From an uncultured bacterium (GTDB lineage: Bacteria > Verrucomicrobiota > Verrucomicrobiia > Verrucomicrobiales > Akkermansiaceae): a DNA stretch of 56,655 nucleotides. Made by a program: the position numbers and the translations under genes. Position 1 is the first letter of the stretch, and the number at the start of each line of letters is the position of its first letter. Positions 1 to 56,655 of this stretch are shown one piece after another. The stretch is from contig CAMEZO010000004.1 in NCBI GenBank assembly GCA_945947905.1, positions 1 to 56,655 on the forward strand, written 5' to 3'. The notes beneath the pieces were generated by a model. That model searched no databases, had not been told where the DNA came from, and saw only the letters and a list, made by a program, of their open reading frames with translations.

Positions 1-1286
1 CGGCGCTCCTTCCCGCGACAACAGTTGAGGGACATCTTGCTCTGTGGGACAAGGCCATCGCGGAGAATGTCTTTGTAGTGTGCAAGACCAAAATGGCAAA
101 GTCCATCACACGACGTACCTTGATGGGCTTCCGCACGGGTCGCACTCACCTTTGGGCTGCCGACAATTTACTCGATCGGGTCAGGAAACCCGATGAATTC
201 CGTCAAGATATACGAAAGTTAATAGGAAATAATATGAAAATCAATGCTGTCGTGGGCAATCCGCCCTACCAAGAGGAGGGTAACAACACCCGAAAAGCCC
301 CAATTTACCACCTGTTCTACGATGTGGCATTTGCCTTATCAAAAAAGGTATCGCTTATCACTCCCGGTCGTTTCCTCTTCCGTGCCGGGCAGACACCTAA
401 GGAGTGGATGGAGAGAATCCTGAGCGACCCCCATTTCAAGGTCGTCAGCTACTTCCAGAAATCAGTCGAGGTTTTTCCCAGCGTTGATATCAAGGGTGGT
501 GTCGCCATCGGCTACCGTGACGCAGAAAAGAAGCTCGGCCCCGTGGGCTTCTTCTCGAACTTCCAAGAACTGAGTAGCATCATGAAAAAAGTGAGCTCCC
601 ACCCACACTTTACTCAAGGGGAATTTGCTGCACTTGTGTCCTCCCAAGGGCTTTATAGATTTACCCCCTTGGCTTTCGAGCACTTCCCTATTGAGAAGGT
701 GCAAGGCAAAGGAACAGGAGCCAAGATCATTTCCAGCACTTTTGAACGCTTGGACAAACTCTTTACCGTACAGAAGCCTACCGGTGAAACACACGAGGGA
801 AGTATCATACAACTTTTAGGAAGAACAAAATCAGACGGAAGATGCTATCGCTGGGTAAAAGCTGATTATATTGAGCCTAATGAGTATCTAGCAACATATA
901 ACGTGTTCGTTCCGGAAGCAAATGGATCAGGAGCCATTGGGGAGGTTTTAAGCTCGCCGTTAATCGGCTCGCCGTTAATCGGCTCGCCGTTAATCGGCCA
1001 CACGGATACCTTCATGAGCATAGGTAAATTCAAGACCCTGAGAGAGGCAGAGAACTGCCTCAAATATGTACGGAGCAAGTTTGCCCGCACCATGCTCGGA
1101 ACTCTCAAGGCCACTCAGCATAATCCCCGCGACACTTGGGCCAATGTCCCGATGCAGGACTTTACAGAACAAAGCGACATAGATTGGAGCACAGACATAG
1201 CAACGATCGACCGACAGCTCTACGACAAATACGGGCTGAGCGAAGCCGAGCGGCGTTTCATCGAGGAGAAAGTTACGCCCATGTAA
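1..1286 (+). CDS. Eco57I-like type IIG restriction/methyltransferase, C-terminal part (5' truncated by window)
   Basis: The reading frame is open from base 3, so the true start lies left of the window; the first ATG inside is not trusted. An adenine-methyltransferase motif IV, NPPYQ, is encoded near base 258, followed by the LITPGRFLFRAG segment typical of Eco57I-type enzymes in which methylase, target recognition and often nuclease share one chain. The part after NPPY should be the catalytic remainder plus the target-recognition region. The C-terminus (YDKYGLSEAERRFIEEKV) is a usual ending for this family. Near residue 295 of the visible part the protein carries three tandem copies of Ser-Pro-Leu-Ile-Gly, encoded by a 15-bp repeat. 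Whether an endonuclease domain exists cannot be seen here. Confidence 0.8.
   Translation, partial: ALLPATTVEGHLALWDKAIAENVFVVCKTKMAKSITRRTLMGFRTGRTHLWAADNLLDRVRKPDEFRQDIRKLIGNNMKINAVVGNPPYQEEGNNTRKAPIYHLFYDVAFALSKKVSLITPGRFLFRAGQTPKEWMERILSDPHFKVVSYFQKSVEVFPSVDIKGGVAIGYRDAEKKLGPVGFFSNFQELSSIMKKVSSHPHFTQGEFAALVSSQGLYRFTPLAFEHFPIEKVQGKGTGAKIISSTFERLDKLFTVQKPTGETHEGSIIQLLGRTKSDGRCYRWVKADYIEPNEYLATYNVFVPEANGSGAIGEVLSSPLIGSPLIGSPLIGHTDTFMSIGKFKTLREAENCLKYVRSKFARTMLGTLKATQHNPRDTWANVPMQDFTEQSDIDWSTDIATIDRQLYDKYGLSEAERRFIEEKVTPM
953..997 (+). repeat. 15-bp tandem repeat x3 inside the type IIG gene
   Basis: Three perfect copies of CTCGCCGTTAATCGG stand head to tail at 953-967, 968-982 and 983-997. 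The unit is a multiple of three, so copy-number change would add or remove SPLIG peptides without shifting the frame. Confidence 0.95.
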
Positions 1287-1331
1287 CCCCCCCCTTGGAG
1301 AACGTGCATTAGAGCGAGGCAGGAAAAAGCC

Positions 1332-1360
1332 TTGCGAAGGGGAGCGTTGTGCGCTACAAT
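1332..1360 (+). promoter_or_regulatory. promoter of the MauE-like gene
   Basis: TTGCGA (1332-1337), 17-bp spacer, TACAAT (1355-1360). The ATG at 1367 follows after 6 nt, so transcription should start at or next to the start codon. This rules out the earlier in-frame start at 1349. Confidence 0.65.
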
Positions 1361-1366
1361 AGGCGC

Positions 1367-1843
1367 ATGAAAGAGATCCCCGCCATTGTACGCAGCATGC
1401 TGTTTATTCTCCGGATTTCCATGGGGATATTCTTTCTGTATACGGGCATAGCGAAGGTGACGGATCTGGGCACGACGGCGGAGTTTCTGACGCGCAGCAA
1501 CATTCTGCCGGAGTTCTTCTCCATGCCCTTGGCGTGTACCGGGGTAGCGATGGAAATCATCGTGGCGGTCTGCCTGATTTTTCGCCTGGAGTACCGCGGG
1601 TCGACGGTCTGGGCCGTCATCATGACCTCTGTCTTCGTTATTCTCTATATTCAGGCCTGGGCGCGGGGGCTGTCGCTGTCCTGCAACTGCTTCGGGGCGG
1701 AGCACGATGTGATCAACTACCCGCAGGACATCACCATCCGCATCCTCATACTCGGCGCGATGCTGCTGCTGCTCTGGGACTCCCGGCACCGCGCCCCCCT
1801 GCCCCATGCCTCCCGCAACTTCGACTTCTCCGAGGTCGAGTAA
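1367..1843 (+). CDS. MauE/DoxX-family membrane protein
   Basis: A protein of 158 residues with about four hydrophobic helices. The segment LYTGIAKVTD near residue 20 resembles the first helix of DoxX/MauE proteins, and CNCFG near residue 110 matches the CxCFG motif of MauE. That family supports disulfide or electron-transfer chemistry at the membrane, originally in methylamine dehydrogenase maturation. No methylamine genes are nearby, so the substrate is unknown and a general thiol-redox role is only inferred. The start at 1367 is fixed by the promoter at 1332-1360. The next gene, on the same strand, is a secreted peptidase 86 nt downstream. Confidence 0.75.
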   Translation: MKEIPAIVRSMLFILRISMGIFFLYTGIAKVTDLGTTAEFLTRSNILPEFFSMPLACTGVAMEIIVAVCLIFRLEYRGSTVWAVIMTSVFVILYIQAWARGLSLSCNCFGAEHDVINYPQDITIRILILGAMLLLLWDSRHRAPLPHASRNFDFSEVE

Positions 1844-1929
1844 AACGGCCCCTTTCTGCGTCATCGGCGGGCCCGGGGGCAGATTGAATGAAAGAATCGG
1901 GCGCGGGCGCGCGTAGGAAAGGGTAGCAT

Positions 1930-4131
1930 ATGAAAACCAAGAAGCTACTGATAGCAATGGCATGCGGACTGGCCATGATGCCGGCCCTGCAGGCCGAGGA
2001 AGCAGCAGCGGGTGCGCCGGCACAGGTGCAGCAGCATCCGTATTTGAGCGATGCCCTGTACCCCGCTTGGTCACAGTTGACCCCGGAGCGCGGTGTGGTG
2101 GATGTACGCCTGGCCCTGGGCAAAGCGAAAGCCGCCCTGGAAGCCATCTGCCGCGTGAAACCCGAGGAAGCGACCTACGAGAACGTCTTTGCCGCCTACG
2201 AGATGATGGGCGAAGACCTGGACCGTGCGGAGAGCCTGCTGGCCCACCTCGGCTCTGTAATGGACAGCCCTGCCCTGCGCGAGGCACAGGAGACCCTGCT
2301 GCCGGAACTCACCGAGTTCAGCTCCGGCGTAACCTCCAACGAGCAGCTGTGGAACGTGGTCAAGAACGCCGCCGCCCAACCCTGGGTGAAGCAGCTGGAC
2401 GCCGAGCACCAGCGCTTTGTGCAGCAGGTGGTGGACGGATTCCGCGACAGCGGCGCCGACCTGCCCGCCGACAAGAAGGCCCGCAAGATGGAGATCCAGA
2501 AAGAGATGACCATGCTGCGGCATGACTTCTCCAAGCGAGTACTCGACTCCACCAACGCCTGGAAATGGGTAGTGACCGACAAAGCCGAGCTCGCCGGCCT
2601 GAGCGACTCCTGGCTGGAGCGCGCCGCCGGGGCCGCCCTGGCCGCAGGCTACGGCAGCAAAGAGAACCCGCAGTGGCTTATCACCCTGGACTTCTCCTCC
2701 TGCGGCGATGTGCTGCGCGACTGCACCGTGGAGGCCACCCGCCGCAAGGTGTGGGAAGCCCGCGACCGCATCGGCTGCGGCGGTGAAACCGACACGGCAG
2801 ACATCGTGGCCCGCATCATGGTGCTGCGCCAAGAGCTCGCCGAGCTGCTGGGCTTCGGCAACTACTGCGACCTGATGACCGCCCGCCGCATGGTGCGCAA
2901 CTCCGCCAACGCCGTGTCCTTCGTGGACGGCATGATGCAGCGCCTGAAGCCCGCCTTCGACAAAGAATGCGCCGACTTCCTGGCCTACGTCTCGCGCTGC
3001 AAAGGAGAGACCGTCACGAAGCTGAACCCCTGGGACCGCTTCTTCTACTCCCGCAAGATGGCGAAGGAACTCTACGACTTCGACCCCGAGACCCTGCGCC
3101 CCTACCTGCCCATGGAGCAGGTGATCGACGGCATGTTCCGCATCTTCTCCCACCTGTATGATGTGAGCTACACCGAGCTGCCCACCGTCTGCCTGCAACC
3201 CGGCGAGACCTGCCCCGAGGGCAAGATTGAGGTGTGGCACCCGCAGGTGAAGCTCTACAAAGTGGTGGATAACAAGACCGGCGCGCACCTCGGCTCCTTC
3301 TACACAGACCTGTATCCCCGCGCCAGCAAGCGCGCCGGTGCCTGGGTGATGAGCATGCGCTACGGTACCCCCGCCACGGCGGACAAGCCCCACGAGCCGC
3401 ACTTGGCTACCCTCTGCGGCAACCTGACCGCCCCCACGGCGGACAAGCCCGCCCTGCTGACCCACTACGATGTGGAGACCATCTTCCACGAGTTCGGGCA
3501 CATGATGCACTGCATGCTGGCCGACTCCAAGGTGCTGAGCCACATGGGCACGCACGTGGCCTGGGACTTCGTGGAGCTGCCCAGCCAGCTGAATGAGAAT
3601 TGGACCTGGGAACCCGAGGGCCTGAAGCTCATCGCCAAGCACTACCAAAGCGGCGAAGCCCTGCCCGAGGAGCTGATGCGCAAGATGCTGGCCGCCCGCT
3701 ACTTTATGCCCGCTACGGACAACATGGGGCAGCTCTGCCTGGCCAAGCTGGACCTGGAGATGCACACCAACTACGCCGCGAGCTTTGCGGGTAAGGACCT
3801 GGACGCCGCAACGAGCGAGCTGCTGCGTCCCTGGCGCATCCCGATGACCGTGGACTCCCACTCCATCATGCGCAACCTGACCCACTGCATCAACGGCGGC
3901 TATGCCGGCGGCTACTACTCCTACAAGTGGGCCGAAGTGCTGGCAGCGGACGCCTTCACACGCTTCAAGAAAGAGGGCGTGATGAATGCCGCCACCGGAG
4001 CTGACTACCGCGAGAAGGTGCTCTCCAAGGGCGACAGCAAGCCCGCAGATGAGGTCTACCGCGACTTCATGGGCCGCGACCCGAACCCGGACGCGCTGCT
4101 GCAATCGCAGGGGCTGCTGCCGGCGGAATAA
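1930..4131 (+). CDS. secreted M3-family zinc oligopeptidase
   Basis: A 733-residue metallopeptidase of the thimet oligopeptidase / oligopeptidase A / Dcp group. An N-terminal signal peptide (basic MKTKK, hydrophobic core, cleavage near ALQA-EE) sends it to the periplasm or outside, whereas OpdA itself is cytoplasmic. The zinc site HEFGH is at about residues 520-524 and the third ligand is the glutamate of FVELPSQ about 25 residues later. GGYYSYKWAEVLAAD near the C-terminus is the usual substrate-binding segment. Length fits the family (about 680) plus the signal peptide. It should trim short peptides, which fits the peptide importer encoded at 32720-38815. A convergent terminator separates it from mnmE. 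Confidence 0.9.
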   Translation: MKTKKLLIAMACGLAMMPALQAEEAAAGAPAQVQQHPYLSDALYPAWSQLTPERGVVDVRLALGKAKAALEAICRVKPEEATYENVFAAYEMMGEDLDRAESLLAHLGSVMDSPALREAQETLLPELTEFSSGVTSNEQLWNVVKNAAAQPWVKQLDAEHQRFVQQVVDGFRDSGADLPADKKARKMEIQKEMTMLRHDFSKRVLDSTNAWKWVVTDKAELAGLSDSWLERAAGAALAAGYGSKENPQWLITLDFSSCGDVLRDCTVEATRRKVWEARDRIGCGGETDTADIVARIMVLRQELAELLGFGNYCDLMTARRMVRNSANAVSFVDGMMQRLKPAFDKECADFLAYVSRCKGETVTKLNPWDRFFYSRKMAKELYDFDPETLRPYLPMEQVIDGMFRIFSHLYDVSYTELPTVCLQPGETCPEGKIEVWHPQVKLYKVVDNKTGAHLGSFYTDLYPRASKRAGAWVMSMRYGTPATADKPHEPHLATLCGNLTAPTADKPALLTHYDVETIFHEFGHMMHCMLADSKVLSHMGTHVAWDFVELPSQLNENWTWEPEGLKLIAKHYQSGEALPEELMRKMLAARYFMPATDNMGQLCLAKLDLEMHTNYAASFAGKDLDAATSELLRPWRIPMTVDSHSIMRNLTHCINGGYAGGYYSYKWAEVLAADAFTRFKKEGVMNAATGADYREKVLSKGDSKPADEVYRDFMGRDPNPDALLQSQGLLPAE

Positions 4132-4154
4132 GCCGCAGACGACTCTGACACGAA

Positions 4155-4185
4155 GGGGGCAAGGGCTGATGCGGTCCTTGCCCCC
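4155..4185. terminator. bidirectional terminator between the M3 peptidase gene and mnmE
   Basis: Perfect 10-bp stem GGGGGCAAGG (4155-4164) / CCTTGCCCCC (4176-4185) with an 11-nt loop, in the gap between two convergent genes. The following T-rich stretch is short (cccTTTTgc). Confidence 0.75.
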
Positions 4186-4197
4186 TACCCTTTTGCG

Positions 4198-5523
4198 CTA
4201 CTTGCCCAAGCAGAAGGTCGAGAACACGCGGTCCAGAATGTCCTCCGTATCCACTCGGCCGGTGATGCTGCCGAGGGCATCCAGCGCCTCGCGCAGGTCG
4301 ATGTCGATGAGGTCCGGGCTCTCCCCCGCGAACAATCCGGCCCGGGCACGGCGCAGGGCCTCGGCGGCCTGCTGCAGGGCAAAGCGGTGGCGCGTGTTGA
4401 CGGCAGCCACGGTATCGGCCTCCCCCAGGCTGCGCAGGAAGAGACTGCGGATGGCCTGCCCGAGGTCATCCCGCCCCCTACCCTGCGCGCAGGAAATGCG
4501 GATGCCGGGCTTACCCGCCCAGGCGGGGTGCTCCTCCAGGTCTGCCTTGTTGAGCACGAGCAGGCAATGCGCCCCGGGCGGCGCGGACGGCAGGGGCACC
4601 GGCGGCTGAGACACATCCGCTACCTCCAGCACCAAATCGGCGGCGGCCAAGGCGCGGCGGCTGCGCTCCATGCCGCATTGCTCCAGGCTGTCCTCGCTGT
4701 TGTGCAGCCCCGCCGTGTCGATGAGACGCAGGCAGAGCCCGCCCAGGCTGAGGGAGGCCTCGATGGTGTCCCGCGTGGTGCCGGCGCGGTCGCTGACGAT
4801 GGCGCGGTCATAGCCCAGCAGCATGTTCAGCAGGCTCGATTTGCCCACATTCGGAGCACCGACGATGACCGTGCGCACTCCCTCGCGGAGCAGACGCCCG
4901 CCCTCCGCCGTGGCCAGCAGGGCGCTCACCTGCTCCTCCGCGGCCTGCAGTTGCCCGCCCAGGCTCTCCACCGTGGCGGGGGGGATGTCCTCCTCCGGAA
5001 AGTCGATGTAGGCCGTCACATGGGCTGCGACGTCAATCAAGCCGTCCAGCGCGGCCTGCACCCTGTCGGCGATGGCCCCCTGCAGCTGGTGCTGAGCCGC
5101 GCGCAGGGCGAGGTCGCTGCCGGCGTGGATGATGTCCATGATGGCCTCCGCTTGGGTGAGGTCGAGCTTCCCGTTCTCGAAGGCGCGGCGGGAGAACTCG
5201 CCGGGCTCCGCCGGCACGGCCCCGCAGGCCAGCAGGCGCTCCAGCACACGCTCCGTGACGAGAATGCCACCGTGGCAGGAGATCTCGACCACGTCCTCGC
5301 CCGTAAAGCTGGCAGGGGCAGCAAAGTAGGTGGCCACCACCTCGTCCAGCACGCTGCCGTCCTCCGCGCGCACACGGGCAAAGGTCGCACGGCGGGGCTG
5401 CAAGGGCTTTCCGCCCAAGGCGGCGGACGCCACGTCATGGGCCTGCGGGCCGCTGAGGCGCAGGATGGCTAAGGCCCCTACTCCGTCCGGTGTCGCGCGC
5501 GCTGCAATGGTTGTTCCGTTCAT
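4198..5523 (-). CDS. mnmE: tRNA modification GTPase MnmE
   Basis: A 441-residue protein that, with MnmG, installs the (carboxymethyl)aminomethyl group at C5 of wobble uridine in tRNA. The N-terminal folate-binding domain begins TIAARATPDGVGALAILRLSG. The inserted G domain has P-loop GAPNVGKS near residue 220, DTAGL and NKAD. The C-terminus ends CLGK, matching the C-x-G-K motif with its catalytic cysteine. The start at 5523 gives the normal N-terminus and lies 7 nt after a promoter -10, so the upstream in-frame ATG at 5565 is rejected. mnmE often lies close to the replication origin, which agrees with the origin-like DNA at 7.5-11.8 kb. Confidence 0.97.
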   Translation of the reverse strand: MNGTTIAARATPDGVGALAILRLSGPQAHDVASAALGGKPLQPRRATFARVRAEDGSVLDEVVATYFAAPASFTGEDVVEISCHGGILVTERVLERLLACGAVPAEPGEFSRRAFENGKLDLTQAEAIMDIIHAGSDLALRAAQHQLQGAIADRVQAALDGLIDVAAHVTAYIDFPEEDIPPATVESLGGQLQAAEEQVSALLATAEGGRLLREGVRTVIVGAPNVGKSSLLNMLLGYDRAIVSDRAGTTRDTIEASLSLGGLCLRLIDTAGLHNSEDSLEQCGMERSRRALAAADLVLEVADVSQPPVPLPSAPPGAHCLLVLNKADLEEHPAWAGKPGIRISCAQGRGRDDLGQAIRSLFLRSLGEADTVAAVNTRHRFALQQAAEALRRARAGLFAGESPDLIDIDLREALDALGSITGRVDTEDILDRVFSTFCLGK

Positions 5524-5530
5524 TTCCCCT

Positions 5531-5559
5531 ATTGTTGCATATTCTACCCCATGTGAAAA
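5531..5559 (-). promoter_or_regulatory. mnmE promoter
   Basis: On the minus strand TTTTCA (5559-5554), 17-bp spacer, AACAAT (5536-5531), then 7 nt to the ATG at 5523. The -35 is weak. Confidence 0.5.
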
Positions 5560-5633
5560 GCGCAAATTTTGCTTTCAAAGACAAATTTTTTTACTCTTCC
5601 TGAATTTTTTTTACCTAAACACGCATTTTAGGC

Positions 5634-5661
5634 TTGACGTCGGCTTGATTTGGTGTATACT
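5634..5661 (+). promoter_or_regulatory. strong promoter of the small lipoprotein gene
   Basis: TTGACG (5634-5639), 16-bp spacer, TATACT (5656-5661), preceded by several T-runs (5586-5612) that could act as an UP-like element. It gives an mRNA leader of about 60 nt, unlike most promoters here. The leader holds a hairpin CACCAA (5674-5679) / TTGGTG (5691-5696). Confidence 0.7.
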
Positions 5662-5730
5662 TACTCGCGACCTCACCAATCTATTCCTGGTTGGTGGAAG
5701 GTCAATAACCTAAAAAGTAAGCAAGATAAT

Positions 5731-5853
5731 ATGAAGACCATCGCTATTCTCGCTCTTACGGCCGCCGCTCTGGTTTCCTGCCAGCAGCAGCAGCAGCCCC
5801 AGCCGACCACCCCGGAGCCCCAGCCGGTTGCTCCCGTCAAGGCTAAGAAGTAA
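5731..5853 (+). CDS. small glutamine/proline-rich lipoprotein (40 aa)
   Basis: A 40-residue peptide: signal sequence MKTIAILALTAAALVSC with lipobox LVSC, so the mature lipid-anchored part is only about 24 residues (QQQQQ, then PQP/PEP repeats, ending KAKK). The glutamines come from a short CAG repeat. A strong promoter upstream and a strong terminator downstream make it an independent, probably abundant transcript. Tiny proline-rich lipoproteins such as entericidins and Lpp-like spacers exist in Gram-negatives, but I recognise no specific family. The upstream in-frame ATG at 5650 lies before the promoter -10 and cannot be the start. Confidence 0.75.
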   Translation: MKTIAILALTAAALVSCQQQQQPQPTTPEPQPVAPVKAKK

Positions 5854-5889
5854 GCAAGCGAGAGGAGAGAATTCTCCTCACATTGTTTT

Positions 5890-5927
5890 AGCGCGCTTGG
5901 ATGCAAGTCCGAGCGCGCTCTTTTTTT
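5890..5927 (+). terminator. rho-independent terminator of the small lipoprotein gene
   Basis: Stem AGCGCGCT (5890-5897) / AGCGCGCT (5912-5919), extended inward by about four pairs around the loop TGCAAG, then CTTTTTTT (5920-5927). Confidence 0.9.
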
Positions 5928-5935
5928 CAAGGGTG

Positions 5936-6442
5936 ATGAGTAAGGTGCATACCATTTGGGGCTGCTCTGTGGCTCTTGCGGCACTGGGTGTGCTGTATGC
6001 AGCGGCGTACCGGCTGCACCGCCACGCACCCGTGCAGCCGGTTCCTTTCTCGCACACCACGCATGCAGACACGGCGGGTATCCCCTGCCTGCATTGTCAC
6101 ACAGATGCCGAGCGCGCCGCAGGGGCCGGCCTGCCCTCCGCGGGGAGCTGCCTGGATTGCCACCTGCATCTGCTTGCAGAGGACCCGCGCCTGCTGTCCG
6201 TGCAGGCGGCGGCCAACCCGGACCATCCTGCCTACACAGGTGAGCCTCTGCGCTGGGTGCGGACAGCCCCCCTGCCCGCTCACGTGCATTTTCACCACCG
6301 CGCTCACACGGTGCTCACGGGTCAGGATTGCGCGCGCTGCCACCCCACCCCGGGCGAGACCACCGGCTTTACCATGGATGCCTGCCTGCGGTGCCACCGG
6401 GAGGAAAAGGCTTCCACGGCCTGCACTACCTGCCACCACTGA
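5936..6442 (+). CDS. small pentahaem c-type cytochrome
   Basis: A 168-residue protein with one N-terminal signal-anchor helix (about residues 5-23) and five CxxCH haem-binding motifs in order: CLHCH, CLDCH, CARCH, CLRCH, CTTCH. FSHTTHAD and FHHRAHTV supply histidines suitable as distal ligands, as in cytochrome c3/c7-type proteins and the pentahaem ActA subunit of alternative complex III. No other complex III subunit or nitrite reductase is nearby, so the redox partner is unknown. The start at 5936 follows the upstream terminator and has AAGGGTG before it, one of the few purine-rich ribosome-binding-like sequences here. No separate promoter is obvious. Confidence 0.85.
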   Translation: MSKVHTIWGCSVALAALGVLYAAAYRLHRHAPVQPVPFSHTTHADTAGIPCLHCHTDAERAAGAGLPSAGSCLDCHLHLLAEDPRLLSVQAAANPDHPAYTGEPLRWVRTAPLPAHVHFHHRAHTVLTGQDCARCHPTPGETTGFTMDACLRCHREEKASTACTTCHH

Positions 6443-6470
6443 TTTCTATCCCCCCTGCCCTATTTTAGGC

Positions 6471-6499
6471 TTGCATCCCGGGCCGCTTTACTATATTGT
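6471..6499 (+). promoter_or_regulatory. promoter of the 6509 lipoprotein gene
   Basis: TTGCAT (6471-6476), 17-bp spacer, TATTGT (6494-6499); ATG at 6509. Confidence 0.6.
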
Positions 6500-6508
6500 A
6501 AGGGTGTG

Positions 6509-7270
6509 ATGCGCACGATACGGACACTCCTCCCGGCCTTGGCCGCCGCCTGTCTCCTTTCCCACTGCACCAACCTGCAATCCGAAACCGGCTTGTATGA
6601 CGTGCAGCTCCGACGCTCCGCCAAGGTGGATGCCTCCGGCTTTTGGCTGGAGGGCGACCCTACCCTCTACCGCAATGTTAAGAAGGGAACGGTCTACATT
6701 GCTCCGCTGGATGTGAGCCGAATCCAAGCCGACGAGCCCGAGGCCGCTGCCCTGTTGCAGGAGAAGATGGGAGAGTACATGCAGGAGAGTATCACGAATG
6801 CCTTGGCTACGATTAACAAGGAGATGAACTGCCGGTGGGCGATCACGCCCAAACCGCAGGGGGCTACCCTGTGCATCAAGCTCGCGGTCGTTTCCTTCAC
6901 CCCTCAGCATGCCGCGGCGCGTTGGCTGGGCGCAATCGGCAGTTTCTTCAGTCCCGTGCCGGGGACGGGTAACCTTGTGGAGCATCTCACGACCGGCAGG
7001 ATTGTGGTGGAAGCTACCGCGCGTGACGGCAAGACCCATAAGCTGCTGATGGCTTTCAAGGACCACAATCACCGCAATCCCCGATTCTACGAAAAGAACG
7101 CCTACACGTCTGAGGGGGTGGCCCTCACGAATCTCAAGGCCTGGGCCAACGGGATGGGGCGGCTGCTCATTGCAGGCAGTACGGCCCTGCGTAAGGGTAC
7201 CTCAGTGGAGAAAATGCTGGAGGAGGAGAGCTTCCTCCATTCCGTCGAGCGACGGGCTTTCGAGGATTAA
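6509..7270 (+). CDS. DUF3313-like lipoprotein
   Basis: A 253-residue protein with a signal sequence and lipobox LSHC near residue 19. The body (TVYIAPLDVSRI early, a central helix of the type MGEYMQESITNALA, then IVVEATARDGKT) resembles outer-membrane lipoproteins annotated as DUF3313 or similar, whose function is not established. It is monocistronic: its own promoter lies directly upstream and a 373-nt gap follows. GTG at 6506 would also be possible, but ATG at 6509 is more likely. Confidence 0.65.
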   Translation: MRTIRTLLPALAAACLLSHCTNLQSETGLYDVQLRRSAKVDASGFWLEGDPTLYRNVKKGTVYIAPLDVSRIQADEPEAAALLQEKMGEYMQESITNALATINKEMNCRWAITPKPQGATLCIKLAVVSFTPQHAAARWLGAIGSFFSPVPGTGNLVEHLTTGRIVVEATARDGKTHKLLMAFKDHNHRNPRFYEKNAYTSEGVALTNLKAWANGMGRLLIAGSTALRKGTSVEKMLEEESFLHSVERRAFED

Positions 7271-7537
7271 CCCCCTGCCCTGCCGACAAAGAGAGCCGCT
7301 GTGCCGTCCATGGAGCGAGAACTACGTCCCCGATTTTTTACTGGTGGGTGCAGAGTTCGGGTCGTCTGAGGTATCCTCGGTGGGACGGAACATCTTACCC
7401 GATACATTAGCCCCTTGTTTTACAACAACGGTCCGAGCCTTTAGTCCATAAAAGTCACGAACACAGCAGCTGACAATAGGTATACCACATTCCGCCCCGG
7501 ATGGCAAGCAAAAAAAGAGGAAAGGTCTAAAAGTTTG

Positions 7538-7562
7538 TAAGTCGTTGAGTATCAACGACTTA
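7538..7562. repeat. palindrome copy 1 (perfect 11+3+11)
   Basis: Arms TAAGTCGTTGA and TCAACGACTTA with a 3-nt centre GTA. Diverged copies lie at 11522-11546 and 11671-11695. It ends 5 bp from a parS-like site. Confidence 0.9.
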
Positions 7563-7567
7563 GGGAA

Positions 7568-7583
7568 TGTTCCACATGGAACA
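7568..7583. promoter_or_regulatory. parS-like site 1
   Basis: TGTTCCACATGGAACA, a perfect 16-bp palindrome; it differs from the classical parS pattern TGTTnCACGTGnAACA only in the central CA-TG. Confidence 0.7.
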
Positions 7584-7605
7584 TGGGCTTTCTGAACACA
7601 GAGGA

Positions 7606-7634
7606 TTGACAAAACGGGGGTATCAGGGTATAAT
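7606..7634 (+). promoter_or_regulatory. argS promoter
   Basis: Consensus TTGACA (7606-7611), 17-bp spacer, consensus TATAAT (7629-7634); ATG at 7644. Confidence 0.85.
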
Positions 7635-7643
7635 AATGACCAA

Positions 7644-9398
7644 ATGACGATACCGTCCATACTGAGCGAGCAATTGGCGGCGGCACTCAAGGGTGTATTG
7701 GGTGCCGACCTACCGGAGAGTTTTACACCGAGTGTCACGGCATCCCAGGACCTGCGCTTCGGGGATTACCAGAGCAATGCGGCCATGGTGCTGGCCAAGC
7801 AAGCCCGCAAAAACCCGCGCGAGCTGGCCGGCAAGGTGGTTGAGGCCTTGAGCGAAACCGCTGTGGCGACTGCTGAAATCGCGGGGCCGGGCTTCATCAA
7901 TTTCCGCATCAAGCCGAGCTACTATGCCGAGCGCGCGGAGAGCATGCTGACGGATGAGCGTCTGGGGGTGCCGATGGCGGCGCAGCCCAAGTCACTGGTC
8001 ATCGACTTCTCTGCCCCGAATGTGGCGAAGCCGATGCACGTAGGCCACATTCGCTCGACCATCATCGGTGACACGCTGGGGCGGCTGGCTCGCTTCATGG
8101 GGCACAAGGTCATCACGGATAATCACATCGGCGACTGGGGGACGCAATTCGGTATGATCCTCTGGGGCTGGAAGAACATCCTGAAGCAGGAGGACTTGGA
8201 GAGCGACCCGATTGAGGCCCTGCTCTCGGTATACAAGGAGGTGAACGCTCGCTGCAAACAGGACCCTGCCCTACTGCCCGTCTGCAAGGAAGAGCTCGTG
8301 AAGCTGCAGAGCGGCGACAGCGAGAACCTGGAGATTTGGAAGAAGTGCATCGCCGTGACGAAGGTGGGGCTGGAGAAGATCTACGACCAACTCGACATCA
8401 AGTTTGATTACTGGCTGGGCGAGAGTGCCTACAATGATGCCCTCGGTCCGTTGGTGGAGGATCTGCTGGCCAAAGGAATTGCCCGCGAAAGCGAAGGTGC
8501 GGTCTGCATCTTCTCCGATGGCTTCCACAAGCCGCAGAACGATCCCTTCCTGGTGCAGCGCGACGGAAGCTGGGTGCCCGTGCCCGCCATCATCCGCAAG
8601 GCGGACGGCGGTTTCCTCTACGCAACCACCGACCTAGCGACGCTGGATTACCGCATCGCGAACTTCCATGCCGACTCCATTTGGTATGTGGTGGGTGCGC
8701 CGCAGGATAAACACTTCAAGCAGATCTTCGACATCGAGCGCATGCGCGGCGTGACCGGTGACTTCCGCCACGTGGCGTTCGGCTCCATCCTCGGGAAAGA
8801 TCGCCGGCCTTTCAAGACACGTTCCGGGGATACGGTCAGCCTGCAGGATGTCATTGACGAGGCCGTGTCTCGCGCGGCCAAGGTCATCGAGGAGAAGAAC
8901 CCGAGTCTGCCCGAGGAGGAAAAGGCGCACATCTCGAAGGCGGTCGGTATCGGTGCCATCAAATTCGCGGAGCTTTCCCAGAACCGTCTCAGCGACTACA
9001 TCTTCGACTGGGATAAGATGCTCTCCCTCTCCGGGGACACCGCGCCTTACCTCCAGAACAGCTATGTGCGCGTGCGTTCGATCTTCCGCAAGGTCGAGTC
9101 GAATGAGACGCAGGGCGCGAAGGTGCAACTGACCGAGGACGCGGAAATTCACCTCGCGCGTATGCTGGTGCGCTACTCCGAAACCGTGCCCGCTACGCTG
9201 GATGACTGCCGCCCGAACATTCTGGCCGCTTACCTCTACGACCTGGCACGCGCCTTCCACAGCTTCTACGAAGCCTGCCCGGTTCTTCGCAGCGAGGGTG
9301 AGGTGCGCAGCAGCCGTCTGATTCTTTGCGAGCTTACCGCCCGTGTGTTGAAACAGGGTATGGGCTTGCTCGGTATTGAAATGGTCGAGCGTATGTAA
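7644..9398 (+). CDS. argS: arginyl-tRNA synthetase
   Basis: A 584-residue class I synthetase that charges tRNA-Arg. The N-terminal Add-1 domain is about residues 5-95. The HIGH signature appears as MHVGHIRS (His132 to His135), preceded by DFSAPNVAKP, which is characteristic of ArgRS. KMSK is replaced by GKDRRPFKTRSG, normal for many ArgRS. The C-terminal DALR anticodon-binding domain ends VERM, as usual. Length is typical. It is monocistronic behind a near-perfect promoter, and the ATG lies about 3 nt from the predicted transcription start. Confidence 0.97.
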   Translation: MTIPSILSEQLAAALKGVLGADLPESFTPSVTASQDLRFGDYQSNAAMVLAKQARKNPRELAGKVVEALSETAVATAEIAGPGFINFRIKPSYYAERAESMLTDERLGVPMAAQPKSLVIDFSAPNVAKPMHVGHIRSTIIGDTLGRLARFMGHKVITDNHIGDWGTQFGMILWGWKNILKQEDLESDPIEALLSVYKEVNARCKQDPALLPVCKEELVKLQSGDSENLEIWKKCIAVTKVGLEKIYDQLDIKFDYWLGESAYNDALGPLVEDLLAKGIARESEGAVCIFSDGFHKPQNDPFLVQRDGSWVPVPAIIRKADGGFLYATTDLATLDYRIANFHADSIWYVVGAPQDKHFKQIFDIERMRGVTGDFRHVAFGSILGKDRRPFKTRSGDTVSLQDVIDEAVSRAAKVIEEKNPSLPEEEKAHISKAVGIGAIKFAELSQNRLSDYIFDWDKMLSLSGDTAPYLQNSYVRVRSIFRKVESNETQGAKVQLTEDAEIHLARMLVRYSETVPATLDDCRPNILAAYLYDLARAFHSFYEACPVLRSEGEVRSSRLILCELTARVLKQGMGLLGIEMVERM

Positions 9399-9419
9399 TC
9401 CCTTAACCAAATTTGACTA

Positions 9420-9435
9420 TGTTCCACATGGAACA
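9420..9435. promoter_or_regulatory. parS-like site 2, over a start codon
   Basis: TGTTCCACATGGAACA, identical to site 1. It overlaps the ATG candidates at 9419 and 9428 of the next gene. Confidence 0.7.
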
Positions 9436-10813
9436 ATTCCCGGTCATCGGGCTTATCTGCTGTGTCTCCTTCGCGGGGGCACAGCAGATGTCTATTACAG
9501 CATCGACACCGAACCCGGCTGCGGCCGAGGCCTTGAACAAAGGGATGACGGAGCTTTTCCTGGGCTGCCATGAGCGAGCAGCGGAGCAGTTCGATCGGGT
9601 CATCCGGGAAGACCCGGAGTGTGCAGTAGCCTACGCAGCGGCCATGCTGGCGGAGCGCGAGAACGGCATCACGGAAAAATCGCGGGCTTTACGAGGTGCT
9701 CTGGAGGCGCTTCTGCCGAGCGTTCGAGCGACACCGATGGAGCTGCTGTACCTGAATGTCTTTCTTGCGCTGACCAATGATGAGTCCGCCGAGGCGCTCC
9801 GTCTGCTGGAGGCGCATTGCGCGAAATACCGCGCGGATCTTCATGCGCGCTGCTGGATGACTCTGCTAAGGCATTACGCACCCGGACAGCAGGAGGCTGC
9901 CCTGACCGAAGCGGAGGCTCTGTACGCCGCGCACCCAGAGTCCATGCCCGTGTGCTTCCTGCGTGCGCTGGCGGAAGAATGGGCGGAACCGCCTACGGAG
10001 ACGGCTCGGGCGGCAGCGGCCAAGGCAGCGGAGTTACTCCCGGGACATCCGCGCCTGCTGCATCTGCATGCCCACCTCTTGTTCCGCGCAGGAGAGTTCC
10101 TCCCGGCGGCGGAGAAGTTCTCGGAGGAGCTGGCTCTTTGCGACGCGCAGGGCAGGGAGGCCCTCGGTATTCTACTCTACAAGGCGACCGCTCTCTGGTG
10201 CGCCGGGAAGGATCGCGATTCTCTCGCCGTGCGTCAACTTATCCGGAAGCATCCTCTCTTCTACGAAAACTGGGAGGCTCGAACGCTGCCGCTCCGTGTG
10301 CTGCTGGGAAGACAAGAGACACCGAGCATCAATGAAATATCTGCTGCGCTCAAAGTCGCCATGCCGAAAACACAGGAGAAGGGTGAGTACGTGCCGGACA
10401 ATACCTGCCGACTCTTCCGTGAGGTAGCCGAGAATTGTCTGCGAGCCCGCCGCAGTGCCGAACGCAAGGAACACGAGGAGGCTTATCGTCTCTACCTCAC
10501 CGCAGCGGAGAAAAGTAAGCAGGCCGAGCGCGAGCTGGCCCTTTGTGTGAATCCCGATGCAGCAGTGCAGCGTAGCCCGCAGGCATGCAGGCTTGCTGTT
10601 GCTTTCACTCAGCGCTTCGTCGTTCCGGGAACGGAGAAGGAGACCCACGAGCTTTTCCGAGAGCTGAACACGCCGCCCACTCACCTGCGGCCTCCTCTCA
10701 TCCCGACGCGTTCCGCTCCCATGGAGAAGGATTATTACCTCAGCCCGGAGGAAATCGCGGCTAAAAATAAACCGAAACCGGAAAAACGGAAGCCGAGGAA
10801 ACGGCGTCGCTGA
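9428..10813 (+). CDS. secreted TPR-repeat protein
   Basis: About 461 residues. A short hydrophobic N-terminus (FPVIGLICCVSFAGA) looks like a signal peptide or lipoprotein signal. It is followed by repeated helical pairs of TPR type, for example ALNKGMTELFLGCHERAAEQF near residue 30 and LLHLHAHLLFRAGEFLPAAE near residue 210. The C-terminus is a strongly basic proline-rich tail (KPKPEKRKPRKRRR) that could contact nucleic acid or an acidic partner. No enzyme domain is seen; a scaffold role is the usual inference. ATG at 9428 is inside a parS-like site; ATG at 9419 and TTG at 9413 are alternative starts. It begins 29 nt after argS and has no separate promoter, so it may be cotranscribed. Confidence 0.7.
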   Translation: MEQFPVIGLICCVSFAGAQQMSITASTPNPAAAEALNKGMTELFLGCHERAAEQFDRVIREDPECAVAYAAAMLAERENGITEKSRALRGALEALLPSVRATPMELLYLNVFLALTNDESAEALRLLEAHCAKYRADLHARCWMTLLRHYAPGQQEAALTEAEALYAAHPESMPVCFLRALAEEWAEPPTETARAAAAKAAELLPGHPRLLHLHAHLLFRAGEFLPAAEKFSEELALCDAQGREALGILLYKATALWCAGKDRDSLAVRQLIRKHPLFYENWEARTLPLRVLLGRQETPSINEISAALKVAMPKTQEKGEYVPDNTCRLFREVAENCLRARRSAERKEHEEAYRLYLTAAEKSKQAERELALCVNPDAAVQRSPQACRLAVAFTQRFVVPGTEKETHELFRELNTPPTHLRPPLIPTRSAPMEKDYYLSPEEIAAKNKPKPEKRKPRKRRR

Positions 10814-10829
10814 TGTTCCACGTGGAACA
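10814..10829. promoter_or_regulatory. parS site 3 (full palindromic consensus)
   Basis: TGTTCCACGTGGAACA, a perfect 16-bp palindrome fitting the ParB-binding consensus. It lies directly after the stop codon of the TPR gene. Confidence 0.8.
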
Positions 10830-10878
10830 CAAGGAGCCGGTAGGGTAGGGGCTTTTCGCGGTATGTCAGGAGTTACGC

Positions 10879-10907
10879 TTGACATACCGATTTTTTTTTG
10901 CTAGCTT
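10879..10907 (+). promoter_or_regulatory. promoter of the 10915 lipoprotein gene
   Basis: TTGACA (10879-10884), 17-bp spacer with a T9 run, TAGCTT (10902-10907); ATG at 10915, 7 nt after the -10. Confidence 0.65.
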
Positions 10908-10914
10908 CCGTTTC

Positions 10915-11532
10915 ATGAAGAAAAGCCTTTTCTTGTTATCTCTGGGGGTTCTGTTGATGCCTTCCTGTGTCTACGTGCAGACGCATAAGAACGTGGAGCA
11001 GATCGGCTCGACCACACCGATGGGCAAGCTGGAGCGTGACCGCCTCTACCGGGTCGGGGATGATTGGTGTCTGCGGGCACACGAGGTCAACACGAAGCTG
11101 GACTATCCGGTCATACGCGATGAAGCCTTCACGGGTAACACGCGACCGCCCATCGTCAGCGAGGCCGGCCCTCTGTCGGATGAGCCGATCTATATCCCTG
11201 TTTCCGAGGGTACGGCGGCGGTGATGCAGCGGGAGGATGGCTATGTGCACATCGGCGATTTGGTCAGTGAAATGGAGCGTTTCAAGCGGCACTATACGGC
11301 GGAGCAGGCGAGGGGTAAAGTGCGTCCGGCAGGAGCTATCCGTGCCGAGTCAGCGGGGGAGAACGGGGCGGTCTTCGTGAATCTGGGCAAGCCTTCTTCT
11401 CCTTCCGCAGTAGGCTCTGTTTTGGGGACGGCGGATCTCGTTCTCGTTGACACACCGGCGACGCTGGCGGCCAATGCTCTCCTGCCGGTCATCGCGCCTT
11501 TCTATTTCTTTGTTGATTTTCTAAGTCATTGA
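10915..11532 (+). CDS. lipoprotein of unknown function (205 aa)
   Basis: Signal sequence and lipobox LMPSC near residue 18. The mature part has no family I recognise; it is polar (KLERDRLYRVGDDWCLRAHEVN) with a hydrophobic C-terminal helix (NALLPVIAPFYFFVDFL), so it may be anchored at both ends. The start at 10915 sits 7 nt after the -10 hexamer; the in-frame start at 10879 lies within the promoter. Its stop codon is inside the second copy of the 25-bp palindrome, so termination or binding there may affect replication-region DNA. Confidence 0.7.
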   Translation: MKKSLFLLSLGVLLMPSCVYVQTHKNVEQIGSTTPMGKLERDRLYRVGDDWCLRAHEVNTKLDYPVIRDEAFTGNTRPPIVSEAGPLSDEPIYIPVSEGTAAVMQREDGYVHIGDLVSEMERFKRHYTAEQARGKVRPAGAIRAESAGENGAVFVNLGKPSSPSAVGSVLGTADLVLVDTPATLAANALLPVIAPFYFFVDFLSH

Positions 11533-11546
11533 TACTCAACGGTTAA
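11522..11546. repeat. palindrome copy 2 (imperfect)
   Basis: TAAGTCATTGA, TAC, TCAACGGTTAA: the same layout as copy 1 with one left-arm and several right-arm differences. It overlaps the stop codon of the preceding gene. Confidence 0.65.
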
Positions 11547-11670
11547 GCCATGTTATCAACATCATGCTGTCAATAATAGAGTGAGTAAACGGTGAATAAC
11601 TTGTGAATGATCGACTTATGCACATTCCGTCTTCCTTGTCCTCAATCTTGTTCACGGGATATTCCGGGGT

Positions 11671-11695
11671 TAAGTCGTTGAGAATCAAGCACTTA
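11671..11695. repeat. palindrome copy 3
   Basis: TAAGTCGTTGA, GAA, TCAAGCACTTA: the left arm is identical to copy 1 and the right arm differs at two bases. It sits between the two clusters of DnaA-box-like sequences. Confidence 0.8.
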
Positions 11696-11753
11696 GGTCA
11701 CTTATTCACTTATTCACAAGGCAGATGATGATGAAGTTTAAATTTAAATACCA

Positions 11754-11759
11754 TAGTAT
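11754..11759 (+). promoter_or_regulatory. possible -10 of ribD
   Basis: TAGTAT, 5 nt before the ATG at 11765. No good -35 at the expected distance. Confidence 0.35.
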
Positions 11760-11764
11760 TCTTC

Positions 11765-12793
11765 ATGAAAGCGACACCTGAACACGCTGCATGGATGTGC
11801 GAGGCCTTGGCCGAGGGCTACAAGGGGTTCGGCACCACAAGCCCGAATCCTCCGGTCGGGGCCGTCCTCGTGCGGGAGGGGCGCATCATCGGCAGGGGCT
11901 ACCACCACGAGGCCGGCAAGCCGCATGCCGAGCGCATGGCCTTGGCCGATGCGCGGGCCGGGGGAGAGTCACCGCTCGGGGCAGACCTTTACGTCACGCT
12001 CGAGCCTTGCTCCACGGTAGGTCGCACCCCGGCCTGCACGGACGCCATCATCGAGGCCGGCATCCGCCGCGTGTTCTACGCCTGCGTGGACCCCAATGCC
12101 CGCCACAGAGGCCGCGCAGACGCCCTTCTGCGGGCCGCGGGCATTGAGGTGCATGCCGGGCTTGAGGCGACCGCCTGCGGGGTTCTGCTGCGTCCCTGGG
12201 CCTATGCCATGGAACATGGGCGTCCCTGGGTGGTCGCCAAGCTGGCTACAACCCTGGACGGCAGCATGACCCGCCGCGGTACAGCTTGGCTGAGCAATGA
12301 GGAGAGTCTGCGGTACGCGCACGACCTCCGCCTGCGCAGTGATGCCATCTTGGTCGGAGGGAACACCGTGCGCACGGACAACCCGCGCCTGACGATCCGC
12401 AACCCACACCTTCCCATCCCGCCGGAAAAGAAACAGCCTCTGCGCGTCGTGCTGACAGGGCAGGGGATACCTGCCGACTGCCGGCTGCTGACGGATGAGC
12501 ACCGGGAGCGCACCTTGGTGTTCTCCGGGGCTGTCCGGCTCGGTGAGCTGCTTGAGCGGTTGTACCGGGAGCACGGGGTGGTGCAGCTCATGCTGGAGTG
12601 CGGCCCGAGGCTTCTGCGGCATTTCTTGGAGCAGGGGATGGTGCAGGAGTGGGTGCAGAACATCACGCCCTATGTGAGCGGCGGCAGCGACACCGTGGCG
12701 GGGGGAGACTTCCTGCCGAGGGAGTGGCGGCTGGTCGACAAGCAGGTGGTGGACTGCGGGAGTGACATCATTTTGCGGGGATTGCTGCAATGA
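11765..12793 (+). CDS. ribD: bifunctional riboflavin biosynthesis deaminase/reductase RibD
   Basis: A 342-residue enzyme acting at steps 2 and 3 of riboflavin synthesis: deamination of the diaminopyrimidinone, then NADPH reduction of the ribose. The N-terminal deaminase domain (about 1-145) has the zinc motif HAE near residue 57 (KPHAERMALADA) and PCSTVGRTPACTDAI. The reductase domain follows from WVVAKLATTLDGSM, with ILVGGNTVRTDNPRLT as the NADPH/substrate segment. Length is slightly short of 360-370 but complete. No other rib gene is near and no FMN riboswitch is visible. It overlaps the next gene by 4 nt, so they are translationally coupled. Confidence 0.95.
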   Translation: MKATPEHAAWMCEALAEGYKGFGTTSPNPPVGAVLVREGRIIGRGYHHEAGKPHAERMALADARAGGESPLGADLYVTLEPCSTVGRTPACTDAIIEAGIRRVFYACVDPNARHRGRADALLRAAGIEVHAGLEATACGVLLRPWAYAMEHGRPWVVAKLATTLDGSMTRRGTAWLSNEESLRYAHDLRLRSDAILVGGNTVRTDNPRLTIRNPHLPIPPEKKQPLRVVLTGQGIPADCRLLTDEHRERTLVFSGAVRLGELLERLYREHGVVQLMLECGPRLLRHFLEQGMVQEWVQNITPYVSGGSDTVAGGDFLPREWRLVDKQVVDCGSDIILRGLLQ

Positions 12794-13605
12794 GGTGGCG
12801 TTGGTTCATCTACGGCTTGCTGCTGATCGCGGTGCTTCTGTATGCGTGGTGGGAGCGCGAGGACATCGAGGAGACGCATGCGCATGTGCCTTGTCCGGAG
12901 TGGCAGGGTAGGGGGGTATGCTTGGCTTTGCTCGCGGACCTGCATGCCCGCCCGGGGGATGGGGACTACATGGATGAAATCGTGCGACGGGTGTTGGCGG
13001 CCAAGCCGGATGCCGTTCTGCTGGCGGGGGACTACTTCAACGGGCACAGTGCGGAGTCGAGTATGTCGGCTGCCGAGTTGGAGGAACATCTGCGGCCGCT
13101 GACGTCTTTGCCCTGCGTGGCGGTGCTGGGAAATCACGATTACTACTACGGCGAGGACGAGGCGCGCGCCATGTTTGCCCGGCTCGGCATCCCCTTGGCG
13201 GAGGGCAAGCGCATCCCGATTCGCCCGGGCGGCACGGAGCTGGATGTGGCCGGGGTGCGCTGCATGTACACCTTCCCCACCCCCGGTCCCATTGCGGAGA
13301 AACGCCCCGACACGCCGCTCCTCTTCCTGAGCCACACCCCCTACGGCACCCTCTTCGCCCCGCCCGGTTCCTTCTTGGCCGTCTGCGGACACACCCACGG
13401 CGGCCAACTCTGCCTGCCCGGCGGCAAGGCCATCAAGCTCCCGGACTCCATCACCCCGCCCGTCCTCACCCGCGGCCTCCACCGCTACAAAGACCTGCTC
13501 ATTTACACCACCCGCGGCCTCGGCACCAGCATCCTCCCCCTCCGCACCTTCTGCCGCCCGGAGATTACTTTCCTGCATGTTGGGCGGACTTCCTCGGGAA
13601 AATAG
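12790..13605 (+). CDS. YkuE-like membrane-anchored metallophosphoesterase
   Basis: A 271-residue protein with one N-terminal helix (about 5-21) and a calcineurin-type phosphoesterase domain. Metal-binding motifs in order: ADLHARPGD, AGDYFNGH, GNHDYYYG, SHTPYG and CGHTHGGQ. YkuE-type enzymes act at the membrane surface, and lipid A or phospholipid pyrophosphate substrates are known among relatives (LpxH, LpxG); the substrate here is not determined. The ATG overlaps the ribD stop (ATGA), although no shared pathway is evident. Confidence 0.88.
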   Translation: MRWRWFIYGLLLIAVLLYAWWEREDIEETHAHVPCPEWQGRGVCLALLADLHARPGDGDYMDEIVRRVLAAKPDAVLLAGDYFNGHSAESSMSAAELEEHLRPLTSLPCVAVLGNHDYYYGEDEARAMFARLGIPLAEGKRIPIRPGGTELDVAGVRCMYTFPTPGPIAEKRPDTPLLFLSHTPYGTLFAPPGSFLAVCGHTHGGQLCLPGGKAIKLPDSITPPVLTRGLHRYKDLLIYTTRGLGTSILPLRTFCRPEITFLHVGRTSSGK

Positions 13606-13634
13606 TTGCATTTCTCCCCGGTATGTGGTATAAG
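13606..13634 (+). promoter_or_regulatory. promoter of the HpaII-type system, with CCGG in its spacer
   Basis: TTGCAT (13606-13611), 17-bp spacer, TATAAG (13629-13634). CCGG, the expected target of the encoded enzymes, occurs once in the spacer at 13618-13621. It overlaps the last codon region of the phosphoesterase gene. Confidence 0.7.
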
Positions 13635-13656
13635 AATGCAGCATTCTTCTCGCACC

Positions 13657-14808
13657 ATGAAACCGAACGACATTGTATGCGGGCTTCCCGGGGAGCTCGT
13701 CAGAAAACGTGGAACCCGGGATTCCGCTCCTGTTTCCCCGGTCGGCGGGATGGTGTGTGATTTGTTTTCGCGGGTGCATAGGGTTTCCGAGGCGGGTAAA
13801 ATCCGTATGATTGATCTCTTTGCCGGGATCGGCGGAATCCGTATGGGGTTTGACCGGGCTTTCGGTGACAGCGCCGAGACTGTTTTTGTTTCGGAGTGGG
13901 ATGCAGCGGCCCAAAAGACTTATTCGGCAAATTTTCCGGATTCACTGACCATCAACGGAGATATTACCAAGATCTCGGAAGAAGATATTCCGGGATTTGA
14001 TATTTGTTTGGCCGGTTTCCCTTGTCAGGCATTCAGTCTTGCCGGGCAGAGAAGGGGGTTTGACGATGATTACAAGGGGATGTCCCGGGGAACACTGTTC
14101 TTTGATGTGGCACGCATTTGCGCGCGGCATAAACCCAAAGTCATTTTCTGTGAAAACGTCAAGGGTCTTACCATTCATGACAAGGGAAAAACTTTTGCCG
14201 TCATTCGGGGTACCCTCGAGCAGATAGGATATAAGGTGTTTGCAAAGGTTTTGAATTCCAAGGACTTCGGCGTGCCTCAGAATCGAGAGCGCATCTACAT
14301 CGTTGCGTTCAGAAAGGACATTGCACCCGATCGATTTGATTTTCCCTCACCCGTACCGGGAAAAGTCAGCCTGCGTGATATTTTGGAGGAGAAGCCGGTT
14401 CCGTCGAAGTATTACCTCAGTACTCAATATCTCGCGACCCTGATTCGCCATAAGGAACGGCATGCCGCAAAGGGTAACGGTTTCGGATACGAAATCCGTG
14501 AACTGGACGGAATTGCCGGTGCCATTGTTTGCGGGGGAATGGGGCGTGAGCGGAATCTTATCATTGATCCCCGACAAACGGATTTGACTCCGAGTACACA
14601 TATCAAGGGAGAGGTCAACCGGGAAGGTATCCGCAAGATGACACCGAGAGAATGGGCGCGTTTGCAGGGATTCCCGGATTCCTATAAGCTGGTCCTTTCC
14701 GATGTCCATTTGTACAAGCAGTTCGGAAACAGTGTAACGGTTCCTGTCATTCGTGCTATTGCGGAAAAGATCAAGGCAGTCTTGGATGATGTATCGGGTA
14801 ATATATGA
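13657..14808 (+). CDS. M.HpaII-like DNA (cytosine-5) methyltransferase
   Basis: About 383 residues. All C5-methyltransferase motifs are present in order: motif I IDLFAGIGG, motif IV FPCQAFSLAG with the catalytic cysteine, motif VI FCENVKGL, motif VIII QNRERIYIV, motif IX MTPREWARLQGFPDSY and motif X KQFGNSVTVP. The recognition region (KYYLSTQYLATLIRHKERH, then GNGFGYEI) is very close to M.HpaII as I remember it, so the target is probably CCGG with the inner or outer C methylated to protect against the next gene product. ATG at 13657 lies just after the predicted transcription start; the start at 13606 is inside the promoter. Codon use is more AT-rich than in the flanking genes, a sign of transfer. 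Confidence 0.93.
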   Translation: MKPNDIVCGLPGELVRKRGTRDSAPVSPVGGMVCDLFSRVHRVSEAGKIRMIDLFAGIGGIRMGFDRAFGDSAETVFVSEWDAAAQKTYSANFPDSLTINGDITKISEEDIPGFDICLAGFPCQAFSLAGQRRGFDDDYKGMSRGTLFFDVARICARHKPKVIFCENVKGLTIHDKGKTFAVIRGTLEQIGYKVFAKVLNSKDFGVPQNRERIYIVAFRKDIAPDRFDFPSPVPGKVSLRDILEEKPVPSKYYLSTQYLATLIRHKERHAAKGNGFGYEIRELDGIAGAIVCGGMGRERNLIIDPRQTDLTPSTHIKGEVNREGIRKMTPREWARLQGFPDSYKLVLSDVHLYKQFGNSVTVPVIRAIAEKIKAVLDDVSGNI

Positions 14809-15965
14809 AAGAACAATCTGATTCCAAACCGATTACGGGAAACAGGGGCGAATGGAGCGAGCTGTACGCTTTTTTCCGTTTGATGGGTGATCATCGTTTG
14901 TTTCCGTGTGATGCAGATCTGAATGAGAAACACGATTATGCGCCGGATATCGTGGAGATACATCGGGGGGCGGATGAGAAGCTTGTTTATCGGTATACCG
15001 GGGATGGTAGGTGGGAGATTTATACTTCCGGAGAAAAGAAGGGTACGGTTTCGTCAGTGGAGAGTGCTTCCGAGGCTGACCGGCTTTTGGCCTGTATTCA
15101 GTCCGGAGATTGCGTAGGCAGTTTTTCTGTTGAGGGGGCATTGAAATTTCTGGAACGACTGGCGGATGATAAAATTAAAGCAAAATCCGGTGATAAACAG
15201 GATATTGTATTGAAGGTTCAGGACCTTCGTGCCGGCGGTGTCCCCGTGAAGTGCGGATTCAGCATCAAATCCTATCTCGGATCCGCTCCGACTCTTCAGA
15301 ATGCGAGTGCGGATTGTACGAATATTCTGTATACAGTCAGAGGTATTTCCGTTGAGAAAGCAAGACTCATCAATGATGAGTGTGACAAATTTCCGAGAAA
15401 ACGCATCAAGAAATTGATGTCTCTTTTGAAGGAGCACGGGGCCTCGATTGAATTCGAAAAAATCTGCCATCGTAATTTCGAGAGTAATTTGATTGTTGTC
15501 GCTGACAGTATGCCGAAATTACTCGGCGAACTGCTTCTTGTGCATTATCTCAGCGGGGAAAGCAGTGTCAGGGAGGTGACGGAGATGACGGCAGCTCGAA
15601 ACCCTCTTCAATACCCGCAGGGTAAATCTCTTTATGAGCGGCGCGTCAAGAAACTGTTGGAGGCATTTGCCTTGGGAATGACACCGGCGGGAGATTGGAG
15701 GGGTGAGGAGAATGCCAATGGCGGATTCATTGTTGTACGTTGGGACGGCAAACTCTTGACGTATCATCTGTTCGACAGAACGGAGCTGGATGAGTATCTT
15801 TACCGCTATACAAAATTTGATCATCCTTCTTCCGGTAAGCATAGGTACGGTCGCCTCTTGGTCAATGAAGCGGACGGAAGCATCAGCCTCAAACTTGCAT
15901 TGCAGATAAGATTCATTACGCCGCGCAAAGATGGACAACCACACAGCCGAACAAAGACATCGTAA
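14805..15965 (+). CDS. HpaII-family type II restriction endonuclease
   Basis: A 386-residue protein overlapping the methyltransferase gene by 4 nt (ATGA). The N-terminus GNRGEWSELYAFFRLMG matches the HpaII endonuclease family start, which cleaves CCGG. SGDKQDIVLKVQDLRAG near residue 135 contains the D and K expected of a nuclease core; I infer rather than prove catalysis. Together with the neighbours it forms a complete modification, restriction and repair cassette. The low GC matches the methyltransferase gene and contrasts with ribD upstream. Confidence 0.88.
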   Translation: MKEQSDSKPITGNRGEWSELYAFFRLMGDHRLFPCDADLNEKHDYAPDIVEIHRGADEKLVYRYTGDGRWEIYTSGEKKGTVSSVESASEADRLLACIQSGDCVGSFSVEGALKFLERLADDKIKAKSGDKQDIVLKVQDLRAGGVPVKCGFSIKSYLGSAPTLQNASADCTNILYTVRGISVEKARLINDECDKFPRKRIKKLMSLLKEHGASIEFEKICHRNFESNLIVVADSMPKLLGELLLVHYLSGESSVREVTEMTAARNPLQYPQGKSLYERRVKKLLEAFALGMTPAGDWRGEENANGGFIVVRWDGKLLTYHLFDRTELDEYLYRYTKFDHPSSGKHRYGRLLVNEADGSISLKLALQIRFITPRKDGQPHSRTKTS

Positions 15966-16359
15966 CATGTCGGCCGTCAGGTCTCGGGATACGAAACCGG
16001 AATTGCTGTTGCGCAGGAAATTGCATGGCTGTGGTTTTCGTTTCCGCCTTTGCGGCAGGGATTTGCCCGGAAAACCGGATATTATTTTGCCGAAATACAA
16101 ATCCGTTATATTTGTTCACGGATGCTTTTGGCACCGCCACCCGGGCTGCAGATACGCGAGTACACCCGAAACGAATCGGGAATTTTGGGAGAAGAAGTTC
16201 GCTGAGAATACGGGGCGTGACCGTCGACAACGGGAGTTACTCGAAAATATGGGGTGGAATGTCATTGTGATCTGGACCTGCGAGATCAGGGAGTTGGTGG
16301 AGGATGAAAATTTCGCCGACAGAATCAGGCTTCTTCTTTCCGGAGGCGGAAGGGACTGA
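15931..16359 (+). CDS. Vsr very-short-patch-repair endonuclease
   Basis: A 142-residue mismatch endonuclease that nicks 5' of the T in T:G mismatches arising when 5-methylcytosine deaminates. Conserved segments: RSRDTKPELLLRRKLH near residue 17, LPGKPDIILP with the metal-binding aspartate, VHGCFWHRHPGC with the zinc ligands and catalytic histidine, and WNVIVIWTCEI. It overlaps the restriction gene by 35 nt in another frame. Its presence beside a C5 methyltransferase is the usual arrangement. Confidence 0.93.
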   Translation: MDNHTAEQRHRNMSAVRSRDTKPELLLRRKLHGCGFRFRLCGRDLPGKPDIILPKYKSVIFVHGCFWHRHPGCRYASTPETNREFWEKKFAENTGRDRRQRELLENMGWNVIVIWTCEIRELVEDENFADRIRLLLSGGGRD

Positions 16360-16397
16360 TATATTTCCCGAATTTTCCCCCTGCGGCAAAATAAGTC

Positions 16398-16425
16398 TTG
16401 CCATTGCGGTGGATTGTGCGATAAT
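16398..16425 (+). promoter_or_regulatory. promoter of the MFS/acyltransferase fusion gene
   Basis: TTGCCA (16398-16403), 16-bp spacer, GATAAT (16420-16425); ATG at 16437. Confidence 0.5.
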
Positions 16426-16436
16426 GTGGGCATACT

Positions 16437-19142
16437 ATGGCAGAAACAGACGAAACGAGCGCGCCGACGGCAGGGGAGCCGTGTCCTCCCGTTCCTTTTG
16501 AGGGGGGGGAGGATGAGATGCACTACAAGGAGCCCAGCCGGAAGGAGTGGCGGGGGTTCTGGACGCTGGTGGCGGTTCAGGCGCAGAACGCCTTCAATGA
16601 GAAGGCGGTGCAGTTCCTGCTGATTCCGCTGGGGGTGTGGCTGTGGGGCGCCTCCGGCAGTACGCTGGAGTATACGCTGGGTGCCATTTTCGTGCTGCCG
16701 TATATTCTCTTCTCCCCGCTCGTGGGGTGGCTGGCGGACTGCTTCTGCAAGACGCGGATCATCCAGGTGATGAGCCTGGCGCAGATTGTGGTGATGAGCT
16801 GCATGCTCTTCTGCTTTTACCAGCATGATATGACGGCAGCGATTCTGTGGTTTGCGGTATTTGCTACGCAGGCTACTATTCTAAGTCCGGCAAAGAAGGG
16901 CATTGTGAAGGATCTGCTGGGCTCCAAGTACATCGGTTTCGGATCCGGTATTGTCGAGATGAGCATGGTCGGCGTGCTTCTGATTGCTCAGATCGGTGTC
17001 TTCTTCTGGTTTAGCTATTTGTTGGATGTGTACAACGAGCTGCCCGATGCCGTGGAGGAGGCAGGATGGAGCGCGGTGAAGCTGCCGACCTGGGTGTTCC
17101 TGATTTTGGCGGGCATTGTTTCCGCGGCGTCTTTCCTTGTTCCCCGTTACCCCGCCAAGCAGCCGCGTCCCTTCAGTTGGAGCCTTTTCTACGAGCATTT
17201 CGTGCAGGTCAAATACCTCTGGAAGGACCGTCTGCTGCGCCTCAGTGAGCTGGGTATCTCCTATTTCTGGTGCCTCGCCGGTTCCCTTTTCCTGATTATC
17301 ATCCAGATTGCTAAACAACTCCAGGAGGCGGATCCCGAGTGTGATTTCAGTTTGCAGTGCGGCATTCTGATGGCTTGGCTGACGGGCGGTGTGCTGACGG
17401 GCGGTGCCATTGCCTCGCAACTCTGCAAGGGCAAGAACGAGCTGGGCCTCATTCCTTTCGGTGCCATCGGTATTACGGTTTGCACGTTCATGCTGGTATG
17501 CTTGGATGTCAATACCTACATGAGTAACATTTTCCTGGCCTTTACGGGAGCCTTCGGTGCAGCCTATTTGGTACCGCTCAATGCCTTCCTCCAGGACCAC
17601 TGCGACCCCGCTAACCGTGGCAACATCATCGCGGCCGGCAACCTCATCGACAATGTGATGGGCTTGGTAGCCGTGGGGCTCATGTGGATGATGCATGAGT
17701 ACGGCGCGAGTCCGCAGAATCAGTTTTTCGTGCTCTTCCTTCTCAGCGTGTTTATCATGGTTACCTCCCTGCGTCTTATCCCGCAGGAGTTCATCCGCAT
17801 GGTGGGCATATGGTGCATGCGTTTGGTGTACCGTCCGCGCACGCTGAACCCGGAGTACCTGCCGGAGCGCGGGGGGGCGCTCTTGGTCGCAAACCATGTT
17901 ACCTATGCCGATGCGCTCTTCATCACGATGGTCTGCCCGCGTCCCGTGCGCTTTGTGGTGGCGGAGGAGTTCATGGCTTCGCGTCTCATCAGCTGGGTGT
18001 TAGAGATTTTCAATGCGCTTCCCATTTCCTCTAAAAACCCCCGCGAGGCCATCAGCAATGCCGCGGAAGGTCTCGCGAACGGCGAGCTGATCTGTGTGTT
18101 TCCGGAGGGGCAGTTGACCCGCAGCGGCTGCCTCATCCCCATCCGCCGGGGTATCGAGCAGATTGCGCGTCGGGCGCAGGTACCCATCATCCCGCTCTAC
18201 ATGGATGGCCTGTGGGGCAGCGTCTTTTCGTTCTCCCGCAGCCGTTTCTTCGCCAAGATGCCCAAGAGCGTTCCCTATTCGTTCACGGTGGCCGTCGGGC
18301 GTCCCATTTCGCCGGCGTCCTTTGATGCCGAGGGGATCGTGCGCACTTTCCGCAGCCTGGCTGCGGATTGCCTGGAGGTGTCGGACGGTGGTAGCCGAGA
18401 GGCGTTGCTGTTGTTGTTGGAGCGCATGGGTAACAAGCCACTCGTGCATTGCAGCGGGGGTACGCTGTCCGGTATTCAGATTGCGGCAGCCCTGATTGCC
18501 CGCCAGCCTTCCCCCAAGAGTCCGGCAGAGGCTATCCCGTGGCTCAAGACTTTGATAGCAGGTACGGAGAACATTATTTCCCTGCACCGCAGTTGGCTGA
18601 ATGCCTGCCAAATCCGCCGTACGAATACGCTCAAGGAGGGCCATCATATGCTCACTACGGTCGGCCACGGGGAGTCGCATGAGTTCGTCCTCGGTGTGCT
18701 CTGGCCCATCCTGACGCAGACGCCGGTGCATATCATCACGGATGACTCGCGCAGCATCGATCCCTGCATTTCGCAGATGGTGGGTGGGGCGCACATGCGT
18801 TCCCTGCTCATCAAGGTCTTCCCGCCGCGCCAGATTCCTTTCTTCGATTTCAGCTTGGGCCCGGACCTCGCTGCACCGAATATGCGCTGGCGTCCCTGCA
18901 TGGCCACCTCCGCCGGTACCGTGCTGTCCATGAGCATGCGCAGCAGCGTTTTCAAGATGTCCGACGGCACGGTGCAGCTCGGGGCCCGTCCGCGTACGCG
19001 CGGCCTGTTGATCCCCTGCTTCTGTGTGGATAAGAGCTCGGACGGCACGACCGTTATCACGGGACAAAGCCTGGCAAAACCCTACACTCTTCCGGAGAAG
19101 TACTACGTAGACGAAAGCGGTTTCTTAGGCGAGTTCTCCTGA
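16437..19142 (+). CDS. LplT-like MFS transporter fused to PlsC acyltransferase and a partial Aas-like synthetase domain
   Basis: A 901-residue fusion. Residues about 40-455 are a 12-helix MFS transporter resembling LplT, the lysophospholipid flippase. About 465-640 is a PlsC 1-acylglycerol-3-phosphate acyltransferase domain with NHVTYAD (HX4D motif) and FPEGQLTRSG. The remaining 230 residues (HCSGGTLSGIQIAAALIARQ, later GHGESHEFVLGVLWPIL) resemble the AMP-forming acyl-ACP synthetase part of Aas but are far shorter than the roughly 500 residues expected, and the usual ATP-binding and C-terminal motifs are not seen. The protein probably imports and re-acylates lysophospholipids; the last domain may be degenerate. 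The C-terminus lies 15 nt before the left end of the island repeat. Confidence 0.85.
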   Translation: MAETDETSAPTAGEPCPPVPFEGGEDEMHYKEPSRKEWRGFWTLVAVQAQNAFNEKAVQFLLIPLGVWLWGASGSTLEYTLGAIFVLPYILFSPLVGWLADCFCKTRIIQVMSLAQIVVMSCMLFCFYQHDMTAAILWFAVFATQATILSPAKKGIVKDLLGSKYIGFGSGIVEMSMVGVLLIAQIGVFFWFSYLLDVYNELPDAVEEAGWSAVKLPTWVFLILAGIVSAASFLVPRYPAKQPRPFSWSLFYEHFVQVKYLWKDRLLRLSELGISYFWCLAGSLFLIIIQIAKQLQEADPECDFSLQCGILMAWLTGGVLTGGAIASQLCKGKNELGLIPFGAIGITVCTFMLVCLDVNTYMSNIFLAFTGAFGAAYLVPLNAFLQDHCDPANRGNIIAAGNLIDNVMGLVAVGLMWMMHEYGASPQNQFFVLFLLSVFIMVTSLRLIPQEFIRMVGIWCMRLVYRPRTLNPEYLPERGGALLVANHVTYADALFITMVCPRPVRFVVAEEFMASRLISWVLEIFNALPISSKNPREAISNAAEGLANGELICVFPEGQLTRSGCLIPIRRGIEQIARRAQVPIIPLYMDGLWGSVFSFSRSRFFAKMPKSVPYSFTVAVGRPISPASFDAEGIVRTFRSLAADCLEVSDGGSREALLLLLERMGNKPLVHCSGGTLSGIQIAAALIARQPSPKSPAEAIPWLKTLIAGTENIISLHRSWLNACQIRRTNTLKEGHHMLTTVGHGESHEFVLGVLWPILTQTPVHIITDDSRSIDPCISQMVGGAHMRSLLIKVFPPRQIPFFDFSLGPDLAAPNMRWRPCMATSAGTVLSMSMRSSVFKMSDGTVQLGARPRTRGLLIPCFCVDKSSDGTTVITGQSLAKPYTLPEKYYVDESGFLGEFS

Positions 19143-19156
19143 TATCGAGGGGAGCC

Positions 19157-19446
19157 TGACCGCGGAATAAAGGGAATTTTCGGAGAGTTCGGGGCATACT
19201 TAGCTCGGCACAGACTGCATGCCGCCGGGGTAGTAGGTAACTGAAGTTTTCAGAACGCAGAATTTCAGGAAGGTTTCGGAAACTGATCGGCATACTTAGC
19301 TCGGTTCAGACTGCATGCCGGCGGGATAGTAGTTCCCTTGATTGTTTGATAAAATTCTAAAGCTACCTATCGTGAACATGCTCCGACGTCTTGCCTGAGA
19401 GCAGCATGATATACAGTCTCCGAAAATTCCTTTTATTCCGCGGTCA
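19157..19446. repeat. 290-bp element with 30-bp inverted ends; left boundary of the Cascade island
   Basis: The left end (19157-19186, starting TGACCGCGGAATAAAGGGAA) is the inverted complement of the right end (19417-19446) at 29 of 30 positions. Inside are two 44-bp direct repeats, 19193-19236 and 19289-19332, 40 of 44 identical and 96 bp apart (GGCATACTTAGCTCGG, two variable bases, CAGACTGCATGCCG). The arms look loosely related further inward, so the whole element is an imperfect palindrome. The right half recurs, diverged, at 26232-26360 on the far side of the cas operon and recombinase. Confidence 0.85.
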
Positions 19447-19451
19447 TTCTC

Positions 19452-19464
19452 CACTCGCTCTCTA
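19452..19464. repeat. 13-bp repeat flanking the cas operon, copy 1
   Basis: CACTCGCTCTCTA, downstream of cas5e; identical to 25008-25020 upstream of the first operon gene, in the same orientation. Confidence 0.6.
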
Positions 19465-19487
19465 TAACCCCCGTGCTGTGAAGTCTC

Positions 19488-20177
19488 TCATTCCGTGAGC
19501 AGTGCAGTGATAGCAGCGGGGTCCGTGATGCGGCGCAGGGGGCGGTAATCGCAGGCGCGCCCTGCGCGGCCGGAGTTGCCGGGCAGGCCGAAGGAAAGCG
19601 GGCGGTCCCGGAGCAGTAGGTCGGCGGCCTCCGTGTTATCCGGCTGCCACCACAGCTCGCGGATGCGGCGGGGGCCGTGCAGCAGCAGGCGGTGTGCCTC
19701 GGCGGCGGGCATCACCGGCTTACGCACCGGAGGCTCGGCGGGGATGCAGCATTTGCGCCCCAGCCAGATGCCGCGCCGCGGGTTGCGCAGGACCTCGGCG
19801 GCGTGGCACAGGAAATCCCGGTCCGTCGACTCGAGCAGCACGCAGTAGCGCTCATCCTGCCGGTAGAAACGCCGCGTGACCACCGTGGGCAGGGGCGAAC
19901 CGTTCACGGCGCGGGTGCCGAGGACAGTGTGAAAATCGCAGAGCGGGGCGCGTGACGGGGCGTCGCCCAGGGCCACACTGTGCATGCGCGCCGCGCGGAA
20001 CCCGGCGATGATACGTGCCTCCTCGTCGCTCCCCTTGTCGGCCCCGGCGGCGGCGCATACCATGCCGCAGACCGCGCTCAGTGACGGCGCGACCCCGGCC
20101 CCGCGTTCCTGAAACAGGCTGTCCGTTCCCCAGGCCTGCAGCGGGGCTGCGAAGTGCAGCAACAGGGCGTGCATCAT
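19488..20177 (-). CDS. cas5e: type I-E CRISPR protein Cas5e (CasD)
   Basis: A 229-residue RAMP protein. The N-terminus HALLLHFAAPLQAWGTDSLFQERG matches the Cas5e pattern (lllrLeaPlqsWG), and PSLSAVCGMVCAA is the following conserved helix. In Cascade, Cas5e holds the 5' handle of the crRNA and contacts Cas8e. The C-terminal part includes RRFYRQDERYCVLLES. It overlaps Cas7e by 4 nt (ATGA) and is the last gene of the six-gene operon. Length is normal (224 in E. coli). No cas1 or cas2 follows; the next DNA is the 290-bp element. Confidence 0.93.
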   Translation of the reverse strand: MMHALLLHFAAPLQAWGTDSLFQERGAGVAPSLSAVCGMVCAAAGADKGSDEEARIIAGFRAARMHSVALGDAPSRAPLCDFHTVLGTRAVNGSPLPTVVTRRFYRQDERYCVLLESTDRDFLCHAAEVLRNPRRGIWLGRKCCIPAEPPVRKPVMPAAEAHRLLLHGPRRIRELWWQPDNTEAADLLLRDRPLSFGLPGNSGRAGRACDYRPLRRITDPAAITALLTE

Positions 20178-21220
20178 GGGGCGAGCGGGGCAATCAGGGA
20201 CTCCGTGAATTCATCGGCGCACTTATCAGGTAACTCGACTGTTACCTCAGCCTTCAGGTTCCAGGTATGCTGCATCTGCCGGAAGAAGCTCCGCAGGCGT
20301 TCGCGGCTCGGTGCGGCATAGCCTCCCTCCGGCAGCACGGGGTCCTCGAAGGCGGCGGCCAGCTGCAGGGGGCAGCCGCTCCGTCGGTGCAGGCCCAGGG
20401 CGTAGTCGGGCAGGCAGGAGGCGCACATCGACCCGCGCCGGGCCGACGGTGCCGCGCGCAGGGCGGAGTCAACGAAGGCGCGGAGCAGCAGGCGCAGGGT
20501 CTCCGCATCCGGCTGTCCCAGGTTTTCGCGCAGCAGGTCCACGTTCAGCCCCACATAGCGATAGTAGCAGGCGGAGTGGAACTCAAGCATGCCGCCGCCC
20601 GCGCCCGCGGATAACAAGTCATCCGCCGTCGTGAAGTAATCTAACTCCGGCTCGCAGAGGTGGGTGGATATGGCATGGGTATACATCGCGGCGGCCTCGG
20701 TGGAGAGCTCGGGGTCGGAGGTAACCATGCGCCCGAAGAGCGCGATATCAGCCGCATCGCTCATCAAGTGCCCGCGCGGCAGGGCCTCCGCAGCAGCCTT
20801 GGCCAGCTCGGCCGGAGTGGCCTTTGGTTTCTCCTCGCGCCGGGCCAGGGCGGTCTGTACCATCAGCTGCGCCTCGGCGGGGGAGAAGTAGACGGGAGCG
20901 GCGGCGGCGGGTTCGCTTTTGCGGGCATCCACCTTGCACCAAATGCCCGCCAGGGCCGCGGCGAGGGCCTCTGCGCCGGCGGCTCCGCGGGCTTGCAGCA
21001 GGCCCAGCAGGTAGCCGGGCAGCAGGCGGGTGCGTATGCCGCAGCCGTGCTGCGGGGCCAGCTCGCGGAAGAGGCGGCGCTGGCTGCGTTTCATGCACTG
21101 GGAGGAGATGCGGGCGCGGCGCACGCCGCCGTAGTAGGCGCTTTTCGCCGCCCCTAGGTCGTCGCGGTTCGGACAGCAGACGGGGTAACTTTGCAACAGG
21201 TGCAGTTCGAGGAGTTCCAT
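20174..21220 (-). CDS. cas7e: type I-E CRISPR protein Cas7e (CasC/Cse4), Cascade backbone
   Basis: A 348-residue protein. The N-terminus ELHLLQSYPVCCPNRDD, then GAAKSAYYGGVRRARISSQC and MKRSQRR, is the classical Cas7e signature (hxLQsxPxxxxNRDdxGxxKxaxxGGxxRxRiSSQ). Six copies normally coat the crRNA spacer. The C-terminal half contains MCASCLPDYALGLHRR. The start at 21220 (ATG) is chosen over the open frame upstream, which overlaps Cas6e and encodes a non-homologous arginine/proline-rich extension. It lies 2 nt after the cas6e stop and overlaps cas5e by 4 nt. Confidence 0.95.
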   Translation of the reverse strand: MELLELHLLQSYPVCCPNRDDLGAAKSAYYGGVRRARISSQCMKRSQRRLFRELAPQHGCGIRTRLLPGYLLGLLQARGAAGAEALAAALAGIWCKVDARKSEPAAAAPVYFSPAEAQLMVQTALARREEKPKATPAELAKAAAEALPRGHLMSDAADIALFGRMVTSDPELSTEAAAMYTHAISTHLCEPELDYFTTADDLLSAGAGGGMLEFHSACYYRYVGLNVDLLRENLGQPDAETLRLLLRAFVDSALRAAPSARRGSMCASCLPDYALGLHRRSGCPLQLAAAFEDPVLPEGGYAAPSRERLRSFFRQMQHTWNLKAEVTVELPDKCADEFTESLIAPLAP

Positions 21221-21222
21221 TG

Positions 21223-21822
21223 TTATGAAATCGGGGAGAGAGGAAGGAGGAGCATGAGGCCGAAGCCGAAGCTCTTGGCGCTGCCGAACCCGTGCTCCCG
21301 GGCGCGGCGGAAGGTCTCGGGGTCGCGCACGCTTAGGCTGCCGCAGAATTGCACGGAGTGGTGCAGGGCCGGGGCGCAGCCGGGTTTGCAGAAGGGAAGG
21401 GGGGCCTCCGGGACGGCGCGGACATCCTCCCCGGGCAGGAAGCCGCCCTGCTCGCCCTTGCGCCGCAGCCAGCGGAGGAGCTCGTCGTCGCCGGTCAGGG
21501 GCAGGCGGCGTCCGTGGGGCTCGGGGCTGCGTTTGGTGGGGTTGGCGCGCAGGCAGAAGCGGTAGTCGCGGGCCCGGTGAAAGTCGGGGGGTATGGGCGC
21601 GCAGCACAGCCTGTCCTGCGGTAAATCGGCGGGGCACAGCGGCGGCAGCGGGGAGAGCATGCAGAGGCGCGCGCCGCCGGGGGCGTAGTCCGCGCGGTAC
21701 AGAAAGCGCCGTTTCCCCATGCCGGGGAAGAAGCGCCACACCAGGCGGTGCAGGGCATAGGCGTCCCGGGGCAGGAGGCGGGAGGCTTCGGCCTCATGCA
21801 GCATGTATGTTGACAGATACAC
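21223..21822 (-). CDS. cas6e: type I-E CRISPR endoribonuclease Cas6e (CasE/Cse3)
   Basis: A 199-residue crRNA-processing RNase. The start is assigned to GTG at 21822 because it gives the normal N-terminus (VYLSTYMLHEAEA) and has AAAGGAG 7 nt upstream; ATG at 21852 is the alternative. RDAYALHRLVWRFFPG matches the Cas6e helix carrying the catalytic histidine, and the C-terminal FGSAKSFGFGLMLLLPL is the glycine-rich RAMP loop and last strand. It overlaps the Cas8e-Cse2 gene by 29 nt. Its presence between Cse2 and Cas7e differs from the E. coli order, where it follows Cas5e. A processing RNase implies that an array exists somewhere, but none is seen here. Confidence 0.92.
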   Translation of the reverse strand: MYLSTYMLHEAEASRLLPRDAYALHRLVWRFFPGMGKRRFLYRADYAPGGARLCMLSPLPPLCPADLPQDRLCCAPIPPDFHRARDYRFCLRANPTKRSPEPHGRRLPLTGDDELLRWLRRKGEQGGFLPGEDVRAVPEAPLPFCKPGCAPALHHSVQFCGSLSVRDPETFRRAREHGFGSAKSFGFGLMLLLPLSPIS

Positions 21823-23596
21823 GGGGGCACTCCTTTCCGGTGCGGGATGCATCGCAAAGCTCGATGTAGAGCTCGCGGTAGTTGACGGGGATGATGCTGT
21901 GCCGCAGGGCGGTGATGAGCGCGGGCATCTGCGCGGCCAAGCCTGCGGGTCCGGAGGCGGCGAGCTGCCGCAGGCGGGCTGCCGTCTGCGCGGGGTGACT
22001 GCGCCCGGCAAGGGCCAAGCGGCGATAGGTAGCGGAGGGGCCGTAGCCGGGGCGCTCGGTGTGGTAGGGGTGCAGGGCAAAGAGGGCGGCGACCAGCTCG
22101 GCGGCGGAGTCCCCCGCGCCGCAGTCGTGCAGCAGACGCAGCCCGGGCTTGCGGCCCGTGCGGTCGAGCAGGGTGCGCAGGGCCGCGAGCTGTTGCGGGT
22201 CGCGGCGCAGGCGGAGCAGGTGGGCCACCAAGGCGGCGGGATCCGTGGGGTAGGGGGACGTGGCCGGCGTAGCTGCCGGAGAGACGAGTGCCTCGGGTAG
22301 CAGGCGGGCGGCCTGTCGGGCAGCACATCGGGCGCGGGGGCCGGCGTGCGGGCAGACGCACGATAAGGCTCGGTGAGAGCAGAGGGTCAGGGTGTCTTGA
22401 ACTTCTTCCCGGTCGGCGCGGAGGAGGTCGGGCAGGGCGTGTTGCACCTCGCTGCGGAAGCGCAGGGCGGCTTCCCGGCGCAGGGCGGCCGCGCGTCGGG
22501 GCTCGGCGCAGACGTCCTCGGCGTAGCGTTCGGCGGCCTCGGCGGTTCGGGCCTCGAGGGCATCGGCGGCGGTGGTCAGGGTGCGGAGGCTCTCCGCTGC
22601 CGCCTCGGGAGGTACCCCGGCGGGCAGGGGCAGGCGCAGTTCTCGCGTGCCGAGCACCTTGGCGCGGTCTGTCATCAGGCAACCCATCCACAGCGCGGTG
22701 CCGGGGGGAAGCTCCTGCCCGCTCAGGCTCGCAAGGGCAGCGGGGGCGCAGCGCCACAGGGGCAGATGCGGCGCGGTGCCGATGGGCCTGCCGTCGGCCG
22801 TGACCATGCTCGGTTCGGGGGACGGCTCGCTGCCGTAGTCCAAGCCGCGGGCCAGGATGCAGCGGTCGCCCGCCAAACGCACCGCGCGGCAGAGGGGAAC
22901 CAGGCGTCCGCACAGCGTGCCGGTGGCATTCAGCAGGGCGGCGCTGTCCCGGGGGCTTTGCGGTATCTGCTCCCACACGGGTCGGCCGAGGGGCAGGGGG
23001 CTTTGCCGCAGGGTGCGCAGGCTCAGGAGGAGGGTGTCGCGCAGGTTGCGGCCGAGCAGCAGGGCGTGCAGGGCGCTCCCCGCAGCGCAGGGACCGGCGG
23101 GGCAGACATCCGGTGTCTTCCGTGCCGTGGGTTCCCCGGCCCACAGGGCGGTGCCGATGGTGCCGCAGGGGGCAAAGTTCTGCAGGGTAAGCAGGTGCAG
23201 AGCCGCTTGCGCGGGGCTTACCTGCGTCCGCGCGGCGTCGTTCTCGAAGAGGCTGCTCGAGTTGCCCGCCGTCCCCGCCGGGGCCAGCTTGCGCAGCTCC
23301 ACCCGTGCCTCGCCTTCCAGCCCCGGCAGTTGCAGAAAGGCCCCGCCGGCTCCCTCCGCATACAGCTCAAACGCTCCTTCCCACTCCCGCAGATACGCCG
23401 CCGCGCTCTCAATCCCTCCCGCCGCCAGCGTGATACATTGCAGCAGCCGCATGAGCGCAATGCGCTCATGCGGCTGCACGGCCAAATCCCGAATCTCTTC
23501 AGCCTTCGCAAAAATCTCTCCCAAGCCCTGCAACCTCACGTCCCCGCGTGGCCCCATACAGGGTATCCACGCGTCCTTCGCCAAGTTGCAGAGCAT
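21794..23596 (-). CDS. Cas8e-Cse2 fusion: Cascade large and small subunits in one chain
   Basis: A 600-residue protein. Residues 1 to about 455 are Cas8e (CasA/Cse1): the start NLAKDAWIPC fits the NLLxxPWIPV pattern, then LGEIFAKAEEIRDLA, ALMRLLQCITLAAGG, SPAQAALHLLTLQNFAPCG, and the C-terminal helical bundle near 330-440. After a Pro/Ala/Ser linker (about 447-465) comes a Cse2/Cas11 domain of about 140 residues: PTDPAALVAHLLRLR, AELVAALFALHPYHTE (the hallmark AALFALHPxHTE), AARLRQLAAS, IPVNYRELYIELCD. E. coli encodes these as two genes of 502 and 160 residues. It begins 12 nt after the upstream lipoprotein gene. The fusion would force a fixed ratio of the large and small subunits or need internal translation to supply extra Cse2. 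Confidence 0.92.
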   Translation of the reverse strand: MLCNLAKDAWIPCMGPRGDVRLQGLGEIFAKAEEIRDLAVQPHERIALMRLLQCITLAAGGIESAAAYLREWEGAFELYAEGAGGAFLQLPGLEGEARVELRKLAPAGTAGNSSSLFENDAARTQVSPAQAALHLLTLQNFAPCGTIGTALWAGEPTARKTPDVCPAGPCAAGSALHALLLGRNLRDTLLLSLRTLRQSPLPLGRPVWEQIPQSPRDSAALLNATGTLCGRLVPLCRAVRLAGDRCILARGLDYGSEPSPEPSMVTADGRPIGTAPHLPLWRCAPAALASLSGQELPPGTALWMGCLMTDRAKVLGTRELRLPLPAGVPPEAAAESLRTLTTAADALEARTAEAAERYAEDVCAEPRRAAALRREAALRFRSEVQHALPDLLRADREEVQDTLTLCSHRALSCVCPHAGPRARCAARQAARLLPEALVSPAATPATSPYPTDPAALVAHLLRLRRDPQQLAALRTLLDRTGRKPGLRLLHDCGAGDSAAELVAALFALHPYHTERPGYGPSATYRRLALAGRSHPAQTAARLRQLAASGPAGLAAQMPALITALRHSIIPVNYRELYIELCDASRTGKECPRVSVNIHAA

Positions 23597-23608
23597 GGGC
23601 GGTGAATG

Positions 23609-24304
23609 TTACTTGGGATCCACTCTGACGTAGGTGGCGCGCATCTCCATGGCGTTAGCATGTTGTATGGGATTTTGCTCTATCTGAGCATCCCCATCAC
23701 CATTTACGCCGTCATGATCGTGACCGTCTTCACCATCCGGAGTAACCTCCGCACAATCGTAAAAATAGAGGATAATATTTCCTTCTTCGATGTGCTTCTT
23801 TCCTTCGGATGCGTCACCGGAATATGTCAATGTTGATCCCTGTGTCGGGAAAGCCACTCGGACTTCATTACCATAGCCCATGCCGCTGAGCTCTTGTGTA
23901 CCCACTGTATTACTACCTCGAAGGGCTTCTAAACTGTCGGCAGTGAGTGCTTGGTTCAGAACCCTGAAGGTGTGTTGACCGTTGGTAACGGTTTCCTCGA
24001 ATACACAGGGATTCAGAAAGTTTCGGTGGTCCCCGGCTGCATAAACAGTCGCGTATACGGATGCAGATGTGGATTTATTTCCGGCTATGTATGCGTCCTC
24101 GTAGCGGAAGGTCGCAATCAACTGGTTGCCGGAGTAGAAGCGCACGATTCCACCGGTAGGAGATCCAAAGAGGAAATCCGGATTATAATCCGAAACGCTT
24201 TGCGAGGGAGCAGCACTGCTTCCGCCCCCGCCACCACCACCGCATGAGGCAATGGTACCGGTAAGAGCCAAGGAAAGACAGAGCAGGAAAAGATTCGTTT
24301 TCAT
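23609..24304 (-). CDS. glycine-rich lipoprotein 2, cotranscribed with Cascade
   Basis: A 231-residue protein: MKTNLFLLCLSLALTG signal, lipobox IASC near residue 21, then seven glycines and a Ser/Ala/Pro linker typical of a surface lipoprotein tether. The mature part (DYNPDFLFGSPTGGIVRFYSG, YEDAYIAGNKSTSASVYATVYAAGDHRN) looks beta-rich; the acidic histidine/glycine-rich stretch DGEDGHDHDGVNGDGD near residue 200 could bind a divalent metal. I recognise no family. It lies 13 nt after lipoprotein 1 and 12 nt before the Cas8e-Cse2 gene, so it is in the same operon. Base composition is lower in GC than the cas genes, so the operon is composite. Confidence 0.75.
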   Translation of the reverse strand: MKTNLFLLCLSLALTGTIASCGGGGGGGSSAAPSQSVSDYNPDFLFGSPTGGIVRFYSGNQLIATFRYEDAYIAGNKSTSASVYATVYAAGDHRNFLNPCVFEETVTNGQHTFRVLNQALTADSLEALRGSNTVGTQELSGMGYGNEVRVAFPTQGSTLTYSGDASEGKKHIEEGNIILYFYDCAEVTPDGEDGHDHDGVNGDGDAQIEQNPIQHANAMEMRATYVRVDPK

Positions 24305-24317
24305 GGTAGAGCTTTAG

Positions 24318-24959
24318 TTATTGTCTTACAATGACAAATTGACGAGAGTTGTATTCACGATGAATTTCCTCCCCCTGATTATAGGAGTAAATCTGATATC
24401 CGCATTGCATGTAATTGAAGTCGAAGGTAAGTCGGCTGATGGTCAGCAATGTATCACCGGTACTGGTACCACCCATACGACCACCTAATGCTAATAAAAT
24501 CGCGAAAGTGGCATGTGCATCGTCACCTACCCAGTAGCGATTTTCATTTCCTTCTTCCGGAACGGTCGGATTGAAATCATCCTCCCCTCCTATGATTTCG
24601 CTCCCGCCTTGGTCGGTGATATTGAGAAGTCCGCATCGAGTCGACGGATTGTAACGATAGTAGACGAGTACGGGCATAGCCTCTCCGTCATTGATGGATA
24701 CATAGGCATTGATCATCTCGCCGCCTTTGTCAATCTCTCCGGATTCCCAACCTTGGAGTCTATTGTCTCCGCCCGGGGGAGCGTATAACTTTACCTTGGA
24801 ACCACCTCCCATGATGATGAGAGCCTTGCGTCCTGAGAGTAAGTCATAGTTGGTGACGATGCCGTTTTCTGTTTCGTTCCCTCCACCGCCGCCGCAGGCG
24901 CTGAAGGTGAACACAACGGCGACCGCTGCGAGGAAGAGTGAGAGTAATCTTGTCTTCAT
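24318..24959 (-). CDS. glycine-rich lipoprotein 1, first gene of the Cascade operon
   Basis: A 213-residue protein: MKTRLLSLFLAAVAVV signal, lipobox FSAC near residue 21, followed by GGGGG. The mature part is beta-rich by eye (YDLLSGRKALIIMGGGSKVKLYAPPGG, MPVLVYYRYNPSTRCGLLNI, DTLLTISRLTFDFNYMQCGYQIYSY). It shares the leader style and glycine tether with the next gene, and both have a similar length, suggesting a related pair, but the mature sequences are not clearly alike. The ATG at 24959 is preferred over the in-frame start at 25010. The function is unknown. Position at the head of the operon means it is transcribed whenever Cascade is. Confidence 0.72.
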   Translation of the reverse strand: MKTRLLSLFLAAVAVVFTFSACGGGGGNETENGIVTNYDLLSGRKALIIMGGGSKVKLYAPPGGDNRLQGWESGEIDKGGEMINAYVSINDGEAMPVLVYYRYNPSTRCGLLNITDQGGSEIIGGEDDFNPTVPEEGNENRYWVGDDAHATFAILLALGGRMGGTSTGDTLLTISRLTFDFNYMQCGYQIYSYNQGEEIHREYNSRQFVIVRQ

Positions 24960-25213
24960 GATGATGTGAGTGTGGATATGAAAAGGAGGAAGCAGGTACC
25001 GGGTCGGCACTCGCTCTCTACAGGAGGTAGTCTACATCTTTTTGTAAGATGAATGCGTCATCTTTTCACGCAATCCCTTGGCAGTCAAGGCTTTAGACAG
25101 TCCTTCATCTGACCGCAGTTCATTTTTTCGTAGACAAGGGAACAAAAAAATGCCAGAATTCTACACAGAAAACGCACTTTATGCTTGCATCATCTTACAA
25201 AAACCTGAAGACC
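24960..25213. promoter_or_regulatory. divergent control region between the Cascade operon and the recombinase
   Basis: A near-identical motif points outward on each side: CATCTTACAAAAA on the plus strand at 25191-25203 (toward the recombinase) and on the minus strand at 25051-25039 (toward the lipoprotein/cas operon). Each is preceded by a GCAT element. TTACAA may be the -10 in both; no good -35 is found at 17 bp, so activation or another sigma factor is possible. The 13-bp repeat CACTCGCTCTCTA lies at 25008-25020. Confidence 0.5.
25008..25020. repeat. 13-bp repeat flanking the cas operon, copy 2
   Basis: CACTCGCTCTCTA, in the leader of the operon; identical to 19452-19464 beyond the operon end. 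Confidence 0.6.
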
Positions 25214-26188
25214 ATGAACAACGGAAAAATCCTCAAAGGGCTGGAATTGAGCCGCACGGACGCGGAGCGGCTTGTCGCGGAATGCGCGGAAGAAATCGGC
25301 GGCGCGGGCATGCCGCGGGCGGAGCTGATGGGCCGCATACGGAGCGTCCTGCGCCTGGGGGCGGAGGCCATGCGCGCACGGGAGCGGACGGTGAGTGTGC
25401 GCGAGGCCGCAGAAGCCGCCTTGGCCGCTCGGCAGGGACTGCGCCCCGTCACCATGCGGGACCTGCGCTACTACACCCGGCGTCTCTGCGCGGACGCGGC
25501 GCTGGCGGAGCGTCCCCTGCGCGCCGTCCGTGCCCCGGAATGCCGCGCCTATCTGGAGCGCACCTACGGCCACAGCCGCAGCGCGTACCGCAAGGCCCGC
25601 AGCGTGCTGCACACCGTCTTTGCCTACGGCTACCGACACGAGTGGTGCGACTCCAACCCCGTGGACCGCGTAGAAGTACCCAAGGTACAGGAACAGGAGA
25701 TACGCCCGCTGAGCTTGGCCGAGGCCGAGCGCCTGCTGAGCGTCGCCCGGCGTCCGGAGCACGCGGCCATGCGCCTCTCGCTGCATCTCATGCTCTTCTG
25801 CGGCATCCGCCCCACGGAGGTGCAGCGCCTCAACCCGCAAACGGACATCGACCGACAGGGGCGCCGCGTCCTCATCCGCCCGCAAAGCAGCAAAACCGGC
25901 GGCGGCCGCGCCGTCCCGCTGCGCGCGGGCACCCACCTGCTCCCCCTCTGCATCCCGCGCAACTGGAACCGCCGCTGGCAAGCCCTCCGCCGCGCCGCCG
26001 GCTTCTCCCACTGGGTCCCGGACGTCCTGCGGCACACCTTCGCCACCTACCACGCCTGCACCTTCCGGAACCTCCCCGCCCTCCAGTGCGAGATGGGCCA
26101 CAGCAGCACCGCCCTCCTCCGCACCCGCTACGTCAACACCACCGCCATCGCCCCCCGCGACGCCCGCCGCTTCTGGGCCACAAAGTAA
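25214..26188 (+). CDS. tyrosine-type site-specific recombinase (integrase)
   Basis: A 324-residue phage-integrase-family enzyme. The N-terminal SAM-like core-binding domain is about residues 60-145 (VSVREAAEAALAARQGL, TYGHSRSAYRKARSVLHTVFAYG). The catalytic domain shows CGIRPTEVQRL (first arginine), SSKTGGGRAVPL (lysine), DVLRHTFATYH (second arginine; the preceding histidine of the HxxR box is replaced by aspartate), MGHSST (second histidine) and RTRYVNT (nucleophilic tyrosine). The form LRHTFATYH...MGHSST is, as I recall, common in Verrucomicrobiota integrases. It is transcribed away from the Cascade operon and ends 43 nt before the right island repeat, the usual place for an integrase next to its att site. 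The start at 25214 is preferred over 25181. Confidence 0.9.
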   Translation: MNNGKILKGLELSRTDAERLVAECAEEIGGAGMPRAELMGRIRSVLRLGAEAMRARERTVSVREAAEAALAARQGLRPVTMRDLRYYTRRLCADAALAERPLRAVRAPECRAYLERTYGHSRSAYRKARSVLHTVFAYGYRHEWCDSNPVDRVEVPKVQEQEIRPLSLAEAERLLSVARRPEHAAMRLSLHLMLFCGIRPTEVQRLNPQTDIDRQGRRVLIRPQSSKTGGGRAVPLRAGTHLLPLCIPRNWNRRWQALRRAAGFSHWVPDVLRHTFATYHACTFRNLPALQCEMGHSSTALLRTRYVNTTAIAPRDARRFWATK

Positions 26189-26231
26189 TGCCCCCTCCCT
26201 CTACTATAAAGAATGCCCCACCGCCCCCGCG

Positions 26232-30821
<4,590 letters not shown>

Positions 30822-30842
30822 GCCCCCTGCATCAACCCTCCC

Positions 30843-30873
30843 CGCCCCCGTTGCACTCCCCGCAGCGGGGGCG
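30843..30873 (+). terminator. lacZ terminator
   Basis: Stem CGCCCCCG (30843-30850) / CGGGGGCG (30866-30873), followed by TTCTC rather than a long T-run. Confidence 0.6.
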
Positions 30874-31096
30874 TTCTCATACCCGGCCGAAAAGGGTTGA
30901 CATACGCCCCGAAACGTGCGACGTGGATACTGTAGCAATACCGCCCTTTCTCCCAAAGGGGGGACATTACGCCGCAACCCCTGTAAGATATTTTACAGGT
31001 CTGTGATTATTATGCTCCTCATTCCCCGCAAGGAGTCAACCACATGCTCCGACGCGAGCGGTGAAATACCTATATGTACCACCCATGTGTGGAGTC
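30874..31096. other. 223-nt intergenic region with a small palindrome
   Basis: No convincing gene. It contains TTGACA at 30897 without a partner -10 at 17 bp, and a palindrome CTGTAA (30981-30986) / TTACAG (30993-30998). CATGCTCCGACG near 31042 also occurs inside the 290-bp element near 19378; at 12 bp this may be chance. Confidence 0.4.
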
Positions 31097-31675
31097 TCAC
31101 ACCCTTGAGAGGGCGGAGAGGATGGCGGCGGGGTAGAGGATATGCTCCTGAACCTGGATGCGGGCGTGGAGGGATTCCGGGGTATCGCCGGGGAGGACGG
31201 GTACGAAGGCCTGCATGATGATTTCTCCGCTGTCCATGCCGGAATCGACGTAATGGACGGTGCAGCCCGTTTGGGGGACGCCGGCTTCGAGGGCTTGCTT
31301 CCAGGCCTCGACACCGGGGAAGTTCGGGAGGAGGGCGGGGTGAATGTTGAGGATACGGTTGGGGAACGCCTGCAGGAGGGGCTGCTTGACGAGGCGCATG
31401 AAGCCGGCCAGGCAAACCAGGTCTACACGGAGGGCTTGCAGCTTAGCCGCGATCTCGGCCTGCAGCTCGAGCGGAAACTTGTTTTTGTAACCGCCGCAGT
31501 CCATATACTCGGCAGGGACACCGCGGCGGCGAGCACGCTCCAGGATGAAAGCATCCTCGTGATCGGAGAGAACGATGACGACCTCGGCATCCAGCCGCCC
31601 ATCGTCGATGGCGTTGAAGATGGACTGGCAGTTGCTGCCGCTACCGGACCCCAAAACAGCTAAGCGAATACTCAT
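31097..31675 (-). CDS. purN: phosphoribosylglycinamide formyltransferase PurN
   Basis: A 192-residue enzyme that transfers a formyl group from 10-formyltetrahydrofolate to GAR in purine synthesis. The N-terminus LAVLGSGSGSNCQSI is the phosphate-binding loop. LAGFMRLV, ILNIHPALLPNFPG (catalytic Asn and His) and TVHYVDSGMDSGEII (catalytic Asp) follow in the expected order. Length is normal. It stands alone, divergent from hemC, with its own consensus-like promoter. Confidence 0.96.
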   Translation of the reverse strand: MSIRLAVLGSGSGSNCQSIFNAIDDGRLDAEVVIVLSDHEDAFILERARRRGVPAEYMDCGGYKNKFPLELQAEIAAKLQALRVDLVCLAGFMRLVKQPLLQAFPNRILNIHPALLPNFPGVEAWKQALEAGVPQTGCTVHYVDSGMDSGEIIMQAFVPVLPGDTPESLHARIQVQEHILYPAAILSALSRV

Positions 31676-31684
31676 ACCGACACC

Positions 31685-31713
31685 ACTTTACCGAAACGAA
31701 GGCGACTTGTCAA
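31685..31713 (-). promoter_or_regulatory. purN promoter
   Basis: Minus strand TTGACA (31713-31708), 17-bp spacer, TAAAGT (31690-31685); ATG at 31675. Confidence 0.7.
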
Positions 31714-31754
31714 CGCCAAACACATGACGAAACACGATAAACCCCGCTTTGAGC

Positions 31755-31784
31755 TTGTCGGCCCCCACCGGGATGTGATAGAAT
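31755..31784 (+). promoter_or_regulatory. hemC promoter
   Basis: TTGTCG (31755-31760), 18-bp spacer, TAGAAT (31779-31784); ATG at 31791, 6 nt later. Confidence 0.6.
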
Positions 31785-31790
31785 GGGCCC

Positions 31791-32723
31791 ATGCAGAAGG
31801 AAATCAAGATAGGAACGCGGGCGAGCGAGCTGGCTCTTGTGCAAACGAAACTGGTCATCGCGGCGCTGGAGAAAGAGCATCCGGGTCTGCGCTGCACCGT
31901 TTGCCCGATCAAAACCGCAGGAGACGCCCGAACGGATCTGCCGCTGCAAGAGGTCAACAAGGCCACCGGCACGCAGGACAAAGGCGTATTCATCGCGGCA
32001 CTGGAGGAAGCCCTGGCCGGGGGGCGAGTGGATTGTGCCGTGCACAGCCTCAAGGATATGCCCGGGCAGAGTGATGCACGCTTTGCCCTTGCCGCGTACA
32101 TGCCGCGCGAGGAGCGGGGGGATGTGCTGGTGCTGAAGCCCGGGGCACGCATGGATTACCCGACCATCGCAACCGGCAGTGTGCGACGGGCGCATTTTAT
32201 GCGCTGCTACCGGAGCGGGCGCTGCCGCATCGTACCGACCCGCGGCAATGTGCAAACCCGTTTGCGGAAGCTGCTGGAGAACGATGAGGTAGATGCTACG
32301 CTGCTGGCACGCGCCGGTCTGAACCGGCTGGGGTACACCGGGCACACCCTGACCATGGATGGCCAAACCCTGCACTTGGTCGATTTGTCCGAGGACTCCT
32401 TTATGCCCGCCCTGGGGCAGGGGACCATCGTCGTGGAAACCCGCGCGGATGATACCGCCATGCAGCAGCTCCTCGCGCCCATCAACGATGAACACGCCGC
32501 CACCGAGGCCCGCTGCGAGCGCGCCTTCCTGGCACTTCTGGGGGCAGACTGCTCAATACCCGTGGGCGGCTACGCGACTGTACAGGGTAAGGCGCTCATG
32601 TTCCGCGCCATTTACTTTACGCCGGAGGGGCGTCCCATCCGCCTCACCCGCCGCGGCTTTGCATCCGACCCGGAGGGCGTAGCCCGGCAGGCCTACGAGG
32701 ACTTGCGAGCCCGCCTGGATTAA
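31791..32723 (+). CDS. hemC: porphobilinogen deaminase (hydroxymethylbilane synthase)
   Basis: A 310-residue enzyme joining four porphobilinogens into hydroxymethylbilane for haem. Motifs: GTRASELALVQT at the start, AVHSLKDMP with the catalytic aspartate near residue 84, ATGSVRRAHF, VPTRGNVQTRLRKL, and GADCSIPVGGYA with the cysteine that holds the dipyrromethane cofactor near residue 247. No other hem gene is adjacent. The stop codon shares the TTAA at 32720-32723 with the convergent ABC ATPase gene, so the two genes overlap tail to tail with no room for a terminator. Confidence 0.96.
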   Translation: MQKEIKIGTRASELALVQTKLVIAALEKEHPGLRCTVCPIKTAGDARTDLPLQEVNKATGTQDKGVFIAALEEALAGGRVDCAVHSLKDMPGQSDARFALAAYMPREERGDVLVLKPGARMDYPTIATGSVRRAHFMRCYRSGRCRIVPTRGNVQTRLRKLLENDEVDATLLARAGLNRLGYTGHTLTMDGQTLHLVDLSEDSFMPALGQGTIVVETRADDTAMQQLLAPINDEHAATEARCERAFLALLGADCSIPVGGYATVQGKALMFRAIYFTPEGRPIRLTRRGFASDPEGVARQAYEDLRARLD

Positions 32724-33715
32724 GCACCGGCCGCCGGCAAGGGGGCGCACACCGGGCAGGCTTCTACCCAATGCCCCGGCAGAGCCTCCACCACCTTCGG
32801 CCGGCGCGTCAGGCGCTCCGGATTCACCCCGCAGCGCTGGCAGAAACGGCAGCCCGGCACGTAATCCCGCACCGCCGGCACCGTGCCCGGAATGGTGGGC
32901 AGGAAGGTTTTGGGCTCATACTCCAGGCGAGGCATGGCTGATAAAAGAGCCTTCGTATATGCGTGCAGCGGGTTGGCAAAGAGCTCCCGCACCTCGGCCC
33001 GCTCCACAACGCGCCCGGCATACATCACGACCACATAATCGCAGTTCTGAGCAATCACCCCCAGATCATGCGTGATGAGCAGGCAGGAAGCCCCCACCGC
33101 TCCGCGCACACGGCGCAGCAAGTGCAGAATCTGGCGCTGCACGGTTACATCCAGCGCCGTTGTCGGCTCATCCGCAATGATGAGCTCCGGTTTACAGGCC
33201 AAGGCCATGGCAATCATGGCACGCTGCCGCATACCTCCGGAGAGCGAGCTCGGGTACTCCGCCGCGCGCAGATCCGCGCGGGGAATGCGAACCTGATGCA
33301 ACAGATTCACGGCCTCTACCCAAGCTGCATCCGGGGACATGCCCCCGTGCAGAATGAGAGACTCGGCGATTTGGTCGCCGATGGTGTGCACGGGGTTCAG
33401 GGCATGCGTGGGCTCCTGGAATACCATGCTGATCTGCGCCCCGCGGATGCTCCGCAGCTCCTGAAGCGGCATTTTGAGTAAATCCTGCCCGTGAAAGAGA
33501 GCCTGGCCCCCCAGAATGTGGCCGTAGGGCTGGGGAAGCAAACGCAGGATGCTCATGGCCGTCACGCTCTTGCCGCAGCCGCTCTCCCCGACAATGCCCA
33601 CGCATTTACCCCTCGGCACGCTGAAGCTCACGTCCTCCACCGCCGCGCGTATGCCGAACTCATCCTCAAAGCCGGCAGACAGATTGCGCACCTCCAGTAT
33701 GGTCTCATTGATCAT
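32720..33715 (-). CDS. peptide ABC transporter ATPase (OppD/DppD type)
   Basis: A 331-residue ATP-binding subunit: Walker A GESGCGKSVTAM near residue 40, signature LSGGMRQRAMIAMA, Walker B LIIADEPTTALD, and the C-terminal oligopeptide-transporter extension with CRFCQRCGVNPERLTRRP and a further cysteine (WVEACPV). It is last in the four-gene importer operon. Opp/Dpp systems normally have a second ATPase (OppF), and Yej systems a double ATPase; only one is present, so it may work as a homodimer or use a partner encoded elsewhere. Confidence 0.93.
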   Translation of the reverse strand: MINETILEVRNLSAGFEDEFGIRAAVEDVSFSVPRGKCVGIVGESGCGKSVTAMSILRLLPQPYGHILGGQALFHGQDLLKMPLQELRSIRGAQISMVFQEPTHALNPVHTIGDQIAESLILHGGMSPDAAWVEAVNLLHQVRIPRADLRAAEYPSSLSGGMRQRAMIAMALACKPELIIADEPTTALDVTVQRQILHLLRRVRGAVGASCLLITHDLGVIAQNCDYVVVMYAGRVVERAEVRELFANPLHAYTKALLSAMPRLEYEPKTFLPTIPGTVPAVRDYVPGCRFCQRCGVNPERLTRRPKVVEALPGHWVEACPVCAPLPAAGA

Positions 33716-33717
33716 GG

Positions 33718-35907
33718 CTAACGAAGATTCTGTGGCAGGGGGATGACCAACTCCTGCTCGTTGATGGATTCCGCTTCATCGCGGTCGCGGAGCAATTCAT
33801 TCCGCATTTTCTCATCTATCCAATACACATGACTGTCCAGCGGGTCATGATATCGAGGAGGGCAGAAGGTATAGTCGGGGGTCTTCGGCCAACGCACCCA
33901 ACGCCACTGGGCAAAACGGCAATAGGGCGAGCACCAGCCCGGCACCCAAGCATAGGTAGCTGCTACCAGGCGCTGCAGGCGATGATTGGCAGCAGCAGCC
34001 TGCTGCTCCGTGGCAGCCGTGCGGCAGGCCAGAATGGCCGAGTCAATTTCGGGCGAGGACGTAGCCGTCACGTTAGCGGTTCCCCGCACCGGAGAACCGG
34101 AGGGGCTGTAGGCATCTCCGGAGAGGAAGAAGAGCCCGGGATCCGGCAGGGGCGGGGAGAAGCCCCAGGAGAAGATGGCAGCCGTGTACTGTTTATCCTT
34201 CACCTTCACATAGAAGAGGGTATCATCCAGGGACTCAAGGCGCAGGTCCAAACCGCAGCGGGCCGCATAGGTGCGGAGAACCTCCATGCAGTTTTCGTAC
34301 AGGGGGTCAATGCGGGAGCATACGGTCACCTGCAGGCGAGTGCCGTCCGGCTTGCAGAGAATACCGTCCGATCCCTCGCGGGTGTAGCCGGCGCGGGCGA
34401 AACAAGCGCGGGCCTCATCCTCATCGTACGGAGCTGCCTGAATGCTGTCATCGGAGTACTGCCCGAAGCCGCTGAAATACGAACCGCTGCGCCGAGCGTC
34501 TCCCCGGAAGACAGTATCGATGACGGATTTGATATTCAGAGCGTGGTGGAAGCCTTTTCGGAAGTCCTTATTATCAAACGGAGCGCGGGAACAATTAAGG
34601 TGGAAGCCGAAACTGTTGAGAGGCCAGAGGTTGAAGAACTGCACGCGCTGAATGAAGCCGGCATGCACCTCCGGAATCTCCAACCCCTCGTACCAGAAAT
34701 CGGAGTTGCGACCGCTGAGCACATCCAGCTGCCCCAGGCGGAAGAGCTCGCGGCGTTTGGAGGACTCGGCGATGAAGGAATAGGAGATGGCATCCACATT
34801 ACAGGTATTGCGGGTATACTTGCGATCCGCTGCCCACCAATTTCTCACGCGGGAGAGGGTGAGCGATCGCCCCAGGACCACGCCGTCCGCCGATAGGGTA
34901 TACCCACCCGTGGTGGGCGGCACACGCCATTGGTAGCGTGCGGGGTAGTCTGCGCCGAACTCGGCATAGAAGGCCGTGCAGCAGGCGGGCACGGCGGCGT
35001 AATACGGGGCATAGGGCCGCGGCGTACGCAGGTGCACGGCCAACGTGCGGTTGCCGTAGATGGTGATACCCGCAAAGTTGCGGTAGTAGTCCTCGAAAAA
35101 CGGCTCGCCGGAGAATGGGGAAGTGCGTACATACAGCGCTGTCACAAAGTCGCGCGTGGTCAGCTTGCAGCCGTCGGAGAACCGGGCTTTCTCGTCGATG
35201 TGGAAGTAGACCGTCATGCCGTCCGGGGACACGGCCCATCGGTCTGCCGTGCCGGGAATGATGCGGCCCGTGAGCGGATGCAGCCGAACGAGCGGCAGGT
35301 CTATGTCATCGTACAGATAGCGACGGGTAGAGTTGTTGCTGTTAGGGCCGAAGGGACGCAGTGTATTGGGGAAGGCATGCGCCAGAGCCAGTCGGAGGGT
35401 GCCCCCTTTCTTGGCCTCCGGACTGCCGATTTCCGGTTCATCCGCGCCGGTCTGCCAATTCAATCCGGCAGGCAGATCAGCCTCACGGGCAAAGCGCAGG
35501 TAACTTCCCCGCCGCAGAGCCGTGGAGGCCGCCTTGAAGCGGTGCAGGGCCAGCCGAAACTGCACCCCGGCCCTGCGTCGCGCGTCGGGCTGCAAGGGGT
35601 GCGACAATGCCTCCCGGTAACAACGCGCGACCTCCGAGGCGCCGGCGGCTGCCTCCTGCTGCAGGTAGCGCTGAACCGTAGCATTCCAATGCTCCGGGAA
35701 GCCCGGGAAACCCTGCGGCACATGCCAGCGGCGCGCATAAGCGGGCACCGGGGCGTCCTCCGCAAAGGCATAGGGCATGCTCTTGTCAGTCGGGTGCTGC
35801 CAAGAAGTACCTTCATGTTCCTCCCGGCCACCGCAACCCACCAGCAGCAGACATCCCAGTACCCCGCATACACCGGCCCACACCGTTCCTGTTCGTTGCT
35901 TCTTCAT
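33718..35907 (-). CDS. peptide ABC transporter substrate-binding lipoprotein (OppA/YejA-like)
   Basis: A 729-residue SBP_bac_5 protein with lipobox LLVGC near residue 23, so anchored in a membrane facing the periplasm. It begins with an extra 140-residue region that includes a helical stretch, then the binding fold (GGTLRLALAHAFPNTLRPFGPN, WAVSPDGMTVYFHIDEKARFSDG, FDNKDFRKGFHHALNIKSVID). The latter motifs match YejA-type proteins. Larger than typical OppA (about 540). The likely cargo is oligopeptides produced by secreted peptidases such as the one at 1930-4131. It overlaps the oppC-type gene by 4 nt. Confidence 0.9.
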   Translation of the reverse strand: MKKQRTGTVWAGVCGVLGCLLLVGCGGREEHEGTSWQHPTDKSMPYAFAEDAPVPAYARRWHVPQGFPGFPEHWNATVQRYLQQEAAAGASEVARCYREALSHPLQPDARRRAGVQFRLALHRFKAASTALRRGSYLRFAREADLPAGLNWQTGADEPEIGSPEAKKGGTLRLALAHAFPNTLRPFGPNSNNSTRRYLYDDIDLPLVRLHPLTGRIIPGTADRWAVSPDGMTVYFHIDEKARFSDGCKLTTRDFVTALYVRTSPFSGEPFFEDYYRNFAGITIYGNRTLAVHLRTPRPYAPYYAAVPACCTAFYAEFGADYPARYQWRVPPTTGGYTLSADGVVLGRSLTLSRVRNWWAADRKYTRNTCNVDAISYSFIAESSKRRELFRLGQLDVLSGRNSDFWYEGLEIPEVHAGFIQRVQFFNLWPLNSFGFHLNCSRAPFDNKDFRKGFHHALNIKSVIDTVFRGDARRSGSYFSGFGQYSDDSIQAAPYDEDEARACFARAGYTREGSDGILCKPDGTRLQVTVCSRIDPLYENCMEVLRTYAARCGLDLRLESLDDTLFYVKVKDKQYTAAIFSWGFSPPLPDPGLFFLSGDAYSPSGSPVRGTANVTATSSPEIDSAILACRTAATEQQAAAANHRLQRLVAATYAWVPGWCSPYCRFAQWRWVRWPKTPDYTFCPPRYHDPLDSHVYWIDEKMRNELLRDRDEAESINEQELVIPLPQNLR

Positions 35908-37499
35908 TCGTAGTAGGTGTTGCGTCTCGGATCAAATGCTTCTCGTATTCCCTCGCCGATGAAGGTTACCAGCAGCAGCAGGGTCACCAGTGCGACGAAG
36001 GCGGAGGACACCACCCAGGGGCAGGACAGGTTGGCCAAGCCATCGTTCAGCAGGCGTCCCCAGCCGGGGTAGGTCTCCGGAAGTCCGAAGCCCATGTAGT
36101 CCAGCGAGGCAAGCGCGAGCACAAGCGATGCGATACTGAAGGGCACGAGCGTGATGATGATGCCGGTGAGATTCGGCAGGATGTGGCAGCGCATGATGTA
36201 CAGCGGCCCCGCGCCCATCACCTGCGCGGCGGCCACATAATCGCGCGCTCGCACCTTCATGGTCGTGGTACGCACCAGGTAGGTGATGTGCATCCACCCG
36301 AACATAGCCAGCAGGGAGAGAATCAGGAACATGCCGCGCAATTCCGCGGGCACGAATCCACTCAGGATCATCACGGCAAACAGAAACGGAATCTGGGAGA
36401 ATACCTCGATGATGCGCTGGGTGAGCAAATCGACCTTGCCGCCGAAGTACCCCATCACCATGCCGACGCTCAGGCCGATCAGGTAGATGACGGGAAGGTA
36501 GAAGAGGGTGGCTTTGATGTTGACCTGCAGCCCGCCGTAGAGGTAGGCAAGGATGTCAATACCGCGGCTGTTGGTGCCCAAGAGGTGCCCACCCGTAAAG
36601 GGAGGGGCGGGGTGGTAGAGGATGCGATGCAGGGTGTCCTTGGGGGTCAGCTCCAGGAAGTCATAGATGCTCCCTTCCCCCGTGTAGGTGTAGTCCTTGA
36701 GGCGCCCGCGTTTGTAGGTGATGGAGGCCACCTCCCGGCGGTCGCGGTCCCAGCCCTGGGCATGCCCCTCGGCATAGCCGTTGCGGTAGCGGAGGCGCAG
36801 GTGCGGCAGGCCGTCCTCGTACAGGCGGCAGGCCAGGCCGTTGTAGGGATTCTTGCCGTCGTGGGTCATCAATTTGCCGCCTTGCATGGGCAATTCCTCC
36901 GTGGGGAACGGCACCACATCCATGGTGGGGGCATAGGCGATCGGGGGCATGATCACACAGGAGGGAGCCCCGGGGCTGCCGGCGGTGGCTTTCAATTTGC
37001 GGTAGTTAGCTTCGGCGGGGGCGTCATTTCCCTTCAGGCCGAAAACAGAGCCGGGTATGACAGCGCGTGTGAAGGCGGGGAAGTACCACCGGCCCTCGTA
37101 CTCCACGGCCAGTGCTCGCTTGCCGACCAAGCACTGATCCAAGGCCGCCAGCAGCACAATGCCCAGCAGCAGCACCAGGGACCAGAAGCCTCTCCGCAGG
37201 CTTCGGAAGCGGCGCCAGCGCATGATTTGCTCCGGGGGCATGCGAAGGCTTTCCTTGGAGCGCAGCAGAATCACGATTCCGGTCACGGCCAGCACCGCCA
37301 TGCACAACCACCCGAACCAATTGAACTGACCCTCTGCCGCCAAAGGGCTGATCCACCACCCCGGGCAATGCAGAAACGGCAGCTCGCGAGCTACCGTAAA
37401 CGGCCAAGAGAGGGTGGGGATCAACCAGCCGAATAGCTCGCCCATGCAGCCGAGAACGGCGGCAAGCAGGATGAATACGCCCGTCAGATTCTTCTTCAT
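35904..37499 (-). CDS. peptide ABC transporter permease (OppC/YejE-like)
   Basis: A 531-residue inner-membrane permease. Three helices occupy about residues 5-135 and are followed by a large periplasmic loop (about 140-305), then the permease core with the EAA loop YVAAAQVMGAGPLYIMRCHILPNLTG near 430. GHLLGTNSRGIDILA is the OppC-typical entry sequence. The long insert is also found in YejE-like permeases. Gene overlaps of 4 nt on both sides show tight coupling. Confidence 0.92.
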   Translation of the reverse strand: MKKNLTGVFILLAAVLGCMGELFGWLIPTLSWPFTVARELPFLHCPGWWISPLAAEGQFNWFGWLCMAVLAVTGIVILLRSKESLRMPPEQIMRWRRFRSLRRGFWSLVLLLGIVLLAALDQCLVGKRALAVEYEGRWYFPAFTRAVIPGSVFGLKGNDAPAEANYRKLKATAGSPGAPSCVIMPPIAYAPTMDVVPFPTEELPMQGGKLMTHDGKNPYNGLACRLYEDGLPHLRLRYRNGYAEGHAQGWDRDRREVASITYKRGRLKDYTYTGEGSIYDFLELTPKDTLHRILYHPAPPFTGGHLLGTNSRGIDILAYLYGGLQVNIKATLFYLPVIYLIGLSVGMVMGYFGGKVDLLTQRIIEVFSQIPFLFAVMILSGFVPAELRGMFLILSLLAMFGWMHITYLVRTTTMKVRARDYVAAAQVMGAGPLYIMRCHILPNLTGIIITLVPFSIASLVLALASLDYMGFGLPETYPGWGRLLNDGLANLSCPWVVSSAFVALVTLLLLVTFIGEGIREAFDPRRNTYYE

Positions 37500-38815
37500 T
37501 TGTCAAACTTTATGCGCGGGTCAACGTAGGCCACCAGAATATCCGAGACTACGTTACCGACGATGATCAGTACCGAGGAAACCAACAGGGTGCCCATGAT
37601 GAGCGAGTAATCCTTGTCCACCAAAGCCTGGAAACTCAACAGGCCGAAGCCCTGAATATCAAACACCCGTTCAATGAGCAGTGAGCCGCAGAAGATGGAG
37701 CAGAAAACCCCGCCCAGGGTCGAGACCAGTGGAATCACGGAGTTGCGGAACGCATGCGACCACATTGCTCGCCGGTAGGAAACGCCTTTCGCGACCGCCG
37801 TCCGCACGTAGTCAGAGGACATGTTCTCCATCAGACTGTTCTTCATCAGCATGGTGGCCATGGCAAAAGAGGAGATGACATAACATGACAGGGGCAACAC
37901 AGTGTGCGCAGCCAGGTCGCGGCATTTCTCCCAAAAACTCATGTGGTCAAATTCGGGGCCGGTCAAGCCGTACAGCGGGAACCACTCCAGGCGTGCGCCG
38001 AAATACACCAGCAACAAAGCACCCAGAGCGAATCCGGGAACGGCGAAGCCAATAAAGATCAGGACACTGCTCACGCTGTCGAACCAGCTCCTGTGTTTCA
38101 GGGCCTTGAGCATGCCCAGCGGAATACTCACGGCGTAGGTAATACAGGCCGCCAGCAGGCCCAGGTAGAGGGAGACCGGCAGCCGGCTCATCATCATGCG
38201 CCCCACCGGTTCGTTATACTTATAGGATACACCCAAATCCCCCTGCAGCAACCCGCAGAAGCGGCGGTGAAAAAATACAGCACGCCACGGGAGCTGATTC
38301 TCTTTCTCGGTGATAGCCTGCTCATCCGTCACCCCGTGGCGCTCGGCCCACTGCAGGGCACGCGTGCGGGGAGACTCCACCGTCAGGTGCCAACGCTGCC
38401 GGCGCATCCAATCCTCTTGCCGGTATTGTCCGTTGAAGCCATCGCGCTGCACCTCGACCACCACCGCATGCCCCTTCGGGCCGGGCAGGGTCACATAGGC
38501 GCACCCATCCTCGCCGAACTCCGCTTTCGAGATGTCAACCTTCTGCGGCATCAACCCCAGCCACTGCAAATATGCCTTCCACACGGGCAAACGCAGGTTG
38601 AACATCTCCTCCAACCGCTCAATGCTCTCATCGCTCATCCCGATCTCCGCCTGCCCGGATGCCTTCTCCCCGCTCAACGCCGCAATGGCCTGCTCCTGCA
38701 TCATCCGCTCCACCGGCCCGCCCGGTACCAACCGCGTCATCAGAAACACCACAAACGTAATGCCCGCCAAGGTGACAGGCATCAACAGTAAGCGTCTGAT
38801 GATGTATTTGCGCAT
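37496..38815 (-). CDS. peptide ABC transporter permease (OppB/YejB-like)
   Basis: A 439-residue permease and the first gene of the operon. The N-terminus YIIRRLLLMPVTLAGITFVVFLM is the standard OppB first helix; a periplasmic insert of about 150 residues follows (about 45-200), then the core with EAA loop YVRTAVAKGVSYRRAMWSHA near residue 355. The insert region (YLQWLGLMPQKVDISKAEFG) is longer than in E. coli OppB (306 residues). Confidence 0.93.
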   Translation of the reverse strand: MRKYIIRRLLLMPVTLAGITFVVFLMTRLVPGGPVERMMQEQAIAALSGEKASGQAEIGMSDESIERLEEMFNLRLPVWKAYLQWLGLMPQKVDISKAEFGEDGCAYVTLPGPKGHAVVVEVQRDGFNGQYRQEDWMRRQRWHLTVESPRTRALQWAERHGVTDEQAITEKENQLPWRAVFFHRRFCGLLQGDLGVSYKYNEPVGRMMMSRLPVSLYLGLLAACITYAVSIPLGMLKALKHRSWFDSVSSVLIFIGFAVPGFALGALLLVYFGARLEWFPLYGLTGPEFDHMSFWEKCRDLAAHTVLPLSCYVISSFAMATMLMKNSLMENMSSDYVRTAVAKGVSYRRAMWSHAFRNSVIPLVSTLGGVFCSIFCGSLLIERVFDIQGFGLLSFQALVDKDYSLIMGTLLVSSVLIIVGNVVSDILVAYVDPRIKFDK

Positions 38816-38827
38816 CGTACTCTCCCC

Positions 38828-38856
38828 ATTTTACCACCCGTCACGGGCTTTGGCAA
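38828..38856 (-). promoter_or_regulatory. peptide importer operon promoter
   Basis: Minus strand TTGCCA (38856-38851), 17-bp spacer, TAAAAT (38833-38828); ATG at 38815, 12 nt later. Confidence 0.6.
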
Positions 38857-38890
38857 GTACGGAATACGGTCGCACACGTTTTTCTTCCCC

Positions 38891-39088
38891 TCAATCCCGC
38901 CGATTCATATCCCGCCGCGCCTGTAAATACGAAATCGTCGCCCCGACCGCCAAAATACCGCACACCCCCACCACCACGGCATCATTTGCCTTCTTCTCAT
39001 CCAACGGCGCCAAATACCAATACACCCCCAACACCCCCAGCGCCAGGATTCCCATCGTCACAATGCTCACTTTGTTCGCTCGCCACAT
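38891..39088 (-). CDS. small two-helix membrane protein (65 aa)
   Basis: MWRANKVSIVTMG start, two predicted helices (about 8-25 and 38-54) around the polar LDEKKANDA turn, and a basic tail (QARRDMNRRD). A consensus promoter ends 9 nt before the ATG at 39088, and GGAGGTGTG precedes the ATG. No family is recognised. Upstream in-frame ATG at 39121 lies in the -35 and is rejected. Confidence 0.65.
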   Translation of the reverse strand: MWRANKVSIVTMGILALGVLGVYWYLAPLDEKKANDAVVVGVCGILAVGATISYLQARRDMNRRD

Positions 39089-39097
39089 CACACCTCC

Positions 39098-39126
39098 AGC
39101 ATACCCCGCCCCACCCCACATGTCAA
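39098..39126 (-). promoter_or_regulatory. promoter of the 65-aa membrane protein gene
   Basis: Minus strand TTGACA (39126-39121), 17-bp G-rich spacer, TATGCT (39103-39098); ATG at 39088. Confidence 0.75.
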
Positions 39127-39185
39127 GCCCGGACTGTACCCTCCTCTTGATCGATCACGGAAACACGCCGCCTCAGAGGGAGCGT

Positions 39186-40424
39186 TCATTCGGCTGAGGT
39201 CGCTTCTGCGAAAATGCGGTTGAGTACTTGCATTTTAGCCTCCCAGGTGAAGGATTGGCAACGGAGGAGAGCGCCGGCAGAGAGGCGAGAACGCTCATCC
39301 TCGTGGGTGGCGAGAAAGTCGAGGTGGCGGGCGTAGTCCGCGATGACTTGAGAGTGGGATCGGATGGGGATTTTGATACCGCAGGAGGCATCGATGACAG
39401 CGGAGAAACCGCAGTGATCCGGGGCGATAATGGGCAGGCCGTAGCGAAAAGCCTCGAAAACAACGGTGGAGGTATCCTCTCGCACACTGGTGATACAGAA
39501 CACATGGCTTGAACCCATGATACGGAAAGCCTCCTCGCGAGGGACGAAGCCATGAAAAGTAACAACCTGATCCAGCCCCAGGCGGTGAGCCAGCGCCTTC
39601 CATGCCTCCATACGCGGCCCCTTGCTGAGCACATGCAACTCCATCTTCTCCTTGCACAGAGGAAGGGCTCGGAGCAACAGATCCAGTGCCTTTCGTGGGA
39701 TATGTTCCCCGGCCCAACAGATGCGCAGCGGTTCACCGGGTCGGTGCGGCTGCGGTGTGTAGTGTGTGTGTGTCGTCTCCAGCCCGACCTCGTTCATCAG
39801 GATAGCATCTCTGTGCCAAAAGCGTCGAATTTCTTCCACCGCCTTTGTTGTACTGGTCAGGATGGTGTGAGCATGAGCAGCAGCGGCACGCGCAGAAAAT
39901 CCCCATCGCTTCTGAACGGCATTGGCAATATTTCTTAACCCGAAATAAAGGGCACCGTACCATCCCAGACAACGCAACAAGCACCACGGCGTATCCGTAA
40001 ACCCGCCCAAAGGTCCCCAGACGAAGGGCTTACCGAGTTTCCAGAGAAACCCCGGTTCCCTGAATCCGGAGATCGTTACCTGGTAAACAGCGTCAAAATG
40101 CTCACTCTTATCCAATTGCAGCGCAAGTTGATAGGCCTTTTTCTGCCAGGCACGGTAGAACCAATAATAGCTCGGCGGCCAAATAACCCGCAGCGTATTG
40201 TGGTGGCGGCGCGGAATGAAATGGAAAGTGATATGACGCATCGCCTCAGGGTGTTCCTCGGCATACGCTGTCAGTGTTTCCTTAAACTCATACTCCTCCA
40301 CCAAAGCGTGCACATCGTGATACTTCGCCAGATTACTGACGAAATTCCACCCCATCCCCGGCTCGGAACCATAATTCGGATCGCAGGCATAACAACCAAC
40401 CAGGATTTTTAAGCGCCGCTGCAT
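39186..40424 (-). CDS. GT4-type glycosyltransferase
   Basis: A 412-residue GT-B fold glycosyltransferase. The N-terminal domain begins ILVGCYACDPNYGSEPGMGW, typical of a subgroup of family 4 enzymes. The C-terminal donor domain has ICWAGEHIPRKALDLLLRAL, LGLDQVVTFHGFVPREE and the EX7E-type segment REDTSTVVFEAFRYGLPII. The product is probably an exported glycan, but no other glycan gene is adjacent. The start at 40424 is set by the promoter; the longer frame to 40559 runs through that promoter and into the alaS control region. Confidence 0.88.
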   Translation of the reverse strand: MQRRLKILVGCYACDPNYGSEPGMGWNFVSNLAKYHDVHALVEEYEFKETLTAYAEEHPEAMRHITFHFIPRRHHNTLRVIWPPSYYWFYRAWQKKAYQLALQLDKSEHFDAVYQVTISGFREPGFLWKLGKPFVWGPLGGFTDTPWCLLRCLGWYGALYFGLRNIANAVQKRWGFSARAAAAHAHTILTSTTKAVEEIRRFWHRDAILMNEVGLETTHTHYTPQPHRPGEPLRICWAGEHIPRKALDLLLRALPLCKEKMELHVLSKGPRMEAWKALAHRLGLDQVVTFHGFVPREEAFRIMGSSHVFCITSVREDTSTVVFEAFRYGLPIIAPDHCGFSAVIDASCGIKIPIRSHSQVIADYARHLDFLATHEDERSRLSAGALLRCQSFTWEAKMQVLNRIFAEATSAE

Positions 40425-40430
40425 GGGGAG

Positions 40431-40459
40431 ATTATAGTGACACGAAAGGGCTTCGTCAA
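40431..40459 (-). promoter_or_regulatory. glycosyltransferase gene promoter
   Basis: Minus strand TTGACG (40459-40454), 17-bp spacer, TATAAT (40436-40431); ATG at 40424, 6 nt later. Confidence 0.8.
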
Positions 40460-40515
40460 GGAAAAAGTCAACCGACCGAGAACCGGAAGAGAACGGACAA
40501 AGCGGTGGTTTAGGC

Positions 40516-40544
40516 TTTACACGAGGGGCGGGGTGGGGTATAAT
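40516..40544 (+). promoter_or_regulatory. alaS promoter and leader hairpin
   Basis: TTTACA (40516-40521), 17-bp spacer, TATAAT (40539-40544). The leader of about 35 nt contains a hairpin CACGC (40557-40561) / GCGTG (40566-40570) with loop TTTC, close before the start codon. Confidence 0.7.
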
Positions 40545-40585
40545 GGGGCGAGCAAACACGCTTTCGCGTGAATTTCGTCCCAGAT

Positions 40586-43399
40586 ATGATGACCGCAGCG
40601 CAAATCCGCCAGAGTTTTCTTGATTTCTTCAAAGAGAAGCAACACACCATCGTGACATCGGCGTCGTTGATGCCGCAGAGCCCGGGTCTTTTGTTCACCA
40701 ATGCCGGCATGAACCAGTTTGTGCCGTATTTCTTGGGGGTATGGACCCCGCCGTGGCAGCCGGCGCGTGCGACGGATACGCAGAAGTGTATTCGCGCCGG
40801 CGGCAAGCACAATGACTTGGAGGATGTGGGTCAGGACAGCTACCACCACACCTTCTTCGAGATGCTGGGTAACTGGTCCTTCGGCGATTACTTCAAGAAA
40901 GAGGCTATCAGCTGGGCCTGGGAGCTGATCGTGGAACGCTGGGGCTTCCCGGTGGAGCGTCTGTACGCCACCGTGTACTGCCCGGACAAGGCGGCCGGCG
41001 ACCCCGGGGAGTTCGACCAAGAGGCCTATGACACTTGGGCTGCGTTGTTCGCCGCCAAGGGGATGGACCCGAAGGTGCACGTGGTCAACGGCAACGTCCA
41101 CGACAACTTCTGGATGATGGGCGAAACCGGCCCCTGCGGTCCCTGCTCCGAACTGCACGTAGATCTCACCCCGGAGGGCAACACGCAGGGCTCGCTCGTG
41201 AACAAGGACAGCGACCGCTGCATCGAGATCTGGAACCTCGTGTTCATTCAGTACAACGCCGAAAGCGACGGCAGTTTCCGCAACCTGCCCGCGCGGCACG
41301 TGGACACCGGCATGGGCTTCGAGCGCGCCTGCGCCATGATGCAGTGTACCAAGGGCTTCACTGACTTCTCCCGCCGCGTGTCGAACTACAGCACCGACGT
41401 CTTCCGCCCGCTCTTCAGCAAGCTGGAGGAGATTTCCGGCCGCAACTATGTAGACCTCTACCCGCAGGATGCCACGGACGAAACCCGGGACGTGCTGAAG
41501 GAAAGCATCGCCTTCCGCGTCATCGCCGACCACATTCGCACGCTGAGCTTCTCCATTGCCGACGGCATCGTGCCCGGCAACAGCGGCCGCAACTATGTGC
41601 TCCGCCGCATCCTGCGACGCGCCGTTCGCTACGGACGCGCGCTGGGCTTGGTCAAACCCTTCCTATCGGAGCTGGTGGACACCTTGGTAGCAGAAATGGG
41701 CCCCACCTTCCCGGAGCTGGAGGCACGCTCCGCCGCCATCAAGGAGACCCTGCTGCGCGAGGAAACCAGCTTCAACGAGACCCTCGACCGCGGCCTTGAA
41801 TTGTTTGATAAAGAAGTAGCGGCCAAGGGCTGCGTGAGCGGCGACTTCGCCTTCAAACTCTACGACACCTACGGCTTCCCCATCGACCTGACCACCCTGA
41901 TGGCCCGCGAGCGCGGCTTGGTGCCCGATACCGCCCGCTTCGAGGAGCTGATGGAGGAGCAGCGCCGCCGCGCCAAGGATGCCCGCAAGAAGCAGGTGGT
42001 CCGCGCACTCGACCTCAAGACCGACAAGGTGACAGCCTTCACCGGTTACACGGAGGATAGCTGCACCGCCACCGTAACCGAGGTACACGAGAACGAAGGC
42101 ACCCTCTTCATCATCACCGACAAGACCCCCTTCTACGCCGAAATGGGCGGCCAGATGAGCGACGGCGGTACCCTGGAACTGGGCGGCGACAGCGTGCCCG
42201 TGCTCGGCGTGCAGCAGATCGGGCAGGCCCGCGCGCACCTCATTGCCGCGGCCGACGGCGTGTGCCCCAAGGTGGGTGACAGCGTGGTGCTGACCCTCGA
42301 CACCGAACGCCGCCGCGCGCTGGAGGGGCACCACAGTGCTACCCACTTGTTGCACAAAGCCCTCCGCATGCTGGTGAGCGAAGACATTGCCCAGCAAGGC
42401 TCTCTGGTGGACGTGGACCGCCTCCGTTTCGATGTCAACAGCGGTGCCATCTCCAAAGAAGATCTGCGCCGCGTGGAGGAACTGGTAAACAACTGGGTGG
42501 AGCAGGATCTGCCCATCGTCTGCCGCGAGTACCCCATGGCGGAAATCAAGCAGCACAAGGAAGTCTGCCAATTCTTCGGTGACAAATACGGCGACGTGGT
42601 GCGCCTGGTGCAGATGGGCGGCGAACCCGGCAAGTTCGACGGCGTGTCCATGGAACTTTGCGGCGGCACCCATGCCCGGAATACCCGCGACATCGGCTTC
42701 TTCAAGATCCGCAGCGAAGGCGCGATTGCCAGCGGCGTGCGCCGCATCGAAGCCGGCGCCGGCAAGGCGGGGCTGGCCATGGTGCGCGAGGCCGTGGAAG
42801 CCAGGCTGCCGGAGTGCAAGGAGAACCTCGAAAAACTGAGCTTGGCCAACTCCAAGTTAGCGGCCCTCGGGCAGCCGGAAGTGGCTCTGCCGAAAGCCGA
42901 TAACCACCCCGCGAAGCGCGCCGTGGAGGCCCGCGACATCCGCACGGTCAACGCGGCCTTGGACGAGTTCCACACCTACTGCGATGCCCTGCGCGAGGCC
43001 GCCGTAGAGGCCGACAAACGCCTGAAGAAAGCCCGTAGCGCTGCTGCCGCCTCGCAGGCTGACGCCCTCCTCAAGGAACGCCTGACTGGCGGGAACGCCG
43101 TGGTCGTGGCCGAGGGCAGCAACGACCTGTTGACCGAACTCTTCAACGGCCTGCGCAAGATCGGTTACCCGGCCGCCGTGTTCCTCATCGTCGACGACGG
43201 CAACGCCCTCTCCCTGGGTGGGTACTGCGGCACCGCTGCCCAAGCTGCGGGGCTCAAAGCCGGCGACCTCATCCGCACACTTGCCCCCATCGTCGGCGGC
43301 AAGGGCGGCGGCAAAGCGGACATGGCCCGCGGCGCCGGTAAGAACCGCTCCGCCCTTCCGGAGCTGGAAGCCAAAGCCAAGGAACTTCTGAACCTCTGA
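40586..43399 (+). CDS. alaS: alanyl-tRNA synthetase
   Basis: About 937 residues, a class II synthetase. N-terminal catalytic part MTAAQIRQSFLDFFKEKQH, then PQSPGLLFTNAGMNQF, GKHNDLEDVG, HHTFFEMLGNWSFGDY (motif 2 region). The editing domain carries HHSATHLLHKALR and, later, CGGTHARNTRDIGFFKI, the zinc-binding sites that remove misacylated Ser/Gly. The C-terminal glycine-rich DHHA1 domain ends GGKGGGKADMARGAG. Length is slightly above the usual 875. ATG at 40586 or 40589 gives the conserved N-terminus; GTG at 40568 lies in the leader hairpin and is less likely. Confidence 0.97.
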   Translation: MMTAAQIRQSFLDFFKEKQHTIVTSASLMPQSPGLLFTNAGMNQFVPYFLGVWTPPWQPARATDTQKCIRAGGKHNDLEDVGQDSYHHTFFEMLGNWSFGDYFKKEAISWAWELIVERWGFPVERLYATVYCPDKAAGDPGEFDQEAYDTWAALFAAKGMDPKVHVVNGNVHDNFWMMGETGPCGPCSELHVDLTPEGNTQGSLVNKDSDRCIEIWNLVFIQYNAESDGSFRNLPARHVDTGMGFERACAMMQCTKGFTDFSRRVSNYSTDVFRPLFSKLEEISGRNYVDLYPQDATDETRDVLKESIAFRVIADHIRTLSFSIADGIVPGNSGRNYVLRRILRRAVRYGRALGLVKPFLSELVDTLVAEMGPTFPELEARSAAIKETLLREETSFNETLDRGLELFDKEVAAKGCVSGDFAFKLYDTYGFPIDLTTLMARERGLVPDTARFEELMEEQRRRAKDARKKQVVRALDLKTDKVTAFTGYTEDSCTATVTEVHENEGTLFIITDKTPFYAEMGGQMSDGGTLELGGDSVPVLGVQQIGQARAHLIAAADGVCPKVGDSVVLTLDTERRRALEGHHSATHLLHKALRMLVSEDIAQQGSLVDVDRLRFDVNSGAISKEDLRRVEELVNNWVEQDLPIVCREYPMAEIKQHKEVCQFFGDKYGDVVRLVQMGGEPGKFDGVSMELCGGTHARNTRDIGFFKIRSEGAIASGVRRIEAGAGKAGLAMVREAVEARLPECKENLEKLSLANSKLAALGQPEVALPKADNHPAKRAVEARDIRTVNAALDEFHTYCDALREAAVEADKRLKKARSAAAASQADALLKERLTGGNAVVVAEGSNDLLTELFNGLRKIGYPAAVFLIVDDGNALSLGGYCGTAAQAAGLKAGDLIRTLAPIVGGKGGGKADMARGAGKNRSALPELEAKAKELLNL

Positions 43400-43414
43400 A
43401 CCATCATCATCACC

Positions 43415-44263
43415 ATGGCAAATAACCAAATGCCGGTTTATCCGGACGAACCGAAAATCCCCATCCTGCCGAACATGCTTACGGCAGGCAACCTCCTGTG
43501 CGGCTTCTTCGCCATCCTCACCATCTTCAAGGGGATGAAGCTCGGCGACGGAACTCCGGAGGCTTTCGATTGCTATCAGCAGGCCACCTACTTCATCTTC
43601 GCCGCCTGCATCTTCGACCTCCTGGACGGTCGTGTGGCGCGCATGTGCAAAAGCGACGGCCCCTTCGGGCGCGAGTTCGACTCCATTGCGGATGTCGTCT
43701 CCTTCGGCATAGCCCCCGCCATGTTGCTGGCGCGTGCGGTGCTCTTCAAACTGCCCGTCCCCTACCTCGGCGATGCGATTGCCGTGCTCTACCTGCTCTG
43801 CGCCGCCCTGCGCCTGGCACGCTTCAACTGCATGGCTGCCGCTCCCAAGAAGGAGAACCAGAGCATGGACTTCGTCGGCCTGCCCGTGCCCATGGCAGCC
43901 GGCGCTGTGGTGAGCACCATGTACCTCGTCATCGACCTCACCTGCAACCGCAACTTGGAGATCGCATTCATCTGGCAAGTCACCATGGCCGTCTGCATGA
44001 CGGTGGTATCCCTGCTGATGATGAGCCGCGTGATCTACCCGAGCTTCAAGCATGTGAACTTCGAGAAGCGCGGCACGATTATGGCGATGCTCATGGCCAT
44101 TCTCTCCGTGGTGGCCCTGATCGTCTTCCCCTGGATTGCCCCCGCCGTCATCTTCCTGTTCTACCTCATGTACGGACTCATCGTGCGCCCCTTCCTGACG
44201 CGCCGTATGCGCCGCGCCATTGAGGCCGCCGAGGATGACCAGCCGTCGCCTCCCCAGTCCTGA
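43415..44263 (+). CDS. pssA: CDP-diacylglycerol-serine O-phosphatidyltransferase
   Basis: A 282-residue integral membrane enzyme that makes phosphatidylserine, the precursor of phosphatidylethanolamine. The CDP-alcohol phosphotransferase motif DGx2ARx8Gx3Dx3D is present as DGRVARMCKSDGPFGREFDSIAD split over residues about 69-91. About eight hydrophobic helices. This is the membrane (type II, Bacillus-like) form rather than the soluble E. coli form. It starts 15 nt after alaS, probably cotranscribed. Confidence 0.93.
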   Translation: MANNQMPVYPDEPKIPILPNMLTAGNLLCGFFAILTIFKGMKLGDGTPEAFDCYQQATYFIFAACIFDLLDGRVARMCKSDGPFGREFDSIADVVSFGIAPAMLLARAVLFKLPVPYLGDAIAVLYLLCAALRLARFNCMAAAPKKENQSMDFVGLPVPMAAGAVVSTMYLVIDLTCNRNLEIAFIWQVTMAVCMTVVSLLMMSRVIYPSFKHVNFEKRGTIMAMLMAILSVVALIVFPWIAPAVIFLFYLMYGLIVRPFLTRRMRRAIEAAEDDQPSPPQS

Positions 44264-44288
44264 AAAATCTAACCGGAAACAACGCAGC

Positions 44289-45359
44289 ATGCCCGCACAA
44301 CCCCGCATTCTCTGGATTGACTTCTGCCGTGTGTATGCTGCGTTTTTCGTGATCGTGCGCCACACGGAGCGCTACTCCGGCAGCCTCAATTTTTTTGCGG
44401 ATCTCTTCAACTACCGCAGTCTCATCTTCTTTTTCTTCCTGATGGCGGGCTACTTCACCCACCGCATGCGCGAGGGGCAGTGGATTGACTTCCGCCGCAT
44501 CGGGCACCTGCTGTGGCCCTTCCTGTTCTGGGCCGTGGTGGCCACGCTCCTGCTGGTTCCCTTGTTGAATCGGGAGGCACTGGCGGCGGGGGATTTCAGC
44601 TGCATCAGCTGGGAGGTTCTGCAGGACGAGTGCGGGTTCAAGCGTTGGGTCTATTACTCCTTCAGCAACGTGCCCCTGTGGTTCATGCGCACGCTGCTCA
44701 TCATCACCCTCTTCAGCGGATTGTTGCAGCGCATCCCCTCCCGCATGATGGTGCCGCTTATCCTCATCATCTTCGCCGCATCCGATGTGCTGTGCCACGC
44801 CGATGTCGAGTGCGCTGAGAAGCAGCACCGCACCGACGGCGTGGAGTGGCTGCCCTATCGCCTGTATGAGAGCGTGCTTGCCGCGGGCTTCTACTGTCTC
44901 GGTCTGCTGCTGCGCCGTCATGCGGATCCCGCAAGGCTCACGGCGTGGCTCAGCGAATATGCCTGGGCGCCGGTGATCGGGTCCTTGGTGCTGCTACCGA
45001 TTGTCTACCACACGCACTTCAGCCCGCCCATCATGAGCAGTGCCCTCGTCCTGCTCGGCACGGCCACCATCATGAGCATCGGCTGCCTCTGCCAGCGCTG
45101 CCTGCCGCGCTTCTGCCGCTTTGTGGCGGTTTGGGGTCCTGCCGCCTTCTTCGTCTACGTCACGCACTATATCCTCCTCAAGTTCTTCATGGTCGCCCTC
45201 ACTGGCAACTATCGCGGCATCATCACGCGCACGGAAGCCCTCTGGGTTCCCTTTGCCATTCTCCTCATCTCCCTGGGCCTCTTCGTCCTTCTGCGCCGCC
45301 TGTTCCCGAACTTCATGCGCGTCATCGCCCTCACGGGAGATAAGCCGGGGAAGGTCTAA
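44289..45359 (+). CDS. acyltransferase-3 family membrane protein
   Basis: A 356-residue protein with about ten membrane helices. The N-terminal WIDFCRVYAAFFVIVRHTER contains the D and H residues of acyltransferase 3 (OafA/NodX-like) proteins, which O-acetylate exported glycans or lipids. SNVPLWFMRTLLIITLFSGLL is the second conserved region. The start MPAQPRILW at 44289 is 25 nt after pssA; upstream starts would overlap pssA. The acceptor is unknown. The stop overlaps the end of the convergent DpnI-like gene by 4 nt. Confidence 0.85.
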   Translation: MPAQPRILWIDFCRVYAAFFVIVRHTERYSGSLNFFADLFNYRSLIFFFFLMAGYFTHRMREGQWIDFRRIGHLLWPFLFWAVVATLLLVPLLNREALAAGDFSCISWEVLQDECGFKRWVYYSFSNVPLWFMRTLLIITLFSGLLQRIPSRMMVPLILIIFAASDVLCHADVECAEKQHRTDGVEWLPYRLYESVLAAGFYCLGLLLRRHADPARLTAWLSEYAWAPVIGSLVLLPIVYHTHFSPPIMSSALVLLGTATIMSIGCLCQRCLPRFCRFVAVWGPAAFFVYVTHYILLKFFMVALTGNYRGIITRTEALWVPFAILLISLGLFVLLRRLFPNFMRVIALTGDKPGKV

Positions 45360-46141
45360 GCGAGCCGATAGATTCCCCGCCCCTCGAAGATCAGGTAACC
45401 ACTGTCGCGCAGCACCTGCAGCTGTTGGCGGATTTTCTCCTCGATGTGTTGATTGCGCGGGAACTGCGCCCGCAGGCGCGGCACAAATCGGTAGAGCTCT
45501 GCCAACGAGAAACGGCGGTCGGGCAGCTCCTCAATGCAGGCCATGATACTGACCAACCAGCCGCGACGGCGCATACTCTGCCCGGCCAGGAAGGCGGTTG
45601 AGCCGTACAGCGCGCGCACCTCCTCCATGGGGCGGGCCTCACCGTCTCGCACGTAAAAGATACGTCCTCCGGAGGGGATATGCCCCGTCAGGATATTGCA
45701 GCCCACCCAGCCGGCACGTCGGGCCGTATCTCGCAGCGGCTTTCGATGTTCGATAATCTGCTCCGTCAGGAAATGCGGAGGGGTGACAAACAGGTTTCGG
45801 ACGGACAGTGCGGCATCGTATTGCAGAAAAAGGAAAGCCGGGGCAGTTGAGGAGCGTATGCGCTCTACCATGCTGTTGTAGGCCCCATCCGGCACGCGCG
45901 GCTGCATCGGCCCCTTGCCGCTCTTCAGTTCAAAGTCCAACCCACAGGCGGGGCAGCGGAAATCCGCCACCTTTCTGTTATTCGGGTAGTGGTGCAGATT
46001 TCCTCCGCAGGCAGGGCAGAGCACATGCTGTCCCACCCAGTGCTCCGACATCACGCGAATCCTCTGTGGGGCGGAGGTGTAACCCTCGGCCAAGTCTTCA
46101 TCCAAGCGCAATGCTGCCCCGTCCGTCATGGTGCTCATCAC
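45356..46141 (-). CDS. DpnI-family methyl-directed restriction endonuclease
   Basis: A 261-residue protein that follows DpnI closely along its length: RIRVMSEHWVGQHVLCPACGG, VADFRCPACGLDFELKSGKG (PD-(D/E)xK nuclease core with D, E and K, embedded in a CxxC/CxxC zinc site), DGAYNSMVERI, TARRAGWVGCNI, GRIFYVRDGE, and the C-terminal winged helix HIEEKIRQQLQVLRDSGYLIFEGRGIYR that reads methyladenine. DpnI cuts GATC only when adenine is methylated. No methyltransferase accompanies it, as expected for a type IIM enzyme. The first ATG is used; ATG at 46129 is possible. Confidence 0.94.
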   Translation of the reverse strand: MMSTMTDGAALRLDEDLAEGYTSAPQRIRVMSEHWVGQHVLCPACGGNLHHYPNNRKVADFRCPACGLDFELKSGKGPMQPRVPDGAYNSMVERIRSSTAPAFLFLQYDAALSVRNLFVTPPHFLTEQIIEHRKPLRDTARRAGWVGCNILTGHIPSGGRIFYVRDGEARPMEEVRALYGSTAFLAGQSMRRRGWLVSIMACIEELPDRRFSLAELYRFVPRLRAQFPRNQHIEEKIRQQLQVLRDSGYLIFEGRGIYRLA

Positions 46142-46201
46142 AAATCGGGCGGCACCGTTTCGGGGTGCCGCCCGGGAGAATTCTTGCAGAAAGCGCAGGG
46201 C

Positions 46202-46747
46202 TTACTTGCCGAAGTAGCGCTTCAGCAGGCCGTCGAAGCCCTTGCCGTGGCGAGCCTCGTCCTTGGCCATCTCGTGAACGGTGTCGTGGATGGCGTCCAG
46301 GTTGAGCTTCTTGGCGCGGGTGGCGATGGCGAGCTTGCCGGCGCAGGCACCGAACTCGGCGGCGGCGCGCAGCTCCAGGTTCTTCTTGGTGCAGGGGGTG
46401 ACGACATCACCGAGGAGCTCGGCGAACTTGGCGGCGTGCTCGGCCTCCTCGAAGGCGTAGCGCTTGAAGGCTTCGGCGATCTCGGGGTAGCCCTCGCGCT
46501 CGGCGACGCGGCTCATGGCCAGGTACATGCCCACCTCGCAGCATTCGCCGGTGAAGTGTGCCTCAAGGCCCTCCAGAACCTCCTTGTCGTCGGTGGTCTT
46601 GCGGGCAATGCCCACCTCGTGCTCGCAGGCGTACTTCTTCTCGCCCTCCTCGACCGGCTCAAAGGTCTTGGCCTTGCAGACCGGGCAAACCTCCGGCATG
46701 GTGTCACTCTCGATGATCTCACCGCAAACGGTGCAACGGTATTTCAT
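46202..46747 (-). CDS. rubrerythrin with N-terminal rubredoxin domain ('reverse' type)
   Basis: A 181-residue non-haem iron protein. The N-terminal rubredoxin-like knuckle has [10 protein letters not shown] and [13 protein letters not shown] (four cysteines); the ferritin-like domain follows with ligand motifs [37 protein letters not shown] and [12 protein letters not shown]. Domain order is the reverse of classical rubrerythrin, as in oxygen-induced clostridial rubrerythrins and NADH peroxidases. The role is reduction of hydrogen peroxide in an anaerobe. ATG at 46747 gives the rubredoxin start; the longer frame includes leader sequence. Confidence 0.93.
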
Positions 46748-46799
46748 AGCTGAATCTTGTGTATGGTTAATGAACGTCGGCCCGCATAGGGCCGGGGAC

Positions 46800-46829
46800 A
46801 TTGTAGCACCCTGAAATGTGTCATGTCAA
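46800..46829 (-). promoter_or_regulatory. rubrerythrin promoter with 5' hairpin
   Basis: Minus strand TTGACA (46829-46824), 18-bp spacer, TACAAT (46805-46800). The leader of about 46 nt begins with a hairpin CGGCCC/GGGCCG (46794-46778, 5-nt loop) next to the predicted transcription start. Confidence 0.7.
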
Positions 46830-46982
46830 GCAAAATTGGAACCCTTCAAGCTAAAAGTTTGGCGCTCGGGATACTTCCTGCTGCAAAACAATCAGCGCTT
46901 CTTAAAGGCGCTGGAGAGCCTGCGGAGCCGATGAGATCAAGATATGGCGGTAAAAAGGCTTTTATACTGCCACCTCTTGTGG

Positions 46983-46988
46983 TATGCT
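46983..46988 (+). promoter_or_regulatory. nrdR -10 element
   Basis: TATGCT, with a weak TTTTAT at 46960-46965 (17-bp spacer). The ATG at 46996 follows after 7 nt; the ATG at 46984 lies inside the -10. Confidence 0.55.
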
Positions 46989-46995
46989 TTGCGGC

Positions 46996-47493
46996 ATGAG
47001 ATGCGTGCAATGCGGCTATTTGGAGGACAAGGTCATCGACACTCGGATGTCGAAGGAGGGGAATTGCATCCGGCGGCGGCGGGAGTGCCTGCGCTGCGGC
47101 TACCGTTACACGACCTATGAGCAGATTGAGCGCACGGAGCTGCGGGTCGTGAAGCGCGACAACCTGCACGAGGCTCTGAACCGCGAGAAAATCCTGCGCG
47201 GCATGATCAAGGCCTGCGAGAAGCGTCCCGTGAGCATGGAGCAGCTGGACACGGCGGCGGACGACATCATCGCCGAGCTGCACCGCGACCACCAGCGGGA
47301 GGTCCCTTCCTCCATCATCGGCATGAAGGTCATCGAAAAGCTGCAGACCATCGACCCCGTGGCGTACATTCGCTACGTCTCCGTCTACCGCCAGTTCCAG
47401 AACGTGGACGAATTCATCGACCTGATCCGTCGCATGGAGCGCACGAGCCGCATCTTCAACGACCCGTTGCAACGCACCCTTTCCCTGAACTGA
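46996..47493 (+). CDS. nrdR: transcriptional repressor NrdR
   Basis: A 165-residue repressor of ribonucleotide reductase genes. The N-terminal zinc ribbon is MRCVQCGYLEDKVIDTR with the second pair CLRCGYRYTTYEQIE; the ATP-cone follows (LRVVKRDNLHEALNREKILRGM, then YIRYVSVYRQF). NrdR reads nucleotide levels through the ATP-cone. No nrd gene is in this window, so it acts in trans. The start at 46996 gives the universal MRC beginning. Confidence 0.96.
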   Translation: MRCVQCGYLEDKVIDTRMSKEGNCIRRRRECLRCGYRYTTYEQIERTELRVVKRDNLHEALNREKILRGMIKACEKRPVSMEQLDTAADDIIAELHRDHQREVPSSIIGMKVIEKLQTIDPVAYIRYVSVYRQFQNVDEFIDLIRRMERTSRIFNDPLQRTLSLN

Positions 47494-47495
47494 CC

Positions 47496-48023
47496 ATGCA
47501 GATGTTGAAACAGAAACCGCTTCTGCAGTTCGGGGCCTGTCTCTTCGGGGACTACGATGCAGAGTGGATTGAGCAGGTACTGCAGGAAGCCGCCGATGCC
47601 GCCGGGGCTGCGCTGCCCATGCGGCATGAGCTTGCCCGCGGAGTGATGACCTACATGGAGGACCTGTGCCCGCTGCGCGTTGTGCCCCTCGGCTTCTTTT
47701 TCGAGCGCATGCGCGACATGCTGGAGGCAGCAGGCCTGCCCGCCGTGGCCCGCTGCCTGCGCCGCCAAGTGCCGCCGGTAAGTCTGCCGCTGGATAAGCT
47801 GGCCCGCGAAACCCCGCTGCCCCTCTTCTTCTACACCGAGCTGGGCCGCCGACTGGAGGAGATGCGCAGCCTGGGCATGAGCTGCTACCGATTCAGCGGG
47901 CAGCGGCAGTGCAGCCTGGTGCTCGGACAGCGCCGTCGCACCTGCCCCACCCAGCAGCGTGCCCTGCGCGAGCTGGAGGGGTATATTCGTGCGGCGACGC
48001 CGGAGAAGCAGCCCACCTATTGA
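47496..48023 (+). CDS. hypothetical protein cotranscribed with nrdR (175 aa)
   Basis: Starts 2 nt after nrdR, so certainly in its operon. A soluble, probably all-helical protein (EWIEQVLQEAADAAGAAL, FFERMRDMLEAAGLPAVARCLRR) with two cysteines in the C-terminal half (MSCYRFSGQRQCSLVL, RRRTCPTQQRALREL). No signal peptide and no family I recognise. The position suggests a link to nucleotide supply or replication control, but this is only guilt by association. It overlaps the convergent marR gene by 7 nt. Confidence 0.7.
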   Translation: MQMLKQKPLLQFGACLFGDYDAEWIEQVLQEAADAAGAALPMRHELARGVMTYMEDLCPLRVVPLGFFFERMRDMLEAAGLPAVARCLRRQVPPVSLPLDKLARETPLPLFFYTELGRRLEEMRSLGMSCYRFSGQRQCSLVLGQRRRTCPTQQRALRELEGYIRAATPEKQPTY

Positions 48024-48511
48024 GCCTCGCCGTCCGTCGGTTTCGACGGCAGGTCCTCGAAGTACGAATTCATCTCCTCGATGAAGGAGAAGAGGCGCTC
48101 CTGTTTTTCCTGCGGCATCTCCTTGAGGATTTCCGCCGAGACCGCCGCTTGGGCCAAGGCCATGCGGTCCATAAAATCCCTTTCTCCGGGGGAGATGGTC
48201 AGGTGGCAGCAGCGGCGATCTCGCACACCTTGATTGCGTACCAAGTAACCCTTCTCCACCAAGCGCGACACCGTCATGGAGACCGCCGGCTGGGAGATAT
48301 TGAGCATGGCGGTGAGCAGTTTGAGGGTGATGCCCTCCGGGTGAGCGAGGGAATAGTTATACACCCGCATCAGGATATCGAACTCATGAGGCCGCACGTT
48401 GAACCGCTCAATGAGCGGCTCAACGTAGCAGACGTGCATGAACTTCTTGCCCAGCTCTATCAACCGGTGTATCTTATGGTAGAGCAGCAGAAGCTCGTCG
48501 CGCTCAGGCAT
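48017..48511 (-). CDS. MarR-family regulator of the RND pump operon
   Basis: A 164-residue winged-helix regulator: [18 protein letters not shown], then [47 protein letters not shown] (helix-turn-helix and wing). The start [14 protein letters not shown] at 48511 overlaps the 3' end of the pump gene by 8 nt, so it is the last gene of the adaptor-pump-regulator operon. A MarR repressor at the end of an efflux operon usually controls the operon; the inverted repeat at 53979-54010 over the promoter is its likely operator. Confidence 0.92.
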
Positions 48512-51500
48512 GGCTCCGCTTGGTAAAGCGTTCCGCCGTCCAATCCCGCATCCGGGCAAAGACAGCATACAGTCCGGGCACCAGGAAGATGCCGAAGGCC
48601 GTGGCAGCCAGCATGCCGCAGAAGGTGGTGATGCCGATCTCCTGCCGACTGGCCGCGCCGGAGCCGGTGGCGACCACCATCGGGAACACGCCGAAGAGGA
48701 AGGAGATGGCCGTCATCAGCACGGCGCGGAAGCGCATGCCGGCGCCGTTCAGGGCTGCGCGGCGGATGGGTGTGCCGCTCTCGTGGTCCTCCTTGCTGAA
48801 CTCCACCATCAGAATGGCGTTCTTGGCCGCCAAGGCAATGAGCATCAGCAGACCCAACTGCACGTAGATGGACAGCGTAAGCCCGCAGAGCTGTGCCCCC
48901 ATCAGGGCGCCCAACGTTGCCACGCATACGGAGAGCATCACCGGTACGGGTGTGGTCCAGCTCTCGTACTGCGCCACGAGGAACAGATAGGCGAAGATGA
49001 GCGCCATGGCAATCAGGCTGCCCAGTTTGCCCTCATTCTGCCGCTCTTGGAAGGAGAGGTCCTTCCAGCTCACCTGCCAGCGTCGGTCTGACTTCGCAGC
49101 GGCTTCTTCCTTATTGATTTCCGCGATCGTCTCCTCGATGAGCTTCATGACGCTGCCGGAGCCTACTCCCGCCGCAGCATTGACGGTGATATCGGCACTC
49201 ATCAGCTGGTTGAAACGCCCGTAGGAGGCCGGTCCCATGCGGTAGCTGAGGGTACAGAAGGCGGACATGGGTACCATCTCGCCGCGCTCGTTGCGCACCA
49301 TCTGGTTCAGGATGTCCTCCGCCGTGCGGCGGTCCTGCGTGCGGCCCTGAATCTTCACCTTGAAGTTGAAGCCGTTAAGCGTAAAGTCGTTCACATAGGA
49401 CGAGGCGAGTACGCTTTGCAGGGAGGAGAACACCGTGTTGACCGGTACACCCAGGGCCTGCGCTTTCTCGCGGTTCAACTCCAGGTGAATCTGCGGGTTG
49501 TCGGCGTTGTATTCCGAGCGCGTCATGGCGACCAAATCCGGGTGCTTCATCAGGCGGGCCTGTACCTCCTTCACCATGTTACCGAGGTCCTGGGGTGTGG
49601 CGTCGCCGGTAGCCTGCAGCACCATGGAGATACCGCCGGTCATGCCGAGTCCGTGGATGGCGGGCGGGGTGATGGCCATGATATTCGCCTGCGGAATATC
49701 CGCGCAGGCGGCGTTGATCTTCGCCTGGATCGCCTGCACGCTCAGGTCGGGTGTGGTACGTTCCGCCCAGGGTTTAAGCATGATCATCACCATGCCGTTT
49801 GCCTCGCCGGATCCGCTGGTGAAGCTGTGGCCTACCTGGGCCGTCACCATGTCGATGCCGGGGATGTTACGCACGCGGTCCTCAATCTGGCGCATCACTT
49901 GGTCCGTGCGCTGCTTGGCGGTGGCTGTGCCTTCCAGGTTCACCATCACGAAGATGTTACCCTTATCCTCCGTGGGGATGAAGGAGCTGTTGAGCTGTTT
50001 GGGCGCAAGCAGGTTAAGGGGTGCGAGTCCCGTGTTCTGCGCTGCCGCACGTTTACCGGGTGTCTTGGGGCCCGCTTCCTCGCTGCGGAAGATGCTGTTC
50101 CAGGCGTCGGGCGCGCCGTTCATGTAGACGTAGTTAGCACCCAGCACAGCCAACAGGACAATCACCGTCAGCCAGGCGTGGCGCACGAGGAGTCCCGCGC
50201 CGTGCAGGTACACGCGGCGGGCAAAGCCCAAACAGGCGTTGAAGGGCGCAAAGACCGCCTGCGCTACGCGGTTCGGCTTGGCATCCGCAGGGCGCAGAAT
50301 CAGGGCGCAGAGGGCGGGGGAGAGGGTCAGCGCGTTGAAGGTGGAGATGCACAGGGAAATGCACATGGTCACCGAGAACTGGGTGTAGATGATGCCCACC
50401 ATGCCGCCGTAGAAGGCAATGGGCACATACACGGCCAGGGTCACCAGTGTGGTGGCGATGATGGCGCCGCTGATCTGTTTCATGCTCTCAATGGTCGCCT
50501 CCTTGGGGCTGAGCTTCTGCTCGTGGATGATGCGCATCACGTTTTCCACCACCACGATGGCGTCGTCTACCAGTGAGCCGATTACGAGAATCAAGCCGAA
50601 CATGGTCAGCACGTTAATGGTATATCCCAGCGCATACAGCAGCACGAATGCACCCAGCAGGGACACCGGGATGGCCACTGCGGGTATCAGCGTGGCGCGC
50701 CAATCCTGCAGGAAGACGTAGGTCACCAGAATCACCAGCAGCAGGGCCAGTACCAGGGTTTCCACAATTTCTTCCATCGTGGCTTCGATGGCCTTGGTGG
50801 GGTCATAGCCCATGCGCCACTGCACTCCTTCCGGGAAGAGCGGTTCCATGGATTCGATGCACTCGCGCACCTTGGTGACGGTGGAGAGGGCGTTGGCTTT
50901 GTTGTTGCGTTGAATCATCATGCCCACGGCGTTGCGGCCGTTCAGGCGGCTATAGCCGGAGTTGTTTTCCGCACCGAGCTCGATGGTGGCGATGTCGCGC
51001 AGTTTGGTCACGTGGCCGTCCTCACCGCGTTTGACGATGATGTCGCCGAATTGCTCCGCCGTTTTCAGTCGGCCCGTTGCCGTTACCTTGAAGGTGGCGT
51101 AGGATTCCTCGTCTTCGGAGCCCACCGCACCGGCGGCGGCTTGGATGTTCTGTCCGCTGATGGCACTGTTCACATCCGCGGGGCTGATGCCCAAGGCGCT
51201 CATGCGCACGACGTTCATCCACACGCGCATGGCGTAGTCACGGTTCGGGATGATGTTGGTGCTGGAGACGCCCTCCACCTGGCCTACCTTATCGCGGATG
51301 TTCATGCGCAGCCAGTTGGAGAGTTCCTGCACGCTCATCTTGTTTTCGTCGCAGGTAAAGCTCACGAAGCAGAGCAGGTCGCCGCTGCGTTTGCGAACGT
51401 TGTAGCCCAGCTGCTTGATTTGGTCCGGCAGCTTGGATTCCACGGCCTTGATGGCGTTGGAGACGTTGATCTGCGCCGTGTCGTCATCCGTGCCGGCGGC

Positions 51501-51785
51501 AAACACCAGGGAGAGGCTGTAGGAGCCATCGCTGCCGCAGGTGGAGGAGAAGTACTGCAAATCATCCATGCCGATGAGCTGCTCTTCCACGGGGGCTGCC
51601 ACCACCTGGGCAACTTCTTCCGCCGAAGCACCGGAATACGTCATTCTCACGCTGATGGTGGGCGGGGACACCTCCGGGTATTCGGAGATGGGCATCTTGT
51701 TCAGGCAGATGAAGCCGGCCAGCATCATCAGGATGGAGATGACGAAGGCGAACTTGGGCCGATGAATAAAGAATTGGGAGAACAT
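48504..51785 (-). CDS. RND multidrug efflux pump (AcrB/MexB-like HAE1 family)
   Basis: A 1093-residue inner-membrane proton antiporter that exports drugs from the periplasm. [18 protein letters not shown] is the usual start. [14 protein letters not shown] in TM4 carries the two aspartates of the proton relay, and [13 protein letters not shown] in TM10 supplies the lysine. Two large periplasmic loops follow TM1 and TM7. Slightly longer than AcrB (1049), with an extra segment near residue 560 ([21 protein letters not shown]). It lies 18 nt after the adaptor gene. No TolC-type outer-membrane channel is in the window. Confidence 0.96.
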
Positions 51786-51803
51786 AATGGTGCGGGTAGG
51801 GGG

Positions 51804-53924
51804 TTAGGATTTCGGGGTCACGGCGGTGCCGTCGCTCAGCTCCGCCAGATTGGAGGTGATGACGCGTTGGCCGGCTTCCAACCCGGCGCAGATAATCACG
51901 CGGCCGTCCTCGGTGGTGCCGCCCGTCAGGATGCGGGTGAGCACGGCGCGCCCGTTGTCGAACACGTACACATAGCTGCTTTCCGTGTCCATCTGCACGG
52001 CTTCGGCCGGCACGGAGGGCATCTGCTGTCCGGCTTTGCGGTGAACCTTAACGGTGACCACGCCACCCGGTTGCAGTTTGTAGTCCTTGTTCTCAAAGAC
52101 GGCCCACACGTTCTGGGTGTCCGTGTCGCTGCGGATTTCGTTGTCCGCGAAGGCGATGCGTCCTTGCTCCGTGCTCGTTTCGCCGGTGGCGGTTACCAGG
52201 GTCAGTGTGGCATCGTTGAGCATTTTCTCATCGTTGCCGAACACGGTCAGGATGTCTTTCTCGCTCATGGAGAAGCGCACGTAAATGGGACTCACCTGCA
52301 CCAGCGTGGCCAGCGGGGTCTTGATGTCCGTGATGTAGTTGCCCACGGAGATGTTGACGCGGCCGATTCGGGCTCGCATGCCGGCGCGTACCGTGCAGCG
52401 GGAGAGGTTGTCCTCTGCCACCACCAGCGCGGCTTCGGCTCCGGCTTTTTGGGCGATGAGTTGGTCCAGCTGGGATTTGGCATTCTCTTCCTCGTCCTTG
52501 GAGCCTGCGTTGCGGGCCACCAGGTACTGCTGGCGTTCGTACTTGCGGCGGGCGTCGTCAATGCTGACCGCCAGTTGGGCCAGCTTTGCCTTCTGCACGT
52601 TGACGGCGGCTTGGTAGCGCGTGGTGTCGATGCGGAAGAGTTCGGTATCTGCCTGCACCAGGTCGCCTTCCTTGGCGGTAAAGGCCTCGAGCGTGCCCTG
52701 CACCAGCGGTCGCAGTTCCACTTGGTTGATCGGCTCCACGCGGGCACCTTGGCAGACGAGCTCGGTGGGGTCATCGGCCATGGTCACCTCGGCGGTCTGC
52801 ACGGCCACGGCGGGGGCTTCTTTCGAGCCGGCGGGCTTGTCTTTCTCTTTCTGCTGCTGTACGAAAACGGGGCGAACCGTTGCGCCTACCCGCGTTTTGT
52901 GTGAGCCGTCCGTGATGACGACTTCCCCGGGCTCCAAGCCGGAGTAGATCGTCTGCAGGCGGCCGTGTACCGTGCCGGAGACCACGCGGCGCAGGGATAC
53001 GCTGTTGTCCTCGCCCACCGCATACACGAAGGAGCCTTCGCTGTCATAGTGCACGGCGGTCATCGGCACCATGGTCACGGTGGCGGTGTCCGTCAGGCTC
53101 ACGAACATGGCGCCCACGCCGCCGGGGGTGAGGATGCGGTTCGGGTTGTCGAACTTGGCCCACAGGGTGTAGGTGTCCGTGGTGCCCACCAGCAGGTTGT
53201 CCACAATGTCAATCTTGCCGCGCTTGCCGTAGCGCACGCCGGAGGCCACGCGCATGCCCACTTCCACCGCATCGGCTATCTCTTTGGGACCGCGGAAAAT
53301 CCCCATCACGTCGCGCTGGCTCAGGGGGAAGCGCATGTAGATGGGGTCGGTCTGTACGATGCTGTTGAGCTGCTCGCCGGCGGTGACATAGTTGCCGCGG
53401 GAGAAGACTTGGCGCCCCAGCTTGCCGGAGATCTCGGCGCGGATGGTGCAGTCGTCCAGGTCCTTGCGGGCGCGTACCAGCTCAGCCTCGGCACCGGCGC
53501 GCTGAGCCTTCAGCTCCTCCACCTTGGCGGCGGCGGTCTCCACATCCTCGCGGGATGTCGCCTGGCGCTGCTCCAATGATTGCAGGCGGCTGTGCCGGGT
53601 GATGCTGTACTTCAGCTGCGCATCCAGCTCGGCCAGCGTTGCCTCGCATTGTTTCACGGCTGCCTCGTACTGCAGGGGGTAGATGCGGTACAGCACATCT
53701 CCTTTCTCCACCTTGCTGCCTTCCTTGGCTACAATCTCGTGCAGAAAACCCTCTACGGCCGTCCTGACCTTCACGGTCTTGATGGCTTCTGCATGCCCGA
53801 TGCTGCGCCGCATCAGCAGGTCTCGCCCCTGCGTCGCCCGTTCTACTTGCACCGTCGCCGCCGGCATTTGCGCCAGCGCTGCCCCGATCAGGGCCGGTGC
53901 GATGATGAGTGCTCCGGTTTTCAT
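51804..53924 (-). CDS. tandem double periplasmic adaptor (two fused AcrA-like units)
   Basis: A 706-residue protein made of two complete membrane-fusion-protein units. Unit 1 (about 20-365): RTAVEGFLHEIVAKEGSKVEKGDVLYRI lipoyl half, coiled-coil hairpin with LQSLEQRQATSREDVETA, then DCTIRAEISGKLG and DPIYMRFPLSQRDV. After a charged linker (QQQKEKDKPAGSKEAP, about 365-385), unit 2 (about 390-706) repeats the order: LRPLVQGTLEAFTAKEGDLVQADTELFRI, a second hairpin, RCTVRAGMRARIG and SPIYVRFSMSEKDI. Ordinary AcrA is about 390 residues and lipid-anchored; this one has an N-terminal signal-like helix and no lipobox. It is the first gene of the pump operon. AcrA works as three dimers per pump, so a covalent dimer would fit. 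Confidence 0.93.
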   Translation of the reverse strand: MKTGALIIAPALIGAALAQMPAATVQVERATQGRDLLMRRSIGHAEAIKTVKVRTAVEGFLHEIVAKEGSKVEKGDVLYRIYPLQYEAAVKQCEATLAELDAQLKYSITRHSRLQSLEQRQATSREDVETAAAKVEELKAQRAGAEAELVRARKDLDDCTIRAEISGKLGRQVFSRGNYVTAGEQLNSIVQTDPIYMRFPLSQRDVMGIFRGPKEIADAVEVGMRVASGVRYGKRGKIDIVDNLLVGTTDTYTLWAKFDNPNRILTPGGVGAMFVSLTDTATVTMVPMTAVHYDSEGSFVYAVGEDNSVSLRRVVSGTVHGRLQTIYSGLEPGEVVITDGSHKTRVGATVRPVFVQQQKEKDKPAGSKEAPAVAVQTAEVTMADDPTELVCQGARVEPINQVELRPLVQGTLEAFTAKEGDLVQADTELFRIDTTRYQAAVNVQKAKLAQLAVSIDDARRKYERQQYLVARNAGSKDEEENAKSQLDQLIAQKAGAEAALVVAEDNLSRCTVRAGMRARIGRVNISVGNYITDIKTPLATLVQVSPIYVRFSMSEKDILTVFGNDEKMLNDATLTLVTATGETSTEQGRIAFADNEIRSDTDTQNVWAVFENKDYKLQPGGVVTVKVHRKAGQQMPSVPAEAVQMDTESSYVYVFDNGRAVLTRILTGGTTEDGRVIICAGLEAGQRVITSNLAELSDGTAVTPKS

Positions 53925-53955
53925 GTCTTTTCCGCCGTTTCCTCGGCTCTTTTTC

Positions 53956-53984
53956 AGATTACATCAATCCGCTGATATGTTCAA
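53956..53984 (-). promoter_or_regulatory. RND operon promoter
   Basis: Minus strand TTGAAC (53984-53979), 17-bp spacer, TAATCT (53961-53956); the ATG at 53924 follows after a leader of about 25 nt. Confidence 0.6.
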
Positions 53985-54010
53985 GCATAATTTTAATTAA
54001 ATTTTTGAAC
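53979..54010. promoter_or_regulatory. inverted repeat over the RND operon -35, candidate MarR operator
   Basis: GTTCAA (53979-53984) and TTGAAC (54005-54010) around a 20-bp AT-only-rich centre; the left arm is the -35 hexamer itself. Confidence 0.5.
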
Positions 54011-54084
54011 TAATTGCATCGGGAGACCAAACCATGCACCAACCAAGCAGAAAACCCATCCGCAATCCCTCCCCTCTCATCGTC

Positions 54085-54123
54085 TTTTCTCCAATGAAAA
54101 AAGCTCATTTTCATTGGAGAAAA
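54085..54123. repeat. perfect 16+7+16 inverted repeat upstream of the AbiEi-like gene
   Basis: TTTTCTCCAATGAAAA (54085-54100), spacer AAGCTCA, TTTTCATTGGAGAAAA (54108-54123). The arms are exact complements. It lies in a 287-nt gap between the divergent RND and AbiEi-like genes, 54 bp before the -35 of the latter. Confidence 0.9.
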
Positions 54124-54176
54124 TGCCGTGAAATCCCTTTAATTAAGCCTACTTCTCGTTTTTTCATATTTAGGTA

Positions 54177-54205
54177 TTGCCTTTTGCCGCATCCTGTGAT
54201 AAGGT
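54177..54205 (+). promoter_or_regulatory. AbiEi-like gene promoter
   Basis: TTGCCT (54177-54182), 17-bp spacer, TAAGGT (54200-54205); ATG at 54212. Confidence 0.5.
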
Positions 54206-54211
54206 GAGGGC

Positions 54212-54832
54212 ATGACGGAGGCAACGCGTACAGCTCCTTCCTTGGAGACCCGCATCCTGAACACCATTCGGCGTTGGGGCCGCGGGAGCGTTTTTTCCAA
54301 TCGAGATTTTTTCAAACTCGGTCCCGACTCCTCCGTTGCCTGGTGTCTGTATCGTTTGAAAGCCAAAGGAGTCATACGCATGCTATGTCGAGGGCTTTAT
54401 GATTACCCCAAATTCAGCCGACTGTTGGGGGAGTATCTGGCGCCGGATTTGCATCGAGTGGCGGAGGTCTTGGCAGACAAATACCGGTGGCATATCCAAG
54501 CCTCCGGCAACACAGCCCTGAACTATCTGGGCCTGAGTACGCAGGTTCCGACGCGCTTTCTCTATCTGTCCGACGGCCCGTCCCGCAGTTATTCCATCGC
54601 CGGTCAGACACTTGAGTTCAAGCACATCTCCCGCCGCGAGTTCTATCCCGGACATCGCGAAAGCGAGCTTTTCATCCAAGCCACCCGAGAGTTGGGAACA
54701 CTCTGCTGTACAGAGGCATACCTGCCCAAACTCCGATCCCTCCTCACCCCAACCCTTCGCCGCGACCTTACAGTCGCCTTGCCTTACCTCTCGGCGCAGC
54801 ACAGAAGGTACATTCGCACCATACTGATATAG
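54212..54832 (+). CDS. AbiEi/DUF6088-like antitoxin-type regulator, without a toxin gene
   Basis: A 206-residue protein. The N-terminal winged helix (TRILNTIRRWGRGSVFSNRDFFKLG, VAWCLYRLKAKGVIRMLCRGLYDYP) is that of the AbiEi type IV antitoxin family; the middle IQASGNTALNYLGLSTQVPTR is the hallmark segment, followed by FKHISRREFYPGH. AbiEi represses its promoter and counters the nucleotidyltransferase toxin AbiEii. No AbiEii-like gene follows; the next gene is a ZIP transporter with its own promoter. It is therefore an orphan or acts with a distant toxin. Confidence 0.8.
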   Translation: MTEATRTAPSLETRILNTIRRWGRGSVFSNRDFFKLGPDSSVAWCLYRLKAKGVIRMLCRGLYDYPKFSRLLGEYLAPDLHRVAEVLADKYRWHIQASGNTALNYLGLSTQVPTRFLYLSDGPSRSYSIAGQTLEFKHISRREFYPGHRESELFIQATRELGTLCCTEAYLPKLRSLLTPTLRRDLTVALPYLSAQHRRYIRTILI

Positions 54833-54851
54833 CCCTTCGCCCACTCCGGGC

Positions 54852-54880
54852 TTGACGGGCGGGGGGAAAGGTGGTATAAG
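54852..54880 (+). promoter_or_regulatory. ZIP transporter promoter
   Basis: TTGACG (54852-54857), 17-bp spacer, TATAAG (54875-54880); ATG at 54888, 7 nt later. Confidence 0.8.
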
Positions 54881-54887
54881 TTGGGGC

Positions 54888-55694
54888 ATGGAATGGTTCA
54901 AAGAACCCATTGTGTTGGGCGGGTTGATGTCGTTGTTTGCCGGGTTGAGTACGGCAGTGGGGGCGGCGGTGGCGCTGTTTTTGAAACGGACGGATACGCG
55001 GGTGTTGAGTTTTGCGCTGGGAGCGAGTGCGGGGGTGATGGTGTATATTTCGTTTATGGAGCTGATGCCGTGTGCGGCGGATTTGATGAAGGGTGAGGTA
55101 TGGGCGAAGTGGGTGAGTGTGGCGGCGTTTTTCGGGGGGATGGGGCTTGCGTGTTTGATTGACCGGATGATTCCCGAGGATGAGAACCCGCATGAGATTC
55201 ACGAGGCGAGGGAGCTGGACGGGGTGCACAGTACAGGGCAGTTTGCGGGCAATGCGGGGGTGCGGCGGTCGGCGATGCTGTTCATGCTGGCCATCACGCT
55301 GCACAACTTCCCGGAGGGTATCGCGACGGTGGCGGCGGCTTTCGAGAACACCGAGATCGCCGTTTCCGTGGCGCTGGCGGTGGCCATTCATAACATTCCG
55401 GAGGGCATTGCCGTGGCGGTGCCGCTGCTGTACGGCACGGGGCAGCGCGGGCGGGCCTTCCGGCTGGCGGCGCTTTCGGGGCTGGCGGAGCCGCTGGGTG
55501 CCATCATCGGTATGTTAGTGTTGCTGCCCTTCCTTACCCCCACGGTACTGGCCGTCCTCTTCACCATCGTGGCCGGTATCATGGTGTATATTTCCTTTGA
55601 TGAACTGCTCCCCATGGCCGAGCGCTGGGGGCACCACCACCTCTCCATCTACGGTGTTACCGCCGGCATGGCGCTGATGGCCATTGTCTTATAA
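54888..55694 (+). CDS. ZIP-family metal transporter (ZupT-like)
   Basis: A 268-residue membrane protein with eight helices. The metal-site motifs HNFPEG and HNIPEG stand in TM4 and TM5 (about residues 143 and 169). The loop between TM3 and TM4 is acidic and histidine-bearing (PEDENPHEIHEARELDG). ZupT imports zinc, iron, manganese and cobalt with broad selectivity; the specificity here cannot be read. No Zur or Fur box is evident. The Nudix gene follows after 1 nt. Confidence 0.94.
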   Translation: MEWFKEPIVLGGLMSLFAGLSTAVGAAVALFLKRTDTRVLSFALGASAGVMVYISFMELMPCAADLMKGEVWAKWVSVAAFFGGMGLACLIDRMIPEDENPHEIHEARELDGVHSTGQFAGNAGVRRSAMLFMLAITLHNFPEGIATVAAAFENTEIAVSVALAVAIHNIPEGIAVAVPLLYGTGQRGRAFRLAALSGLAEPLGAIIGMLVLLPFLTPTVLAVLFTIVAGIMVYISFDELLPMAERWGHHHLSIYGVTAGMALMAIVL

Positions 55695-55695
55695 C

Positions 55696-56280
55696 ATGAA
55701 CGACGACCGACAACGGCAGCAGCTGCTGCAAGCCCTGGACGCCTACGCCGAGGTGCACCCCGAGCGGGCCGCCACCGCTCAGCGCATTGCCTCCTTCGTC
55801 CGCAGCACCCCCGACTGCTTCCGCCGCAGCCACCCGGCGGGGCACATCACCGGTTCCGCCTGGCTGCTCAACCCCGCTAAAAACGCCGCTCTGCTCACCC
55901 TGCACCACAAACTCCGCCTCTGGCTGCAACCCGGCGGCCACGTGGAACCCGGCGAATCCCCCCTCGCCGCCGCCCTGCGCGAGGCCGCCGAGGAAAGCGG
56001 TATCCCCGGCGTGAGCCCCCTGCTGCCCGGCATCATCGACGTCGACATCCACTCCATCCCCGCCCGCCCCGCGCTCGACGAGCCCGCCCACCTGCACTAC
56101 GACATCCGCTACCTCCTCGTTGCTCCCCACATGCACTTTGCCCTCTCTGCGGAGTCCGATGCCCTGGCTTGGCGCACCGCCGAGGAGCTGGAAAGCGACC
56201 GCAGCCTCTTCGATGACTCCGTCCTGCGCCTCATCCGACTCTGGAAAATGTGGCTCGCAGGCGCAAAGATAAGCGCGTGA
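55696..56280 (+). CDS. Nudix hydrolase
   Basis: A 194-residue protein. The Nudix box Gx5Ex7REUxEExGU is met by GHVEPGESPLAAALREAAEESGI, split here as GHVEPGE near residue 85, then REAAEESGI. ITGSAWLLNPAKNAALLTLHHKLRLWLQPGG precedes it, as in NUDIX proteins annotated near ADP-ribose or nucleoside-diphosphate pyrophosphatases. The substrate is unknown. ATG at 55696 is used, 1 nt after the transporter stop. Confidence 0.9.
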   Translation: MNDDRQRQQLLQALDAYAEVHPERAATAQRIASFVRSTPDCFRRSHPAGHITGSAWLLNPAKNAALLTLHHKLRLWLQPGGHVEPGESPLAAALREAAEESGIPGVSPLLPGIIDVDIHSIPARPALDEPAHLHYDIRYLLVAPHMHFALSAESDALAWRTAEELESDRSLFDDSVLRLIRLWKMWLAGAKISA

Positions 56281-56292
56281 CACAAAAGCAAC

Positions 56293-56321
56293 TTGACGAA
56301 GCCGCACCCGTGCGCCATTAT
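56293..56321 (+). promoter_or_regulatory. promoter of the last, partial gene
   Basis: TTGACG (56293-56298), 17-bp spacer, CATTAT (56316-56321); GTG at 56328, 6 nt later. TATAGA at 56319 is an alternative -10. Confidence 0.5.
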
Positions 56322-56327
56322 AGAACC

Positions 56328-56655
56328 GTGAATACCTCCTTTTCCATACGGACAGCGGCCTGCGCCTTGGTCGCCTGCGCCCTCTGCTCCTGCGAGGACC
56401 CGGATGCCCTGCAGCGGGTTCTGCAGAAGAATGCCGAACTGCGCGAAGAAATCCGCAGCCAAAAAGCCAAAATAGACGAATACAACGCCGTGATCCAAGC
56501 CGCTAAGCAGGAAACGGACAACCTGGAAGAACGCCGCCGCACGCTGGAGCAGGACATCGACAAGGCAGAGGAGCAACTCACCGCCCTTTATGCGGAAGAC
56601 AATAAGCTGCTGGATGAAATCAAGGATACCCACGTCCGCGCCTTGGAGCTGCAGA
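56328..56655 (+). CDS. coiled-coil lipoprotein, N-terminal part (cut by window end)
   Basis: The frame is open from GTG at 56328 to the end of the window. It encodes a signal sequence with the cysteine-rich lipobox region CALCSC near residue 20, followed by a long charged heptad pattern (LQRVLQKNAELREEIRSQKA, then NLEERRRTLEQDIDKAEEQL) typical of a coiled coil. A GTG start at the expected transcription start agrees with the leaderless pattern in the window. The function is unknown; an envelope spacer is one possibility. Confidence 0.7.
   Translation, partial: MNTSFSIRTAACALVACALCSCEDPDALQRVLQKNAELREEIRSQKAKIDEYNAVIQAAKQETDNLEERRRTLEQDIDKAEEQLTALYAEDNKLLDEIKDTHVRALELQ

Follow-up and report, generated by a model that had tools for sequence, protein, structure and literature searches.

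The window examined here is the whole 56,655-nucleotide (56.7 kb) stretch of DNA, contig C4 of a 2.19 Mb source genome recovered in 171 contigs. Between a 217-aa open reading frame (10879-11532) and ribD, it contains an intergenic stretch that had been put forward from the letters alone as a candidate replication origin lacking dnaA. The features of this stretch and its immediate surroundings were as follows.

7568-7583, + strand: parS-like site with one mismatch (motif search)
9420-9435, + strand: parS-like site with one mismatch (motif search)
10814-10829, + strand: exact parS, TGTTCCACGTGGAACA (motif search)
11522-11534, - strand: second IHF/HU-like site, TATCAATGACTTA (motif enrichment; weak)
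11533-11764, + strand: candidate oriC, the whole intergenic stretch between the open reading frame and ribD (box cluster, single-copy conservation, skew flip at the homologue)
11553-11561, + strand: candidate DnaA box TTATCAACA (TTATNCACA-like, at most one mismatch)
11568-11576, - strand: candidate DnaA box TTATTGACA (TTATNCACA-like, at most one mismatch)
11591-11599, - strand: candidate DnaA box TTATTCACC (TTATNCACA-like, at most one mismatch)
11602-11610, - strand: candidate DnaA box TCATTCACA (TTATNCACA-like, at most one mismatch)
11616-11624, + strand: candidate DnaA box TTATGCACA (exact TTATNCACA)
11683-11695, + strand: IHF/HU-like bend site AATCAAGCACTTA (WATCAANNNNTTR; motif enrichment across origins; weak)
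11702-11710, + strand: candidate DnaA box TTATTCACT, first of the conserved tandem beside the unwinding region
11710-11718, + strand: candidate DnaA box TTATTCACA (exact), second of the conserved tandem, nearest the unwinding region and in an E. coli R1-like position
11719-11723, + strand: 5-nt spacer AGGCA, nearly constant in length within the genus and free in sequence
11724-11735, + strand: trinucleotide element GATGATGATGAA, 5'-GAN-3' on the box strand, in the place of a DnaA-trio (54 of 54 origins)
11737-11750, + strand: AT-rich run TTTAAATTTAAATA, where duplex unwinding probably starts (all relatives aligned are AT-rich here)
11765-12793, + strand: ribD (Pfam; by synteny, adjoins the origin in every same-genus genome compared)

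We found that the intergenic stretch carries seven DnaA-box-like 9-mers with at most one mismatch to TTATNCACA. The original prediction had counted six, which fell short, while the clustering and the occurrence on both strands stood, as did the two exact TTATnCACA sites at 11616 (TTATGCACA) and 11710 (TTATTCACA), both on the + strand. In dinucleotide shuffles of the 232 bp the mean was 0.37 sites and the maximum three, and none of 1000 shuffles reached seven. Across the whole window 22 such sites were found, seven of them here, making this the densest cluster. The trinucleotide run and the AT-rich stretch expected after the boxes were likewise seen. The IHF-like motif WATCAANNNNTTR was encountered in 15 of 54 origins, where shuffles gave 2, and most copies occupy one of two fixed positions. 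The source genome encodes three HU/IHF-family proteins; as a bending site the motif is suggestive, no more.

The conservation of the element was assessed among relatives. Its core (11698-11763) is 77-92% identical in most same-genus relatives in which ribD matches at only about 65-70%. A model built from the core sequence alone and searched against 50 genomes matched clearly and only once in most of the 49 same-genus genomes, and not at all in G041, which belongs to another family. The exact pattern TTATTCACA-N5-GANGANGANG occurred once in the source genome and in 11 Akkermansia genomes in all; among 386 genomes of the order it had no match in the others, and a reversed control gave 0. This exact arrangement is thus not order-wide. 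The element itself occurs in single copy, and its conservation exceeds that of ribD next to it.

We then considered the trinucleotide run in light of the published DnaA-trio, a 3'-GAT-5' unit on the strand opposite the box with its conserved middle adenine there (PMC8287927, PMC6669920); the B. subtilis trios read 5'-TAG-TAG-AAG-TAA-3' (PMC10316083), and in H. pylori reversal of the trio polarity abolished opening (PMC8235120). In an alignment whose anchor pattern favoured the 5'-GAN-3' register but permitted substitutions, A was found at positions 1, 4 and 7 on the TTATTCACA strand in 54 of 54 origins, with G invariant at positions 6 and 9. The A. muciniphila lineage carries GAAGAAGAAGGA in place of GATGATGATGAA. 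Whether the run is simply an ordinary DnaA-trio array in another frame (3'-TAC-5' on the complementary strand) is a question that concerns the unwinding step only. The window does give three 3'-NAN-5' units on the strand opposite the box, read as TAC, which satisfies the loosest published rule, and 25 of 54 origins, the window included, have at least three. However, the other 29 fail, the A. muciniphila lineage (GAAGAAGAAGG) among them, so that an array of at least three such units, typically GAT, is not a conserved feature here. The NAN units on the box strand are present in all 54 origins, and the invariant base is an A on that strand. We therefore regard the ordinary trio as unlikely and prefer an element whose adenine has swapped strands. 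Akkermansia DnaA would then either read a 5'-WTC-3' unit on the usual strand or hold the other strand.

The surroundings of the element were examined for further markers of an origin. The parS-like sites that had been proposed nearby were recovered as one exact and two one-mismatch copies, 0.7-4 kb upstream of the box cluster, where 0.14 would be expected in the window. A search of the whole source genome found no further parS with at most one mismatch, and one two-mismatch site was noted on another contig. The parS sites cluster at the element. The gene mnmE (4198-5565, minus strand) had also been cited in support; four relatives, searched in the 20 kb stretches that surround their homologous element, did not show it, and it was therefore discounted as a marker, leaving this part of the original prediction weak. 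In the synteny comparison, neither mnmE nor argS was near the origin in the larger-genome species. The conserved neighbour of the origin is ribD. Outside the genus ribD did not serve as an origin marker: no box cluster was found upstream of it in G043 or G048, and in G041 the skew flip lies about 120 kb from the ribD-like match.

Several other genes in the window were noted. An HpaII-type restriction-modification pair (13606-15965; C5 methylase PF00145 and RE_HpaII PF09561) sits in low-GC DNA at a distance of about 2 kb from the origin. It appears recently inserted, since in a near relative (L023) the flanking genes adjoin each other and the pair is missing. Type I-E CRISPR genes were found on the minus strand at 19488-25010 (Cas5, a Cas7-like CT1975 protein and Cse1); one 600-aa open reading frame (21794-23596) matches Cse1 in its N-terminal and Cse2 in its C-terminal part, an apparent Cse1-Cse2 fusion. 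A 1467-aa beta-galactosidase-like GH2 protein with two C-terminal F5/8-type C domain matches is encoded at 26418-30821.

The element is not a dnaA-linked origin with dnaA and dnaN adjoining. In the source genome contig C136 carries dnaA and C88 carries parB, and in three complete relatives (G004, G015 and G088) dnaA lies about 1 Mb from the homologous element, in agreement with the origin having been described as one without dnaA. Within the window the GC skew was weak, its sign agreeing close to the site, and the cumulative minimum fell at 6671, not 11650. A skew minimum elsewhere in the chromosome had been named as the result that would speak against an origin here, and it was looked for in the three complete genomes, all of the usual D433 DnaA type, using profiles sampled as 20 kb stretches at about 20 places per genome, not as full cumulative curves. 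G004 showed the turn from negative to positive skew where its homologous element lies (1.238 Mb of 3.18 Mb), with the two halves of a single stretch on either side of the flip; G015 likewise showed it at the element (0.425 Mb of 3.50 Mb). In G088, which was chosen after the core model had been built and is thus an out-of-sample test, the flip was again at the element (0.9586 Mb of 2.66 Mb; -0.080 to the left and +0.080 to the right within one 20 kb stretch), with one sampled stretch of this genome mostly masked. In all three genomes the skew was mostly negative before the element and mostly positive after it, the opposite change came roughly half a genome away, and no reversal occurred at dnaA. 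The skew minimum thus falls at the homologous element in each. In G278, a relative with altered boxes, the contig-scale skew around the origin was opposite in sign on a draft contig.

In G041 the skew flips at about 497 kb. The region there is AT-rich and duplicated, contains TTATTCACA sites and lies 8-13 kb from parS; no TTATTCACA was found in the 475-495 kb stretch scanned, and the flip lies outside it. It was noted that two similar AT-rich, box-containing blocks lie about 520 bp apart at about 497.1-497.9 kb (L215:2130-2900) and look tandemly duplicated. Next to a box-like site in the same region, the box strand carries GAAGAAGAG-like repeats.

Bipartite origins occur in some bacteria, and replication could start in another nearby segment, such as the parS cluster region, with the box cluster as an accessory. 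The tandemly duplicated box region at the skew flip of G041 can be counted for such an arrangement, but the densest box cluster of the window lies from 11530 onward and the conserved core contains the unwinding-type sequence, and we consider this placement very improbable. We give still less credence to a DnaA-titration or regulatory site (datA- or DARS-like, or one through which DnaA controls ribD), which would place the true origin somewhere else, for instance at dnaA: E. coli does have box clusters away from its origin, and ribD starts only 14 bp past the AT-rich run, but in three complete genomes it is the element, not dnaA, at which the skew reverses, an unwinding-type AT run and a parS cluster are present at the site, and a TTGACA-type promoter-like sequence stands between the core and ribD in many relatives. 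The box cluster, the conservation, the skew flip at the homologues and the parS sites together support the proposed origin, and we conclude that 11533-11764 is very probably the chromosomal replication origin (oriC) of an Akkermansia species.

The approximate origin position in A. muciniphila is already mapped. A Hi-C study of strain YL44 and eleven other strains placed their origins at kilobase scale by parS and GC skew with coverage support, and it too reports a parS cluster and a skew flip (PMC10197239). Its authors state that origins do not systematically coincide with dnaA, and coverage supports the A. muciniphila origin region at the kilobase scale (PMC10197239). The origin sequence, boxes and unwinding element are not described in the passages of that study consulted, compared to the base-level account given here, and we found no base-level description of an Akkermansia or Verrucomicrobia origin in the open-access literature.

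We sought to relate the boxes to the DnaA proteins of the same genomes. In E. coli DnaA the base-contacting residues are 399, 423, 432-435 and 438-439 (PMC5043019, PMC7561715); the open-access literature yielded residue lists only and no per-base contact table. It was found that the boxes co-vary with base-contacting residues 433, 435 and 439. Most species (45 genomes) have D433-G435-H439 (GGRDHGTV..H) and TTATTCACA boxes, with 163 TTRTTCAC compared to 22 TTRTCCAC copies. Three genomes with D-T/S-H (FGRDH(T/S)TV) have TTATCCACA boxes, with 2 and 13 copies respectively. The single S-G-A genome, G097 (GGRSHGTV..A), has TTATTGACA boxes, with six TTRTTGAC and no TTRTTCAC. Four S-A-N genomes (GGRSHATV..N) have TTRCTGACA boxes, with 15 CTGAC-type copies (TTRCTGAC, TAACTGAC and AAACTGAC) compared to 0.28 expected, and neither TTRTTCAC nor TTRTCCAC occurs in their origins. 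One of these, G278, was picked from 386 genomes by a codon search for GGRSHATV; when the core model was then used to locate its origin, the boxes there were those predicted.

On a DnaA tree built without domain IV, the S433 clade was monophyletic with support of 1.0 and G097 was sister to the four S-A-N genomes. Because of this position, the simplest history would be D433S together with a change of box C6 to G, followed by G435A with T4 to C, with A or N arising at residue 439 on the same path. About three evolutionary events underlie the co-variation, which should not be counted as 53 independent ones. G097 (L136, L185) has the appearance of an intermediate in the switch. Epsilonproteobacterial DnaA offers a likeness in the T at box position 5, a change ascribed there to domain IV residues 435 and 438-439; that group strongly conserves the 433-434 dyad, whereas one Akkermansia clade changes 433 and box position 6 (PMC5043019). 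Taken as a whole, a stepwise rewiring of DnaA and its boxes within the genus (loss of the conserved Asp433 alongside the shift from TTATTCACA to TTATTGACA, and further changes at 435 and 439 alongside TTRCTGACA), combined with origin opening through a trinucleotide of strand-swapped adenine, is the account we lean towards, with some reserve.

From these features a possible course of initiation can be outlined. DnaA, encoded about 1 Mb away in the complete relatives, would bind the TTATTCACA-type box cluster on both strands, and HU/IHF-like proteins may bend the DNA at the flanking sites. From the tandem boxes (11702-11718), DnaA would be guided across the 5-nt spacer onto the trinucleotide element, 5'-GATGATGATGAA-3' on the box strand and 5'-TTCATCATCATC-3' on the other, where it would hold one strand. 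It would then open the AT-rich run at 11737-11750, where the helicase could be loaded. ParB on the parS sites 0.7-4 kb upstream would subsequently separate the new origins.

This layout resembles E. coli oriC, which has boxes in both orientations, an unwinding element 3' of box R1 and IHF-type sites. The Akkermansia element differs in having TTATTCACA in place of TTATCCACA, no recognisable 13-mers and a trinucleotide array. The BUS of B. subtilis and others has the same components in the same order, namely tandem DnaA boxes, a short spacer, a trinucleotide repeat and AT-rich DNA (PMC6669920, PMC8287927), and the 5-nt spacer lies within the 16 bp allowed there between box and repeat. In contrast to the BUS, with its 3'-GAT-5' (5'-TAG-3') unit on the opposite strand, the Akkermansia unit is 5'-GAN-3' on the box strand, and its invariant A sits on that strand, opposite to the one with the adenine of canonical trios.

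These results describe at base level the probable origin of Akkermansia, a gut genus that has been studied intensively. Several of its complete records begin at or near dnaA, about 1 Mb from the replication start, and growth-rate estimates from read depth rely on the correct origin. The ordered, matching changes in DnaA and its boxes represent a natural experiment in which an essential initiator shifts its DNA specificity with its function kept, and the matching series makes base-by-base recognition by DnaA directly testable. If the rewiring is true, D-G-H, S-G-A and S-A-N forms of domain IV would prefer TTATTCACA, TTATTGACA and TTACTGACA, respectively. The strand-swapped trinucleotide would test whether the unwinding system proposed to be broadly conserved applies in Akkermansia.

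Follow-up and report, generated by a model that had tools for sequence, protein, structure and literature searches.

A Cas8e-Cse2 fusion in a type I-E Cascade operon without adjoining cas3, cas1, cas2 or CRISPR array in a gut Akkermansiaceae genome

The type I-E Cascade is reported to contain one Cas8e and two Cse2 subunits (PMC11899642), and canonically Cse2 is encoded by a gene of its own. In an uncultured gut bacterium of the Akkermansiaceae, represented by a single MAG that is 97% complete, one long reading frame appears to contain both proteins. It lies within a stretch of 56,655 nucleotides (contig CAMEZO010000004.1), which is the whole of the DNA analysed here and is referred to as the window. 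Is this reading frame a genuine fusion of the large and the small Cascade subunit? If it is, does the complex carry one Cse2 rather than two, or is free Cse2 also made from a start within the fused gene? And what might such a complex do? No report of a natural Cas8e-Cse2 fusion was found in the titles, abstract openings and passages of the open-licence PMC literature; two apparent hits proved to be strings that give gene order. Here we investigate the fusion, the operon to which it belongs and the DNA that surrounds it.

The fused reading frame and its two halves

The fusion gene (21794..23596, minus strand) has an ATG start and encodes 600 aa in a frame that is open throughout. Pfam Cse1 (PF09481) matches residues 4-395 (4.7e-34, above the gathering score) and Pfam Cse2 (PF09485) matches residues 496-584 (5.9e-7, 30.5 bits with a gathering score of 24.6). 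PADLOC likewise assigns residues 4-400 to Cas8e (2.7e-39) and 469-586 to Cas11e (7.2e-8), while the NCBIfam Cse1 model TIGR02547 scores 34.9 bits, below its cut-off of 70.05. In the predicted model of the whole fusion, T. fusca Cse1 is matched by residues 1-439 (Z 31.8, rmsd 3.0, 425 aligned), and both the N-terminal domain and the C-terminal helical bundle of Cas8e are present. In this model pLDDT is low at 439-451, and the Cse2 half came out at low confidence. A separate prediction of that half, made with 48 other Cse2 rows, reached a mean pLDDT of 86. T. fusca Cse2 aligns with the result at Z 16.6 (rmsd 2.5, 148 aligned), compared with Z 3.5 for the best non-Cse2 row; the Foldseek E-values for this half are modest, the best being 3.3e-3. 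The 600-residue ORF is a genuine Cas8e-Cse2 fusion. An earlier note on this DNA had read it as the large and small subunits in one protein, and Pfam, PADLOC and the folds of both halves bear this out, including, by structure comparison, the identity of the C-terminal domain as Cse2.

The boundaries given in that note, with Cas8e in residues 1-455 and Cse2 in the last 140, can be refined. The Cas8e half covers approximately residues 1-437 (22286..23596, minus strand), as judged from PF09481, an alignment with 12 relatives and the fold, and the Cse2/Cas11e half approximately residues 454-600 (21797..22237, minus strand), as judged from PF09485, the fold of this half alone and alignments. Between them are residues 438-453, approximately (22238..22285, minus strand). 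A stretch rich in proline and alanine does join the two halves, as had been described, but it is not a special linker. In the alignment with the 12 relatives the Cas8e half reaches the usual Cas8e end, and the P/A-rich stretch is a tail that is also found on the relatives' Cas8e, here continuing without a stop. The conserved W-A..[FY]W tail at the C-terminus of the relatives' Cse2 is replaced or missing in the fusion.

Both cas8e and cse2 were found in 89 other loci, being apart in 88 and fused in one. In 35 of the 88 unfused loci, 4 nt are shared by the two genes and cse2 is in a different frame. The fusion therefore required a frame shift, and it may have originated through loss of the reading-frame break at this usual overlap. 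Past codon 425 the other two frames of the gene stay open for 244 codons or more, so that a single indel would be unable to restore two ordinary genes. In addition, the fusion frame encodes the conserved motif at the C-terminus of Cas8e, and the G+C content by codon position maintains its frame-0 style across the junction.

An operon without its usual ends

The operon has the gene order fusion, cas6e, cas7e, cas5e, all on the minus strand. The cas6e gene (21223..21822; TIGR01907, 98.6 bits, cut-off 45.2) has a GTG start behind AGGA and shares its first 29 nt with the 3' end of the fusion. It is followed by cas7e (20174..21220; TIGR01869, 227.6 bits, cut-off 178.05) and cas5e (19488..20177; TIGR01868, 94.9 bits, cut-off 68.95), which overlap by 4 nt. 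All five subunit families of the type I-E Cascade are therefore represented by profile. The operon resembles the known system in this, in the folds of both fusion halves and in its grouping with Akkermansia I-E loci; it differs from it in having Cas8e and Cse2 as one chain. Two lipoprotein-like genes without Pfam matches precede it on the same strand. The first (23609..24304) ends 12 nt before the start of the fusion and, given so short a gap, is probably co-transcribed with it. The second (24318..24959, with MKT in the listed ORF taken as its start) is separated from the first by 13 nt.

No cas3, cas1 or cas2 is present at the locus in the list of ORFs, cas2 being judged from ORFs of at least 100 aa, and there is no CRISPR array in the window. 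The earlier note had passed over these absences, and also over the recombinase and inverted repeats upstream of the operon that are described below. Within the family the fusion has matches in 13 of 195 genomes, its own included, and within the genus Cas7e has matches in 6 of 76. In all 12 of the other genomes with a cas8e match, cas3 adjoins cas8e and a Cas1 match follows, although in G184 the cas3-to-cas1 locus is split over two contigs. The order in these relatives is cas3-cas8e-cse2-cas6e-cas7e-cas5e-cas1, which the window operon preserves minus both ends. Repeats with a period of 61 nt are present in the retrieved stretches of 11 of the 12 relatives, there being none in the stretch from G085.

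In the same genome, at its 97% completeness, the only cas3 over the cut-off is the Cas3c of a type I-C system, and its two Cas1 genes are the Cas1c of that system and one located behind Cas9. No I-E-type array was found in this 97%-complete genome by a search that a diverged repeat would escape. The family's repeat stem has no exact match there and four matches with one mismatch, which are on four different contigs; no cluster is seen among the places listed across the genome, up to 100 of them for two mismatches. In a study of human-associated Akkermansia, types I-C and II-C are reported (PMC8278651). Type I-E variants without adaptation genes have been described in Streptomyces, at loci with tnsB and tnsC (PMC12231136). 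These share the absence of cas1 and cas2 with the window operon, yet in the passages describing them cas3 and the array are kept, whereas the window locus has neither.

Is the operon still intact, or is it decaying? It groups within the I-E clade of Akkermansia (support 1.0, n=7). Near-invariant residues have been changed at 3 of 49 positions in Cas7e, none of 15 in Cas6e, 1 of 20 in Cas5e, 2 of 11 in Cas8e and 2 of 5 in Cse2. In gene trees made with FastTree and free topology, the window has the longest tip for Cse2 (1.99, compared with 0.39-0.83 in the clade), Cas5 (1.14; 0.54-0.76), Cas7 (0.97; 0.46-0.72) and Cas6 (1.01; 0.59-0.95). For Cas8 its tip of 1.33 is inside the range of 0.97-1.47 and is not the longest. 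We read these rates as those of an operon that is intact but under weakened constraint, Cse2 most of all.

The same data are open to a harsher reading, which has a substantial though smaller chance of being the right one. The locus may be a relic, a former type I-E system that lost cas3, cas1, cas2 and its array, in which the fusion was a step of decay and the operon is now inert. This would account for the missing genes and for the absence of an I-E array from the genome search, and it is favoured by a Cse2 half that has evolved more than twice as fast as that of any Akkermansia relative and has lost its C-terminal tail, by the longest tip in four of the five gene trees, and by the lack of a good promoter before the operon in either orientation of the segment between the inverted repeats. 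Against it, four long ORFs remain open and tightly overlapping, Cas6e retains all of its near-invariant residues, and on the concatenated tree the tip of the window is only slightly longer than the others (1.06, compared with 0.67-0.96 in the clade). If the fusion does not assemble, the locus would be a snapshot of the decay of a CRISPR effector after the loss of nuclease and memory.

A proposed single Cse2 per complex

Our preferred reading, to which we give a probability of about one half, is that the genuine fusion belongs to an intact four-protein Cascade operon without cas3, cas1, cas2 or array, and that this operon gives a single-Cse2 complex that binds DNA and does not degrade it. As one polypeptide, the fusion would tether one Cse2 covalently to the belly of the Cas5e-Cas7e-Cas6e-crRNA complex, in place of the usual two free subunits. 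Lacking Cas3, this complex would, if given crRNA from elsewhere, bind and block DNA with no degradation. Assembly, the 1:1 stoichiometry, DNA binding and the source of the crRNA are what we infer here. In favour are the recognition of both halves by profile and fold, the conservation of the partners and the stop-free alternative frames at the junction. On the other side, no source of crRNA was found, and the Cse2 half has evolved faster than any other in the clade and is missing its tail; after such fast evolution and the loss of the tail it could be that this half no longer binds. It is reported that the E. coli Cascade without Cas11 retains gene silencing, with weaker plasmid interference (PMC12235044), which makes a single Cse2 per complex plausible.

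The earlier note had left a choice between one Cse2 per complex and an internal start that yields free Cse2. The sequence predicts the 1:1 product, and in the window the internal start is unsupported. All in-frame starts at codons 401-500 of the fusion were listed with their upstream pairing energy, and these are only TTG456 and GTG457, neither with a Shine-Dalgarno sequence. This is weak evidence, since a Shine-Dalgarno sequence is equally lacking before the fusion itself, cas7e and cas5e, three of the four operon genes. Taken with the fused chain, the lack of a good internal start points to one Cse2 per complex.

Profiles were scanned against the window and 96 type I-E loci (80 + 13 + 3), at least six of which are the same contig counted twice; the 80 are the best 80 of 551 relatives, and further fusions may exist. 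Two ORFs are matched by both the Cas8e and the Cse2 profile, that of the window and one in a Mailhella MAG (L230, CALUPQ010000143.1, 3409-5415, 668 aa). The Mailhella locus is complete, with Cas3e, cas6e, cas7e, cas5e, Cas1- and Cas2-like ORFs (both identified by eye) and an array, unlike that of the window. A fused Cas8e-Cse2 can thus be part of a full type I-E locus. The two loci are distant on the four-protein tree (3.34 substitutions per site), so the fusions are separate events, and a similar fusion within a complete locus of a distant lineage shows that the step is repeatable. Each of the five plasmid relatives of the Mailhella fusion matches in two pieces.

The Mailhella gene also differs from that of the window in having an ATG at codon 491 behind GGGAGG (-10.3 kcal/mol), and there an internal start is supported by the sequence. 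Might free Cse2 be produced in the same way from the window, so that two Cse2 per complex are retained, as with Cas11 of types I-B, I-C and I-D? In those types too the large and small subunits share one reading frame, and free Cas11 is reported to come from an internal start in it (PMC11899642, PMC12235044). Despite this precedent and that of Mailhella, we think it improbable for the window, where the sole starts near the junction are the two poor ones.

It is less probable still that the complex borrows the Cas3 of the type I-C system in the same genome, in which case DNA would still be destroyed. That system has an intact-looking Cas3c, Cas8c and Cas1c and an array with a 32-nt repeat, but its Cas3c belongs to another subtype. 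A sequencing or assembly error we regard as the least probable of all, for although the fusion is known here from one MAG, a single indel could not yield two ordinary genes, the Cas8e motif sits in the fusion frame, and a second fusion is found in an unrelated MAG, albeit one in which the case against a single-indel error is weaker.

Should the single-Cse2 complex assemble, the number of Cse2 would be fixed, and the locus would be a natural test of whether two, one or none are needed and of whether Cse2 serves mainly in the hand-over of DNA to Cas3. A compact four-gene Cascade free of Cas3 would also be, if this is true, a ready DNA-binding tool.

Across the phylum, Cse2 has matches in 28 of 387 genomes, and in a single frame with Cas8e only in that of the window. 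The Cse2 match of G520 had been considered as another fusion on account of its frame length; it is joined to a different N-terminal domain, and Cas8e is a separate ORF. At L240 (7605-9230) a Cse2 is found between cas8e and cas6e, in frame behind an unrelated N-terminal domain that we take to be RhuM-like. Both sister genomes contain weak Cse2 matches below the cut-off in frames of 140 aa (G000, C65:9855-10169; G071, C40:8239-8541). The fusion was not found in the wider genome contigs, viral contigs and plasmids searched, and an alignment of Cas7e gave no match among the viral contigs.

The recombinase, the inverted repeats and the genomic surroundings

Across an inverted repeat, the operon faces a tyrosine recombinase gene (25214..26188, plus strand; PF00589, 4.2e-13; ORF listed from 25181) that has paralogs in the same genome. 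The arms of this exact 14-nt repeat are at 25039..25052 (plus) and 25190..25203 (minus), the latter 10 nt before the ATG of the recombinase. No other such pair with a spacing of 100-200 nt occurs in the window, and none of 300 shuffles reached a repeat of this kind. The 137-nt segment between the arms (25053..25189) may be invertible. Invertons are known in Akkermansia (PMC13343947, PMC11892184), and the window resembles them in that a short intergenic segment is bounded by inverted repeats, here with a tyrosine recombinase alongside. The reported inverton controls a capsule locus (PMC13343947), whereas inversion of the window segment in silico forms no promoter towards the Cascade operon (7/12, reached by 920 of 1000 shuffles).

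Two of the paralogs have similar arrangements. In the first (L048, contig C38, approximately 653-917), exact 20-nt arms 138 nt apart lie between the recombinase and hsdM/S/R, and inversion gives TTGACA-17-TAGAAT, a near-consensus 11/12 promoter towards the restriction genes (0 of 1000 shuffles); this is likely a phase-variable type I restriction system. In the second (L049, contig C50, approximately 8300-8480), imperfect 16-nt arms 131 nt apart (7 of 300 shuffles) lie between the recombinase and an HKD-Snf2 gene, PtuA/PtuB are behind the recombinase, and inversion again gives an 11/12 promoter, towards the defence genes (0 of 1000 shuffles). No inverted repeat was found at a third paralog. Because inversion creates a promoter at the first two loci and none in the window, a switch is likely at those two and only possible for the Cascade operon. 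An extended form of the single-Cse2 reading, with a switchable and non-cutting Cascade, is accordingly a speculative one that we think has little chance of being right. The complex, encoded in an accessory region, would be flipped on by the recombinase in part of the population and act as an RNA-guided repressor with guides from another locus, Cse2 having been tethered as no hand-over to Cas3 is required.

The accessory region has its left breakpoint at a copy of an intergenic dispersed repeat (19146..19457). The 340-nt stretch at 19131-19470 had been considered as the attachment repeat of a mobile element, but its 113 matches in its own genome, often at the ends of contigs, identify it as a dispersed repeat, one with inverted ends. 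A 13-nt direct repeat that flanks the operon (19452 and 25008) was also rejected as an attachment site; it is absent from 11 other loci with one mismatch allowed, and we estimate that it is within chance for 7 kb. A search of 15000-31000 against Rfam gave one chance match only. Collinearity with the sister genome G071 stops at 19155, and no counterpart to 19156-26364 of the window was found within the 64 kb of that genome's contig that the comparison covered. A clean insertion beside conserved neighbours is too simple an account of this, as in G071 approximately 25 kb separate the left neighbour from the right one, on a single contig where they are arranged differently. Elsewhere in the window, at 13579-16371, are genes for a methylase, a restriction enzyme and Vsr that are absent at the collinear place in G071, which is closed to approximately 10 bp.
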